Of a stretch of DNA of 64,000 nt, positions 1 through 64,000 are shown in pieces. Within the stretch, counting starts at the first letter, position 1. Each line of letters begins with the position of its first letter. A program made the position numbers and the translations under genes. The stretch spans positions 1-64,000 of the forward strand of contig CANLSR010000005.1 of NCBI GenBank assembly GCA_947493945.1. The letters are read 5' to 3'. Source of the stretch: an uncultured bacterium. Its GTDB lineage: Bacteria; Bacteroidota; Rhodothermia; Rhodothermales; Rubricoccaceae. The notes under the pieces were generated by a model. That model was not told where the DNA came from. It did not search any database and saw only the letters and a list, made by a program, of their open reading frames with translations.

Positions 1-89
1 GCCGTCAGCGTCGTCTTCCCGTGGTCGACGTGGCCGATCGTGCCCACGTTCACGTGGGGCTTCGTGCGCTGAAATTGTTCTTTAGCCAT
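1..89 (-). CDS. tuf: Elongation factor Tu, N-terminal fragment (runs off window)
   Basis: Reverse strand reads [30 protein letters not shown], canonical EF-Tu N-terminus with P-loop. Confidence 0.95.
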
Positions 90-140
90 GGGATTCGTTG
101 TCTGGGTGGTCTGGTGTGTTGAAGCGGCTCTCGCCGCGTG

Positions 141-167
141 CCGCCAGCGGGGCGAGCCCGCTGGCGG
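141..167. repeat. Inverted pair of the CCGCCAGCGG motif in the tuf-fusA gap
   Basis: CCGCCAGCGGG-GCGAG-CCCGCTGGCGG. Confidence 0.85.
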
Positions 168-173
168 TCTGTG

Positions 174-2273
174 CTAAGCGGCCGCCTTGCCTTCGCTCGC
201 GATCTCGTCGGCGATGGCCTTCGGGACCTCCTGGTAGTGGTCGAACTGCATCGAGTAGATGGCCCGGCCCTGGGTGTTGGACCGGAGGTCGGTCGAGTAC
301 CCGAACATCTCGGACAGCGGGACCATCGCGTCGATGACCTGGGCCTCGTTGCGCTGGCCCATGCCGTCGATCTGGCCGCGCCGCGACGAGAGGTCGCCGA
401 TCACGTCGCCCATGTACTCCTCGGGCGTGATGACCTCGACCTTCATGATCGGCTCCATGATGACCGGGCTCGCGCGGCGCGTGGCCTCGCGGAAGGCCAT
501 CCGGCCGGCGATCTCGAACGAGAGCTGGTCGGAGTCGACGTTGTGGAACTTGCCGTCGTACAGCCGCGCCTTGATGCCCTCGATGGGGTAGCCGGCGAGC
601 GGGCCCTGGTCGAGCGCGCTCTCGATCCCCTTCTGGACCGAGTTGATAAACTCGCGCGGGATCGAGCCGCCCTTGATCTCGTCGATAAACTCGAGGCCCG
701 TGCCGCCGTCCTCCATCGGGCTGAACTCGATGTCGACGTGGGCAAACTGGCCGCGGCCGCCCGACTGCTTCTTGTGGGTGTACGAGTGGTCGACCGACTT
801 GCGGATGGCCTCGCGGTACGAGACCTGGGGCTGGCCGACGTTGGCCTCGACCTTGAACTCGCGCTTGAGGCGGTCCACGATGATCTCCAGGTGCAGCTCG
901 CCCATGCCGGCGATCAGGGTCTGGCCCGTCTCGTCGTCGGACGACACCTTGAAGGTCGGGTCCTCCTCGGCCAGCTTCTGCAGCCCGACGCCCAGCTTGT
1001 CGATGTCGGCCTTGGTCTTGGGCTCGATCGCGATCCGGATCACCGGCTCGGGGAAGTCCATCGACTCCAGCACGACCGGGTGGTCCGGGTCGCACAGCGT
1101 GTCGCCGGTCTTGGTGTCCTTCAAGCCCACGATGGCGCAGATGTCGCCAGCCTTGACCTCCTCGACGTCCTCACGCGTGTTGGCGTGCATGAACAGCAGG
1201 CGGCCGGCCCGCTCCTTTTTCTCGGTGTTGGCGTTCAAGAGGGCATCGCCCTTTTTCAGCGTGCCCGAGTAGACGCGCGCGAACGTGATCCGGCCGACGT
1301 AGGGGTCGGTCGCGATCTTGAAGGCGATGGCCGCCAGCGGCCCGTCGGGGTCCGCCTCGCGGACGACCTCGTCCTCGGTGCGCGGCTTGTGGCCCTCGAT
1401 CGGCGGCACGTCGTGGGGGCTCGGCAGGTAGTCGACGACGCCGTTGAGCAGCTGCTGGACGCCCTTGTTCTTGAACGCGGAGCCGCAGAAGACCGGCGTG
1501 ATGTCCATCGAGATGGTCGCCTTGCGGACCGTCTGGCGGACGTCCTCCGGGGGGAGCTCCTCGCCTTCGAGGTACATCATCAGGAGCTCGTCGTTGTGCT
1601 CGGCGACGGCCTCCAGGAGCGCGATCCTCGCCTTCTTGGCGACCGGCTTGAGGTCCTCGGGGATCTCGACCGTGTCCCAGGTCGTGCCCTGCGTCGCGTC
1701 GTCGAAGACCAACGCCGTGTTCTCGATCAGGTCGATGACGCCCTTGAACATCTCGCCGTCGCCGATCGGGATCTGGACCGGGATGGCGTTGGCGCCCAGC
1801 CGGTCGCGCATCATCTGGACGGCGTTGTCGAAGTTGGCGCCGGTCCGGTCCATCTTGTTGACGAACGCGATGCGCGGCACGTTGTACTTGTTCATCTGCC
1901 GCCAGACCGTCTCCGACTGGGGCTCGACGCCGCCGACGGAGCAGAACAGCGCGACCGCGCCGTCGAGCACGCGGAGCGAGCGCTCGACCTCGACCGTAAA
2001 GTCGACGTGGCCGGGCGTGTCGATGATGTTGATGCGGTGGCCGTCCCACTCGGCCGTCGTCGCGGCCGAGGTGATGGTGATGCCGCGCTCTTTCTCCTGC
2101 TCCATCCAGTCCATCGTGGCGCCGCCCTCGTGGACCTCGCCGATCCGGTGGGTCTTGCCGGTGTAGTACAGGATGCGCTCGGTCGTCGTCGTCTTACCGG
2201 CGTCGATGTGGGCCGAGATCCCGATGTTCCGGGTCTTGGTGAGCGAGAAGGTCTTGCCTTGGAGTTCGGACAT
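174..2273 (-). CDS. fusA: Elongation factor G (start trimmed to [33 protein letters not shown])
   Basis: [14 protein letters not shown]1 motif, [12 protein letters not shown]; str operon context. Confidence 0.97.
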
Positions 2274-2340
2274 GTAGGGGGACGTCTGGGAGTGTCCTGG
2301 AAAAACGCCGGGTCGGTGGCCGCTAGGGCCCGTGGTCTCG

Positions 2341-2811
2341 TTAGAAGCGCGCGAAGTGGGCGAACGCCTTGTTGGCCTCGGCCATCCGGTGCACGTCGTC
2401 CTTCTTCTTGACCGCGCCGCCCTCGCCGCGGCTGGCCGCGATGATCTCGGCCGCCAGCCGGTTGGCCATTGACTTGTCGCCACGCGTCTTGGCGTACTGG
2501 AGCAGCCAGCGGAAGGCGAGCGACGTCCGCCGCTCGGGGCGGACCTCGATGGGCACCTGGTAGGTCGCGCCGCCGACGCGGCGGCTGCGGACCTCGACCA
2601 GCGGCGCCGCATTCGTTAGCGCCTGGCGGAAGATCTCGACGCCGGGCTCGCCGGTCCGCTCCTCGGCCAGGTCGAAGGCGCCGTAGACGAGGCGCTGGGC
2701 CACGGACTTTTTGCCGTCGCGCATGACGGCCGCGATAAACTTGGCCACGGTGACGTCGCCGTAGATCGGGTCGGGGATCGGGATCCGCTTTTCTGCTTGC
2801 TTCCTGCGCAT
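2341..2811 (-). CDS. rpsG: 30S ribosomal protein S7
   Basis: [19 protein letters not shown]...; 156 aa; between rpsL and fusA. Confidence 0.97.
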
Positions 2812-2922
2812 GGGGTCGGTCTCTGGACTGGCGGCGCGGGCCGCCAGCGGGGAATCGGGGGGACAGCGGCCGGCGGGCGACGGGCCGGACCACTGACTGG
2901 TCCCCGTCTGCCCTGGGTCGCG

Positions 2923-3297
2923 CTAGCTCTTCGGCTTTTTGGCGCCGTACTTCGAGCGGCTCTTCTTGCGGTCGGCCACGCCGGCCGTGTCGAGCGCGCC
3001 GCGCACGATGTGGTACTTCACACCGGGCAGGTCCTTGGCGCCGCCGCCGCGGACGAGCACGATGGAGTGCTCCTGCAGGTTGTGGCCCTCGCCCGGGATG
3101 TAGGCGATGACCTCGTAGCCGTTGGTCAACCGCACCTTGGCGACCTTGCGGAGGGCGGAGTTCGGCTTCTTCGGCGTCGTCGTGTAGACGCGCGTGCACA
3201 CGCCGCGGCGCTGGGGGTTGCCCTGGAGCGCAATCGACCCGGAGGTCTTGCGCTTGGGCGTGCGGCCCTTGCGGACGAGCTGGTTGATCGTAGGCAT
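2923..3297 (-). CDS. rpsL: 30S ribosomal protein S12
   Basis: [17 protein letters not shown]...[17 protein letters not shown]; 124 aa. Confidence 0.98.
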
Positions 3298-3556
3298 TCT
3301 TTCGCGTGGGGACGGGCGCGCGGCAGACGGCCGGCGCGGACAAGTCGGAACCCCCAAGGTAGACGCCGCGCCGGCCGATTCCCATGTTGCGACCTTCACA
3401 AAACCTGTTCCCACCCCCGACCAGAGGCTGCAAAGCGCGAAGCTTAAATGCAGACCGTCAACTGATACAGACCGACAGACCACACCTCTTGAGCTCCCCC
3501 TTTGCCCCGCTGGCGGTCGGTGCTAGCGGGTGGGGGCGCCGAGGCGGCCCGGCCTC

Positions 3557-5665
<2,109 letters not shown>

Positions 5666-5922
5666 ATTCAGGGGTCGCGCCGAGGCGCGGGACGCGTACG
5701 GGAACGCGCGAACAGATCGGACGAAAGGAGGGCGGTACCCGACCCTGGGAGGCAGGTTCCACCGGGACCCGCGGGCCGTGGGCCCCGGGGCAGATCTCAA
5801 CGCGCGCGCGCCGGCGTCTCGTGCCGCTGGCGGCCGGTGCCAGCGGGAGCTTCACAGGCCGGTCCGCCTGGCCCCAGCCGAGTGCCCAGATCGGGCTCGC
5901 CTGTCCGCGCGGCCCGACGGCT

Positions 5923-8900
5923 CTACGGGCCGTCCTGGGCGGGCGTGCCGGTCTCGACCAGGCGGAAGCCGTCGAGGGCGATCACCACCGCCCGGTTCTG
6001 GGCCCAGGCGGGCAGGTCGCCCCGGGCGTTCTCCGCCTCCTCGTCCGTCTCGAACCGCCCGACGCCGACCACGACCTCGCCGCTGTCGTCGTTGACCAGC
6101 GTCGCGGCCTGGAAGCCGGCCTCTACGAGGACGGCCACCAGCGCGTCCGCCTCGGCGGCCAGCGTGGCTTGCTGGACGCGCCAGGTAAAGCCGCCGCCGG
6201 CCGGATCCAGCGGCTCCTCGCTGCGGAGGATCGCCGAGCCAGCCGCGGCGGGCTCAGAAACCGGGTCCCCTCCCGAGTCGGCCCTCTCGGTGCCCCCGGC
6301 CGCCAGCGGGGCGCCGGGGGCACCGAGCGAGTCGGAAGGCGCCGGGGGGCCGGGGGGCACCAATGGGTCGGGGAGCGCCGGCGAGTCGGGGGCTGCGACT
6401 GGGGCCGGCAGCGCCGCGGCCAGTGCCTGGGCACGCTCCGCGTAGGGCGTCCCGGGGTACCGCGCCGCCACGCTGGCAAAGTGGCTCCGCAGCGTAAACG
6501 ACGCGGGGCCGAGCGACGCCTGGTCCGGTGGAGTGCTGGGGTCCGCAGCCGTCCCCTCGGCGTCGAGCCTCCGAAGCGCCAGGGGCTCCTCGTCTGCGTC
6601 TCGCACCTGGACGTCGTCTTCCTGAACGGGCACTACCCCGTTGTCTAATCGGGCGCCTTGCAAATCCCGCTCGCTGGGCAGGACGGCCTCGTCGTCCCGT
6701 GCCTCGTCGTCTAGCGCAGGGCGGTTCGGCACCTGGCGGTCGAGAGGGGCGGGCTCGTCACCGACCGGTCCGTCGCCAGGACCGGAGGCCTCGTCCGGTC
6801 CCGCTGGCGCCGCCGCTGGCAGCGCCTCGAAAACGGCGAGCAGCACCGGCGACACCAGGCTGTCGGGGAGCGGGCGGGTCAGCGCGAGCGTGTCGGCGCC
6901 GGCCCACTCGGCGTAGGCCGCGCCGGCGGCCAGGTAGGCGCGGGGCGACGTCGGATCGTCGGGGTCGGCGTCGGCGAGCACGACGAGGTCGTGGGCCGCC
7001 CCCAGCGGGTCGCCGGCGCGCCAGCGGGCGCGGGCGTCGTCGTAGGCCGAGGACGTCTCGACGGGGCCGGCCCCGACCTCCTCGCCCTCCCTCTCCATCC
7101 CGAGGCGGATGCGGGAGGCCCGCCCGAGCGCCGTCGTGTCGGCGGCGACGGCCTGGTAGAGCCGCCTCGCCTCTTGCTCGCGGCCCGCCGCGCGCTCGAT
7201 CTCCGCCAGCGCGTAGCGCGCCTGGGGGGCGATGGGCGCGTCCGGCGTCTCGGCCAGGATGCTGCGGTAGAGCGCCGCCGCGGTGTCGGCCCGCCCCAGC
7301 GACAGGAAAAAGGCGTTGGCAAGCTCGTAGCGGAGCCCGGCCAGCTCCGTCACCATCTCCTCGCGCTTGGCCGGCGTGCGCGGGACCATGCTCAGGTCCA
7401 GCGGCGGCGGGCCCTCGCCCAGCCCGAATCCGCCCTGGACGTCGCCGCCCACGACCGACCGGCCGGCGGCGATGTTGCCGGCCTGCACCGCCGCCCGCCG
7501 CCGCCAGTTGGGCACGAGCGGGCGCGTGCCCCACCGCTGCTCGAAGGCGATCCGGCCGGCCTGGATGGAGGCCGGCGACTGGTAGGACAGGAACCCGCCC
7601 GAGCCGTCGGCCGGCTGGCGGTCGGCGGCCGACGCCGGCTGCCCCGGCAGCGGGGCGCCGCCCTCGCCCGAGAACAGCTGGGCCGTGCGCGCCGCGTCCA
7701 GGCGGCGCTGCTCGTCGAGGTAGACGCGGCGGCGCTCGGCCTCGATCTGACCGATCCGGGCGCGGAAGGCGTCGTCGTCGAGCCGGCCGAGGGCCAGGAG
7801 CGAGTCGGACTCGGCGATGCGCCGGGCCGCCCCGGCGAGGACCGAGTAGGTGCGCGCCTCGTCGGTCACGTCCAGGATGGCGCCGCGCGCCGCGCGGAGG
7901 TCGGTGGCCGGCGCGCGGAGCGACGTCGCCGCGGTGTCGAAGTGGGCCGACGCGCGGACGTAGTCGCCCAGGGCGTCGCGGTAGAACTCGGCCAGGCGGT
8001 AGTGGGCCTGGCCCCGGACCGGCCCGGTCGCGCTCAGCTCCTCGTCGTAGAGCACCGACCGGAACAGCCCGAGCGCCGTCGGGTCGTCGCCCGCGGCCGA
8101 CCGGAGACGGGCCTCGGCGAGCGCCAGCTCGGCGCGCCGCTGGTAGTTCTTGTCGTCGGCCCGCATCCGGCGGACGGCGTCCAGGGCCAGGTCGGTCTGG
8201 CCGGCGTCGACGCCCAGCACCAGCGCCCGGCCGAGCCGGGCCGCGTAGCTGATCTCGTAGGCCGGGTTGCGGTCGAGCGCCGCCTGGTACGCCCGGGCCG
8301 CCAGGTCCCACCGCTCGGCGTGCTCCTCGACTTGGCCCAGCAGCACGTAGGCGCGGCCGGCGACGTCGGCGTCGCCCTCGTCGGGGGCACCCTCGCGCAG
8401 CGTCTCGGCCGCCTCGTCCCAGCGGCCGGCGCGGGCGTAGAGCTCGCCCAGGGCCAGGCGCATCCGGGCCGTCCAGCGCCGGTCGCCGCCCTCGTCCGCC
8501 AGCCCCTCTTCGAGCGCCAGGACGCCCTCGTCGAAGCGGTCGCCCGCGGCGTAGGTCCGGCCGAGCCAGAACCTCGCCTCGTCGCCCAGCCGCCGGTCCC
8601 CGGCCCGCCCCGCAGCGGCCATCGTCTCGCGGAACTTCTGCTCGGCGCCGGCCAGGTTGCGCTGGTAGAAGTAGGACTTGCCGATGACCAGGAGCGCGTC
8701 GTCGGCCCACTTGGAGCCGGGCCGGGTACGGAGCAGCTCGGCGCTCTTGTCGATGGCCTCCTGGAACGGCCCGCTCGCGCCGCCGGCCGACTCGTTGTCC
8801 GGGAACACGGAGACCAGCCGGCTCCGGTCGACCGTCACCGCGGCCTGCGCCAGCGCCCGCTCGCCGTCCTCCAGCGCGCGCGAGGCGTTGTAGTACGTGT

Positions 8901-9039
8901 TGTAGTACGCCCGGAAGTTGTTGTAGCGGCTGCCGAACACCGCCCCGCAGCCGACGAGCGCCGTCCCCACCCACAGGACGGCCAGGGCGGACGAGAGGCG
9001 GGCCAGCGCGGGGCGCCCCGCGGACGGGAAGTACCACAT
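5923..9039 (-). CDS. TPR-repeat lipoprotein, PorW/SprE-like, with C-terminal SPOR-like domain
   Basis: Lipobox LVGCG, then RYNNFRAYYNTYYNASRALEDGE (PorW/SprE-like start), many TPR-like repeats, C-terminal SPOR-like FTWRVQQ...GRFETDEEAENARGDL. Confidence 0.6.
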   Translation of the reverse strand: MWYFPSAGRPALARLSSALAVLWVGTALVGCGAVFGSRYNNFRAYYNTYYNASRALEDGERALAQAAVTVDRSRLVSVFPDNESAGGASGPFQEAIDKSAELLRTRPGSKWADDALLVIGKSYFYQRNLAGAEQKFRETMAAAGRAGDRRLGDEARFWLGRTYAAGDRFDEGVLALEEGLADEGGDRRWTARMRLALGELYARAGRWDEAAETLREGAPDEGDADVAGRAYVLLGQVEEHAERWDLAARAYQAALDRNPAYEISYAARLGRALVLGVDAGQTDLALDAVRRMRADDKNYQRRAELALAEARLRSAAGDDPTALGLFRSVLYDEELSATGPVRGQAHYRLAEFYRDALGDYVRASAHFDTAATSLRAPATDLRAARGAILDVTDEARTYSVLAGAARRIAESDSLLALGRLDDDAFRARIGQIEAERRRVYLDEQRRLDAARTAQLFSGEGGAPLPGQPASAADRQPADGSGGFLSYQSPASIQAGRIAFEQRWGTRPLVPNWRRRAAVQAGNIAAGRSVVGGDVQGGFGLGEGPPPLDLSMVPRTPAKREEMVTELAGLRYELANAFFLSLGRADTAAALYRSILAETPDAPIAPQARYALAEIERAAGREQEARRLYQAVAADTTALGRASRIRLGMEREGEEVGAGPVETSSAYDDARARWRAGDPLGAAHDLVVLADADPDDPTSPRAYLAAGAAYAEWAGADTLALTRPLPDSLVSPVLLAVFEALPAAAPAGPDEASGPGDGPVGDEPAPLDRQVPNRPALDDEARDDEAVLPSERDLQGARLDNGVVPVQEDDVQVRDADEEPLALRRLDAEGTAADPSTPPDQASLGPASFTLRSHFASVAARYPGTPYAERAQALAAALPAPVAAPDSPALPDPLVPPGPPAPSDSLGAPGAPLAAGGTERADSGGDPVSEPAAAGSAILRSEEPLDPAGGGFTWRVQQATLAAEADALVAVLVEAGFQAATLVNDDSGEVVVGVGRFETDEEAENARGDLPAWAQNRAVVIALDGFRLVETGTPAQDGP

Positions 9040-9211
9040 CGAGATCGGGGAGGACCGGGGTAGCGGAGGCGCGGGGCAGTCTGGGGCAGGTGGCCCCCAA
9101 AGCTACGCCGGCCGCCTAGGCGCCACGGGGCACGAACGCGGCGCCCCGGCCGCGTGCCGCTGGCGCACCGGCCCCGCCAGCGCGGCGGAACGGTCGGGGC
9201 CGGCGGCTCGC

Positions 9212-10663
9212 CTACACCCAGTCCTCGCCCAGGGTCGAGACGTGGATCATGTTGGTGCGGCCCATGGCCGGCAGCGGCAGCCCGGCCGTGACCACGATCC
9301 GGGTGCCGGCGCCGTAGTCGCCGCGGTCGAGCAGCGTCCGGTGGACGGCGCGGACGCCGTCGTCGGTGTGCTCCTGGAACCGGATCGCGATGGGCTCGAC
9401 GCCCCAGGTCAGGGCGATCCGGCCCAGCGCCGTCTCGTCGTCGGTGAAGGCGTAGATAGGCACGTCGGGCCGGTGGCTGGCGATGGCGCGGGCCGTCGAG
9501 CCCGAGTGCGTCAGGCAGCAGATCGCCTCCGCCTCGGTGTCGTCCGCCAGCCGGACGGCGGTGAACGAGACGGCGTCGGTGATCGGGTCGTCGCGGTCGG
9601 TGACGGCCACGACCGCCTGGCGGCCGCCCAGCCCGCGGCGGTTGGCCTCGGCCGAGCGCACGATCTCGTCCATCACGCGGACGGCCTCGATGGGGTACTT
9701 GCCCGCGGCCGTCTCGCCGGAGAGCATCACCGCGTCCGACCCGTCGAACACGGCGTTGGCCACGTCGGTCGCCTCGGCGCGCGTCGGGCGCGGGTTGTCG
9801 ACCATCGACTCCAGCATCTGGGTCGCCGTGATGACCGGCTTCGAGGCCTCCAGGCACGCCCGGATCAGCTGCTTCTGGACGATGGGCACGTTCTGCATCG
9901 GGATCTCGATGCCCAGGTCGCCGCGCGCGACCATGATGCCGGAGCTGGCGTCGAGGATGGCCGCGAAGTCCTCGACGGCCTCGGGCTTCTCGATCTTGGA
10001 GATGACCCCGATGTCCTTGCCGGCGGCGCGGACGCGGCGCGTGAGGTCGGCCACGTCGCGGCCGCTGCGCACGAACGAGAGCGCGATCAGGTCCACGTCG
10101 TGGTCCAGGCCGAACTGGAGGTCGGCCAGGTCCTTGTCGGTCAGCGACGGCCGGGCGGACTTGAGCTTGGGCAGGTTGACGCCCTTCCGCGACCGGAGCG
10201 GCCCGCCCACCACGACCTCGGTGGTGACGTCGCTCCCGTCGACGTGGGTCACGACCAGCTCCAGGTGGCCGTCGTCGAGCAGGATCCGGTTGCCCTCGAC
10301 CACCTCCTCCGCCAGCGCGTCGTAGCTCACGTGCACGCGCTCGACGGTCCCGCTCTCGACGGGCTCGCTGGTGAGCACCAGCACGTTGCCCTTGTGGATC
10401 AGCACGCCGCCGTCGCGCACCAGGCCCAGCCGGATCTTGGGCCCCTGGAGGTCCTGGAGCACCGGCACCACGCGCCCCGCCGCCGCCGCCTCCTCGCGGA
10501 CGATCTCCATCATCCGCCGGTGGTCGTCGTGGGAGCCGTGCGAGAAGTTGAGCCGGGCCACGTCCATCCCCACCCGGATCAGCTCGCGGACGCCCTCGCG
10601 AGTGGCCACGGCGGGGCCGAGCGTGCAGACGATCTTGGTGCGGCGGGGGGTGGGTCGAGACAT
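9212..10663 (-). CDS. pyk: Pyruvate kinase
   Basis: RRTKIVCTLGPA, ISKIEKPEAV, MVARGDLGIEIP, SGETAAGKYP. Confidence 0.97.
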   Translation of the reverse strand: MSRPTPRRTKIVCTLGPAVATREGVRELIRVGMDVARLNFSHGSHDDHRRMMEIVREEAAAAGRVVPVLQDLQGPKIRLGLVRDGGVLIHKGNVLVLTSEPVESGTVERVHVSYDALAEEVVEGNRILLDDGHLELVVTHVDGSDVTTEVVVGGPLRSRKGVNLPKLKSARPSLTDKDLADLQFGLDHDVDLIALSFVRSGRDVADLTRRVRAAGKDIGVISKIEKPEAVEDFAAILDASSGIMVARGDLGIEIPMQNVPIVQKQLIRACLEASKPVITATQMLESMVDNPRPTRAEATDVANAVFDGSDAVMLSGETAAGKYPIEAVRVMDEIVRSAEANRRGLGGRQAVVAVTDRDDPITDAVSFTAVRLADDTEAEAICCLTHSGSTARAIASHRPDVPIYAFTDDETALGRIALTWGVEPIAIRFQEHTDDGVRAVHRTLLDRGDYGAGTRIVVTAGLPLPAMGRTNMIHVSTLGEDWV

Positions 10664-10855
10664 CGGGCGCAGGCGTGGTGGGGAGGCGGCCCAACCTACG
10701 CCGGCCCTCCGCGGGAACCGGGGCCCCAGCGGCGAAATCGACGGAAGCGCTTCCGCAGAGGCGGTTTTGGAGCGACTCCACGGACCGCCTCCCGGCCGGC
10801 GAGCGGCCGCTGGCGTTGCCGCTGGCGGTCGCTGTGGGCCCGCGTCTCCCTCGCG

Positions 10856-11518
10856 TCAGCCCTCCGACATCCCCATCGACTCGCTCCGCCAGTCGTAGGC
10901 GAACCGGGCCAGCTCGGTCCCGTTGCGGAGCCCCAGCTTGCGCTTGATGTTGGCGCGGTAGCTCTCGATGGTCTTTACCGACAGGTGGAGCTCCTCGGCG
11001 ATCTCGCGCGTCGACCGCCCGCTGCCGATGTAGCGGACGACCTCGGCCTCGCGGTCGGAGAGGGCCTCGACGGCGCTGCCGCCGGCCTCGCGGCCCTCGA
11101 CGGCCCGGCGCGTCAGGTCGTCGGTGAGCGTGGGGCTGAGGTAGAGCTCGCCGGCCAGGATCTTGCGGATGGCCGGGACCACCTCGGACGGGTCGCTCTG
11201 CTTCATGAGGTAGCCCTGGGCGCCGGACCGCAGCGCGCGCTCGGCGTAGAACCGCTCCTGGTGCATCGAGAGCACCAGGATGGGCAAGTCGTCGCGGCGC
11301 GCGCGGACCTGGCCGATCAGGTCCAGGCCCGAGCCCTGGCGCAGCATGATGTCCACGATCACGAAGTCGAGCTCCTGGCCGTCGAGGATCTGGAGCGCGT
11401 CGTCGGCCGAGTCGGCCTCCGCGACGACCTCCAAGTCCGTCTCGGGGGCGATCAGCCGGACCAAGCCCTGCCGGATGATCGGGTGGTCGTCGACGACGAG
11501 GATGCGGGTGGCGGCCAT
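10856..11518 (-). CDS. NarL/LuxR-family response regulator
   Basis: ILVVDDHPIIRQGL receiver and LSDREAEVVRYIGSGRSTREIAEELHLSVKTIESYRANIKRKL HTH. Confidence 0.93.
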   Translation of the reverse strand: MAATRILVVDDHPIIRQGLVRLIAPETDLEVVAEADSADDALQILDGQELDFVIVDIMLRQGSGLDLIGQVRARRDDLPILVLSMHQERFYAERALRSGAQGYLMKQSDPSEVVPAIRKILAGELYLSPTLTDDLTRRAVEGREAGGSAVEALSDREAEVVRYIGSGRSTREIAEELHLSVKTIESYRANIKRKLGLRNGTELARFAYDWRSESMGMSEG

Positions 11519-11796
11519 GGGTCCAGGGCGGCGGTCTCTTGATAGATTAACGACTCTCCGGATGGGGAACGCCTGGACATCGCCCGGGCCATCCCTCGTT
11601 CGGGGCCGGAACCTACCCACCATTCCCACCGGAGGCGTCCGGGCCGCCCGCTGGCGGCGCCGGGCTTGGCGGCGGAGGGTTGGACGGGCGGGCGCCAGCG
11701 GGCGAGCCGATCCCTGACGGCCGCTCGCCGAGTTCGCCTCTCCCCTGCCAGGCCCGAGCCGTCGCGCGCGGCTGGAGCGCGTGCGACGGAGGCAGC

Positions 11797-12735
11797 TCAG
11801 CTTCCGAACCGCCGCAGCGTGGCCTCGACGGGGCGGCGGTAGGCGCGGCCGTGCGTGAGGTGGTTGATGAGGTGGAACAGGTTGTAGATCTCGCGGCGCT
11901 CGGCGTAGCCCGGCTCCAAGGACCACGCCTGTCGGTAGCCGTCGTAGAACGGCGCGTCGAAGCCGCCGAACAGCTCGGTCATCGCCAGATCGGCCTCGCG
12001 GTGGCCGACCGACACGGCAGGGTCGATCAGGGCAAACGCCACCGGCGACGGCGTGGCCAACCGCCCGCCAGAGGTCGCGAGCGCGTTGCCGGCCCACAGG
12101 TCGCCGTGGAGCAGCGACGGCGGCGGCGCGTGGGGCAGCCACTCGCCCAGCCGGGCCACCAGCCGGTCGAGCATCGGGTCCCACGCCGCGTCCCACGCGC
12201 CCCGCTGACTGGCGTCGACGCTGGCGCGGTGGCGGACCGTCTCGGCCTGGGCGCGCAGGCGGCGCTCGCCGAAGAACGTGGGCCACGAGGCGTCCCAGCC
12301 GTTCCGCTGAGGCTTGCTCCCGATCCAGTTGTCGGCCGCCCACCCGTAGCGGCCGTCGCCCGGCGCCGGCGCCCGGTGGAGCTCGGCGAGCGCCGCCCCG
12401 AACCGCCGCCAGTCGGGCGCCGACGGCCGGCCCGATTCGATCCAGGGCAGCACCAGCACGCCCGGCGCGTCGCCGTCCGGCGCCTGGCTCGCCAGCGGAG
12501 CCGGCACCACCACCTCCGGCCCGGCCGCCTCCGCCAGCGCGGCGAGCCCCTCGCCCTCGGCGGCATACGTCTGGCCCGCCGCGCCGGCCCCCCACTTGAC
12601 GAACACCGTCGCGGCGTCGGCCTCGACGCGCGCCGCGCGCGACACGTCGCCGCCGCCGACCGGCGTGACGGACCGGACGCGGCCGACGGCGCCCTCGACG
12701 GACTGGCGGACGGTCTCGGGGAGGCTACTGGTCAC
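11797..12735 (-). CDS. Fructosamine/ketosamine-3-kinase family protein
   Basis: VFVKWG...YAAEGEGLAAL, LLHGDLWAGNAL catalytic motif; 312 aa. Confidence 0.9.
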   Translation of the reverse strand: MTSSLPETVRQSVEGAVGRVRSVTPVGGGDVSRAARVEADAATVFVKWGAGAAGQTYAAEGEGLAALAEAAGPEVVVPAPLASQAPDGDAPGVLVLPWIESGRPSAPDWRRFGAALAELHRAPAPGDGRYGWAADNWIGSKPQRNGWDASWPTFFGERRLRAQAETVRHRASVDASQRGAWDAAWDPMLDRLVARLGEWLPHAPPPSLLHGDLWAGNALATSGGRLATPSPVAFALIDPAVSVGHREADLAMTELFGGFDAPFYDGYRQAWSLEPGYAERREIYNLFHLINHLTHGRAYRRPVEATLRRFGS

Positions 12736-13900
12736 GGATCGCGTCGAGAAGGCGGCGCGTAAAACCGCCCTGGGCGGCGGCCGCCTGGCGGACCAGGTCG
12801 AGCGAGGTTTGGCGGTGGCCCCGCCCCCACGTCGCCACTAGCGGCTGGCGGCGGCTGGGCAGCGCGTCGAGCGCGCCGGCCGCGCCGTTGGGCGGGGCCT
12901 CCAGCGCGTAGAGCGCCGCGTGGACGCCGGCCTCGGTCATGGCGCCCAGGCACATCGCGCACGGCTCCAGCGTCGTCGCCAGGATCAGGCCGTCCTCGGT
13001 TTCCCGCCCACCCATCAGCGCGTGGAGCGCGTCGGTCTCGGCGTGGCGCAGGCGGTCGCCGGTTGTGGCGGAGCGGTTGCGGCCTCGGGCCACGACCGTC
13101 CCGTCTGCACGGCCGATGACGGCGCCGATGGGCGCGTCGCCCGCGTCGAGGGCCTCGCGCGCCTGCTGCATCGCCTCGGCCATCAACGCGTCGGCAGCCT
13201 CGGCCGAGAACGTCGCGTCGCCGGGTTGGGCGGCGGCGAGCGCCGCGTCGAGGTCGTCCGCCAGCGCGGCGGTGGACGGGTACACGGCGCGCGCGCTGGC
13301 GCCCTCTAGGTCCTCCTCGGACCACACCCAAGTGGCAACGCCGACGAACGCCGTGCCGCCGCGCCGGGCGGCCCGGCCGTCGTAGACCGTGTCGCCAACG
13401 AGCACGCACGCCGCCGCCGGCACGCCGAAGTGCTCGGCCACGACGCGCACCAGGTCCGGGTCCGGCTTGCTGTCGTCCACGTCCGACGAGGTGGTGACAA
13501 AGTCCACTTGGTCGCGGAAGTCGACGCCGGCCGAGGCGAACAGCGCGTCGAGGTCGCCCTCGGACGACGACGTGGCCAGCGCCGTCTTCAGCCCCCGCTG
13601 GCGGGCGGCGTCGGCCAGCCGTTGGGCGCCGTCGAACACCCGGAACGCCTCGGCCTGGGCGATCTCGCGGAAGTGCCGGCCCAGGGCGTCACGGTAGTCG
13701 TCGCCGTGGTCGCGCTCGAACACCGGCCCGAACACGTCGGGCACCACGTGATCGGCGCCCTTGCCGATGGCCCGGTCGAAGCGGTCGCGGGCCACGGGGA
13801 CCCCGAAGTCCTCGGCGGCGCGGGCGAAGGCGCGGGCGTGCGCGCCGTTGGAGTCGACGAGGGTGCCGTCGAGGTCGAGCAGCAGGACGGAAGCAGACAT
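12725..13900 (-). CDS. HAD-superfamily phosphatase fused to CMP/dCMP/TadA-type zinc deaminase
   Basis: N-terminal DLDGTLVDSN, SKPDPD, VGDTVYDG HAD motifs; C-terminal APIGAVI, RHAETDAL, TTLEPCAMCLGAM deaminase motifs in one continuous ORF. Confidence 0.9.
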   Translation of the reverse strand: MSASVLLLDLDGTLVDSNGAHARAFARAAEDFGVPVARDRFDRAIGKGADHVVPDVFGPVFERDHGDDYRDALGRHFREIAQAEAFRVFDGAQRLADAARQRGLKTALATSSSEGDLDALFASAGVDFRDQVDFVTTSSDVDDSKPDPDLVRVVAEHFGVPAAACVLVGDTVYDGRAARRGGTAFVGVATWVWSEEDLEGASARAVYPSTAALADDLDAALAAAQPGDATFSAEAADALMAEAMQQAREALDAGDAPIGAVIGRADGTVVARGRNRSATTGDRLRHAETDALHALMGGRETEDGLILATTLEPCAMCLGAMTEAGVHAALYALEAPPNGAAGALDALPSRRQPLVATWGRGHRQTSLDLVRQAAAAQGGFTRRLLDAIRDQ

Positions 13901-13993
13901 GGGGCGGAGGGATGGAGCGGGCCTACGCGTGCGCCCCGCCGCGTGTCCGCCTCCGCCGGCCCTCAGGCCAAGCCCGACGACGCCGGCGCCCGG

Positions 13994-14485
13994 CTAGAGT
14001 CCGTGCGCCGCGCGCAGCCGCTCCAGGATCGCGTCGGTCGTCCGGTCCACCATGTCGTAGACGCGGTCGAAGCCGTCGGCCCCGCCGTAGTACGGGTCCG
14101 GCACCTGGTAGTCGCCCGGCTGGGGGTCGAACTCGCGGAACAGGCGGACGCGCGTGCCGTGGTCGCCTTCGGGATCGAGCGCCAGCGCGTCGTGGAGGTT
14201 GTCCTTGTCCATCACGAACACGTGGTCGTAGTGGCCGAGGTCGGCGGCGGTCAGTTGCCGAGCGCGGAGGGCGGAGAGGTCGGTGCCGCGCCGGGCCGCC
14301 GTCTCGGTCATGCGCCGGTCCGGCGGCGCCCCGACGTGCCAGCTCCCGGTGCCGGCCGAGTCGACCTCGACGTCGGCCGCCAGCCCGGCCGCCACCACCT
14401 TGTCCTGGAACAGCCCCTCGGCGACGGGACTGCGGCAGATGTTGCCCAGGCAAACGAACAGGACGCGGACGGGACGGTCAGACAT
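13994..14485 (-). CDS. Low-molecular-weight protein-tyrosine-phosphatase family protein
   Basis: VLFVCLGNICRSPVAEG active site and VPDPYYGG aspartate loop. Confidence 0.95.
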   Translation of the reverse strand: MSDRPVRVLFVCLGNICRSPVAEGLFQDKVVAAGLAADVEVDSAGTGSWHVGAPPDRRMTETAARRGTDLSALRARQLTAADLGHYDHVFVMDKDNLHDALALDPEGDHGTRVRLFREFDPQPGDYQVPDPYYGGADGFDRVYDMVDRTTDAILERLRAAHGL

Positions 14486-14504
14486 GAGGGACGTGGGGTC
14501 GGTG

Positions 14505-14528
14505 CCGCTGGCGGAGGCCGTCCGCCAG
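14505..14528. repeat. Inverted motif pair between divergent LMW-PTP and dxs genes
   Basis: ccgCTGGCGGA-GGCCG-TCCGCCAG. Confidence 0.8.
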
Positions 14529-14656
14529 TCGGGCGCAAGATGGGCAGAGTGGGCGGAGGCGACGCGCCCGGTCTTTCAACTCTGGCTGAAACCGGGGCTC
14601 CCCCACTCCGGTCTCAGCCTCGCCCGTCTATCTTCGGCCGTTCCCCCGCCGAGTGC

Positions 14657-16618
14657 ATGCCCCAGGACGCCCCGCTCCACACGCCCGGCCCGCTGCTGGC
14701 CACCATCGCCAGCCCGGCCGACGTCCGGGCGCTGCCCGTCGAGCGGCTGCCCCAGCTCTGCGACGAGCTCCGCGACTTTATCGTCGACATCGTCGCCGTC
14801 CACGGCGGGCACTTTGGGGCCTCGCTGGGCGTCGTCGAGCTGACCGTCGCGCTCCACTGGGCCTACGACACGCCCGACGACCAGCTGGTGTGGGACGTGG
14901 GGCACCAGGCCTACGGCCACAAGATCCTGACCGGCCGGCGCCAGGCGTTCCCCTCCAACCGGACGTACGGCGGGCTGAGCGGCTTCCCCAAGCGGTCCGA
15001 GAGCGAGTACGACACGTTCGGCGTCGGCCACGCGAGCACGTCGATCTCGGCCGCGGTGGGCATGGCCGTCGCGCGCGACCTCCAGCACACCGACCGCAAG
15101 GTGGTCGCTGTGATCGGCGACGGGTCGATGACGGGCGGCCTCGCCTTCGAGGGCCTCAACCACGCCGGCGCGGCCGACACCGACCTGCTGGTGGTCCTGA
15201 ACGACAACCGGATCTCCATCGACCCCAACGTGGGCGCGCTCCACGAGTACCTGGCGGGCATCTCGGCGTCGAAAGGCTGGAACAGCTTGAAGACCGACGT
15301 CTGGGACCTGTTCGACAAGTTGAAGGGCAAGGGCGGCGGCACGCTCCAGCGGCTGGCGAGCCGTGTCGAGGACGGCCTCAAGGCCGCGCTGACGCCCGGC
15401 ATGCTGTTCGAGGCGTTCGGCTTCCGCTACATCGGCCCGGTCGACGGCCACGACGTGGTGTCGCTGGCGCGGCGGCTCAAGGACGTCCGCGACCTGCCCG
15501 GCCCGATCCTGCTCCACACGCTGACGGTCAAGGGCAAGGGGTTCGCGCCGGCCGAGGCCGACCAGGTTAAGTGGCACGCCCAGTCGAGCCCGTTCGACAA
15601 GGTGACGGGCAAGAGCCTGGCCACGCCCACCGCCAGCGGGACGAAGCCGCCCAAGTGGCAGGACGTGTTCGGCGACGCGATGGTGGAGCTGGCGGAGCTG
15701 GACGACCGCGTCGTGGGCGTAACCGCCGCCATGCCGTCGGGGACGAGCCTGGGCACCATGATGGAGGCCATGCCCGACCGGGCCTTCGACGTCGGCATCG
15801 CCGAGATGCACGCGGTCGTGTTCGCGGCCGGCCTCGCGACCCAGGGCATGCGCCCGTTCGCGGCCATCTACTCCACGTTCCTGCAGCGCGCCTACGACGG
15901 CGTGGTCCACGACGTGGCGCTCCAGAACCTGCCCGTCGTGTTCTGCATGGACCGCGCCGGCGTCGCCGGCGCCGACGGCCCGACGCACCACGGCGCCCTC
16001 GACATCGCCTACATGCGCGCCGTCCAGAACATGGTCTGCGCCGCGCCCTACGACGAGCAGGACCTGCGCGACCTGATGTGGACGGCGCTCCAGCACGACG
16101 GCGGCCCGTTCGCCATCCGCTACCCGCGCGGCTCGGCGACGGGCATGGAGCTCCGGCCCGGCTTCCAGGCCATCGAGATCGGCACGGGGCGCCGGCTCCG
16201 CGACGGCGGCGACCTCGCGTTCGTGACGTACGGCGCCATCGGCCACTACGCCGCCCAGGTCTGCGACCGGCTGGCGGCGCGCGGCGTCGAGGCCGAGCAC
16301 GTCGACCTGCGGTTCGTGAAGCCGCTGGACCACGCGCTCTTGACCGAGGTGTTCGAGAAGCACACGGCCGTGATCACGGTCGAGGACGGCGTGCGCGACG
16401 GCGGCGCCGGCTCGGCCGTCGTCGAGTGGGCCTCGGACGCCGGGCTCATGGACGGCGTCCGCGTGGTGCGCCTCGGCCTGCCGGACCGCTACGTCGAGCA
16501 CGGGACCCAGCGCCAGCTCCACGACGAGGTCGGCATCGGGCCGGACGGCATCGAGCGCGCCGCGCTCGCGTTGGTCGACGCGCCGGCGACATCCGCCCCC
16601 TCGGCGGAGGCGGCGTAG
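14657..16618 (+). CDS. dxs: 1-deoxy-D-xylulose-5-phosphate synthase
   Basis: VWDVGHQAYGHKILTGRR, VIGDGSMTGGLAFEGLNHAG, HTLTVKGKG, DRAGVAGADGPTHHG. Confidence 0.97.
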   Translation: MPQDAPLHTPGPLLATIASPADVRALPVERLPQLCDELRDFIVDIVAVHGGHFGASLGVVELTVALHWAYDTPDDQLVWDVGHQAYGHKILTGRRQAFPSNRTYGGLSGFPKRSESEYDTFGVGHASTSISAAVGMAVARDLQHTDRKVVAVIGDGSMTGGLAFEGLNHAGAADTDLLVVLNDNRISIDPNVGALHEYLAGISASKGWNSLKTDVWDLFDKLKGKGGGTLQRLASRVEDGLKAALTPGMLFEAFGFRYIGPVDGHDVVSLARRLKDVRDLPGPILLHTLTVKGKGFAPAEADQVKWHAQSSPFDKVTGKSLATPTASGTKPPKWQDVFGDAMVELAELDDRVVGVTAAMPSGTSLGTMMEAMPDRAFDVGIAEMHAVVFAAGLATQGMRPFAAIYSTFLQRAYDGVVHDVALQNLPVVFCMDRAGVAGADGPTHHGALDIAYMRAVQNMVCAAPYDEQDLRDLMWTALQHDGGPFAIRYPRGSATGMELRPGFQAIEIGTGRRLRDGGDLAFVTYGAIGHYAAQVCDRLAARGVEAEHVDLRFVKPLDHALLTEVFEKHTAVITVEDGVRDGGAGSAVVEWASDAGLMDGVRVVRLGLPDRYVEHGTQRQLHDEVGIGPDGIERAALALVDAPATSAPSAEAA

Positions 16619-16781
16619 GGCGACCGCGCCGCTGGCGGTCCGGGCCAGCGCGAGGCCTAGGCTCTGTCTGGTGATTCGAACGCCGCCGAGGGCGAGCGCC
16701 GAGAGCCGCCGGCGAGGCGCGCGACGCCGGCGACGGCTCCCGGAGCCGCTCCCAGGCCAGGACGCGTTCGCCAGGCGGAGC

Positions 16782-17825
16782 CTAGGCCTCGCCGGCGCGC
16801 TCCGCCAGCAGGTCGAGCACGGCGGCCTCGGGCGGGCGCAGGCCGTCCGGCGTGTTGCCGGCGTTGCGGCGGCGGACCCGGTCGCGGAGGTCGCCCTCGC
16901 GGAAGGCGTCGAGCACGTCGGGGTGGACGTAGTACTGGCGGCACACGGCCGGCGTGTTGCCCAGCCGGGCGGCAGTGTCTTTGATGGCCTGCACGATGAG
17001 CCCGTCCACGGCGGCGCCCTCCACGCCCTCGTGCGCCGCCAGCGCCTGGGCAGCGGTGACCGTCCCGCCCCACGTGCGGAAGTCCTTGGCCGTGAACGCC
17101 TCGCCCGTCGTCTCCTGGAGGTAGCCGTTGACGTGGCCGGACTCCACGTCCTGGCGCTTGCCGGCCTCGTCGTAGAACTGGAACAGGTCGTAGCCGGGGA
17201 TGTCGCGGCAGGCCTTGACCAGCCGCGCCAGCGCCTTGTCGTGGACCGCCAGCGCCTGAGGCTTCCCGCTCTTGCCGGTAAACTCGAACCGGACCTCGTC
17301 GCCGTCGAACGACACGTGCTTGTCGCGGATCGTCGTCAGGCCGTAGGTGCTGTTTTTAGCGGCGTACTCCTCGTTGCCGACGCGCACCAGCGTCTCGTCG
17401 AGCAGCCGGACGCACAGCGCGAGCACCTTCTCGCGGCCCAGCGACCGCTTGCGCAGGTCCGACTCCACGCGGGCGCGGATCTCGGGCAGGGCCCGTCCAA
17501 ACGGCACCATGCGGTCGAACTTGAGCCGGTTGCGGTGGGCGTTCCAGTCGTCGTGGTAGCGGTACTGCTTGCGGCCCTTGGCGTCGCGGCCGGTCGCCTG
17601 GAGGTGGCCGTCGGCGGCCGGCGAGATCCAGACGTCGGTCCAGGCCGGCGGGATCACCAGCGCCTCGGCCCGCTCGCGGACCGCGTCGGAGACGAGCGAG
17701 CCGTCGGGGTGGTGGTACGAGAACCCCGTGCCGCGCCCGACGCGCGTGATCCCGGGCCGGCCGTCGTCGGCGTAGCGGAGGCTGGCGGGGGTGTCGTCGG
17801 GCTGGGCGGAGGGCGAATCGGGCAC
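16782..17825 (-). CDS. DNA topoisomerase IB (GTG start proposed; longer ORF to 18023 possible)
   Basis: WISPAADGHLQATGRDAKGRKQYRYH, VGNEEYAAKNSTYGLTT, TAKDFRTWGGT typical of bacterial TopIB. Confidence 0.9.
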   Translation of the reverse strand: MPDSPSAQPDDTPASLRYADDGRPGITRVGRGTGFSYHHPDGSLVSDAVRERAEALVIPPAWTDVWISPAADGHLQATGRDAKGRKQYRYHDDWNAHRNRLKFDRMVPFGRALPEIRARVESDLRKRSLGREKVLALCVRLLDETLVRVGNEEYAAKNSTYGLTTIRDKHVSFDGDEVRFEFTGKSGKPQALAVHDKALARLVKACRDIPGYDLFQFYDEAGKRQDVESGHVNGYLQETTGEAFTAKDFRTWGGTVTAAQALAAHEGVEGAAVDGLIVQAIKDTAARLGNTPAVCRQYYVHPDVLDAFREGDLRDRVRRRNAGNTPDGLRPPEAAVLDLLAERAGEA

Positions 17826-18050
17826 GGGCGGAGGGTGCAGGCGAGGAGAGTGGCCCCCAGCGAGAGCCGCCCCGCCGGCCCCGGCCGCCAGCGCGGATGG
17901 CCGGGGCGAACGATGCCGCCGAGGCGAAACCGTTCCCGCCTGGACCGGCGCGGCGGCGTCTGGTGCGATTGCACCACTCGGCGGCCGCGTCTGCACCAGA
18001 GACGGGGGCGAGCGGCGGGGCATGTTGAGGCCTCCCCTTCTCCCACGGCC

Positions 18051-18704
18051 ATGCCCCGCCTGCTCCTCTCATCGCTCGCCCTCGGCGTCCTGCTCGCCGG
18101 CCGCCCCGCCTCCGCCCAAGAGACGCCGTTCCCGACTCCGCCCCACGCCGATTCCACGCGGACCGTCCGGCCGGCGCCGCGCCTCAGCCGCGTCGCAGGC
18201 GTCGCGCGCGACACGCGAGGCCCGCGCCGCCTGGGCGGGCCGCGCGCCGGCGTCACGGTCCTGAGCCCGACCCTCGCGCGGCGCCTCAACGAGCTGTTCG
18301 ACGACCCCTACTGCTACGACACGTCCTGCCCCGACGACGGCCCCAAGATCTCGGAGAGCGTGCCCGTCATCACCCAGTTCGGGTGGCAGTTCGAGCGGCG
18401 GCTGTTCCAGGCCGCGAGCGGGCTCACCGGCGTGACCGAGTGGGTGCTGCTGGTGGGCGGCGCCGAGCGCGGCCTGTTTCTGCCCAGCGGCACGTTCATG
18501 GCCGGCGTCCGCACGCCCGGAGGGCTGGAGGTCGGCGTCGGCCCGAATCTGTCGTTGAGTGGCGCCGCCTACGCGGTCACGCTCGGCTTCAACTCCGAGT
18601 TTGGCGAGGTCAACGTGCCGCTCAACCTGGCCGTCGTGTTCGGGCAGGACGGGCCGCGCGCGAGCCTGCTGGTCGGCTTCAACGTGTCGGACCGGCGCTG
18701 GTAG
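18051..18704 (+). CDS. Secreted hypothetical protein, probable beta-rich outer-membrane-like protein
   Basis: Signal peptide MPRLLLSSLALGVLLAGRPASAQ; alternating hydrophobic strands at C-terminus. Confidence 0.7.
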   Translation: MPRLLLSSLALGVLLAGRPASAQETPFPTPPHADSTRTVRPAPRLSRVAGVARDTRGPRRLGGPRAGVTVLSPTLARRLNELFDDPYCYDTSCPDDGPKISESVPVITQFGWQFERRLFQAASGLTGVTEWVLLVGGAERGLFLPSGTFMAGVRTPGGLEVGVGPNLSLSGAAYAVTLGFNSEFGEVNVPLNLAVVFGQDGPRASLLVGFNVSDRRW

Positions 18705-18715
18705 AGGAGTCAGGG

Positions 18716-18812
18716 GCGAGGAATCAGGAATCAGCGCCCCGTCCCGCTGGCGGCCGCCGTCGCCAGCGCGCGGCGGCGGGCGGATTCCTCGTCCCGTTTC
18801 CTGATTCCTCGC
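18716..18812. repeat. Nested inverted repeat upstream of cysS
   Basis: GCGAGGAATCAGGAA (18716-18730) / TTCCTGATTCCTCGC (18798-18812), enclosing a CGCTGGCG/CGCCAGCG pair. Confidence 0.9.
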
Positions 18813-18861
18813 GAGCGGAGCGCGCCGGTCCCCCGGTAGCTTGGCGGATTCCCTCCGCGCC

Positions 18862-20439
18862 ATGCCTGACACTCCGCCGCTCCGCCTCCACGACACGCTC
18901 GCGCGCCGCGTCGAGACCATCGAGCCGGTCGCGTTCACGCCCGACGGCCAGCCGCTGCTGCGCTTTTACTCGTGCGGCCCGACGGTCTACAGCTACGCCC
19001 ACATCGGCAACTTCCGCACGTTCCTGACCGCCGACCTGGTGGTGCGGACGGCACGCGCGTTGGGCTGGGAAGTCCGCTACGTGTCCAACGTCACCGACGT
19101 GGGCCACTTGACCGAGGACGACGTGGCCGACGCCAGCGGCCAGGACAAGCTGGCCAAGGCGCTGGCCTCCAAGGAGGGCGAGTCGTTCGAGAACGTCTGG
19201 GACCTGGCCCGCCACTACACTGCCGCGCTGGAGCAGGACTGGCACGCGCTGAACCTGGTGGAGCCTGACGTGAGGCCGCGCGCGACCGAGCACATCCGCG
19301 AGCAGATCGAGGCGGCCCAGGCCTTGGTCGAGACCGGCCACGCCTACGAGACGGCCGACGGCGTCTACTTCCACGTGCCCAGCTTCCCGGCCTACGGCCA
19401 GCTCTCCGGCAACACCGACGCCGAGGCGCTGGCGGAGACCGCGCGCGAGACGGTCCGCGACGATGGCAAGCGCGACCCGCGCGACTTTGCGCTGTGGAAA
19501 AAGGACGCCGGCCACCTGATGCAGTGGTTTTCGCCCTTCGAGACGGGCGAGACCGGCGGCTGGGGCTTTCCCGGCTGGCACCTGGAGTGCTCGGTAATGG
19601 CCCAGAAGTACCTCGGCGAGACCATCGACCTGCACGGCGGCGGCGAGGACCTGCGGTTTCCGCACCACGAGTGCGAGATCGCCCAGGCGGAGTCCATCAC
19701 CGGCCAGCCGTTTTCGCGCCACTGGATCCACACGCGCTTTCTCCAGGTCGAGGGCGAGAAGATGTCCAAGTCGAAGGGCAACTTCCTGACCATCCACGAC
19801 CTGACGGCCGCCCCGGAGGACGGCGGGCGTGAGGATTGGGGCGCCCCGCTCGACCCGCTGGCGCTCCGCTTGGCGCTGATCTCGGGCCACTACGCCCGGC
19901 CGTTCAACCTGACGCGCAAGACGCTCGACGACGCCGCCAAAAACCGCCAGCGCTACCTCGACGCCGCCGCCGCCGCCGACGCCGGGCTCCACGCCACTGA
20001 CGCCGACCGCCAGTCGGGCGAGGCCGACCGTGCGCTGGCGGAAGGATTGGACACGGCCTGGAACGAGGCGCTGGCCGCGATGGCCGACGACCTCAACACG
20101 CCCATCGCGCTCGCCGCCGCCTACCGGGGCGCGGGCGAGGTCCTCGCCGCCGCCCGCCCGGACGGGCTCAACGCGGCCTCCGCCGAGACGGCCCGCCTCT
20201 TCCTCGACCGCGTGGACGGCCTGCTGGGCATCGTCGGGCGCGGCCCCGGGACCGACGCCGCCCCGCTGGCGGACGCCGACCGCGAGTTGGCGAAGCAGGT
20301 CGAGACGCTGCTCGCCGACCGCGCCGACGCCCGCGACGCCAAGGACTGGGCGCGCGCCGACGCCATCCGCGACGAGATCGACGCGCTGGGCGTGGTGGTC
20401 ATGGACACGCCCTCCGGCCCCACCTGGCGCCGCGCCTGA
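18862..20439 (+). CDS. cysS: Cysteinyl-tRNA synthetase
   Basis: [30 protein letters not shown]. Confidence 0.97.
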
Positions 20440-20536
20440 CTCGGCGCCAGCGAGCGCCGCCAGCCGGTCGGGCTGGCGGCTCGTGTGGCCGGGGCGCTGC
20501 GCGTTTCGGCGGGGCCGCTCTCAGGCGGTGCGTTCT

Positions 20537-21571
20537 CTAGTCGCCGACCAACTCGGCCCAGACGCCGGCGTGGTCGCTCGGCCACAGGCCGCCGACGCGG
20601 TCGCCGGGATCGTCGAGCACCACTCCGGAATCGGCCACGCGGCCGAAGCCTCGGAACAGCACCACGTCGATGCGCCTGTCCAGGTCGGAGTTGTCGTTGC
20701 GGAGGTCCGCGTCCTGGCAGCACGTCTCCGCCGAATCGGCGGCCGAGGCATCGGTGAGGTCGGCGGTGAGCACGGTGTAAGTCTCGCCGGCTGCGTTGCC
20801 GTCCGAGTTGATGTCGCCCACCACGATCACCGGGCCGGACAGGCCGGCGACGGCGCCACGCAGCTCCGCACCCTGGGCTTTTTGGATCTTCTCCGCCCCG
20901 CCCACTTCGAGGTGCGTGTTGACAAACGTGAAGTCGAAGCCACCTACCGTAGCCGAGACGCTCTGGTAGGCGCGGACGAAGGTCTGGCTCTGGCCGCCGA
21001 TCTGGACCGCCAGCAGCGCGTTGAAGTCGGTCTCGACGTTCGCGCTCGTCCGGACGTCCGAGCGGGCCAGGATCACGTCGGCGTCTTGGTAGCGGACGTC
21101 GAAGAACGTCTGGCCGTCGGCGGTGGCGGGAAACTCGACCTCGGTGTTGGTGGAGATCGACGCGATACGGTAGCTCGCGCCCTCGGTGTCCAGCGCGGCC
21201 GTCAGCAGCTCGAGAAAGTCGTACGTCTTGTTGGTCGCCGGCGTCTTCGCCCCGTTGGGGAAGTTGTCGGCCGGGCTCTGGGTCCAGTAGGTCGAGACCT
21301 CCTGCAAGCCCACCAGGTCCGGGTCGACGCGCGCGATCTCGGCGGCGATGGCCGCCATGCGCGCGTCCGGGTCGGACTCTTTGACGGTGGCGTAGAGCTC
21401 GGCCACGCGCACCGGCACCAACTGGAGGTTGTCCTCGGTGGAGACCGTAAACAGGTCGCCGCCCAGGTAGACGTTCTGGCTCATCACCCGAACGCGGGCG
21501 GGATCGTCGTCCCCGGAGTCGCAGCCGGCGACGAACAGGACGGCGGCGGCGGCAAAGAGGAGGCGGCGCAT
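20537..21571 (-). CDS. Endonuclease/exonuclease/phosphatase-family lipoprotein
   Basis: Lipobox LFVAGCDSG; VMSQNVYLGGD, LVGLQEVS, VVGDINSDG, PSDHAGVWAEL. Confidence 0.88.
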   Translation of the reverse strand: MRRLLFAAAAVLFVAGCDSGDDDPARVRVMSQNVYLGGDLFTVSTEDNLQLVPVRVAELYATVKESDPDARMAAIAAEIARVDPDLVGLQEVSTYWTQSPADNFPNGAKTPATNKTYDFLELLTAALDTEGASYRIASISTNTEVEFPATADGQTFFDVRYQDADVILARSDVRTSANVETDFNALLAVQIGGQSQTFVRAYQSVSATVGGFDFTFVNTHLEVGGAEKIQKAQGAELRGAVAGLSGPVIVVGDINSDGNAAGETYTVLTADLTDASAADSAETCCQDADLRNDNSDLDRRIDVVLFRGFGRVADSGVVLDDPGDRVGGLWPSDHAGVWAELVGD

Positions 21572-21785
21572 CGGCGGGAGGGCGGGTGGTCTGGCAATAT
21601 GCCACGGCTGGCGGCCCGCGCCTAGTCCAGACGGCTCGCCCCACCGGCGACCGGCAGCCGAGCCGCTGGCGGTGAGGGCCGCCAGCGCGTGGCGGGCGGG
21701 GTCTGGCCGAGCCCCGCTCGGGGACCCGTCGCGCCCGACGGCCGGGCGGGCGCCGGTACCTTTCGCCTTCCCACCGCCGACGCCG

Positions 21786-22295
21786 ATGCCCCTCGACGCC
21801 TCCGACTACTCCTCCCTCGACGGCGGGCTCGTCCGCATGCTGGACCGGCTCCAGGCCGAGGGCACGGCGACCAAAGACCGCGACGTGGACCAGTTCCTGC
21901 GCGACGAGCCGGGCGCCGTCTTGCTGGGCCTGCTCTACGACCAGCGCGTGCTGGCCGAGGTCGCGTTCGCCGGCCCCCACAAGCTCCGCCAGCGGCTCGG
22001 CCACCTCGACATGGCGCGGATCGCCGGGATGGACCGCGACGCCTTTGCCGAGGTGTTCGTCCAGGCCCCGGCCGTCCACCGCTTCACCAACAAGATGGTG
22101 GACACCACCCAGGCCGTCGCCCGCCGCGTGGCCGACGACTACGGCGGCGACGCCCGCCTGATCTGGGCCGACGGCGATTGGAAGGCCGTCGAGAAGCGCG
22201 TCCAGGCCCTGCCAGGGTTCGGGCCGATGAAGGCCAAAAAGCTCAAGTTCTGCCTCTACTACTTCGGGCACCGCGACCTGAGCGAGCGCGCGTGA
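21786..22295 (+). CDS. HhH-GPD-type base-excision DNA repair protein
   Basis: 169 aa; C-terminal helix-hairpin-helix LPGFGPMKAKKLKF. Confidence 0.8.
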   Translation: MPLDASDYSSLDGGLVRMLDRLQAEGTATKDRDVDQFLRDEPGAVLLGLLYDQRVLAEVAFAGPHKLRQRLGHLDMARIAGMDRDAFAEVFVQAPAVHRFTNKMVDTTQAVARRVADDYGGDARLIWADGDWKAVEKRVQALPGFGPMKAKKLKFCLYYFGHRDLSERA

Positions 22296-22356
22296 ACAGG
22301 CGGCGAGGCTGAACCCCGGGCTACGGGTGGCGTTGACTGCGTCCCCCGAAATCGCC

Positions 22357-23397
22357 ATGCCACACCTCGACGTTCCGACCTGGGTCTGGGCCGCGTTCAA
22401 CGGCTACGTGGTGGTTCTGCTGCTGCTGGACCTGCTCGTGTTCAACAAGCGAGCCCACGAGATCCAGTGGCGCGAGGCGGCCCGGCTGTCGGCGTTCTTC
22501 GTCGCCGCCGCGCTGGCGGTCAACGCGGTCGTGTGGGGCGCCTACGGCCACGCCGCCGGCGTCACGTTCCTGACGGGCTACCTCGTCGAGATGTCGCTCT
22601 CGGTCGACAACCTGTTCGTGATCGCGGTGCTGTTCGGCTTTTTCGCCGTCCCGGCCCGCTTCCAGCACCGCGTGCTGTTCTGGGGCATCTTCGGGGCCAT
22701 CGTGATGCGGGCGGTGATGATCCTGCTGGGCGTGGCCCTGGTGGAGCGGTTCCACTGGGTGCTCTACATCTTCGGCGCCTTCCTACTGCTCACCGGCCTG
22801 CGGATGTTCAAGGAGTCCGACGAGGCCGAGGACATCTCGAACAACCGGCTGATCGGGCTCCTGCGGCGGGCGCTGCCGGTGACGAAGAGCTACCACGAGG
22901 AGCACTTTTTCGTGCACAAGATGGGCCGCTGGTGGGTGACGCCGCTGTTCCTGGTGCTGGTCATGATCGAGCTCACCGACGTGGTGTTCGCCGTCGACTC
23001 GATCCCGGCCATCCTGGGCGTGACCACCGATCCGTTCCTGGCCTACGCCTCCAACATCATGGCGGTGGTGGGGCTGAGGGCGCTGTACTTCCTGCTCGCC
23101 GGCGTGATCGAGCGCATCCGCTACCTGCACCTGGGGCTGGGCGCGGTGCTGGTGTTTATCGGGCTCAAGATGCTGACCGAGGAGGTGCTGGAGGCGCGGG
23201 GCCTGGAGATCCCGACCTGGGTGTCGCTCGTGGTGGTGGTGGGCTGCATCTCGACCGCGGCCGTGGCCTCGTGGGCGGTCACCCGCCGCGAGCGGACGGG
23301 CGGGCCGCTGCCGCCGCCCGGCGTGCCCCCGCCCCCCCAGGCGCCGAGCGGCGACGGCGCCGCGCACGAGGCCGAGCTCCCAAGCCCGTCGGCCTAG
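22357..23397 (+). CDS. TerC/Alx-family integral membrane protein
   Basis: VEMSLSVDNLFVIAVLF, ELTDVVFAVDSIPAILGVT; multiple TM segments. Confidence 0.93.
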   Translation: MPHLDVPTWVWAAFNGYVVVLLLLDLLVFNKRAHEIQWREAARLSAFFVAAALAVNAVVWGAYGHAAGVTFLTGYLVEMSLSVDNLFVIAVLFGFFAVPARFQHRVLFWGIFGAIVMRAVMILLGVALVERFHWVLYIFGAFLLLTGLRMFKESDEAEDISNNRLIGLLRRALPVTKSYHEEHFFVHKMGRWWVTPLFLVLVMIELTDVVFAVDSIPAILGVTTDPFLAYASNIMAVVGLRALYFLLAGVIERIRYLHLGLGAVLVFIGLKMLTEEVLEARGLEIPTWVSLVVVVGCISTAAVASWAVTRRERTGGPLPPPGVPPPPQAPSGDGAAHEAELPSPSA

Positions 23398-23536
23398 CGG
23401 CTGGCGGGGGCGGCCCGCCAGCGGGTCGGCGGGGGCGGCGGACGGGGCGCGCCGGGGACCGAGGCATTTCGTGCCGCTTTCGGTTTGCCATTGCTTCGCG
23501 GGCGGAGCGTTCTTCCAACGTCTCCCGCACGCTCGC

Positions 23537-24697
23537 ATGGACCTGACCACGGCCGGCGCCCTCGCCCCGATCCCGTTCACGCCGTCCCCCCGGCCGACGC
23601 TGGGCGTCGAGGTCGAGCTCCAGATCATCGACCCGCAGTCGTGCACGCTAAAGCAGGGGTCGGTGGCGCTGCTGGACCGGCTGGGCCACGACCACCCCAA
23701 GATCAAGCAGGAGCTGACGCAGTCGACGGTCGAGGTCATCACCGGCATCTGCGGCACCGTCGCCGAGGCCGTGGCCGACGTCACGGGCTCCGTCCGCGAG
23801 CTCTACTCCCTGGGCGACGAGCTCGGGATGACGTTCGCCTCCGCCGGGACGCACCCGTTCGGGCAGTGGCGCGACCAGAAGATCTTCCCCAACGACCGCT
23901 ACCAGAGCCTGGTCGACCGCATCCAGTGGCCGGCGCGGCGGCTGCTGATCTACGGGCTCCACGTCCACGTGGGGCTCCAGTCGGGCGAGAAGGCGATCGC
24001 GGTCTCGAACGCGCTCGCCAACTACCTCCCGCACCTGCTCGCGCTCTCGGCGTCGAGCCCGTTTATCGACTTCGAGGACACCGGCCTGGCCTCGGCGCGG
24101 TCCAAGATCTTCGAGGGCATGCCGACGGCCGGGCTGCCGTACCGGCTCGCCAACTACGGCGAGTTCCAGAAGTTTATCAACACGCTGGTGCGCGCCGAGG
24201 CCATCCAGACGATCCGCGAGATCTGGTGGGACATCCGGCCGCACCCGTCGTTCGGGACGCTGGAGATCCGGATCTGCGACGCGCCCTCGACCATGCACGA
24301 GCTGGGCTCGCTGGTGGCGATGGTCCAGTGCCTGGTCGTGGCCCTGGGCGACCGCTACGAGCAGGGGGCGCCCCTCGACCTGTTCAAGCCCTGGATCCTG
24401 CGCGAGAACAAGTGGCGCGCCTGCCGCCACGGGCTCGACGCGGACCTGATCCGCGACAACGAGGGCAACCGCGCGCCGCTCCGCCAGCAGCTCCCGGACC
24501 TGGTGGCGCGCCTGGAGCCGGTCGCCGACCGCCTGGGCTGCCTGGCCGAGCTGCGCGGCACCCACCGGATCCTGGACGAGGGCGCCAGCTACGAGCGCCA
24601 GCGGGCCGTGATGGCCCGCTCGCACCGCCTGCCCGACGTGGTGGCCAGCCTGGTCGCGGAGCTGCGCCAGAGCGCCGACGCGCTCCCGATGATCTAG
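23537..24697 (+). CDS. YbdK-type carboxylate-amine ligase (GCS2 family)
   Basis: PTLGVEVELQIIDP, LHVHVGL, GTLEIRICDAP. Confidence 0.9.
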   Translation: MDLTTAGALAPIPFTPSPRPTLGVEVELQIIDPQSCTLKQGSVALLDRLGHDHPKIKQELTQSTVEVITGICGTVAEAVADVTGSVRELYSLGDELGMTFASAGTHPFGQWRDQKIFPNDRYQSLVDRIQWPARRLLIYGLHVHVGLQSGEKAIAVSNALANYLPHLLALSASSPFIDFEDTGLASARSKIFEGMPTAGLPYRLANYGEFQKFINTLVRAEAIQTIREIWWDIRPHPSFGTLEIRICDAPSTMHELGSLVAMVQCLVVALGDRYEQGAPLDLFKPWILRENKWRACRHGLDADLIRDNEGNRAPLRQQLPDLVARLEPVADRLGCLAELRGTHRILDEGASYERQRAVMARSHRLPDVVASLVAELRQSADALPMI

Positions 24698-24713
24698 ACC
24701 TCGCCCGGCGGTT

Positions 24714-24742
24714 GCCGCTGGCGGCGCCCGAGCGCCAGCGGC
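24714..24742. repeat. Inverted motif pair after YbdK-like gene
   Basis: GCCGCTGGCG-(9 nt)-CGCCAGCGGC. Confidence 0.85.
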
Positions 24743-24845
24743 TGGCGCCCGCCCAAGAACAGCGGCCCCGGCCGGGCGTAGGCCCAGGCCGCCCTCCCCC
24801 ACGCCCGTGACCGCTGCCGACGCCCCCTCCCGACCCGGCGAGACG

Positions 24846-26021
24846 ATGCCGCTTTCCGCCTCCGACGTTGGCGCCGACCTGGTGGCGCTCCGCCGCGAGC
24901 TCCACGCCCACCCCGAGCTGGGATTTGCCGAGGTCGAGACCTCGCGGCGCCTGCGCGACTGGCTGGAGGCGCGCGGCTTCCGCCCCTCGGATCCGCTGGC
25001 AGGGACGGGCTTTTACGTCGAGGTCGAGGGCGCCCGCCCCGGACCCACCGTGGGCTACCGAGCCGACATGGACGCGCTGCCCATCGCCGAGGCGACCGAG
25101 GCGCCGTACCGCTCCCAGACGCCGGGCGTGATGCACGCCTGCGGCCACGACGCCCACATGTCGGTCGGCTGCGGCGTGGCGGTGCTGGCGCGGGCGCGCC
25201 GCGACGAGTTCGCCGGGACGGTCCGCGTGTTTTTCCAGCCCTGCGAGGAGCGGACGCCCTCGGGCGCGCCGGCCATGATCCGGGCGGGCGTGCTGGACGG
25301 GCTCGACGCCGTCTACGCGATCCACATGGACCCGAGCCTGCCCGTCGGGCGCTTCGGCTTCCGAGCCGGCGCGTTGACGGCGGCGTGCGCGCCGTTCACG
25401 ATCACCGTGCGGAGCGAGGAGTCGGGCCACTCCGCGCGGCCCCACGAGGCCGTCGACACGGTCTGGGTGGCGACCCAGATCGCCAACGACATGTACCAGC
25501 TCGCGGGCCGCGTCACCGACGCCCGGAAGGCGGCCGTGCTCACGGTCTGCCGGTTCCAGGGCGGCGACGCCTTGAACGTGATCCCGTCGGAGGTCGAGTT
25601 CGGCGGCACCATCCGCTGCGTCGACGGCGAGACGCTGGGCTCGCTGCGCGAGCAGATCCGCCGGCTGGCGGGCGCGCTGGGCGCGGTCTACGGGGCCGAC
25701 GTGGAGGTCGAGATCGAGGAGGCGCTGCCGGCCGTGCTCAACACCGCGCCGGAGACCCGGCGCGCCCAGGCGGCCGCGGCCGAGCAGGTCGGCGAGGCCG
25801 CCGCGACCACGATCCCGCTGCCGAGCATGGGCGGCGAGGACTTCGCGTTCTACCTCCAGCGGGTGCCCGGCTGCATGGTGCGCGTGGGCTCGGCGAGCGG
25901 GCCGGAGACGCGCTACCCGCTCCACCATGCCCGCTTCGACCTGGACGAGGGGGCGCTCGGCCCAGCGGCCCGGCTCATGACCGAGGTGTGCCTCCGCGAC
26001 CTGGCCGCCCGAGCCGGCTAG
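24846..26021 (+). CDS. M20-family amidohydrolase/peptidase
   Basis: RRELHAHPELGFAEVET, RADMDALPI, HACGHDAHM, MGGEDFAFYL. Confidence 0.93.
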   Translation: MPLSASDVGADLVALRRELHAHPELGFAEVETSRRLRDWLEARGFRPSDPLAGTGFYVEVEGARPGPTVGYRADMDALPIAEATEAPYRSQTPGVMHACGHDAHMSVGCGVAVLARARRDEFAGTVRVFFQPCEERTPSGAPAMIRAGVLDGLDAVYAIHMDPSLPVGRFGFRAGALTAACAPFTITVRSEESGHSARPHEAVDTVWVATQIANDMYQLAGRVTDARKAAVLTVCRFQGGDALNVIPSEVEFGGTIRCVDGETLGSLREQIRRLAGALGAVYGADVEVEIEEALPAVLNTAPETRRAQAAAAEQVGEAAATTIPLPSMGGEDFAFYLQRVPGCMVRVGSASGPETRYPLHHARFDLDEGALGPAARLMTEVCLRDLAARAG

Positions 26022-26308
26022 AAAGCGCGCCCTCGCCGCAGGTCCCCTCGCCGCAGGCGTCCGGCCCCGGGGCTCAGCGGATCGGCCCCGGCCCAAGCCC
26101 GCAGCCACGAGCCCTGCCTCGGCGCGGCCTCGTCCGCCTGCACGGCCGCGGCGTCCGCCAGCGGCGGGCGGGACGCTGGCACATGGCCCGAGGCAGCGCG
26201 GGTGCGAGCGCGCAGCGGCTCCGGTCCGGCACGAGTTTAGGGACGAGTTTGGGCCGCGTCGCTAGCACGCCGGTGGAGGCCTACCTTTTGGAATCCTTGC
26301 ACGTGCCT

Positions 26309-29053
26309 ATGTCCCGGTTGCTCTCCGCCGTCGTCCTCGCCACGCTCGCCGCGGGGCCGGCCCTCGCCCAGGCGCCCGCGCCCGGTGACGCGGTCATCAA
26401 CGAGGCCATGTACGACCCGCCGTCGCCCCAGCCGCCGGGCAACGAGTGGGTCGAGGTGCTCAATGTGAGCGGCGGGCCGCTCGACCTCGGCGGGCTGGCG
26501 GTGTCGGACGGCGGGACGCCGTCGGCGGGCGTGCCGGCGGGGACGACGCTCCCCGCGGGCGGGTTTCTGGTGCTCGTGGACAACGGGGCGGCGTTCGCGG
26601 CGGCCTACCCCAGCGTCCCGTTTATAGAGCTGGCGAGGTTCCCCACGCTCAACAACACCGGCGACCGGCCCGCGCTCGTGCTGGACGACGCCGAGATCGA
26701 CGCCGTCCCCTACCTCCCGACGTGGGGCGGCGACGGCGCGTCGCTGGAGCGCCGCGACCCGCTCGGCCCGAGCGACGCCGCCTCCAACTTCGGCACGTCG
26801 ACGGCCGCCGCCAGCGGCACGCCGGGCGCCCAGAACTCGCTGTTCGCGCTCGACCAGACGGCGCCCGCCCTCGTATCGGCCCAGGCGCTCGACGCCCAGA
26901 GCGTGCTCGTGACGTTCAGCGAGCCCCTCGACCCCGCCTCCGCCGAGGCCGAGGCGAACTACCGGGTCGACGGCGGCATCGGCGCGCCCGTCCTGGCCAG
27001 CCTCCAGGACGACCGCGCCCGGGTCATGCTCGCGCTGGCGGCCCCGCTCGCCAGCCCGAGGAGCTACACCTTGACCGTCACCGGCGTCGCCGACCGGCGC
27101 GGCAACGCGGGCGCGGCCCAGACCACGACGTTCTTTTTCGGCCAGGGCGAGCCGGCCCAGCCGCGCGACCTGGTGGTCAACGAGTTCCTCTACGACGAGC
27201 CCGCGGCCGACAACCCGGGCGAGTTCGTGGAGCTGTTCAACCGGACCGACAAGGCGTTCGACCTCCGCGACTTCACCCTCAACGACGGGACGGGCGACGA
27301 CCGGCCGGTGACGGCCGAGGCGCGTTTCGTGGCGCCCGGCGGCTACGCCGTGGTCGTGGAGGACGGCGAGATGTTCGCGGCCGTCTTTCCCGACGTCCCG
27401 TTCGTGGAGCAACCCGAGTGGAGCGCCCTCAACAACTCCGGCGACGCGGTCGTGCTGCGCTACCGGGGCGCCGTCGTCGACTCGCTCCGGTACACGTCCG
27501 CCTGGGGCGGCGAGGACGTGTCGCTGGAGCGGAAGGACCCCGACGGCCCGTCGGTCCGCGCCAACTTCGCGCCCACGGCCGACCTGGACGGCGGCACGCC
27601 GGGCGAGCGGAACAGCCAGTTCGCGCCCGACGTCGCCGGCCCGATGCTGGTCGCGGCCATGGCCTCGCGCGACGGCCAGACGGTCACCGTGACGCTGGAT
27701 GAGCCCGCCGACCCGGCCAGCGTCACGCCCGGCGCGTTCGCCGTCACCGGCGGCCCGGCGGTCACGGCCACCAGCTACGACGACGGGGCGCTGACGGTCA
27801 CGCTCGCGCTCTCCGCCCCGCTGGCGGCCGGCGCGAGCACCGTCACGGCGACGGGCCTGCGCGACCCGTTGGGCAACACGACCGCCACCGCCAGCGTCCC
27901 GGTCGAGTTCGCGCCGGACACCCAGGACCCGGCGCTTGCTCGGGCCACGGCGCCCGACGCCACGACCGTCCGCGCCACGTTCACCGAGCCGGTCACCGCC
28001 GCCTCGGCAACCTCCGCCAGCTACGAGATCGCCGGCGGGCCGGGCGCGTCCCAGGTGACGGTAGACGACGAATCAGACGGCGGCGTCACGGCGGTGCTCC
28101 TGACGCTGGACGCGCCGCTTACAGATCAGACTCTTTACACGTTGGCTGCCACCGGCCTCATCGACCTGGCCGGCCGAACCGCCAGCCGCTCGGAGGCGCG
28201 GTTCTTTTTCGGCACGCCCGACGCGCCCGCGCTCGGCGAGATCGTGGTCACCGAGATCATGTACGACCCGGCCGTCGGCAGTGCCGGCGAGTACCTGGAG
28301 GTCGCCAATACGACCGCCGACCGCGTCTTCGACCTGGGCGCCGTCACCCTGGACGACGGCGACGGCGACGGCGCCCCGCTGGCGGACGGGCCCGCCGTGC
28401 TGCTCCCGGGCGAGACCCTGGCGCTCGTCCGCGACGCCGACGGCTTCCGCCCCACGTTCCCCGAGGCGCCGTTCGTGGAGGCCGGCTCGGTCATCAGCCT
28501 GTCCAACTCGGGCGAGGCCGTCGTGCTGCGCGCCGCCGGAGCGGTGGTCGACTCGGTGTTCTATGATCCGGGCTGGCACCGCGTCGAGTTGGAGGACGCG
28601 ATGGGGATCAGCCTGGAGCGCCGCGACCCGGCCGGCCCCTCCAACCTGGCCGCCAACTGGTCGTCGTCGCTGGCGGAGGCCGGCGGCACGCCCTCGGCGG
28701 CCAACTCGGTGTCGATCTCGGACACGCCCGTCGAGCGTGAGACGGCGCTCGTCATCACCAGCCCGTTCGCGCCGACCTTGGGCGAGGCCTCCGAGATCAC
28801 GTACACGCTGTCGGGCGAGGTCGGCCTGGTCCGCGCGCGGATCTACGACGGCGGCGGGCGGCGCGTGCGCGAGTTGGAGCCGGGGCGGCTGAGCGGCCAG
28901 ACGGCGACGCTGGTGTGGGACGGGACCGGCGACGACCGCCGCCCGCTCCGGGCCGGCATCTACGTCGTGCTGGTCGAGGCCGTCGACGCCCAGGGCGGCA
29001 CCACCGACGCGATCCGCGGCGCCGTGGTGCTGGCCCGGCCCGACGGCCCGTAG
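26309..29053 (+). CDS. Secreted multidomain protein: three lamin-tail-domain modules, Big/SbsA-type Ig-like modules, FlgD/T9SS-like C-terminal domain
   Basis: Signal peptide; VINEAMYDPP.., VVNEFLYDEP.., VVTEIMYDPA.. repeats; TFSEPLDPAS / TLDEPADPAS / TFTEPVTAAS Ig-like repeats; C-terminal ARIYDGGGRRVRELEPGRL..LRAGIYVVLVEA. Confidence 0.85.
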   Translation: MSRLLSAVVLATLAAGPALAQAPAPGDAVINEAMYDPPSPQPPGNEWVEVLNVSGGPLDLGGLAVSDGGTPSAGVPAGTTLPAGGFLVLVDNGAAFAAAYPSVPFIELARFPTLNNTGDRPALVLDDAEIDAVPYLPTWGGDGASLERRDPLGPSDAASNFGTSTAAASGTPGAQNSLFALDQTAPALVSAQALDAQSVLVTFSEPLDPASAEAEANYRVDGGIGAPVLASLQDDRARVMLALAAPLASPRSYTLTVTGVADRRGNAGAAQTTTFFFGQGEPAQPRDLVVNEFLYDEPAADNPGEFVELFNRTDKAFDLRDFTLNDGTGDDRPVTAEARFVAPGGYAVVVEDGEMFAAVFPDVPFVEQPEWSALNNSGDAVVLRYRGAVVDSLRYTSAWGGEDVSLERKDPDGPSVRANFAPTADLDGGTPGERNSQFAPDVAGPMLVAAMASRDGQTVTVTLDEPADPASVTPGAFAVTGGPAVTATSYDDGALTVTLALSAPLAAGASTVTATGLRDPLGNTTATASVPVEFAPDTQDPALARATAPDATTVRATFTEPVTAASATSASYEIAGGPGASQVTVDDESDGGVTAVLLTLDAPLTDQTLYTLAATGLIDLAGRTASRSEARFFFGTPDAPALGEIVVTEIMYDPAVGSAGEYLEVANTTADRVFDLGAVTLDDGDGDGAPLADGPAVLLPGETLALVRDADGFRPTFPEAPFVEAGSVISLSNSGEAVVLRAAGAVVDSVFYDPGWHRVELEDAMGISLERRDPAGPSNLAANWSSSLAEAGGTPSAANSVSISDTPVERETALVITSPFAPTLGEASEITYTLSGEVGLVRARIYDGGGRRVRELEPGRLSGQTATLVWDGTGDDRRPLRAGIYVVLVEAVDAQGGTTDAIRGAVVLARPDGP

Positions 29054-29240
29054 GGCGCCATCCCCGATCGCCGGCGGCGTCCGCCAGCGCACGGTCTTTG
29101 CAGGTACGACGAGCGCCCGACAGGGCGTCAGGACCGGACCGAGATTCCACACGCCGCACGGCACGGATGGAACAGCGGCGCCCGTTCCTGATTCGACTCC
29201 ACCGCCCGTCCCCCCGACCCGCCCGACGGCGACTTAGGCC

Positions 29241-29657
29241 ATGACCCCGACTGCCACGCTCGACGCTCCCGGCGCCCCCACCGGCGCCCCCACGCTCCCC
29301 CCGCCCGTCACGCTGACCGACCGCGCCCGCGCCGAGGTGCGGCGGATCGTCGCCAACAAGCAGATCCCGGCCCAGTACGGCCTGCGCGTCGGCGTCAAGG
29401 GCGGCGGCTGCTCGGGCATGAGCTACGTGCTCGGCTTCGACAAGCAGCGCGACCACGACCTCTCGTTCGAGCTCGCGGCCGACGCCGCCGAGCCCGAGGG
29501 CTCCGCCCCGATCACCGTCTACATGGACAAGCGCCACGGCCTGTACCTCATGGGCACGACCGTCGACTACCACGACGGCCTCGACGCGCGCGGCTTCGTG
29601 TTCGACAACCCCCAGGCGACCCAGACCTGCGGCTGCGGCTCCTCGTTCAGCGCCTAA
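29241..29657 (+). CDS. HesB/IscA-family iron-sulfur cluster assembly protein
   Basis: GLRVGVKGGGCSGMSY and C-terminal CGCGSSF. Confidence 0.95.
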   Translation: MTPTATLDAPGAPTGAPTLPPPVTLTDRARAEVRRIVANKQIPAQYGLRVGVKGGGCSGMSYVLGFDKQRDHDLSFELAADAAEPEGSAPITVYMDKRHGLYLMGTTVDYHDGLDARGFVFDNPQATQTCGCGSSFSA

Positions 29658-29746
29658 GGCGCGCCAGTAGCCCCCGCCCCGCTGGCGCCGCCGCTCACCG
29701 CGACCGCCAGCGACACGCGCCCTGTACGGCGCTCTCTCTATTCCAC

Positions 29747-32305
29747 ATGGAAGGCAACTTTTCAAACCGCGTCCGCGACGTCATCTCCTACTCCCGCGAG
29801 GAGGCGATCCGGCTCGGGCACGACTACATCGGCACCGAGCACCTGCTCTTGGGGATCATCCGCGAGGGCGAGGGGATCGCCGTCAAGATCCTCCGCAACC
29901 TCGGCTGCGACCTGTTCAAGCTCAAAAAGGCCGTCGAGGACACCGTCCGTAGCACCGGCGGCACGCTCACGGTCGGCAACATCCCGCTGACCAAGCAGGC
30001 CGAGAAGGTGCTCAAGATCACCTACCTCGAAGCCAAGCTCTACAAGTCCGACGTGATCGGGACCGAGCACCTGCTCCTGTCCCTGTTGCGCGACGACGAG
30101 AACGTCGCCGCCCAGATCCTCAACCAAGCCTTTTCCGTGTCCTACGACGCCGTTCGCTCCGAGCTCGACTCCATCCTGAGCGGCAAGGCCAGCCCCCGGG
30201 CCGCCGCCACCGACGAACCCGATGAGCCGTCCGGGCGCGGGCGCTCACGCAGCAGCAAACGAGACGTGGCCGACAAATCCAAAACCCCGGTCCTCGACAA
30301 CTTCGGCCGCGACCTCACCACGATGGCCGAGGAGGGCAAGCTCGACCCGATCGTCGGCCGCGAGGTCGAGATCGAGCGCGTGGCCCAGGTCCTGAGCCGC
30401 CGCAAAAAGAACAACCCCGTGCTCATCGGCGAGCCCGGCGTCGGTAAGACGGCGATCGCCGAGGGGCTGGCGCTCCGCATCGTCCAGCGCAAGGTCTCGC
30501 GTGTCCTGTACGACAAGCGGATCGTGACGCTGGACCTGGCGGCGCTCGTGGCCGGCACCAAGTACCGCGGCCAGTTCGAGGAGCGGATGAAGGCCGTGAT
30601 GACGGAGCTGGAGAAGAACGACGACATCATCCTGTTCATCGACGAGCTCCACACGCTCGTCGGCGCGGGCGGCGCGTCCGGCTCGCTCGACGCGTCTAAC
30701 ATGTTCAAGCCGGCGCTCGCGCGCGGCGAGATCCAGTGCGTCGGCGCGACCACGCTCGACGAGTACCGCCAGTACATCGAGAAGGACGGGGCGCTCGACC
30801 GCCGCTTCCAGAAGATCCTGGTCGACCCGGCCACGCCCGAGGAGGCCGTCGAGATCCTGACCCAGATCCAGCCCAAGTACGAAGAGCACCACAACGTCGA
30901 GTACGACGAGGGCACCATCGAGCTCATCGTCAAGCTCTCGGAGCGCTACATCTCGGACCGTCACCTGCCCGACAAGGCCATCGACGTGCTCGATGAGGCC
31001 GGCGCCCGCGTGCACTTGGCCAACATCAAGGTCCCGGCCGAGGTCGTGACGCTGGAGGAGCAGATCGAGGAGGTCAAGGAAGAGAAAAACCAGGTCGTGA
31101 AGTCGCAGAACTTCGAGAAGGCGGCCCAACTCCGCGATAGGGAGAAGAAGCTCCAGGAGGAGCTGGAGAACGTCAAAAAGGAGTGGGAGCGCCAGGCCGA
31201 GGACGAGACCTACCCCGTCACCGAAAAGGACATCTCGGCCGTGGTCGCGATGATGACCGGCGTGCCGGTCGACCGCGTCCAGACGACCGAGGGCGCCAAG
31301 CTGCTCAACATGGAGCAGGAGCTCAAGGGCAAGGTCGTGGGCCAGGACGAGGCCCTCGTCAAGCTCTCGCGCTCGATCCGCCGCACGCGCGCCGGGCTCA
31401 AGGACCCCAAGCGGCCCATCGGCTCGTTCATCTTCCTGGGCCCGACGGGCGTGGGCAAGACGGAGCTGGCCAAGCGCCTCACCGAGTACCTGTTCGACAG
31501 CCAGGACGCGCTGATCCGGATCGACATGTCGGAGTACATGGAGAAGTTCTCCGTGTCCCGTCTGGTCGGTGCGCCTCCCGGGTACGTCGGCTACGAGGAG
31601 GGCGGCCAGCTGACCGAGAAGGTGCGGCGCAAGCCGTACTCGGTGATCCTGCTCGACGAGATCGAGAAGGCGCACCCGGACGTGTTCAACATCCTGCTCC
31701 AGGTTCTGGACGACGGGATCCTGACCGACGGGCTCGGGCGTCGTGTGGACTTCCGCAACACGATCATCATCATGACCTCGAACATCGGGGCGCGTGATAT
31801 CAAGAACCTGGGCAAGGGCATCGGCTTCTCGCTGACCGAGGAGACGTTCGACTACACGAAGATGAAGTCGACGGTCGAGGACGCGCTCAAAAAGGTGTTC
31901 AACCCCGAGTTCCTCAACCGGATCGACGACGTCATCGTCTTCCACCCGCTCGAGAAGTCGCACATCCTGGAGATCATCGACGTGATGAAGGTCGACCTGT
32001 TCTCCCGCGTCAACGAGCTCGGCATCGACATCGACCTGACGCAGGAGGCCAAGGAGTTCCTGGTCGAGAAGGGGTTCGACCCCCAGTTCGGCGCCCGGCC
32101 GCTGCGTCGCGCGATCCAGAAGTACGTCGAGGACCCGATGGCCGAGGCCATCCTGACCAACGACCTCCAGGAGGGCGCCAAGATCACGGTCGGGTACTCG
32201 GGCGAGGGCGAGGAGCTCTCGTTCAAGACCAAGAAGCCGCGCAAGAAGAAGGCGGCGGCGGAGGAGCCCGAGGCCGAGACGCCGGCCGAGCCGGACGCTG
32301 AGTAA
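29747..32305 (+). CDS. clpC: ATP-dependent Clp protease ATPase subunit ClpC
   Basis: N-terminal Clp_N repeats (GTEHLLLGI), two AAA modules ([16 protein letters not shown]), UVR-like middle region. Confidence 0.96.
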
Positions 32306-32325
32306 CCCTCACGCCTCCCCATCTT

Positions 32326-32362
32326 CCGCCCCGCTGGCGCCTGTCGCCAGCGGGGCGGTTTT
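32326..32362 (+). terminator. Intrinsic terminator after clpC built on the CGCTGGCG motif
   Basis: CCGCCCCGCTGGCG-CCTGT-CGCCAGCGGGGCGG followed by TTTT; 14-bp perfect arms. Confidence 0.85.
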
Positions 32363-32483
32363 GTGTGGGGCCGCGCGGCGGTGGGCGGCGGACCGTGAAG
32401 AAGAAGGAGGTCTATTGACAGACGAGTAGCGCGCCGTATTGTCGGCGCGCTCCGTCGGAGCAACTCCCCCTTCCCCGCCGCTC

Positions 32484-33476
32484 ATGACCCGTACCGCCGC
32501 CTTCGCTGTGGCCCTCCTCGTCCTCGCCGCGTGCGACTCCGGCACGTCCGGGGCCGACGACGACCTGATCGGCAGTTGGACGTTCGCGTCCGCCTCCAAC
32601 CAGAGCGTCGGCGTGGTGTCCCAGGCCCAGGACATGGTCGACCTGACGCGTGCGACCGAGGGATCGGTCACGCTCAGCGGCGCCGAAAGCGGCTCGCTGC
32701 GCTACGTGCATTCGTACTACTCCTACGACTCCCAGTCGTCGCTCAGCTTGACCTCGTACGACCCGAACGCCAACGAGTACCCGTCGTCCTGGCAGACGCT
32801 GTCGATCAACCAGGGGCCGAACCACTCGTCGGCGGCCCTCACAGCCAGCTCGAACGACGGCACCACCTACTACTACAACGAGGCGGTCGGGGCCGGCGTG
32901 AGCCGCAACAGTGCGCGCTTCACGGTCAACGTGGACATGGCTTCGTACTACGACAACACGACGCCCGCGCGCGCGGAGGGCACGATCACGCTGGGCCACC
33001 GCACGTTGGCGGCCGGCGAGCGGTCCACGTTCTCGGAGTACGCCTACGAGTTCCCGCCGAACAACACGGCGCGCTACGCCTTCGAGCGCGAGGGAGTGCT
33101 CAGGACCCAGCAGGTGTCGGGCAACCAGACCGTCGAGCGGACCGGCTCGTGGAAGCGCGTCGGCGACCGCGTGGTGCTGTCGACCACTGAGGACGGCATC
33201 ACGACGTCGTTCGAGTATCGGGTCCAGCAGGACGGCGCCGCGCTGCTCTTGATCGACGACCGGTCAGCCAGCGCGTGCGACGCCGAGTGCCGTCGCTACG
33301 CGGAGCAGCAGTTCGGCATCGTGGCCGGAACCCTCACCTCGTTCCAGACCGAGTTGACGCTGCGGTTGGTGCCGACGGCCTCCGGCGCCCGGGCCCAGGT
33401 CGCCCCGGCCGCCGCAGTGCCGCTTCCGGAGCCCCTCCAGGCCCGCGTGTCGATCCGCCCCCGCGCTAGGCGCTAG
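32484..33476 (+). CDS. Hypothetical lipoprotein
   Basis: Lipobox LVLAACDSG; lipocalin-like DDLIGSWTFASA; repetitive YYSYDSQSSLS. Confidence 0.7.
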   Translation: MTRTAAFAVALLVLAACDSGTSGADDDLIGSWTFASASNQSVGVVSQAQDMVDLTRATEGSVTLSGAESGSLRYVHSYYSYDSQSSLSLTSYDPNANEYPSSWQTLSINQGPNHSSAALTASSNDGTTYYYNEAVGAGVSRNSARFTVNVDMASYYDNTTPARAEGTITLGHRTLAAGERSTFSEYAYEFPPNNTARYAFEREGVLRTQQVSGNQTVERTGSWKRVGDRVVLSTTEDGITTSFEYRVQQDGAALLLIDDRSASACDAECRRYAEQQFGIVAGTLTSFQTELTLRLVPTASGARAQVAPAAAVPLPEPLQARVSIRPRARR

Positions 33477-33491
33477 CCCCACCGCCCTGCC

Positions 33492-33524
33492 CCGCCCCGC
33501 TGGCGACGGGCGCCAGCGGGGCGG
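33492..33524. terminator. Hairpin between convergent genes built on the CGCTGGCG motif
   Basis: CCGCCCCGCTGGCG-ACGGG-CGCCAGCGGGGCGG, 14-bp perfect arms. Confidence 0.75.
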
Positions 33525-33531
33525 TCCTGTG

Positions 33532-34455
33532 CTAGGCCGGTATGTCGAGCGTCCAGAGTGTGGTGTAGAGCAGGGTCCAGCGGTAGGCCTCCAGCGCGAC
33601 GAGCGTCCCGCCCGTCGCCAGCGTCGTGCCAGACAGCACGGCGCCCCACCACGGAAGTCGGTACACCCGCCGGACGCCGACGACGAGGTACGCCGACCAC
33701 GCCACCAACACCGTCGGTACGATGACGGCGTCGTCGAGGTCGTACGGGACGTTGTCCGTGACCCACACGGCAGCAAAGACCGGAGCAGCCAGCAGCGCCG
33801 TGACGGACATGAACAGCACCATGAACGCCGCCACGGTATGCGTCGCGAGCACGATGTGGCGGACGAGCGGCCGCCGCGTTCCCAAGAGCAGGAGCGCGAT
33901 CAAAAGCGCATAGACCGGAACGAAAACGGCGATCAACGTCGGTGCGAGTGTCTGGGCTCGCTGGGCGAATGCGGCGTCGAAGGCCTCGTCGGTAACGCCG
34001 GCCTCCGCTGCGGCCTCGGCCATTGGCCGCTCGAACACCTCCACTCCTCGGTACAGAGCGGGATTCCCCAGGAAAATCCGCCCACCCACGACGCTCACCC
34101 AGAGGAAGAACAGGACGTTGACAATCAGGAAGAGCCGGACCGGGCGGACGTACAGGCTGCGACGACCCGCGAAGTACTCCTCGGTCAACTTGCCCGGTAC
34201 GAACAGGGCGCGGACGGAGCGCCACAGCCGGCCGTCGGCCGAGGTGACCTCCTGGAACTGCTCGCGCAGGAACGCCGCCAGCGACTCGTCCTCCGGGCCG
34301 ACGGCGCGCTCGCCGCAGCCGTGGCAGTAGCGTCCGCCGAGCGTCTCGCCGCACGCCGCGCACGGCCGGCTGGCGGTCGGCTCCGCCAGCGGGGTGGCGG
34401 ACTCTACGGGCACGAGCACCTCTGGCATAGGCAACGGGGCGGGGCCGGACAACAT
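33532..34455 (-). CDS. DUF3667-like membrane protein with N-terminal zinc ribbon (start may be 34428)
   Basis: CAACGETLGGRYCHGCGER followed by LYVRPVRLFLIVNVLFF and TM helices. Confidence 0.85.
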   Translation of the reverse strand: MLSGPAPLPMPEVLVPVESATPLAEPTASRPCAACGETLGGRYCHGCGERAVGPEDESLAAFLREQFQEVTSADGRLWRSVRALFVPGKLTEEYFAGRRSLYVRPVRLFLIVNVLFFLWVSVVGGRIFLGNPALYRGVEVFERPMAEAAAEAGVTDEAFDAAFAQRAQTLAPTLIAVFVPVYALLIALLLLGTRRPLVRHIVLATHTVAAFMVLFMSVTALLAAPVFAAVWVTDNVPYDLDDAVIVPTVLVAWSAYLVVGVRRVYRLPWWGAVLSGTTLATGGTLVALEAYRWTLLYTTLWTLDIPA

Positions 34456-34509
34456 AAAAACGCGCCGGCCCAGGAGGACCGGCGCGTTCTCGAAAGCAGA
34501 GAGGCCGGG

Positions 34510-34911
34510 CTAGCGGACCAGCGACACGGCGCGCGTGACGGAGCGGCCCTGGCCGTCAGTGGCGCGGACCAAGTAGAGGCCCGGCGGAAGCTGGGCCGCG
34601 TCGACGCGCAGCGTGTACGACCCGGGGCGGACGTCGCCGTCGTGGATCAGCGCCACCCGGCGGCCCAACGCGTCGTGGACGGCGACCGTCATCGTGGTCG
34701 CCGCGTCTACCGCCAGCGTCAGGCGAGTCTCGACGCGGAACGGGTTGGGGCTCGGCGCCGAGAGCCGGAACGGCTGAGGCACATCGTCCACGTGGACGAG
34801 CTCGATCACGCCCGGCGAGGGCGCCTCGGCGGCCTGGACCGGCGCCATCGACCCGGCACTCCCGATCAGGGCAGCAGCGAGGAGCAGTCGGAGGGAGTCG
34901 CGAAGGGCCAT
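34510..34911 (-). CDS. Short secreted protein consisting mostly of a T9SS type-A-like sorting domain
   Basis: Signal peptide plus APSPNPFRVETRLTLAVDAATTMTVAVHDALGRRVALIHDGDVRPGSYTLRVDAAQLPPGLYLVRATDGQGRSVTRAVSLVR. Confidence 0.8.
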   Translation of the reverse strand: MALRDSLRLLLAAALIGSAGSMAPVQAAEAPSPGVIELVHVDDVPQPFRLSAPSPNPFRVETRLTLAVDAATTMTVAVHDALGRRVALIHDGDVRPGSYTLRVDAAQLPPGLYLVRATDGQGRSVTRAVSLVR

Positions 34912-35002
34912 CGGCGGGGGGAATCCGTGGAAGATCGGTGGTACGGCGTGAAAATCCAAACGGGTCCGCTGCAAGGAACGTGCCCCGAGACCGCGCTCGG
35001 GC

Positions 35003-35800
35003 CTACCGCCACAGACGTTGGTTGGCGGGGTCTGTCTCGGCGACGCGGGACAGGCGGTTGGGACGCTCGCGCGCTCCGCTGGCACGCACCGCCAGCGCCA
35101 GCGCCATGCCGGCCAGGAAGCCGCCGATGTGGGCGCCGTAGGCGACGCCGCCCGTCTCCTCAGTCGCTGCGGTCGCGCCCCACTGGTTGAAAAACTGCAT
35201 CGCGATCCACAGCCCGAGCACGGCCACGGCCGGGATGGAGACCACGCGGAAGAAGAACACGGCGTTGACCCGGTTGCGCGGGAACAGCACCAGGTACGCC
35301 CCGAGCACGCCCGCGATCGCCCCGCTGGCGCCCAGGTTGGGCACCAGCCCCGACGGCTGCATCGCGACCTGGACCGCCGTCGCCGCGACGCCGCTCACGA
35401 GGTAGAACAAAACGAACCGGCTCGTTCCGAACCGGTGCTCCACGTTGTCCCCGAAGATCCAGAGGTAGAGCATGTTGCCGGCGATGTGGCCCCACCCCCC
35501 GTGCATGAACATGGCCGTCAGCACGGTGAGGTAGATCAGCGGCGCGCCGCCCGGCCCCGGCCTCTGGGGAATGTCGCGGGCCGAGGTGATCTGGACCGAC
35601 GGGTCCTCCTCCCACGTCGGCCGATCGTTGGCGAGGTCCACGCCCGACGTGATCTCCTGGGGGACGACGCTCCACCCGTAGGTGAACGACGGATCGGCCA
35701 GCTGGTAGGCGAACACCAGCACGTTGAGCGCGATAAACAGGAGCGTCCCCCACGCGGGGCCGTCGAGGCTGCGGTCGTCGTCGCTGAGGGGGAAGAGCAT
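35003..35800 (-). CDS. Rhomboid-family intramembrane serine protease
   Basis: GGWGHIAGNMLYLWIFGDNVE, GASGAIAGVLGAY, AHIGGFLAG. Confidence 0.92.
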   Translation of the reverse strand: MLFPLSDDDRSLDGPAWGTLLFIALNVLVFAYQLADPSFTYGWSVVPQEITSGVDLANDRPTWEEDPSVQITSARDIPQRPGPGGAPLIYLTVLTAMFMHGGWGHIAGNMLYLWIFGDNVEHRFGTSRFVLFYLVSGVAATAVQVAMQPSGLVPNLGASGAIAGVLGAYLVLFPRNRVNAVFFFRVVSIPAVAVLGLWIAMQFFNQWGATAATEETGGVAYGAHIGGFLAGMALALAVRASGARERPNRLSRVAETDPANQRLWR

Positions 35801-36011
35801 CGGAGGGGAACGGCGGAGCCGTGAGGTAGCAGAGGCACCAGTCGGCATAGGCCGCGCCGCTGTGGCTCGCCGCCGGTGGCGTCCTTTGGCACGCCAACGC
35901 CGCCTGCCAGCCGGAGGGCCCGTCCGCCAGAGCCGGGCGGCTGGCGGAACGCGCGGGCGTGGGACGCGGGAGAATCAGAGGCCCAGCGTCCGCTGCGAGA
36001 CGCCGGCCGGG

Positions 36012-36335
36012 CTACTCCTCTTCTGCGTCCTCGTCGTTGATGGGGCCGTCGAAGGCCGCCGAGACCTGGCCGACGTCCTTGAGATCCGCCGCGCCGCCGC
36101 GGTCGGCGTCCACGACGACGTTGTCGGAGTCGATCTCCCGCTCGACCGTCACCTGGTAGCGCATAAAGTCCTCCGACTCGCCGCCCGGCCCGGCATCCTC
36201 GCCCGAGAGCGGGATCGCCTGGATCACGGTCCAGCCCTGGCCCACCTTCTGTCCGATCTGGTTGAGGTGGGCGTCCACGCCGTCGCTTTCTTCGACGTTG
36301 ACGCTGACGAGGAGGGTCTTGAGCTCTTTCTGCAT
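36012..36335 (-). CDS. Small acidic hypothetical protein
   Basis: 107-aa ORF MQKELKTLLVSVNVEESDGVDAHLNQIGQKVGQGWTVIQAIPL...; acidic tail EDAEEE. Confidence 0.65.
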   Translation of the reverse strand: MQKELKTLLVSVNVEESDGVDAHLNQIGQKVGQGWTVIQAIPLSGEDAGPGGESEDFMRYQVTVEREIDSDNVVVDADRGGAADLKDVGQVSAAFDGPINDEDAEEE

Positions 36336-36359
36336 GACGGGTTCTGGAGGAGGGACGCC

Positions 36360-36935
36360 CTAAACGCCGCCCCGCGCGCCGGGTTCGTCCAGCCAGCCCT
36401 TGGCGAGCGCCCAGAACACCGCCGCGGCGTGGATCCCGTGCGCGATCTCCCCGGCCTCCACCAAGGCCGGCAGCTCTCGGGCCGGCACCACGCGGACGCG
36501 CAGGTCCTCGGTGGCCTCCAGCGCCGGCGCCGCCACCCGGTGGGCGCCCCGGGCGACGAAAAGGTGCCCGTAGTTGGTGTGCCGCCCGGGCTCGACCGCC
36601 AGCCGGCCGAGCGCGTCCCACTGGCGGGCCCCGTAGCCGGTCTCTTCGAGGAGTTCGCGGCGGGCGGCGACCTCCGGGTCCTCCCCCGGGTCGATCATGC
36701 CGGCGGGGAGCTCCAGCAGCGCGCGGCCGACGCCGTAGCGGTACTGCTCCACCAGCACGGCGTCGCCGTCGTCAGTCAGGGCCAGCGCGCACGCCCAGTC
36801 GGGGTACTCGACCACGTGGTACTCGTCCAGGACCGGGCCGGCGGGGAGTTGGACGCGGTCGACGCGCAGGGTCATCCACCAGCGCTTGAGCAGGGTTTTG
36901 CGGGCGAGCGTGGTCCAGGGGCGGGGGGCGACCAT
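36360..36935 (-). CDS. Nudix hydrolase (ADP-ribose pyrophosphatase-like)
   Basis: Nudix box GMIDPGEDPEVAARRELLEETGYG. Confidence 0.93.
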   Translation of the reverse strand: MVAPRPWTTLARKTLLKRWWMTLRVDRVQLPAGPVLDEYHVVEYPDWACALALTDDGDAVLVEQYRYGVGRALLELPAGMIDPGEDPEVAARRELLEETGYGARQWDALGRLAVEPGRHTNYGHLFVARGAHRVAAPALEATEDLRVRVVPARELPALVEAGEIAHGIHAAAVFWALAKGWLDEPGARGGV

Positions 36936-37063
36936 GTGCGCCAAGCTAGCCCGGTCCCGCCTGCTGATACACGGTGAAGACAGCGTCTCCCCGGCCGCCG
37001 CCGTTGACTCGGCCCGAGGGCGACCCGTAGTTTTGGCGTCCGCTCCCCCGGGAGTGGCGGCCT

Positions 37064-37139
37064 GCGAGACTAGCTCAGCTGGTAGAGCGCCACCTTGCCA
37101 AGGTGGAGGTCGCGAGTTCGAGTCTCGTGTCTCGCTCCA
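37064..37139 (+). tRNA. tRNA-Gly (anticodon GCC), 3' CCA encoded
   Basis: GCGAGAC...CCACC-TTGCCAA-GGTGG...GCGAG-TTCGAGT-CTCGT-GTCTCGC-T-CCA cloverleaf. Confidence 0.96.
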
Positions 37140-37143
37140 GACG

Positions 37144-37176
37144 AAACGCCCTTCCCGATGCCGGGGAGGGCGTTTT
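37144..37176 (+). terminator. Intrinsic terminator downstream of tRNA-Gly
   Basis: AAACGCCCTTCCC-GATGCC-GGGGAGGGCGTTTT. Confidence 0.85.
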
Positions 37177-37224
37177 GCATTGTGCACCGTCGCCGAGGCG
37201 TGGGCGGAGGCCAGGGCCCCCGCC

Positions 37225-38247
37225 TTACAGCCAGCCCCGCTGGCGGTACCAGCCGACGGTCTCGGCCAGGCCCTCCGCCAGCTCCACCCGGGGCGCGTAA
37301 CCGACCGCCGCGCCGGCCTTGGACGAGTCGCAGGTCCAGGCGTGGCGCGCCGCCTCGGCCTTGTCGGCCGTCAGCGGCGGCAGCCGCCCAAGCCACCCGC
37401 CGACGCGCTCCGCCAGCGCCCCGGCCACGCCGATCACCGGGCCCGGGACGGGCAGCTTTACAGTGCGGCGCCCCAGCGCAGACTCCACGGCGGCGCGCAC
37501 CTCGGCCCAGCTGTACCCGCGCGTCCCCACAAAGTAGGTCTCCCCCGCCGCCTCGCCCGATGCCGCCAGGTCGGCCATCCCGCGCACCAGGTCGCGGACG
37601 TGGACCAGCGAGATGCGCGGCTGGCAGTCGTCGCCGACGACGGGGAACAGGCCGCGAGAGGCGCCCTTGATCATCTCGTAGAGGTCGGCCTCGCGGGGGC
37701 CGTAGACGGCCGGCGGGCGGACCACGGTGGCGCCCAGGTCGGCGTAGTCGCGGCGGATGGCGTCCTCCATCCGCGCCTTGCTGACGCCGTACATCGAGAT
37801 CGGGCGGAGCGGGTCGGTCTCGGTCGCGGGGACGGGCTGGCCTCCGCGGATCTCGTTGGGCCCCATCGCCTCCAGGCTGCTCGTCACCAGCACGCGTGCG
37901 GCGGGCGACGCCTCGCGCGCCGCGTCCAGCACCGCCCGCGTCCCGTCGACGTTGGCGCGGTCCAAGGTGGCCTGGTCGCGGGCGCGCGTCAGCCCGGCGA
38001 CGTGGGCGACCAGCGCGGCGCCCTCGGCCCCCTGGCGGAGCGCGTCGGCGTGGCCGAGGTCGCCCCGGACGGTTTCGACGTCGAGCCCGGCGAGCCACTT
38101 GGGGTCCTGGCGGACGAGCGCCCGAACGCGGTAGCCCCGCCGGAGCAGCTCTTCGGCTAGGTGGCTCCCGACGAACCCGGTGCCGCCGGTGACGAAGGCG
38201 AGCGGAGAGGGGGCGGGCATTGGTCGGGCGGGCGGGGCGGATGCCAA
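37225..38247 (-). CDS. NAD-dependent epimerase/dehydratase (extended SDR)
   Basis: AFVTGGTGFVGSHLAEELL, YGVSKARME. Confidence 0.92.
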   Translation of the reverse strand: MASAPPARPMPAPSPLAFVTGGTGFVGSHLAEELLRRGYRVRALVRQDPKWLAGLDVETVRGDLGHADALRQGAEGAALVAHVAGLTRARDQATLDRANVDGTRAVLDAAREASPAARVLVTSSLEAMGPNEIRGGQPVPATETDPLRPISMYGVSKARMEDAIRRDYADLGATVVRPPAVYGPREADLYEMIKGASRGLFPVVGDDCQPRISLVHVRDLVRGMADLAASGEAAGETYFVGTRGYSWAEVRAAVESALGRRTVKLPVPGPVIGVAGALAERVGGWLGRLPPLTADKAEAARHAWTCDSSKAGAAVGYAPRVELAEGLAETVGWYRQRGWL

Positions 38248-38267
38248 CGCCGCGCCCGACGCCGGGT

Positions 38268-40769
38268 TCAGCGGCCGAGCCGGGCGCGGATGCCCACCGT
38301 CAGCGTGCGTGGGAGGCCGGGGCGCAGGCCGGCCGGGCGGCGGGCGACCTCGTAGGTCGCGTCGGTCACGTTGACGATGCGGCCGACGAGCACGGCGCCG
38401 CCCAGCAGCGGCGCCTCAGCGACGGCGTCGAACGTCAGGTGGGCCCCGATGCGCTCGTCGTCCGGGATGTCGCCCTGGCCGGCGACCGCCCGCATGGCCG
38501 AGACGGCGTTGCCCAGCAGCGCCGCCGACCACCCGCCGCGCTCGACGCCGGCGCGCAGGTAGAGGCGGCGCCGGGCCTGGTAGGGCAGCTCGTCGCCCTC
38601 GGCGACCGTGCCCCACGCGTCGAAGTCGCTCTCGAAGGCGCTCTGGAAGTGGGCGTCGGTCCAGGTGTAGGCCAGCCGCACCGGCGCGGCCCAGCCGCTG
38701 GCGGACGTCGCCAGCCGGACGAGGTCGGCGGTGAGGCCGAGCTCGGCGCCGCGCACGTTGACGCGCCCGCCGTTGAACTGGTCGGCGGTGCCGCCGCCGC
38801 CGGCCGCGGCCAGGTCGCTGCCGAGCAGGTTGCGGTAGCCCGTCCAGAAGCCGGCCACCTGGACCTCGACGCCCGGCCGCCCGACGCGCACGCCCAGCTC
38901 GGCGTTGACGCTCGACTCGGGGTCGGTCTCGGGGCGGCTGTCCGGCGGCGCGAAGCCGCGGTGGAGCCCGCCGAACACGCGCCAGCCGCCGCCCACATCG
39001 ACCAGTGCGCCCAGGCCGGGGATCAGGGCCGTGACCGTGTTGTCGCGCGCCTCCAGGTCCGCCCCCGTCCGCTCAAGGTCGGCCTTGCCGTAGTCCTCGC
39101 GGCGCAGCCGGACGGATTCGAGGCGCAGGCCCGGCGTCAGCGACAGCGGCCCCCACGTCGCCTCCACCTGGACGTACCCGGCCACGGCCCGCGCCGACTC
39201 GATGCGGTTGCTGTCGGTGCCGGGCGTGCCCGCCTCGGCCAGCGCCACCGCGCCGCCTTCGGTCGCGTAGCGGTCGACCCACTGGAACCGGTCCATCTCG
39301 TCGGTGTGGAGGCGCAGGCCGGTCTCGACGAGCGCGCCGGCCTCGGGACGTCCCAGGCGCACTCCCAGTGCGGTCTGGATGCCCTGGCTGCGGTACTCGC
39401 GGTTGTTGGCCTTGACCGCCAGCGTGCCGGTGCCCGCGCCGCGCACGGCGTCGAAGGCCGAGGCGTAGAGCTCGGGGTCGTCCACCAGCGCCGCGATGCC
39501 CACCGCGGCGCCGTCGGCGCCGGTCACCTTGTCGAGCTTGTACCAGTTGCGCGCGAACGCGTTGCGGTACACGGTCGTGGTCAGGTCGACGCGCTCGGAA
39601 AAGAGGGCGACGTGGCGCGCGCGGAGCGCCGTGTGGTCGGCGTCCATCTGGTCCAGTTGGCTGCCGGCGTAGCGGGCGTAGGGCGCCGCCTCGAAGTCGG
39701 CGTCGGTCAGGCCGAGGTAGGTCTCGTCGGAGACCTCGTCGGTGGCGCTGGCGGTCAGGGTGAGCGACTGGAAGACGGCCGCGCCGGGCGCCGTCGCCAG
39801 CCGGACACGCCCGAACAGGTCGGTCTTGTCGAAGCCCGTCGAGAGGTCGCCGCCGCCCGGCCCCGCCAGCGCCAGGCCGTCCGCCCCCTGGATGGTCTTG
39901 AAGCCGTCCACGTTGTCGCTTCGGACCTCGGCCACGACGCCCACGCCCAGGCCGCCGAGCCAGGGCGCCGAGGCCGTCGACGTGCCGGCGCGGGCGTGGA
40001 GCGTCCGCTGGTCGTTGGGGCCGATCGCGACCTCGCCGCGCGCCTCCGGTCCCGCCGGGATGTCGGCCGCGAGCAGGTTGAGGGCGCCGCCCGTCGTGGC
40101 CGGGCCGTACTTGATCTGGCCCGCGCCGGTCCGCACCTCGACGCCGTCCATGCGCGCGACGGTCGGGAAGTAGTAGGCGGCGGGGGCGGCGTAGGGCGCC
40201 GGCGCGATGGGGACGCCGTCCTCCATGAGCGTGATCGTGCTGGAGCGTTCGGCGCCGCTGCCGCGCAGCCCCACGTTGGGCCGCAGGCCGTAGCCGTCCT
40301 CCTCCTGGAGCGTCACGCCCGGCACCTCGCGCAGCACGCGGTGCGCGTCGCCGTTGCCGATCTGCTGGAGCGTCCGGCGGCCGATGTAGTGGCCCGAGCC
40401 GGGCAGGTCCAGCGTGCCGCGCCCGGTCAGCGTCTCGCGGGCCGTCACCACCACCTCGCCGGGGTCGAGCGTGACCTCGACCAGCACCAGCCGCACCGCC
40501 GTGCGCTCCCCGCTGCTCAGCGTCACCGCGACGCGGTCGCCGGCGTAGCCCACGCGGCTAGCGGCGACGGTGTACGTGCCGTCCGCCAGCCCGGCGATTT
40601 CGAACCGGCCGGCAGCGTCGGTGGCCGTCCCCGCGCGCGTGCCCTCGACCACGACGCTCGCGCCGGCCAGGCCGACGCCCCGGGCGTCTTCGACGACGCC
40701 CACGATCTGGGCTTGGGCGGCCGCCGAGGCGGCGAGGAGGAGGAGGAAGGCGAGGGGGCGGACGGGCAT
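38268..40769 (-). CDS. TonB-dependent receptor (FecA-like) with N-terminal carboxypeptidase-regulatory-like domain
   Basis: Signal peptide, GVGLAGASVVVEGTRAGTATDAAGRFEIAGL, plug LREVPGVTLQEEDGYGLRPNVGLRGSGAERSSTITLMEDGVPI. Confidence 0.92.
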   Translation of the reverse strand: MPVRPLAFLLLLAASAAAQAQIVGVVEDARGVGLAGASVVVEGTRAGTATDAAGRFEIAGLADGTYTVAASRVGYAGDRVAVTLSSGERTAVRLVLVEVTLDPGEVVVTARETLTGRGTLDLPGSGHYIGRRTLQQIGNGDAHRVLREVPGVTLQEEDGYGLRPNVGLRGSGAERSSTITLMEDGVPIAPAPYAAPAAYYFPTVARMDGVEVRTGAGQIKYGPATTGGALNLLAADIPAGPEARGEVAIGPNDQRTLHARAGTSTASAPWLGGLGVGVVAEVRSDNVDGFKTIQGADGLALAGPGGGDLSTGFDKTDLFGRVRLATAPGAAVFQSLTLTASATDEVSDETYLGLTDADFEAAPYARYAGSQLDQMDADHTALRARHVALFSERVDLTTTVYRNAFARNWYKLDKVTGADGAAVGIAALVDDPELYASAFDAVRGAGTGTLAVKANNREYRSQGIQTALGVRLGRPEAGALVETGLRLHTDEMDRFQWVDRYATEGGAVALAEAGTPGTDSNRIESARAVAGYVQVEATWGPLSLTPGLRLESVRLRREDYGKADLERTGADLEARDNTVTALIPGLGALVDVGGGWRVFGGLHRGFAPPDSRPETDPESSVNAELGVRVGRPGVEVQVAGFWTGYRNLLGSDLAAAGGGGTADQFNGGRVNVRGAELGLTADLVRLATSASGWAAPVRLAYTWTDAHFQSAFESDFDAWGTVAEGDELPYQARRRLYLRAGVERGGWSAALLGNAVSAMRAVAGQGDIPDDERIGAHLTFDAVAEAPLLGGAVLVGRIVNVTDATYEVARRPAGLRPGLPRTLTVGIRARLGR

Positions 40770-40770
40770 G

Positions 40771-40827
40771 GGATCTCGTTATCTGGACGAGATCCAAGCT
40801 ATCCCCCTTATCTGGATCCCGTCCAGA
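40771..40827 (-). promoter_or_regulatory. Candidate operator cluster upstream of TonB-dependent receptor
   Basis: GGATCTCG(9 nt)CGAGATCC at 40771-40795; TCTGGA(5 nt)TCCAGA at 40811-40827; direct TTATCTGGA at 40779 and 40808. Confidence 0.55.
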
Positions 40828-40926
40828 CAATACGGCCTTGCGCAGCCTCTTCACGGGACCCTCTACACAAAGGGCGGGCCGACCGCGTGGCCGGCCCGCC
40901 CCGCTGGCGGTGCTCGTCGGGAGCCC

Positions 40927-41664
40927 TTAGTCCTCGGTCGGGTCCTCGTTCTTCTCTTCCATCACCTCGATGTTCTCGGCCGGCTCGCCGACGCCCTCGC
41001 CCAGCACCGTGTCGATGATGCCGTACTCCTTGGCCTGGGCGGGGCTCATGAAGTTGTCGCGGTCGGTGTCCTTCTCCACCTGCTCGACCGACTGGCCGGT
41101 GTGGTGCGAGATCACCTCGTTCATCCGCTTCTTGATGTACAGGATCTCCTCGGCCTGGATCTGGATGTCCGAGGCCTGGCCCTGGGCGCCCGACGACGGC
41201 TGGTGGATCATGATGCGGCTGTTGGGGAGCGCGGCCCGCTTGCCCTTGGCGCCGCCCAGCAGGAACACCGAGCCCATCGACGCCGCCAGCCCGACGCAGA
41301 TCGTCGCCACGTCGGGCTTGACGAACTGCATGGTGTCGTAGACGGCCATGCCGGAGTAGACCGCGCCGCCGGGGCTGTTGATGTAGATGTTGATGTCCTT
41401 CTCGGGGTCCTCGGCGGCCAGGAACAGCAGCTGGGCCACGGCCAGGTTGGCCGTCGTGTCGTTGACCTGGGTCCCGAACAGGATGATCCGGTCCTTGAGG
41501 AGGCGCGAGAAGATGTCGTAGGACCGCTCGCCGCGCGTCGTCTGCTCGACGACCATCGGGACGAGGGCGTTGATCGGCGCGGCGTCGAAGCCGCCCGAGT
41601 AGATGCCCTCCGGCATGGACGTGATGCCCTTGGCGAAGGTGACGAGGTCGCTGATCTGGCTCAT
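40927..41664 (-). CDS. clpP: ATP-dependent Clp protease proteolytic subunit
   Basis: [45 protein letters not shown]. Confidence 0.96.
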
Positions 41665-41790
41665 TCTTGTAGGAGTCGGGGGGAGCGTGTCTGTTTCGGA
41701 TTGGCACCCAGGCGCGCGGGCACGGTTCCGAACCGCGCCGCCAGCGGGCGGTGCGCGTCGGTCGGCCGCTGCACTCGGGCTGCGACCCGC

Positions 41791-41818
41791 GTAGGGGCGT
41801 ATCGCGATACGCCCCTAC
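41791..41818. repeat. Perfect 28-bp palindrome
   Basis: GTAGGGGCGTATCGCGATACGCCCCTAC equals its reverse complement; in the clpP-tig gap. Confidence 0.95.
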
Positions 41819-41829
41819 CCGCCGCGCGG

Positions 41830-43263
41830 CTACGCTTCGTCGGCGTCCTCGTCGGACGGCTCGTCGTCCGCGTCCATCGCGGGCACCAGCTCGACGGGGG
41901 CGTCGGCCTGGGCGGCCTCGACCTCGGCGCGGCGGGCCTCGGCCTCCTCGCGGATCTCGTCGGCCGTCTTCTCGACCACGCTGAACCGGCCCTCCAGGGC
42001 GCCGAACACGCGCTGGTTCAGAAGCTGGTCGCCCATCTGCTCCATCAGCTGGGGCTGGGCCGTGAAGTACTGCTTGACCAGCTCGGCGTCGGCGCCGTCG
42101 CCCGCCAGCTTCTCGAACTCGGCCTCGAAGTCCTCGTTGCTCACCTCCAGGCCCTCCTCCTCGATCAGCTGGTCCTTGACCAGCAGCCAGCGCACCTGGT
42201 CCTGGGCCTGCTGGCGGTTCTGCTCGCGCCACGCCTCGACGTCGAAGGTGGGCGGCAGGTCGCCGCCCTGCTGCTGGCGGACGTCCTGGAGCATCGTGTC
42301 GAGGGCGGCCTCGGCCAGCGTCTCCGGCACCTGGACGCTCTCGCGGTGGCCGAGCACGAACTGCTCCACCATCTTCTGCTCCAGCGCCTGGTTGGCCCGC
42401 TGCGTCCACGAGCGCTCCAGGTCCTCGCGGATCTGGGCCTTGAGGTCGTCCAGGCTGTCGCTCTCGCCCTTGGTCTGCGACTTGATAAAGTCGGCGTCCA
42501 CCTCCGGCACGACGCGCTCCAGCACGTCGACGACGGTCATCTTGTAGCGGTCGACGTGGTCCTCGTGGTCCGTCTCCTCGTCGGCCTCGTGGAGGTGCGG
42601 GAGCTCGACCGTCGTCTCGTCGCCGATGGCGAGCCCCGTCAGCGCCTCCACCATCTCGGGGCGGAGGTCGGGGTTGGCCATCACGATCCGGGCCGCGTTC
42701 TGCTTGGCGCCGGTCGCCTCGCCGCTCTCGTCGACGGGCTGGATGTCCACCATCGCGACGTGCTCGGTGCTGATGGCCGTGCCCTCGGGCGCGTCCTCCT
42801 CCTCGGCCGCCAGGTCGCGGCGGCGCTGGAGGTCGGCGTCGACATCCTCGTCGGTAAAGGCGCGGACGACGCGCGTGACCGGCACGCCGGACAGGTCCGC
42901 CAGCGAGATCTCGGGCTTGACGCCGAACTGGACGGTCGCCGTGAGGCCGGCCTCGGGGTCCGACACGTCGAAGTCGAGGTCGGTCAGGCGCGGCTGGCCG
43001 ATGGGCTCGACCTCGTCGTTCTCGGCGACCGCCGTCCGGTACGCCTCGCCGATGGCCTGCTCGGCCACCTCGACCGACACCTGCGGCCCGACCATCTTGC
43101 GGACGACGTTCATGGGCACCTTGCCCGGCCGGAACCCCTTGAGGTTCATCTGGGCGCGCTGGCGCTTGAGCGCCTCGGCGATCTGGGGCTGGAGCTCCTC
43201 GGCGGGGATGGTCACGTCGAGGACGTAGTCGACGTCGTTGAGGGCGCGGAGTTCGGTCGGCAT
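41830..43263 (-). CDS. tig: Trigger factor
   Basis: MPTELRALNDVDYVLDVTIPAEEL, LKGFRPGKVPMNVVRKM; adjacent to clpP. Confidence 0.93.
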   Translation of the reverse strand: MPTELRALNDVDYVLDVTIPAEELQPQIAEALKRQRAQMNLKGFRPGKVPMNVVRKMVGPQVSVEVAEQAIGEAYRTAVAENDEVEPIGQPRLTDLDFDVSDPEAGLTATVQFGVKPEISLADLSGVPVTRVVRAFTDEDVDADLQRRRDLAAEEEDAPEGTAISTEHVAMVDIQPVDESGEATGAKQNAARIVMANPDLRPEMVEALTGLAIGDETTVELPHLHEADEETDHEDHVDRYKMTVVDVLERVVPEVDADFIKSQTKGESDSLDDLKAQIREDLERSWTQRANQALEQKMVEQFVLGHRESVQVPETLAEAALDTMLQDVRQQQGGDLPPTFDVEAWREQNRQQAQDQVRWLLVKDQLIEEEGLEVSNEDFEAEFEKLAGDGADAELVKQYFTAQPQLMEQMGDQLLNQRVFGALEGRFSVVEKTADEIREEAEARRAEVEAAQADAPVELVPAMDADDEPSDEDADEA

Positions 43264-43569
43264 TCGGTCGGAGGGTCGGATAGACAGCGTGCGCAGCGCC
43301 AGCGTTGGCACCGCGCACGGGATACGCCGAAGCTAGGCCGCGGGACCCCGCCAGCCGATGAGGATGCGGTGACGAGTGCCCCGCCGGCGGCCGGCCCCGC
43401 TGGCGGCCGTCGTAGGCGGGCCGGCACGGGCCGCCAGCGGCGGGGCGCAGGGCTCCCCCCGTCGGACCGCGCGTTGAGCGTGGCGATAGGTGACTGGCGG
43501 GGGGAGCGAGCCGAGCGGGCTCCGCACAAAGCGCCCGGCCCCACGACGGGGGCCGGGCGCGTGCCTCGT

Positions 43570-43594
43570 CCCGCTGGCGCTCGCCGCCAGCGGG
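43570..43594. terminator. Hairpin downstream of membrane pyrophosphatase gene
   Basis: CCCGCTGGCG-CTCGC-CGCCAGCGGG. Confidence 0.65.
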
Positions 43595-43607
43595 GGGCCG
43601 CGTTGGC

Positions 43608-45905
<2,298 letters not shown>

Positions 45906-45960
45906 GAGTGGAGGGGGAGGGTGAGTCGGCCGGGGCCGGGTCGGTCGGAGCGCGGGGCGG

Positions 45961-46677
45961 TCAGCGGCGGTTGTGCCGGTTCATGGCCGCCGTCAGCCCG
46001 TCGCGGGCGAACGTGAGCGCGGCCCGCGCCGCCTCGTCGAAGGCCGCGTCGGCCGCGGGGCGCTCGTCGTCGTCGAAGGCAGACAGGACGAAATCGACCT
46101 GGCCACCTGGGGGGAAACTATTCCCGATCCCTACACGCAACCGAGGAAACTCGTCCGACCCCAGCGCCTCGATGACGTCGCGGACGCCGTTGTGGCCGGC
46201 GTGCGAGCCCCTGGGGCGCAGGCGCAAGGCGCCGATGGGCAGCGCGAGGTCGTCGTAGACCACCAGCAGGTCGGCGGCGGTCAGGCCGTAGCGGTCGAGC
46301 AGCGCGGCCACGGCGCGTCCGCTCCGGTTCATGAACGTGAGCGGCTTGGCGAGCGCGAGGACCACGCCCGGCGCCCCGCTGGCGCCAGCGCTCGGCGGCG
46401 CGGGGCCGTCGGCCGTGGGCGAGCTCGGGGCAGGCTCGGCCGGCTCGTCGGGCAGCCGCCCCTGGGCGACGACGGCCGAGGCGCGGCGGCCCCGGTCGGT
46501 CACCTCAGTGTCCAACCCCAGGCCCAGCCGGTCCGCCAGCCGGTCGATGGTCTCGAAGCCGGCGTTGTGCCGCGTGCCCACGTAGTCCGGCCCCGGATTG
46601 CCCAGCCCGACGATCAGGTGGGACGGGCGGAGCGCCGGGGCGGGGGGCGGAGCGGGACGGCGGGAAAACCAGGACAT
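45961..46677 (-). CDS. pth: Peptidyl-tRNA hydrolase, with low-complexity insertion
   Basis: [53 protein letters not shown]. Confidence 0.94.
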
Positions 46678-46808
46678 GACACCGGGGGAATGGGCGGGGG
46701 GTGGGGCGGCCGGCCTGGGCCGCTGGCGACGCGCGCCGCCAGCCGGAGAGCCGCCGGCCGGGGAGGGCCGAGCGCTCAGCCAAGCTCCGGCATGCCCGGC
46801 GGCACGGG

Positions 46809-46847
46809 GAAAACAAAAGCGGCCCCCTCCACATCGGAGAGGGCCGC
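46809..46847 (-). terminator. Intrinsic terminator downstream of rplY
   Basis: Minus strand GCGGCCCTCTCC-GATGT-GGAGGGGGCCGC-TTTTGTTTT. Confidence 0.8.
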
Positions 46848-46914
46848 CCAAACGTCGACAGCAGGGATACCGGGGCACCGGGGCACCGGGCGCTTGCCCG
46901 TCGCTCCCCGGTCG

Positions 46915-47571
46915 CTAGGCCTCGTCGCCCTCGGCGGGCGCGCCGTCCTCGCCCTCGGCCAGCAGCTCCTCGCCCTCAATGCCCTCGACCAGGTCGACGG
47001 CCTCGGTCTCGTCCTCCTCCACCAGCGCGCGCGGCGCGGTGACGGTAGCGAGCGTCCGGCTGGGGTCGGTCAGCACCTCGATGCTGCCGCCCAGCGACAG
47101 CTCCTCGACGTGAAGCGACTCGCCAACGTCCATCGTCGAGATGTCGATCGAGACGTGGCCCGGGATGTCCTTGGGCAGCGCGCGGATCTCGAGGTCGTTA
47201 AGCGGCTGCGACAGGATGCCGCCGGCCTTGACGCCGCGCGGCGTGCCCTCCAGCCGGATCGGGATCGTCATCGTCAGCGACTCGCCCTGGGTCAGCGCCA
47301 GGAAGTCGACGTGGATCGGGACCTCGGTGATGGGGTGGAAGATCGTCTCCTTGACGATGGCCTCGTGGTCCTCGCCGTCCATCGAGAGCCCCACCCGGTA
47401 GGTCTCGGCCGTGTGGATCAGCGGGCGCAGCTGGAGCGTCTCGACGGCAAAGTGGACCGGCGCGGTGTGCGAGCCGTAGAGGACGCAGGGGACGAGGCCC
47501 TCGCGGCGGACGGCCTTGGCGGCCTTTTTGCCGGTCTCGCGGGGCCGGGCGTCAAGCGTGATGGACTGCAT
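46915..47571 (-). CDS. rplY: 50S ribosomal protein L25/general stress protein Ctc
   Basis: RREGLVPCVLYG, PIHVDFLAL, LPKDIPGHVSIDISTMDVGESLHV. Confidence 0.94.
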   Translation of the reverse strand: MQSITLDARPRETGKKAAKAVRREGLVPCVLYGSHTAPVHFAVETLQLRPLIHTAETYRVGLSMDGEDHEAIVKETIFHPITEVPIHVDFLALTQGESLTMTIPIRLEGTPRGVKAGGILSQPLNDLEIRALPKDIPGHVSIDISTMDVGESLHVEELSLGGSIEVLTDPSRTLATVTAPRALVEEDETEAVDLVEGIEGEELLAEGEDGAPAEGDEA

Positions 47572-47581
47572 TCGAGGTTCA

Positions 47582-47644
47582 GGGTCAGGGTTCCAGGCTC
47601 TCAAGGTCGGAGTTTCGAGCCTAGCGGACTGTGAACCCTGATCC
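47582..47644. repeat. Imperfect inverted repeat in rplY-prs gap
   Basis: GGGTCAGGGTTC (47582) / GAACCCTGATCC (47633), one mismatch. Confidence 0.75.
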
Positions 47645-47691
47645 TAGAATGACACCCCCGACAAACTCGGCGCGCCCGGCCGGCGGGCCCG

Positions 47692-48726
<1,035 letters not shown>

Positions 48727-48811
48727 GGCAGGACCGGGGGGCGGGAGGGCGTGACCGAAGCGAGACCCCGTGGGGCCGGCGTGCAGCCTCCCTTGTGGGG
48801 ACGGCCGCCAG

Positions 48812-48882
48812 TTGCCCGAGGAGGATTCGAACCTCCACAACCACTTCCAAAGAGTGGTGTGCTGCCATTACACCATCGGGCA
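48812..48882 (-). tRNA. tRNA-Gln (anticodon TTG), CCA not encoded
   Basis: Minus strand TGCCCGATGGTGTAATGGCAGCACACCACTCTTTGGAAGTGGTTGTGGAGGTTCGAATCCTCCTCGGGCA. Confidence 0.95.
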
Positions 48883-48946
48883 AGCGGCACCCGGCGGCCG
48901 AGAGGGCGTAGTCTGCCGTCTCGGCCGGGGCACGCGTGCAAGCTAG

Positions 48947-49858
48947 GTGGCCCCGGCCGGATCGGCCACGCCCGCGGTCCCTCCACCCCGCCTCGGGGCG
49001 GGCCCCAGGCGTGTTTTGCTTTCCTCTTCACCCGACGACGTGCTCGACGCTGCCCTCTCTGCCCTCAACGGGGCCCCCCCGCCTCAAGAACGGGCCGCCA
49101 TCGGCGTGCTCGGCGGGCTCGGGCCGTACGCCGGCCTCGACCTGGTCCGCGCGGTGTTCGACGAGACCGAGGCCTCGAGCGACCAGGACCACCTCCCGGT
49201 CACGCTGGTCTCGTACCCCGGCCGCATCCCCGACCGCGCCACCTGGATCGCCGACCCCTCGGCCCCGAGCCCGCTGCCGGCCATGATGGACGTGCTCCGG
49301 AAGCTGGACGACGCCGGCTGCGCCGTGGCCGGCATCCCGTGCAACACCGCCCACGCGCCGGCCATCTACGACCGCCTCCAGGACGGGCTGCTCGCCGACG
49401 GCCGCGACCTCCGGCTGCTCCACATCGTGGACGCCATCGTGGCGGCCGTCGCCGAGCGGGCGCCGGGCGCCCAGATGATCGGTGTGCTGGCGACCACGTC
49501 GTCCGTCGAGAACCGGCTGCACCAGGTCGGGCTGGAGGCGGCCGGGCTCCAGGCCCTCGTGCCGGACTCGACGCACCAGGCGGCCGTCCAGACCACGATC
49601 TACGGGCCGTGGGGGCTCAAGGCCCAGAGCGCGCCGCCCGACGACCGCTCCCGCCAGTTGCTGCTGGACGCGGCCGACCACCTGGTCGAGCGCGGCGCCG
49701 ACGCCGTGATCCTGGGCTGCACCGAGCTCCCGCTGGCGGTGCCGGAGCGCGAGCGCGGCGGGGTCCCGTTCGTCAACTCGACGCGGGCGCTGGCGCGGGC
49801 GCTGATCCGGGCCACGCACCCCGGGAAGCTGCGCTTTGCCCGAACGCTGGTCGCCTGA
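48947..49858 (+). CDS. Aspartate/glutamate racemase family protein (start uncertain)
   Basis: IGVLGGLGPYAGLDL, AGIPCNTAHAPAIYD, VILGCTELPLAV. Confidence 0.9.
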   Translation: MAPAGSATPAVPPPRLGAGPRRVLLSSSPDDVLDAALSALNGAPPPQERAAIGVLGGLGPYAGLDLVRAVFDETEASSDQDHLPVTLVSYPGRIPDRATWIADPSAPSPLPAMMDVLRKLDDAGCAVAGIPCNTAHAPAIYDRLQDGLLADGRDLRLLHIVDAIVAAVAERAPGAQMIGVLATTSSVENRLHQVGLEAAGLQALVPDSTHQAAVQTTIYGPWGLKAQSAPPDDRSRQLLLDAADHLVERGADAVILGCTELPLAVPERERGGVPFVNSTRALARALIRATHPGKLRFARTLVA

Positions 49859-49973
49859 TCTCTTGCCGGCGACGTCCGCCAGTGGGGTCGGGCGGAGTCC
49901 TGGGCGCGGGCCAAACGGCGTGACCTCCCCGTCCGGACCTTTTGCACAGGCGGGCGGGGCGGTAAAGTGAGGG

Positions 49974-50900
49974 ATGCGAACGCTCGCGGCCCTCTCCCTT
50001 CTCCTCGTCGCTGCGCCCGCAAGCGCGCAGCCGCGCCCAGGCTTGGAAGCAAACGGCCCGGCGTTCTCAGACCGGGAGCGGATCGCGCTCGCCAACGTCG
50101 GCCTCACGTCGCTGTTCACGGTCGCGCGCGGCGTGGCCGAGGGGCGCGTCCGGTCAGTCGGCGAGGGGCTGGAGGCGGCGGCGTGGGGGGCCGCCGCCGG
50201 CGCGGGGTTCTACGCGGCCAAGGACCAGGTGGGCCGCGGACGGGGCGCGCTAGGCGTCGGCCTGGCGTTCGCGTCGGCGTCGCTGGCGGAGAACGCGGCC
50301 ACGGGCGGCGGCCCGCTGGGCCACGTCCGCGTCGGGTTCGGGCCGCTCGACCTCCGCGTGCGGACGCCGCTGGCCACGCGGCCGGGGCCGGCGCTGGGCG
50401 TCGGGGTGGACCCGCTGGCGGCCGTCGCGCTCGTGGCCGTCCCGCTGAGCGGCGGGCGGCCCGTCGTACGGGGCGGGGTCCTGGTCTACGAGCACTCGGC
50501 CCTCGACCGGACGGGCACGGGCGGCACCTACGCGTCCGGCACGACCCTCGGCCGCGTCGTGCTGATGGAGAGGGATCCGGCCCCCCATGTCCCCCGGCAC
50601 GAGATGATCCACCTGATCCAGACGGTCCAGGCCAGCGCCGTCACGCCCCGTGGAATGCTCGGCGACGTCTGGCGGGGCGGCCGTCGCACCTCGCCGAACG
50701 GGGCGGTCCAGTGGGACGTGCGGATGGACTGGCTCTACGCCAGCCTCGGCGCCCTCGACAAGCTCCTCGCGGACGGACCGAAGAGCGGGTGGGCCGAGGC
50801 GGAGGCCTACGAGCTCGACGAGCCTCCGCCGACTCCACACCCTTGCCCGAACCGTCCTCCGGACACTTTCTGCCCGCTGCCCACAGGCTACGCGCGATGA
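49974..50900 (+). CDS. Secreted hypothetical protein with HExxH-like motif
   Basis: Signal peptide MRTLAALSLLLVAAPASAQ; VPRHEMIHLIQ. Confidence 0.75.
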   Translation: MRTLAALSLLLVAAPASAQPRPGLEANGPAFSDRERIALANVGLTSLFTVARGVAEGRVRSVGEGLEAAAWGAAAGAGFYAAKDQVGRGRGALGVGLAFASASLAENAATGGGPLGHVRVGFGPLDLRVRTPLATRPGPALGVGVDPLAAVALVAVPLSGGRPVVRGGVLVYEHSALDRTGTGGTYASGTTLGRVVLMERDPAPHVPRHEMIHLIQTVQASAVTPRGMLGDVWRGGRRTSPNGAVQWDVRMDWLYASLGALDKLLADGPKSGWAEAEAYELDEPPPTPHPCPNRPPDTFCPLPTGYAR

Positions 50901-50935
50901 GGGCGGTGTGACCACGGTCTACGCCACGCCGCCAG

Positions 50936-50962
50936 CCGCTGGCGGAGGCCGTCCGCCAGCGG
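50936..50962. terminator. Hairpin between convergent genes built on the CCGCTGGCGG motif
   Basis: CCGCTGGCGGA-GGCCG-TCCGCCAGCGG, 11-bp perfect arms. Confidence 0.7.
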
Positions 50963-50969
50963 GGCGAGG

Positions 50970-51944
50970 CTAGGGCTGGACGATCGTCGTCTCGACGGCG
51001 ACGCGCGAGTACGAGCCGAACACGCCCAGGCCGCCCTCCACGTTCGTGGTCACGTTGGGGATCTCGCCCGGCGACAGCGTCGCGCCGCCGCCCTGGATGG
51101 CCTGGGTCTGGACGAACGTCTGGAGCGCGTCGTCCACCGACACCAGCGAGACGCGGTAGGGGCCGTAGAACCCGAACGCGAGGAACGGGACCTGGACCAA
51201 CGCCGTGCCGTCGCCGAGTTTGATGTAGCTGTCCTCGTTGATGACCGGCGAGGTGCCGGTGACGGCGTTCTCGAGCGGGTTGCCCTCGCACAGGATCGTG
51301 CCCCCGCCCTCGGGCTCGCAGTCCAGGAACCGCTGGTAGAGCGGGACCGGGAGGAACCGGTCCGGGTCGGGCACGCTGCGGTAGCGCGTCTCGCCGCCGA
51401 CCGAGACTGCCACAAAGTCGGCGGGCGCGCGGGCGCGCGTCGAGGCCACGAACGCCGACTGGCGGCCCGGCGTGGACGTCAGGCGGATGCGGAGCTCCGG
51501 CCCCTGGCCCACGCCGTAGACCACCCGGTCGGCCGGCCCCTCCACCACCTCCACCGTCGCCGGCACCGTGGTTACGGCCCGGAGCGTCTGGCCCTCCACC
51601 GCCACGTCGAGCCGGTAGGCGCGCCCCGGCAGCACGGCGTCTGGGGTGTCCGGCCGGACGTAGGTGCCGGCAACCGGACCCGGCCCGTAGAGGTACGTCG
51701 CCTCGTCCGTCCCGTCCGCGGCCAGCCGCGTGACCACGATCCGGGCGCCGCCGACGGCGACGGCCTCCGGGTCGTAGCGGTCGAGCAGCGGGGACGTCCT
51801 GGACAGCTGGACCGGGGGCAGCGGCTCGCCGGCGCCCAGGGACGCCGAGACCACCAGGAGCGAGACGAACTCGTCGTCGCGCGTGCCGTCGCAGCCGGCC
51901 AGCAACCCGGCCACCGCCAGCAGGAACGTGAGGGAGCGGAGCAT
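50970..51944 (-). CDS. DUF4249-family lipoprotein
   Basis: Lipobox GLLAGCDGT; layout following a TonB receptor typical of DUF4249. Confidence 0.75.
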   Translation of the reverse strand: MLRSLTFLLAVAGLLAGCDGTRDDEFVSLLVVSASLGAGEPLPPVQLSRTSPLLDRYDPEAVAVGGARIVVTRLAADGTDEATYLYGPGPVAGTYVRPDTPDAVLPGRAYRLDVAVEGQTLRAVTTVPATVEVVEGPADRVVYGVGQGPELRIRLTSTPGRQSAFVASTRARAPADFVAVSVGGETRYRSVPDPDRFLPVPLYQRFLDCEPEGGGTILCEGNPLENAVTGTSPVINEDSYIKLGDGTALVQVPFLAFGFYGPYRVSLVSVDDALQTFVQTQAIQGGGATLSPGEIPNVTTNVEGGLGVFGSYSRVAVETTIVQP

Positions 51945-54247
51945 CAGAAGTCGAGCGAGAGGGACACGTTGGGCAGCACGGGCAGCTGGCGGACGTCGGT
52001 GACCTTGATGGGGTTGGCGTCCCGGTCGTAGGCCAAGAACCACAGGTTGCGCCGGCTGTAGACGTTGACGACCTGGAGTTGGAGCTCGTACGCCGCCCAC
52101 GACCAGGCGCCGGTCTTGGTGAACCCGACGTCGACGCGGTGGTAGTCGGGCAGGCGCGAGGCGTTGAGGGCCGGCGTGTAAAAGCCGGACAGCGTCGGGT
52201 CCTCGAACGGGAGCCCGCCGACCTGGTACAGGCTGCCGGGCGTCGTGAACGCCTGGCCCGTGGCGTAGGCGCCGGCCACGGTCGCCTTCCAGCCCCGGCC
52301 CAGGGCGTAGTTGCCGACGGCAGTGAGGTCGTGGAGCCGGTCGTACTTGGGCGGGAAAAACTCGTCGAACGCCGGCTCGGCCGGGTAGCGCCGCCGCGTG
52401 ACGCCGATGGTGTAGCCCACCAAGCCGGTGAGCCGGCCCAGGCCGCGCTCCAGCAGGAACTCGGCGCCGTAGGCGTAGCCCTCGCCAAACCGGAAAAGGT
52501 CCCGGTAGCTCAGGCCGGCCACGTCCTGGACCTCGGGCCGCGTGTCGAACAGGTCGCGCAGCGTCCGGCCGTACACCTCGACGTCCAGCCGCCAGCTCGG
52601 CGTGAGCTTGGCCTTGACGCCGACCGAGACCTGCTCCGAGGCCTGGGGCGGCACGCCGATGCCGGTCGTGACCCAGGTGTCGAAGCCGGAGAACGCCTCG
52701 TTCGAGATCAGCGACAGGAACTGGTGGTAGCGCCCGGCCGCGGCCTGGACCACCAGGTCGTCGCCGAACGTGCGCTCGACCTGGAGCTGGGGCGAGACGC
52801 GGACGTAGCTGGAGGCGACCGGGTCGAGCGCGTCGGTCAGGTCGTCGGTCTCGCTCCGGAACACCTCGGCGCGAAGGCCGCCGGTCGCGATCCACTCGCC
52901 CTGGCGGACCCGGCCCTGGACGTAGCCCGTGACGTAGCGCGACGGGTTCTGGTAGTCGGTCTGGACCGACCCGTTGAACGAGCTCTGCAAGCCCAGGTCC
53001 AGCACGCCGCCCCAGACGCCGGTCCTGAGCTCGAACCGCTCCGAGGGCAGCCACTCCACGTCTAGGCGGCCCGAGTAGTCGGTGATGGTGTTGGGCTGCT
53101 CGAACTGGGTCCCGCCGATGTCGCCGACGGGGTCGCTGAAGTAGCGGCTGGCGGTGAGCCTGGCCGAGGCGAAGGCGGTGCCCGAAAGGACGCGGTTGTA
53201 GGCGAGCGATCCGGTCCGGTTGCCGTAGTCGAGGTCGAAGCGCGCGTCGTCGCCGAACGGCACCACGACCTGGTCGCGGCCGGCGTAGCCGGTCACGCTC
53301 AGCCGGTCGTTGGCCGAGAGGTCGAGCGACACCTTGCCGTTGACGTCGTAGAAGTAGAAGCTCTCCGGGATCCCGTCCTCGTCGAGCTGCTCGCGCAGGA
53401 CGGCCAAGAGCGGCTCCAGCGTCGAGCGGCGGCCGTTGAGCGAGTACGAGCCGTTGACGCCCGGCAGCGGCCCCTCCACGCCGACGCGGCTCGCCAGCAG
53501 CCCGAGCGAGAGCGACCCGCGCGTCTCGTTCCGGTTGCCGTCGCGGTTGGAGATGTCCACGACCGACCCCAGCCGCCCGCCGTACGTGGACGGGTAGGCG
53601 CCCTTGTACAACCGCACGTCTTTGATGGCCTCGGTGTTGAACGTCGAGAAGAAGCCGAAAAAGTGCGTCGGGTTGTACACCGTCGTGCCGTCCAGGAGCA
53701 CCAGCGTCTGGTCGGGCGAGCCGCCGCGGATGTACAACGCCGACGAGAAGTCGCTCGACGCCTTGACGCCGGGCAGGAGCTGGATGGACCGGAACAGGTC
53801 GGCCTCGAACACGGACGGCAGCGCCTCCACCAGGTCCATCGACACGTTCTGGAGGCCCGGCGCGCGCTCTTCTTCGAGCGACTCCCGGGCCTCGACCACC
53901 ACCTCGTCAGCGGTGAGCCCGTCGGGCGCCAGCTCGATGTCCAGCCGCAGGGTCTCGCCCGGCGCCAGCGTGACCGACCGGCGCTCGGCCCGGTACCCGA
54001 TGTACGTCGCCGTGACCGTCACCGCGCCCGGCGCCAGGCTGCCCAGCGAGTAGAAGCCCTGGCCGTTGGTCGCCGCCCCGCGCCGCCCCCCGTCGGCGCG
54101 CTCGACCGTGACCGACGCCTGGATGAGCGTCTCGCCCGAGGCCGCGTCGCGGACGAACCCGTTCAAGGCCGCTTGGGCGCTCGCCTCTGGCGTGCCGGCC
54201 ACGCTGGCGGCGAGCGCCAGCAGGACGGGGAGGACGAGTCGGAGCAC
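51944..54247 (-). CDS. TonB-dependent receptor with carboxypeptidase-like regulatory domain
   Basis: GFVRDAASGETLIQASVTVE, plug SDFSSALYIRGGSPDQTLVLLDGTTVYNPTHFFGFFSTFN. Confidence 0.93.
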   Translation of the reverse strand: MLRLVLPVLLALAASVAGTPEASAQAALNGFVRDAASGETLIQASVTVERADGGRRGAATNGQGFYSLGSLAPGAVTVTATYIGYRAERRSVTLAPGETLRLDIELAPDGLTADEVVVEARESLEEERAPGLQNVSMDLVEALPSVFEADLFRSIQLLPGVKASSDFSSALYIRGGSPDQTLVLLDGTTVYNPTHFFGFFSTFNTEAIKDVRLYKGAYPSTYGGRLGSVVDISNRDGNRNETRGSLSLGLLASRVGVEGPLPGVNGSYSLNGRRSTLEPLLAVLREQLDEDGIPESFYFYDVNGKVSLDLSANDRLSVTGYAGRDQVVVPFGDDARFDLDYGNRTGSLAYNRVLSGTAFASARLTASRYFSDPVGDIGGTQFEQPNTITDYSGRLDVEWLPSERFELRTGVWGGVLDLGLQSSFNGSVQTDYQNPSRYVTGYVQGRVRQGEWIATGGLRAEVFRSETDDLTDALDPVASSYVRVSPQLQVERTFGDDLVVQAAAGRYHQFLSLISNEAFSGFDTWVTTGIGVPPQASEQVSVGVKAKLTPSWRLDVEVYGRTLRDLFDTRPEVQDVAGLSYRDLFRFGEGYAYGAEFLLERGLGRLTGLVGYTIGVTRRRYPAEPAFDEFFPPKYDRLHDLTAVGNYALGRGWKATVAGAYATGQAFTTPGSLYQVGGLPFEDPTLSGFYTPALNASRLPDYHRVDVGFTKTGAWSWAAYELQLQVVNVYSRRNLWFLAYDRDANPIKVTDVRQLPVLPNVSLSLDF

Positions 54248-54349
54248 AAGCGCGGGCGGGGGCGGAGGTCGTCCGCCAACGTCGGGGCGGAGGCCAGGCG
54301 TGCCCGTGCGGACGTGGAGAAATGGCCGCCCTCCCCTCCTCTTGCGCCG

Positions 54350-54724
54350 TCAGCGGACGCGGTCGAGCACCGGCGGCGCGTCGACGCAGAACGTGGACGA
54401 GTCGGCGACCAGCCGGTCCCGCTCGCGGCCGGCGCGGTAGCGCGAGACCGCACGGCCCCGGTTCCAGCGGAGCACCAGCGCCCCGCGCTCGACGGCCCAC
54501 GTCTGCATCGTGTCGCTCGAGAGCGCGCCCGGGCCGTCGTAGCTCCAGGCCATCGTGCCGTCGGCCTCCAGGCGCACCGTCGCGGTCGCGATCTCGGGGC
54601 TGGGGCAGACCTCGCGCCAGACCGTCCCCACCAGGTCGGCGCGCGACAGCCGAGCGGCGCCGGCGCACCCGGCGGCGACCGCCAGCGCGGCGGCGAGGAC
54701 GAGCGGGCGGGGCGGGCGGCGCAT
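54350..54724 (-). CDS. Small hypothetical lipoprotein
   Basis: Lipobox AVAAGCAGA; 124 aa. Confidence 0.6.
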   Translation of the reverse strand: MRRPPRPLVLAAALAVAAGCAGAARLSRADLVGTVWREVCPSPEIATATVRLEADGTMAWSYDGPGALSSDTMQTWAVERGALVLRWNRGRAVSRYRAGRERDRLVADSSTFCVDAPPVLDRVR

Positions 54725-54850
54725 GGCGGCGCATGGCGGAGTCTACGATTCGAGCCGTAGACACCGCCAGCGCGGAAGGGTTGCCCCGCTGGCGGCGCGC
54801 GTCGGCGGCGTGGGGAGGGCCCTCAAGTCCTGACTCCGCCCCCAACCGCG

Positions 54851-54980
54851 TCATCCTGAGCGTGCGCCCCCGGAGAGACGGCGCAGCCAAGGGTCTCAAC
54901 GCCGACGCTCCAGACCGTCGGAACCGGCGCCGACGTGCTGGGAGTCCGAGTCGAGACCCTTCACGGGCCTTCAGGATGGA
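54851..54980. repeat. ~130-bp nested palindromic intergenic repeat
   Basis: Outer TCATCCTGA (54851) / TCAGGATGG (54971), inner AAGGGTCTC (54889) / GAGACCCTT (54953). Confidence 0.7.
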
Positions 54981-55050
54981 CAAGGTGCAGTAGAACCATT
55001 GGCCCTGCGCCGGCGCGGGCCAAGCTCCGGTGGGGAGCCGGGACGCAGCG

Positions 55051-56004
55051 TCAGGCGCTCGCCTCCGCCTCCTCGACCGTCTCCATCGGGATCGGCCGGT
55101 CGGGCCGCTCGCCGGTGCTGAGGTAGTGCCCGACCTCCAGCACGGCCTGCTCCTTCTTTTTGGCCTCCAGCATCAGGTCATACGGCGCGTCCGGCTCGCC
55201 GACGCCTTCCATCAGCCCGACCAGCCGGTCCACGTCGTCCATGTCGAGGTAGTCGGCGTGGCCGGTGCGGGTGCCGGGCTTGTGGGACGACAGGTGGAGC
55301 TTGGGCGGGCGCTTCCCCCACGTCGCCATCGCCCGGTCCATCAGCTCCACCAGCCCCTCGTCGGCGGTCTCGCCCGACGGGTTCAGGAGGTGGTGGAACA
55401 GGTCCACGATGACCGGCAGCCCGGTCCGCTCCGCCAGCCCGACGGTCTCTTCGAGCGTGTACGTCGTGTCGTCGTTCTCGATGGCCAGCCGCTCGCGCGC
55501 GTCGTCGCTCAGCCGGTCGAGGTTCTGGGCGAACCGGTCGAGCGCCGCCGGCTTGTCGCCGTAGGCGCCGCCGACGTGCAGCGTCATCGTCCCCTTGGGG
55601 TCCATCCGCTTGAGCACCTGGGCCTGGAAGTCCAACTCGTCGATGGAGTTCTGCACCACGTCGGGCCGCGGGCTGTTGAGGACGGTGTACTGGCCGGGGT
55701 GGCTCGTCACGCGCAACTTCTCGGCCTTGACCAGCCGCCGGATGTCGCGGAACTGCCAGTCGAACGCCTCGGCCCAGTCGAAAGGAAACTCGGGGAGCGG
55801 GCCGAACGGAATCAGGTCCGACGAGACGCGGAAGAATCGGAGGTCGCGCTCGACGTTCCACCGGAGCGCCGCCAGCACGTCCTGGAGGTTCTGGACGACG
55901 ACCGGGATGACGGCCTCGGTGCGGAGGTTGGCCAGCCGGACCGTCCGGCTCTTGGTGCCGAGGGCGGTGTTGATGCAGGCGTAGCCGAGGTGGCGGAGGC
56001 GCAT
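55051..56004 (-). CDS. uvsE: UV DNA damage endonuclease (UvdE family)
   Basis: LGYACINTALGT, RVSSDLIPFG, SHPGQYTVLNSP, LFHHLLNP. Confidence 0.93.
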   Translation of the reverse strand: MRLRHLGYACINTALGTKSRTVRLANLRTEAVIPVVVQNLQDVLAALRWNVERDLRFFRVSSDLIPFGPLPEFPFDWAEAFDWQFRDIRRLVKAEKLRVTSHPGQYTVLNSPRPDVVQNSIDELDFQAQVLKRMDPKGTMTLHVGGAYGDKPAALDRFAQNLDRLSDDARERLAIENDDTTYTLEETVGLAERTGLPVIVDLFHHLLNPSGETADEGLVELMDRAMATWGKRPPKLHLSSHKPGTRTGHADYLDMDDVDRLVGLMEGVGEPDAPYDLMLEAKKKEQAVLEVGHYLSTGERPDRPIPMETVEEAEASA

Positions 56005-56097
56005 GGCGTGCGGGCGTGGGGCCGAGCCTAACGCCCCAGCCCCGCCCGGTGTCCCGCTGGCGGCGCACGTCGGCGAGGACCGCCAGCGGGGCGGGGC

Positions 56098-56481
56098 CTA
56101 CCCGGGCGCGGGGGTCTCGAAAGGACCTCGGAACAGCAGCAGGCCCCATGCGAGGGCCAGCGCGCCCGCCGCGCCGGCCACGGCCCAGGCGGCGCCCGAG
56201 GCCGGGCCGGCCCCGACGACCGAGAGCGCGCTCACGAACGAGAGCACCAGGTTGGCGAAGACGACGGGCCGGCCGTAGATGCCACCCAGCACGGCGTCGC
56301 GCTGGAGCCAGTCGAGCGCAGCCAGCCCCAGCCAGGCGGCGCCCAAGAGCTGGCCGATGGGGGCGGCCGAGGCCGGCACGCCGGGCACGAGCGCCGGCAG
56401 GATCGCATCGGACGCGAACAGCAGCGCGGCCCCGCTGAGCCCAAGCAGCGCGGCGCTCGTGTGGGTGATCCAGCGAGTCAT
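56098..56481 (-). CDS. Small membrane protein, hypothetical
   Basis: 127 aa, about four hydrophobic segments. Confidence 0.65.
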   Translation of the reverse strand: MTRWITHTSAALLGLSGAALLFASDAILPALVPGVPASAAPIGQLLGAAWLGLAALDWLQRDAVLGGIYGRPVVFANLVLSFVSALSVVGAGPASGAAWAVAGAAGALALAWGLLLFRGPFETPAPG

Positions 56482-56508
56482 GGCAGCGTGGGAATGGGGT
56501 CGAGCCGT

Positions 56509-56546
56509 CCCGCTGGCGGCCCTCGTCGGCCGGCGCCGCCAGCGGG
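56509..56546. terminator. Hairpin built on the CCGCTGGCGG motif
   Basis: CCCGCTGGCGGC-(14 nt)-GCCGCCAGCGGG, 12-bp perfect arms. Confidence 0.6.
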
Positions 56547-56549
56547 CGG

Positions 56550-58001
56550 CTACTCCGAGGGCACGGCGTGGGGCAGGCGCTCGGGCATCTCGGCGGCCAC
56601 GTAGGCCAGCACGGCTGTCGCGGCGACGGCCCGGGCGACGTGGCCGGGGTCGAGCTTGTCGACGGTGTCGGCGGGCGTGTGGTGGTAGACGAAGTACAAG
56701 CCGTTGTCGGTGCGGAGCGACAGGCCCGGCACGCCGTCGCGCATCATCGGGCCGATGTCGGCGCCGCCGCCGCCTGGGGTGATCCCGGTCGGGCCGGCGT
56801 CGGAGCCGGTCATCAGGAGATCCATAATGAGCGGCTCGACGCGCGCCGCCAGCAGCTCGCGGCCGGGCTCGGCGCCGGAGTAGCCGAAGCCGACCGGCGC
56901 GAACACGCCGCTGTCGGACTCTAGCGCGAGCTGGATGTGGGACAAGTCGTCGCCCAGCGAGTCGCGGTAGGCCGTCGCGCCCCTCAGCCCGTTCTCCTCG
57001 TTGGTCCACAGCACCACGCGGACGGTCCGGCGCGGGCGGAGGCCCAGCTCGGCCATCAGCCGGACGGCCTCCCAGGTGACGACGCAGCCGCCCAGGTCGT
57101 CCTGGACGCCCTGGCCCACGTCCCACGAGTCGATGTGGCAGCCGATCACGACCTGCTCGTCGGGCAGCTCGCGCCCGACGACCTCGCCGATCACGTTGCG
57201 CGACGGGCGGTCCGGCTCCGTCCGCGCCTCCATCATGAGGCGGACGACCGGGCGGTCGCCGCGCTCCTGGATCCGGCGCAGCGTCTCGGACGCCTCGATG
57301 GTCACGGCCGCGTGCGGGATGCGCGCGACGTCGTCGGCGTAGCGCATGGTCCCGGTGTGGGGCGTGCTCAGGCTCGTCGGCCCGACGGAGCGGACCAGGC
57401 TTGCCACCGCGCCGGCCTCGGCCGCCGCGACGGCGCCGCCCACGCGGTACTGGACCGTTTCGCCGTAGCTCGTGAACGGCACGTCGAACAGCACAATCCG
57501 CCCGTCGGCCTCATCGGCGCGCGCCGCCAGCTCGTCGAACGAGCCGACGACCAGCACCTCGGCCTCGATGCCGCCGGCCGGCGTCCCGACGCTGCCGCCC
57601 AGCCCCAGCATCGGCAGGTCGACGTCGCCCGACGGCAACACGAGCACGGCCGACTCGGCGCCGCGCACCCAGGCCGGCACCATGACCGGCTGGCCGCGCA
57701 CGTTTTCCAGGCCGTCGGCCCGCATCCGGTCCAGGATCCAGTCGATGGACGCCTCCAGCGCCGGCGTGCCCGAGAAGCGGGGGCCAAAGGCGTCGGCGAT
57801 TTCGGCGACGCGGGCGTGGGCGCTGCTGTCGGCGAGCGCGGCCTCGACCAGCTGGCGGGCGGCGTCGGCGTAGGGGGCCGAGGCGTCCTGGGAATGGGCG
57901 GCGGGCGCCCAGACGGCGCCCCCGAGAACGAGCAAACCGGCGAGACGACGCATGGCGCGGATCGTAGACAAGGGCATGGTGCGATCGGACGGGGCGGCCA
58001 A
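56550..58001 (-). CDS. M28-family metallopeptidase (carboxypeptidase Q-like), start may be internal
   Basis: VVIGCHIDSWDVGQGVQDDLGGCV, LWTNEENGLRGA, HHTPADTVDKLD. Confidence 0.9.
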   Translation of the reverse strand: MAAPSDRTMPLSTIRAMRRLAGLLVLGGAVWAPAAHSQDASAPYADAARQLVEAALADSSAHARVAEIADAFGPRFSGTPALEASIDWILDRMRADGLENVRGQPVMVPAWVRGAESAVLVLPSGDVDLPMLGLGGSVGTPAGGIEAEVLVVGSFDELAARADEADGRIVLFDVPFTSYGETVQYRVGGAVAAAEAGAVASLVRSVGPTSLSTPHTGTMRYADDVARIPHAAVTIEASETLRRIQERGDRPVVRLMMEARTEPDRPSRNVIGEVVGRELPDEQVVIGCHIDSWDVGQGVQDDLGGCVVTWEAVRLMAELGLRPRRTVRVVLWTNEENGLRGATAYRDSLGDDLSHIQLALESDSGVFAPVGFGYSGAEPGRELLAARVEPLIMDLLMTGSDAGPTGITPGGGGADIGPMMRDGVPGLSLRTDNGLYFVYHHTPADTVDKLDPGHVARAVAATAVLAYVAAEMPERLPHAVPSE

Positions 58002-58026
58002 GCTAGTGCCGGCCTAGCTTCGGGCC

Positions 58027-59979
58027 GTGTCTTCGTCCGTCCGCCCCTCGCCCTTGCGCATCGCGCTGTCCGTGCTGGCCGGCGCCGCCGTGCTGCCGCT
58101 AGCGGTGATCAGCGGCGGCGCCTGGCTGGCGCTGCTGGGCGCGGGCGCGGGCGCCGTCGTCGCGCTCTGGCGGTCCGACCGGGCCCGCCTGCGCCAGCTG
58201 GCGGACCGCGTGGCGGCGCTGGAGCAGGCCGCGCCGCCGGTCGCCTCCGAGCCTCCCGTCCTGGTCTCGGACGACCTCGTCCCGGACCGTCTGGCACCTG
58301 GCGACGGTGGCCCGCCCTCCCCTCGCCCACCGCGTCCGCCAGCACGGCGGGAGCGGCCTCCGCGCCCGGCACGACCTGCCCGGCGCCCGCCGTGGTCGCT
58401 CGACGCGCTTCCGCCCGAAGTCCGGCGCGTGTGGGACTTCGCGACGGGCGGCAACGCGATGGCGCGCGCGGCCATCGTGGTCCTGTTCGTCGGCCTGGGC
58501 CTGGGCATCCGCTACGCCGTCGACGTGGGCTGGCTGTCGGTGGCCGTGCGGCTGGCGGCGGCGGCCGTCGTGGGGCTGGCGCTGGTGGGGCTGGGGTGGC
58601 GGCTGAGGCGCGGCACGCCCGGCTTCGGGCTGACCGTCCAGGGCGGCGGCGTCGCCATCCTCTACCTCACCGTCTACGCGGCGTACGCGCTCTACGGGCT
58701 CGTGCCGTCGCTCGCCGCGATCGCGCTGATGGCCGCCGTGGCGGTCGCGTGCGGCGCGCTGGCGGTGGCCCAGGACGCGCCCGCGCTGGCCGTGCTGGGC
58801 GTGGCCGGCGGGTTCGCCGCGCCGGTGCTGGCCGGCACGGCCGAGGGCAACCACGTGCTGCTGTTGGCCTACTACGCGCTCCTCAACCTGGGCGTGCTGG
58901 GCGTGGCCTGGTCGAAGGGCTGGCGGTCGGTGGCCGTCGTGGGCTTCCTGAGCACGTTCGTGACCGGCGGGCTGTGGGGCGGGCTCCAGTACCAGCCGGC
59001 ACTCTACGCCACGGTCCAGCCGTTCGTGGTGCTCAACTTCGCGATCTACCTCGCGCTGGCGGTCCGGTTTGCGCTGCGGTCGGCGCGCGCCGCCCCGCCG
59101 GAGCGCGCGCTGGCGGTCGACGGGGCGCTGGTGTTCGGTCTGCCGGCGGCGACGTTCGCGTTGCAGGCCGGGCTGGTCGAGGGCGTCGTGCCCTACGGGC
59201 GAGCCTGGAGCGCGACCGTGCTGGCGGTGGTCTACCTGACCGGCGCCGTGCTGCTGCGTCGCCTCCCGGCCCAGCGCCCGGCCGATGGGCAGAGCCCGCG
59301 CGCCGGCGTCCGCCTGCTGGCGGACGCGTTCCTGGCCGTCGGCCTGACGTTCGCGACGCTGGCGCTGCCCCTCGCCTTCCAGCGCGTCGTGTTCGGGGCG
59401 ATGTGGGTGCTGGAGGGCGCCGGGTTGGTCTGGGTCGGCGCGCGCCAGCGCAAAGTCTGGATGCGGTGGGCCGGCATCGGGCTCCAACTTGTCGCCGCGT
59501 CGGTCTTGTTTACCGAGGGCGTGTGGAGCCGGGGCACGTTCACGCCCGAGTCGCTGACGGGCTGGATCGTGGCCGTCGGCCTGGGCCTCTCGGCCTACGT
59601 CCTGCACCAGAGCACACGGCCTCCGGACGACGTGCGCCCGGCAGATGCGCCCCCAGAACCTCCCGTCCCCACCGTCGCCGCCCCAGCGGAGGCCTCGCCG
59701 CCGCGCCGCTTCTCTCTCCCGACGGCGTCCGCCAGCGGGCCAGCGCCAGCTAGCGCGGCGGCCGAGGGCGTCGCCGGCCGGCTCCTGCTCGCGTTCGCGC
59801 TGTTCTGGTGGACCGTCACGGCCAGCGTCCACGTGCTCGACCTGGCGCCCGACCGCTGGGCGCTGGCGGGGCTGCTGGGCGCGGCGGCGGCCTCGGGCGC
59901 GCTGTTCCTCGGGCTCGGGCGCGCGCTCCGGTGGACGGGCCTGGCGGCGGCCTCGCTGGCGCTCGTCGCCGTCGGCTGA
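58027..59979 (+). CDS. DUF2339-like membrane protein, N-terminal part, interrupted by in-frame TGA
   Basis: Cytoplasmic N-terminal segment, then many TM helices; same frame continues at 59980. Confidence 0.75.
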   Translation: MSSSVRPSPLRIALSVLAGAAVLPLAVISGGAWLALLGAGAGAVVALWRSDRARLRQLADRVAALEQAAPPVASEPPVLVSDDLVPDRLAPGDGGPPSPRPPRPPARRERPPRPARPARRPPWSLDALPPEVRRVWDFATGGNAMARAAIVVLFVGLGLGIRYAVDVGWLSVAVRLAAAAVVGLALVGLGWRLRRGTPGFGLTVQGGGVAILYLTVYAAYALYGLVPSLAAIALMAAVAVACGALAVAQDAPALAVLGVAGGFAAPVLAGTAEGNHVLLLAYYALLNLGVLGVAWSKGWRSVAVVGFLSTFVTGGLWGGLQYQPALYATVQPFVVLNFAIYLALAVRFALRSARAAPPERALAVDGALVFGLPAATFALQAGLVEGVVPYGRAWSATVLAVVYLTGAVLLRRLPAQRPADGQSPRAGVRLLADAFLAVGLTFATLALPLAFQRVVFGAMWVLEGAGLVWVGARQRKVWMRWAGIGLQLVAASVLFTEGVWSRGTFTPESLTGWIVAVGLGLSAYVLHQSTRPPDDVRPADAPPEPPVPTVAAPAEASPPRRFSLPTASASGPAPASAAAEGVAGRLLLAFALFWWTVTASVHVLDLAPDRWALAGLLGAAAASGALFLGLGRALRWTGLAAASLALVAVG

Positions 59980-60846
59980 GTGCTGTGGCTGCTCGCCCTC
60001 CTGGACGACGCGGGCCTGGTCGCCAGCGGGCGCGGGCTGGGTTGGCTCGCGGTCTTAGGCGTGTCGGCGCTCGCGCTCGCGGCGCTGCGCGGGCACCCGC
60101 TGCGGCGGCCGGCGTTCGTGGGCGCCGCCTGGCTGGCGGTCGCCGTCGTCGCGCGGGCGCTGGGCGACGGCGTGGCGTCGGTTGCCGACGGCGCCTGGGC
60201 GTTGGGCGCGGTCGGCGCCGTGCTGGTGGCCGGGCTGGTGCTGGCGGTGTCCGCACCGGCGCGCGTCGCCTCGGCGAGCGAGCGGTGGCTCACCGTGCTG
60301 GGCCTGGTCGCCGCCGCGATGGCCTGGAGCGTCGGCGCGTGGTTCGACCCGGGCCGGGCGGCCCCGTTGCCGTCGCTGCCCGTCCTCAACCCGATTGGCC
60401 TTCCCGCCGTCGGCGCGCTGCTGGCGGTGACGGCGGCGCGGCGGCTGGCGCCGGACAACACCCGCCCCCTGTTCAGCGTCCTGGTCTCCGCGCTCGGGTT
60501 CGGCGCGTTGACCGTCGCCGTGCTCCGCGCCGTCCACACCGGCGGCGTCCCGTGGACGGCGGACGCGCTCTGGGCGTCGTCGGCGGCCCAGGCCGGGCTG
60601 GCCGTGGCCTGGACGCTGCTGGCGCTGGCGCTGACCGTAGCGGCGGTCCGCCGCGGGAGCCGGGCGCTGTGGTTTTTTGGCGCCGCCCTGCTGGCGCTCG
60701 TCGTGGGCAAGCTGTTCCTGGTGGACCTGTCCCAAGCCCAGGCGCTGGTGCGGATCGGCGCGTTCCTGGCCGTCGGCGCGATCATGCTGCTGATCGGCTA
60801 CCGCGCACCGCTGCCGCCGGCGCACGGCGCCGACACCGACGCGTAG
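59980..60846 (+). CDS. DUF2339-like membrane protein, C-terminal part in same frame after TGA
   Basis: Codon right after the TGA; TM helices VLWLLALLDDAGL... ending FLVDLSQAQALVRIGAFLAVGAIMLLIGY typical of DUF2339 C-terminus. Confidence 0.65.
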   Translation: MLWLLALLDDAGLVASGRGLGWLAVLGVSALALAALRGHPLRRPAFVGAAWLAVAVVARALGDGVASVADGAWALGAVGAVLVAGLVLAVSAPARVASASERWLTVLGLVAAAMAWSVGAWFDPGRAAPLPSLPVLNPIGLPAVGALLAVTAARRLAPDNTRPLFSVLVSALGFGALTVAVLRAVHTGGVPWTADALWASSAAQAGLAVAWTLLALALTVAAVRRGSRALWFFGAALLALVVGKLFLVDLSQAQALVRIGAFLAVGAIMLLIGYRAPLPPAHGADTDA

Positions 60847-61001
60847 CCTTGCCGGCGTCTCCACCGCGCCTTGGCTATCCTTGGGGGCCGAGGCGGTCCG
60901 CCAGCCGGGCGCGACGTCCGAGACGGGCGGGGCGCGGGGAGGCGTCGTCTACGGGACCGCGATCTTGGGGGCTTCTGCCCTTCCACCCTCCACCCACTCT
61001 T

Positions 61002-61505
61002 GTGCTCGACCCGCTCCCCGACGCCGCCCGCGTGTGGCTCTTCCCCCTCGACCAGACGCTCGGCCCCGACGAGGCCGACGCGCTCCGCCAGCGCCTGGCC
61101 GACTGGCTGCCGTCGTGGGCCAGCCACGGCCGGCCGGTCCAGGCCCAGGCCGAGGTGCTCGCCGGGCGCGCGCTCGCCGTCGGCGCCGTGATCTCGGAGG
61201 CGGACATCAACGCCGGCGTGTCGGGCTGCGGCATCGACACGATGGAGCGGGCCGTCGCCCGGGCGTTCGAGCAGGCCGGCGTGGCGCTGGCGCCCGCGCT
61301 CGGCGTCACGTTCCGGGACGCGGACGGCGCGTGGCAGACCGCCGCCCGGCCCGCCTTCCGGCGCCTCGTCCGCGAGGGCGCAGCAGGTGCCGAGACGCCC
61401 ATCCTCGACGTGACCGCGTCCACCGTCGGCGAGCTCCGCCAGCGCGGCGCCGAGCGGCCGGCGGGCGACACCTGGGCCGCCCAGGCGTTCTCGCTCGCGG
61501 CGTGA
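61002..61505 (+). CDS. Conserved Bacteroidota-type small protein (homologues often labelled 'ABC transporter ATPase' without ATPase motifs)
   Basis: PDAARVWLFPLDQTLGPDEADALRQRLADWLPSWASHGRPVQAQAEV...GCGIDTMERAV; no Walker motifs. Confidence 0.7.
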   Translation: MLDPLPDAARVWLFPLDQTLGPDEADALRQRLADWLPSWASHGRPVQAQAEVLAGRALAVGAVISEADINAGVSGCGIDTMERAVARAFEQAGVALAPALGVTFRDADGAWQTAARPAFRRLVREGAAGAETPILDVTASTVGELRQRGAERPAGDTWAAQAFSLAA

Positions 61506-62524
61506 CCACGGCGCGGACCGGGGCCCGCCGCGAGGTCGTCTTGGGCGCCGTCGCCCTGGTGGTGCTGCTCACCGTGGGCGCGGGCGGCTACGCCCTGATC
61601 GAGGGCTGGGGCCCGGTGGACGCCGTCTACATGACGGCCATCACGCTGACCACCATCGGGTTCGGCGAGGTCCGGCCGCTCTCGGACGCCGGCAAGGCGT
61701 TCACCGTCGTGCTCGCCTTCGTGGGCATCGGTACGTTCGCCACCATCGCCTCCCGCGCCGTCCAGATCTTGGTCACGAGCGCCACCCTCCGCCAGCGGGC
61801 CATGCAACGCCGGATCGACAAACTCCAAGGCCACTTTATCGTCGCCGGCTACGGCCGCCTGGGTCAGCGGATCGTCCGCGACCTCCGCGCTGCCGGCCGC
61901 GCCGTGGTGGTGATCGACCAGCGCGACGACCGCGCCGCCCAACTCGACGAGGCCGGCATCCCGTTCGTCCAGGACAACGCCGAGGAGGAGGAGACGCTGC
62001 GCCAGTCCGGCATCGAGCGCGCGGCCGGGCTGGTCTTGGTCCTGCCCCAGGACGCCGCCAACGTGTTCGTGGCGCTGACCGCGCGCGAGGTGATGCAGGG
62101 CCGGGAGCTGTTTATCGTGGCCCGGACGAACGAGCAGACGTCCTTGAACAAGCTCCGCCGCGCCGGGGCCGACAAGGTGATCTCGCCGCTCGAGATCGGC
62201 GCCGACCGGATCGCCCAGACCATCCTGCGCCCGCGCGTGGACCGGTTCATGGAGAAGGTGCTCGGCGTGGGCTCGCTGGACTTCGACCTGGAGGAGGTGA
62301 TGATCGAGTCCGGCAGCCTGCTCGACGGCCGCTCCTTAGTCGAGGTCGACTTCCGCCGCCGCTTCCAGGCCATCGTCGTCGGCGTGCTCCAGGCCGAGAC
62401 CGGCGAGTGGCGCTTCAACCCGGACGCCCGGCTCCCGCTGGCGGCCGGCGACGCGTTGATCGTGCTGGCGACGCCGGCCCAGCTCAACACCATCCGCGCC
62501 GAGGGCGCGCTGGCAACCCGCTAG
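61502..62524 (+). CDS. TrkA-N/RCK-type potassium channel protein
   Basis: TLTTIGFGEV selectivity filter, HFIVAGYGRLGQRIVRDL Rossmann, C-terminal TrkA-C. Confidence 0.94.
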   Translation: MTTARTGARREVVLGAVALVVLLTVGAGGYALIEGWGPVDAVYMTAITLTTIGFGEVRPLSDAGKAFTVVLAFVGIGTFATIASRAVQILVTSATLRQRAMQRRIDKLQGHFIVAGYGRLGQRIVRDLRAAGRAVVVIDQRDDRAAQLDEAGIPFVQDNAEEEETLRQSGIERAAGLVLVLPQDAANVFVALTAREVMQGRELFIVARTNEQTSLNKLRRAGADKVISPLEIGADRIAQTILRPRVDRFMEKVLGVGSLDFDLEEVMIESGSLLDGRSLVEVDFRRRFQAIVVGVLQAETGEWRFNPDARLPLAAGDALIVLATPAQLNTIRAEGALATR

Positions 62525-62830
62525 AACGCGGACCGCGTGCGGGCGGAACGGCGCCGCCCGGCCGCTGGCGGTCGCCGCGACCGAGACAGCCCACGGCCGG
62601 ACCTGCCGGGCCGGACCTGCCGAGACGACGGCGGGCGACGGCAAAGTCACCGGCCGGACGCCGGTCCGCTCCGCCAGCGCGGCGCGGCCCCGCGGCCGAG
62701 GTGCGTTTTCGGAGCCTGCTCGCGTCAGGCGGACGCTGGCACGGCGTCTGCACCACGCCCCGGCACGGGTGCGGGACGGACCCCGCCGCGCCCCGCAAGG
62801 TATACTGCTCCCCTTTCCGTCGCCGACCGT

Positions 62831-63847
62831 ATGCGCGTTCTCGCCGCACTCCTCGCTGCCCTCGTCGTGCTCGCCGCGCCCGCCCGCGCTCAGAGCCAGG
62901 CCGACCGCGCCGCCGACGCGGCGATCTCCCAGGACTTCGCCGAGGACGGCGCCGTCTCCTACTTTAGCCAGTCGTGGCTGGAGGACACGATGGAGCGCCG
63001 CACGGCCGAGTCCATCCGCGACGTGCCGCGCGTCTACTACGACTACTACATCGTGCCCCAGGGGCAGAACCGGCTGGAGGCCCGGCTCTCGCTCTACCGG
63101 ACGTTCGGCGGCGAGCGCGACGTGATCAAGCCGCTCCTGTGGCTCTTGAACCGCAACGACCTCGAGAACCTGAGCCCCGGCGACACGCTCATCGTCCCGA
63201 CCCACTTCGACCTCGACTTCCGGGCCTACTCGCCGTTCCCGCGCTACTACCCGGGCGCGGCGGAGCTGGACAAGATCGTGATCCTGGACAAGAACATCCA
63301 GGCGTGGGGCGCCTACGAGCGCGGCGAGCTGGCGCGCTGGGGCATCATCAACACCGGCGTCGAGTCGGCGCGGACGCCGGGCGGCCGGTTCAACGTGAAC
63401 TGGAAGCAGGAGGACCGGATCTCGACGCTGAGCCCGGACTACGGCTCCGACGCCCCCGACGCCGAGCTCTGGCGGATGCTGTGGGTCATGAACCTCCACG
63501 AGGCGCGTGGCATCCACATGCACCAGTACGCGCTGCCCACCTCCGGCCCGGCCTCCCACGGCTGCATCCGGATGCTGGAGCCGGACGCGGTCTGGCTCTA
63601 CGGCTGGACCGACACCTGGACCGTCGAGGGCCAGCGGGACCCGATCTCGTCGGTCGGCGCCAAGATCACCCAGCAGGGCACGACGGTGCTCATCATCGGC
63701 GACGACATCTCGGAGGCGCCCCAGCCGTTCGTGCACCGGACGGGGTACCCGGTGATCCGGATGGTGAACCTGCCGCCCGACCCGCTCGCGGTCCCGCCCG
63801 GCTCCCCCCAGCAGCGCGCCTTCGACCGGCTGGCGGGCCGCAGCTAG
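62831..63847 (+). CDS. L,D-transpeptidase (YkuD family)
   Basis: Signal peptide; HMHQYALPTSGPASHGCIRML catalytic motif. Confidence 0.93.
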   Translation: MRVLAALLAALVVLAAPARAQSQADRAADAAISQDFAEDGAVSYFSQSWLEDTMERRTAESIRDVPRVYYDYYIVPQGQNRLEARLSLYRTFGGERDVIKPLLWLLNRNDLENLSPGDTLIVPTHFDLDFRAYSPFPRYYPGAAELDKIVILDKNIQAWGAYERGELARWGIINTGVESARTPGGRFNVNWKQEDRISTLSPDYGSDAPDAELWRMLWVMNLHEARGIHMHQYALPTSGPASHGCIRMLEPDAVWLYGWTDTWTVEGQRDPISSVGAKITQQGTTVLIIGDDISEAPQPFVHRTGYPVIRMVNLPPDPLAVPPGSPQQRAFDRLAGRS

Positions 63848-63851
63848 CGCC

Positions 63852-64000
63852 GTGTCACGCGTCGACTACGACGGCCGGACGTTCCGGCCCGTCGAGACGG
63901 CCGCCAACGGCGAGGTCGGCGACGGCACCGTGTTCCACTACCGCCAGCGGGGCGCCGTGGTCTGGGCCAGCTACCACGGCGGCCACGTCGAGCGCGGCAC
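63852..64000 (+). CDS. Small conserved protein, 5' portion (DYDGRTFRPVETAANGEV... family often labelled N-acetylglutamate synthase), truncated by window end
   Basis: GTG start; VSRVDYDGRTFRPVETAANGEVGDGTVFHYRQRGAVVWASYHGGHVERG. Confidence 0.6.
   Translation, partial: MSRVDYDGRTFRPVETAANGEVGDGTVFHYRQRGAVVWASYHGGHVERG

Follow-up and report, generated by a model that had tools for sequence, protein, structure and literature searches.

A rare HAD-deaminase fusion gene, probably a passenger, within a conserved LMW-PTP and FN3K gene pair

Three neighbouring genes in a 64,000-nucleotide stretch of DNA from an uncultured member of the Rubricoccaceae (hereafter the window; its genome is denoted G000, and the other G-numbered genomes are relatives from the same order) encode, in order, an LMW-PTP-like protein, a fusion of a HAD and a deaminase domain, and a kinase of the FN3K family. 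A sequence-only reading had taken them for a probable protein-deglycation module of PTP and FN3K to which a further enzyme of that pathway had been added. The locus raises the question of whether the fusion shares the pathway of its neighbours or is simply lodged between them.

Layout of the locus and its two flanking enzymes

The positions and strands originally assigned to the three genes proved correct when read from the sequence, and the family calls were borne out by Pfam, with all matches well above cut-off (Table 1). The kinase gene begins with a GTG at 12735 and the stop codon of the fusion ends at 12725, giving an overlap of the expected 11 bases, and the 93-base gap between the PTP and fusion genes (13901-13993) is free, as had been said, of any inverted repeat of the flanking kind. 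Overlap between genes running in the same direction is often a mark of functionally linked genes, and co-transcription of all three is plausible, judging from spacing and overlap.

Table 1. Features of the locus, numbered from the first base of the window
Feature	Position	Strand	Basis or remark
LMW-PTP-like gene	13994..14485	-	163 aa; Pfam PF01451 (LMWPc)
HAD half (subclass I cap) of fusion	13226..13900	-	Pfam PF00702, PF13419; alignment; Foldseek
TadA-like deaminase half of fusion	12725..13225	-	Pfam PF00383 2.1e-16; invariant columns; Foldseek
FN3K-family ketosamine 3-kinase	11797..12735	-	312 aa; GTG start; Pfam PF03881
11 bases shared by the end of the fusion gene and the beginning of FN3K	12725..12735	-	sequence; comparison with G003 and G002
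Inverted repeat downstream of FN3K	11649..11700		folding no better than shuffle level
Inverted repeat between PTP and divergent DXS gene	14508..14528		folding no better than shuffle level

Hairpins had also been proposed to bound the cluster. Inverted repeats are indeed present at both edges, but their folding energy is no better than that of shuffles (z about -0.5, in sequence of 72.5% GC) and no T-tracted terminator was found at the locus, so that they are weak evidence for operon borders, and the idea of hairpins as operon punctuation was rejected. Across the genome the hairpin consensus with fixed spacing is rarer than its backward control. As a separate observation, the short sequence CGCTGGCG/CGCCAGCG occurs in 125 copies in the window against about 16 expected under a first-order model, and in only 3 copies in 10 kb of sequence from the congener G003. 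Its counts match the expectation from the enclosed heptamers, meaning that a shorter core is what is enriched, and its fixed hairpin form shows no enrichment genome-wide.

The PTP gene encodes the sole LMW-PTP found on searching G000 itself. Its product matches Pfam LMWPc at 1.8e-41 (142.2 bits) and retains both catalytic motifs of the family, CxGNxCRS and DPYYG, in the forms CLGNICRSP and DPYYGG. The nearest solved structures are slr0328 (5o7b) and a 161-residue LMW-PTP chain (2cwd) which we take to be from Thermus thermophilus. The enzyme is predicted to be a sugar 5-/4-phosphatase of glycated amines.

The kinase matches Pfam Fructosamin_kin (PF03881) at 1.5e-64 (218.5 bits), with its catalytic loop HGDLWAGN and its IDPA motif intact. 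Its GTG start aligns exactly with the ATG of the congeners G002 and G003, indicating a protein of normal length. The best solved relative is a plant ribulosamine 3-kinase from Arabidopsis (6oid; E 2.4e-34). In human FN3K the use of fructosamine is reported to depend largely on F244 (PMC13223202); the corresponding residue here, its position read by eye from the alignment, is Ala, within GHREADLA, and this fits, though it does not prove, a specificity for ribulosamine rather than fructosamine. A second substitution affects the P-loop, whose Cys serves the plant and human enzymes as a redox switch (PMC11148063). This Cys is replaced by Asp in the genus of the window and in the sister genus of G004 and G007 (the window gene, L023-L026 and L029 in the motif table); the majority of the other families in the order have Cys at this position. 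In the genomes whose FN3K has the Asp P-loop, the adjacency of PTP and FN3K is often broken too.

PTP and FN3K as a conserved pair

An FN3K gene is present in 31 of the 40 genomes sampled around G000. At 22 of the 29 other loci read, FN3K is immediately preceded by an LMW-PTP gene in the same orientation, which overlaps it or is separated from it by no more than about 150 bases. The pair is found also in G426, G427 and G432, with gaps of up to about 260 bases, and in several relatives, as in G000, it is adjoined by DXS. The congeners G002 and G003 carry PTP and FN3K about 100 bases apart, and no fusion gene was found anywhere in either genome. Departures from the pattern occur, in two cases through unrelated genes: in G001 the two genes are 2.8 kb apart, with an opposite-strand sensor kinase in the interval; in G038 they are split by a sugar transferase; and G004, G007, G011, G025 and G036 showed no PTP up to 1.5 kb from FN3K. 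With one gene between PTP and FN3K, and hence no immediate adjacency, G000 is itself an interrupted case.

In families, catalytic motifs, order of the genes and conservation alike, the findings agree with the PTP-FN3K deglycation module proposed from the sequence alone. The pair is a known and widely conserved bacterial one, thought to repair sugar-damaged proteins. A module of bacterial LMW-PTP and FN3K was reportedly described by Gemayel et al. in 2007 (FEBS J 274:4360), and the ribulosamine/erythrulosamine 3-kinase and ribulosamine 5-phosphatase activities were reportedly the subject of that work and of that of Fortpied et al. in Biochem J in the same year. At the present locus the substrates would most likely be amines to which ribose 5-phosphate or erythrose 4-phosphate has become attached by glycation: the PTP would strip the sugar phosphate, and FN3K would then phosphorylate carbon 3, upon which the adduct would fall off. 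The two deglycation genes form a stable neighbourhood in the bacterial order studied, and this extends the genomic link already described.

Architecture and distribution of the fusion

The fusion (12725-13900) matches the Pfam HAD Hydrolase (2e-24) and dCMP_cyt_deam_1 (2.1e-16) families, and its predicted structure is confident (pLDDT 93.5, pTM 0.91). In the HAD half the subclass I motifs DxDGT, T/S, K and GDxxxD are intact as DLDGT, TSS, SKPDP and GDTVYD, and Foldseek matches it to 3s6j and AlnB (4ex6). The deaminase half has the deaminase fold and the HAE and PCxxC site of the PF00383 superfamily, its zinc and catalytic motifs being intact as HAE (H286, E288) and PCAMC (C314, C317).

The best folds for the deaminase half in Foldseek are ADAT2 and TadA, and its best sequence matches among solved structures are TadA and GuaD. 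These likenesses, along with the dispensability of the HAD half described below, would suit a TadA paralogue that edits tRNA or another RNA, the HAD half acting as scaffold or nucleotide phosphatase. However, the deaminase half carries TGDRLRHAE in place of the DPTAHAE of TadA, it falls with a few stand-alone deaminases of other phyla in a clade apart from both TadA and GuaD (97/98), and G000 has a separate TadA; we therefore regard RNA editing as unlikely. RibD and cytidine deaminase are also separately encoded in G000, making the fusion an extra enzyme, and its identification as the TadA, RibD or cytidine deaminase of the cell was rejected. Two stand-alone deaminases, L058 from a Gemmatimonadaceae genome and L059 from another bacterium, are closer than TadA to the fusion deaminase; neither has PTP or FN3K in its neighbourhood.

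A GuaD-like gene is present in G002, G003, G005, G006, G008 and G029 and missing in G000, where the fusion might accordingly have been supposed to substitute for a lost guanine deaminase. Yet G001, G004 and G007 possess neither a GuaD-like gene nor the fusion, and a GuaD-like gene is found also in six of the eight genomes with a fusion. This pattern of presence does not fit, and replacement of guanine deaminase, a distinctly improbable account of the gene, was rejected.

Full or degenerate, the fusion occurs in eight of 114 genomes of the order (G000, G013, G029, G406, G426, G427, G428 and G432) and was not found in any of the three congeners of G000. In a single scan of the contig collection with deaminase-half patterns, which fusions with a divergent deaminase could escape, full or degenerate fusions appeared only in Rhodothermaceae/Bacteroidetes records matching genomes of the order, and in collections of plasmids and viruses HAD and deaminase matched only separately, with no fusion. 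A literature search for a HAD-deaminase fusion found nothing. This is a rare two-domain architecture, restricted to the order in the scans made and apparently undescribed.

The two halves have fared differently in evolution. All eight fusions keep their deaminase site (HAE, PCxMC). Those of G000, G013, G029, G427 and G432 have an intact HAD site as well, whereas the other three have lost it, with PLDGV in G426 (L056), and DAFGP and a missing cap in G406 (L052) and G428 (L057). The G006 protein consists of the HAD half alone and is nested among the fusion HADs (100/98), a position that suggests loss of the deaminase, although the tree alone does not separate gain from loss. Such natural losses, of a working HAD with the deaminase kept and of the deaminase with the HAD kept, make the core activity of the fusion testable.

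Gene neighbourhoods bear directly on whether the three genes belong together. Lack of the triplet beyond this genome had been named in advance as grounds for refuting the proposed expansion, and the fusion was found between PTP and FN3K in none of the 113 other genomes of the order, G000 being the only case among 114. Elsewhere RlpA is the usual neighbour of the fusion, which it adjoins in G426, G427, G406 and G428; in G432 the distance to RlpA is about 5 kb, and AcuC is closer. In G029 (L172) a Fes-like esterase adjoins the fusion, which occupies the position that the HAD-only gene has in G006 (L005/L176). Ordinarily the pair occurs without the fusion. In the sister species G406 (L174) and G428 (L188) an LMW-PTP gene is one opposite-strand DUF3177 membrane-protein gene away from the dead-HAD fusion, which is the single, weak pointer to a link with PTP that is left; in G406, FN3K lies 40 kb from there, with no PTP beside it. 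Co-occurrence of fusion and FN3K was discounted as evidence, being uninformative when FN3K is already in 31 of 40 relatives.

If all three genes formed one deglycation operon, the HAD-deaminase would handle sugar-phosphate or glycated-nucleobase intermediates. Gene order, the common strand and the 11-base overlap of fusion and FN3K accord with this, as do the sugar-phosphate phosphatases among the HAD relatives and the nearby PTP in G406 and G428. Set against these are the occurrence of the triplet in a single genome of 114, the congeners with the pair and no fusion, the three fusions in which the HAD half is broken and the deaminase kept, and the unrelated character of the usual fusion neighbours, and we hold a single operon of this kind to be very improbable. 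The triplet having been found in one species only, and the fusion lying apart from the pair elsewhere, with RlpA or an esterase as its neighbour, no evidence places it in the repair pathway, and the proposed expansion of the module by a third enzyme is not supported. Also very improbable is that the fusion repairs glycated or damaged nucleotides alongside PTP and FN3K, coupling repair of nucleic-acid precursors to protein deglycation, in which event its position beside this PTP gene on two occasions (in G000 and in the genus of G406 and G428) would have been selected.

An interrupted pair and its known counterparts

The locus is, we consider, probably a deglycation pair interrupted, in the species of G000 alone, by a separate passenger gene whose HAD-deaminase product likely serves in nucleotide, nucleoside or base clean-up. 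The ancestral unit of the order would have been LMW-PTP followed by FN3K, with the fusion gene inserted later between them. Probably co-transcribed with its neighbours, the fusion would act as a separate enzyme, most likely dephosphorylating and deaminating a nucleotide, nucleoside or base for salvage or clean-up; deamination would be its core activity. The link of PTP with FN3K is now set apart from a third member that is attractive but lacks support, and two features are new here: the rare fusion with its pattern of domain loss, and the replacement by Asp of the FN3K P-loop Cys in the window's genus and a sister genus.

Comparison with known systems places each component. The bacterial LMW-PTP and FN3K pair and the G000 locus have the same families, PTP upstream and intact motifs, and differ in the third gene lying between them and in the Asp that replaces the P-loop Cys in G000. 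The ribulosamine-erythrulosamine 3-kinase of Arabidopsis (6oid) resembles the G000 kinase in its HGDLW loop and in the Ala at the position of human F244, whereas the G000 enzyme is without the redox-switch cysteine of the P-loop. TadA/ADAT2 and guanine deaminase (PF00383) have their fold and HAE/PCxxC site in common with the fusion, which is set apart by its HAD domain, by TGxxxxHAE for DPTAHAE and by its separate clade. Finally, HAD subclass I phosphatases (AlnB 4ex6, 3s6j and the beta-phosphoglucomutase family) share fold and catalytic motifs with the G000 fusion, but in the latter the domain is joined to a deaminase, and in three relatives it is degenerate.
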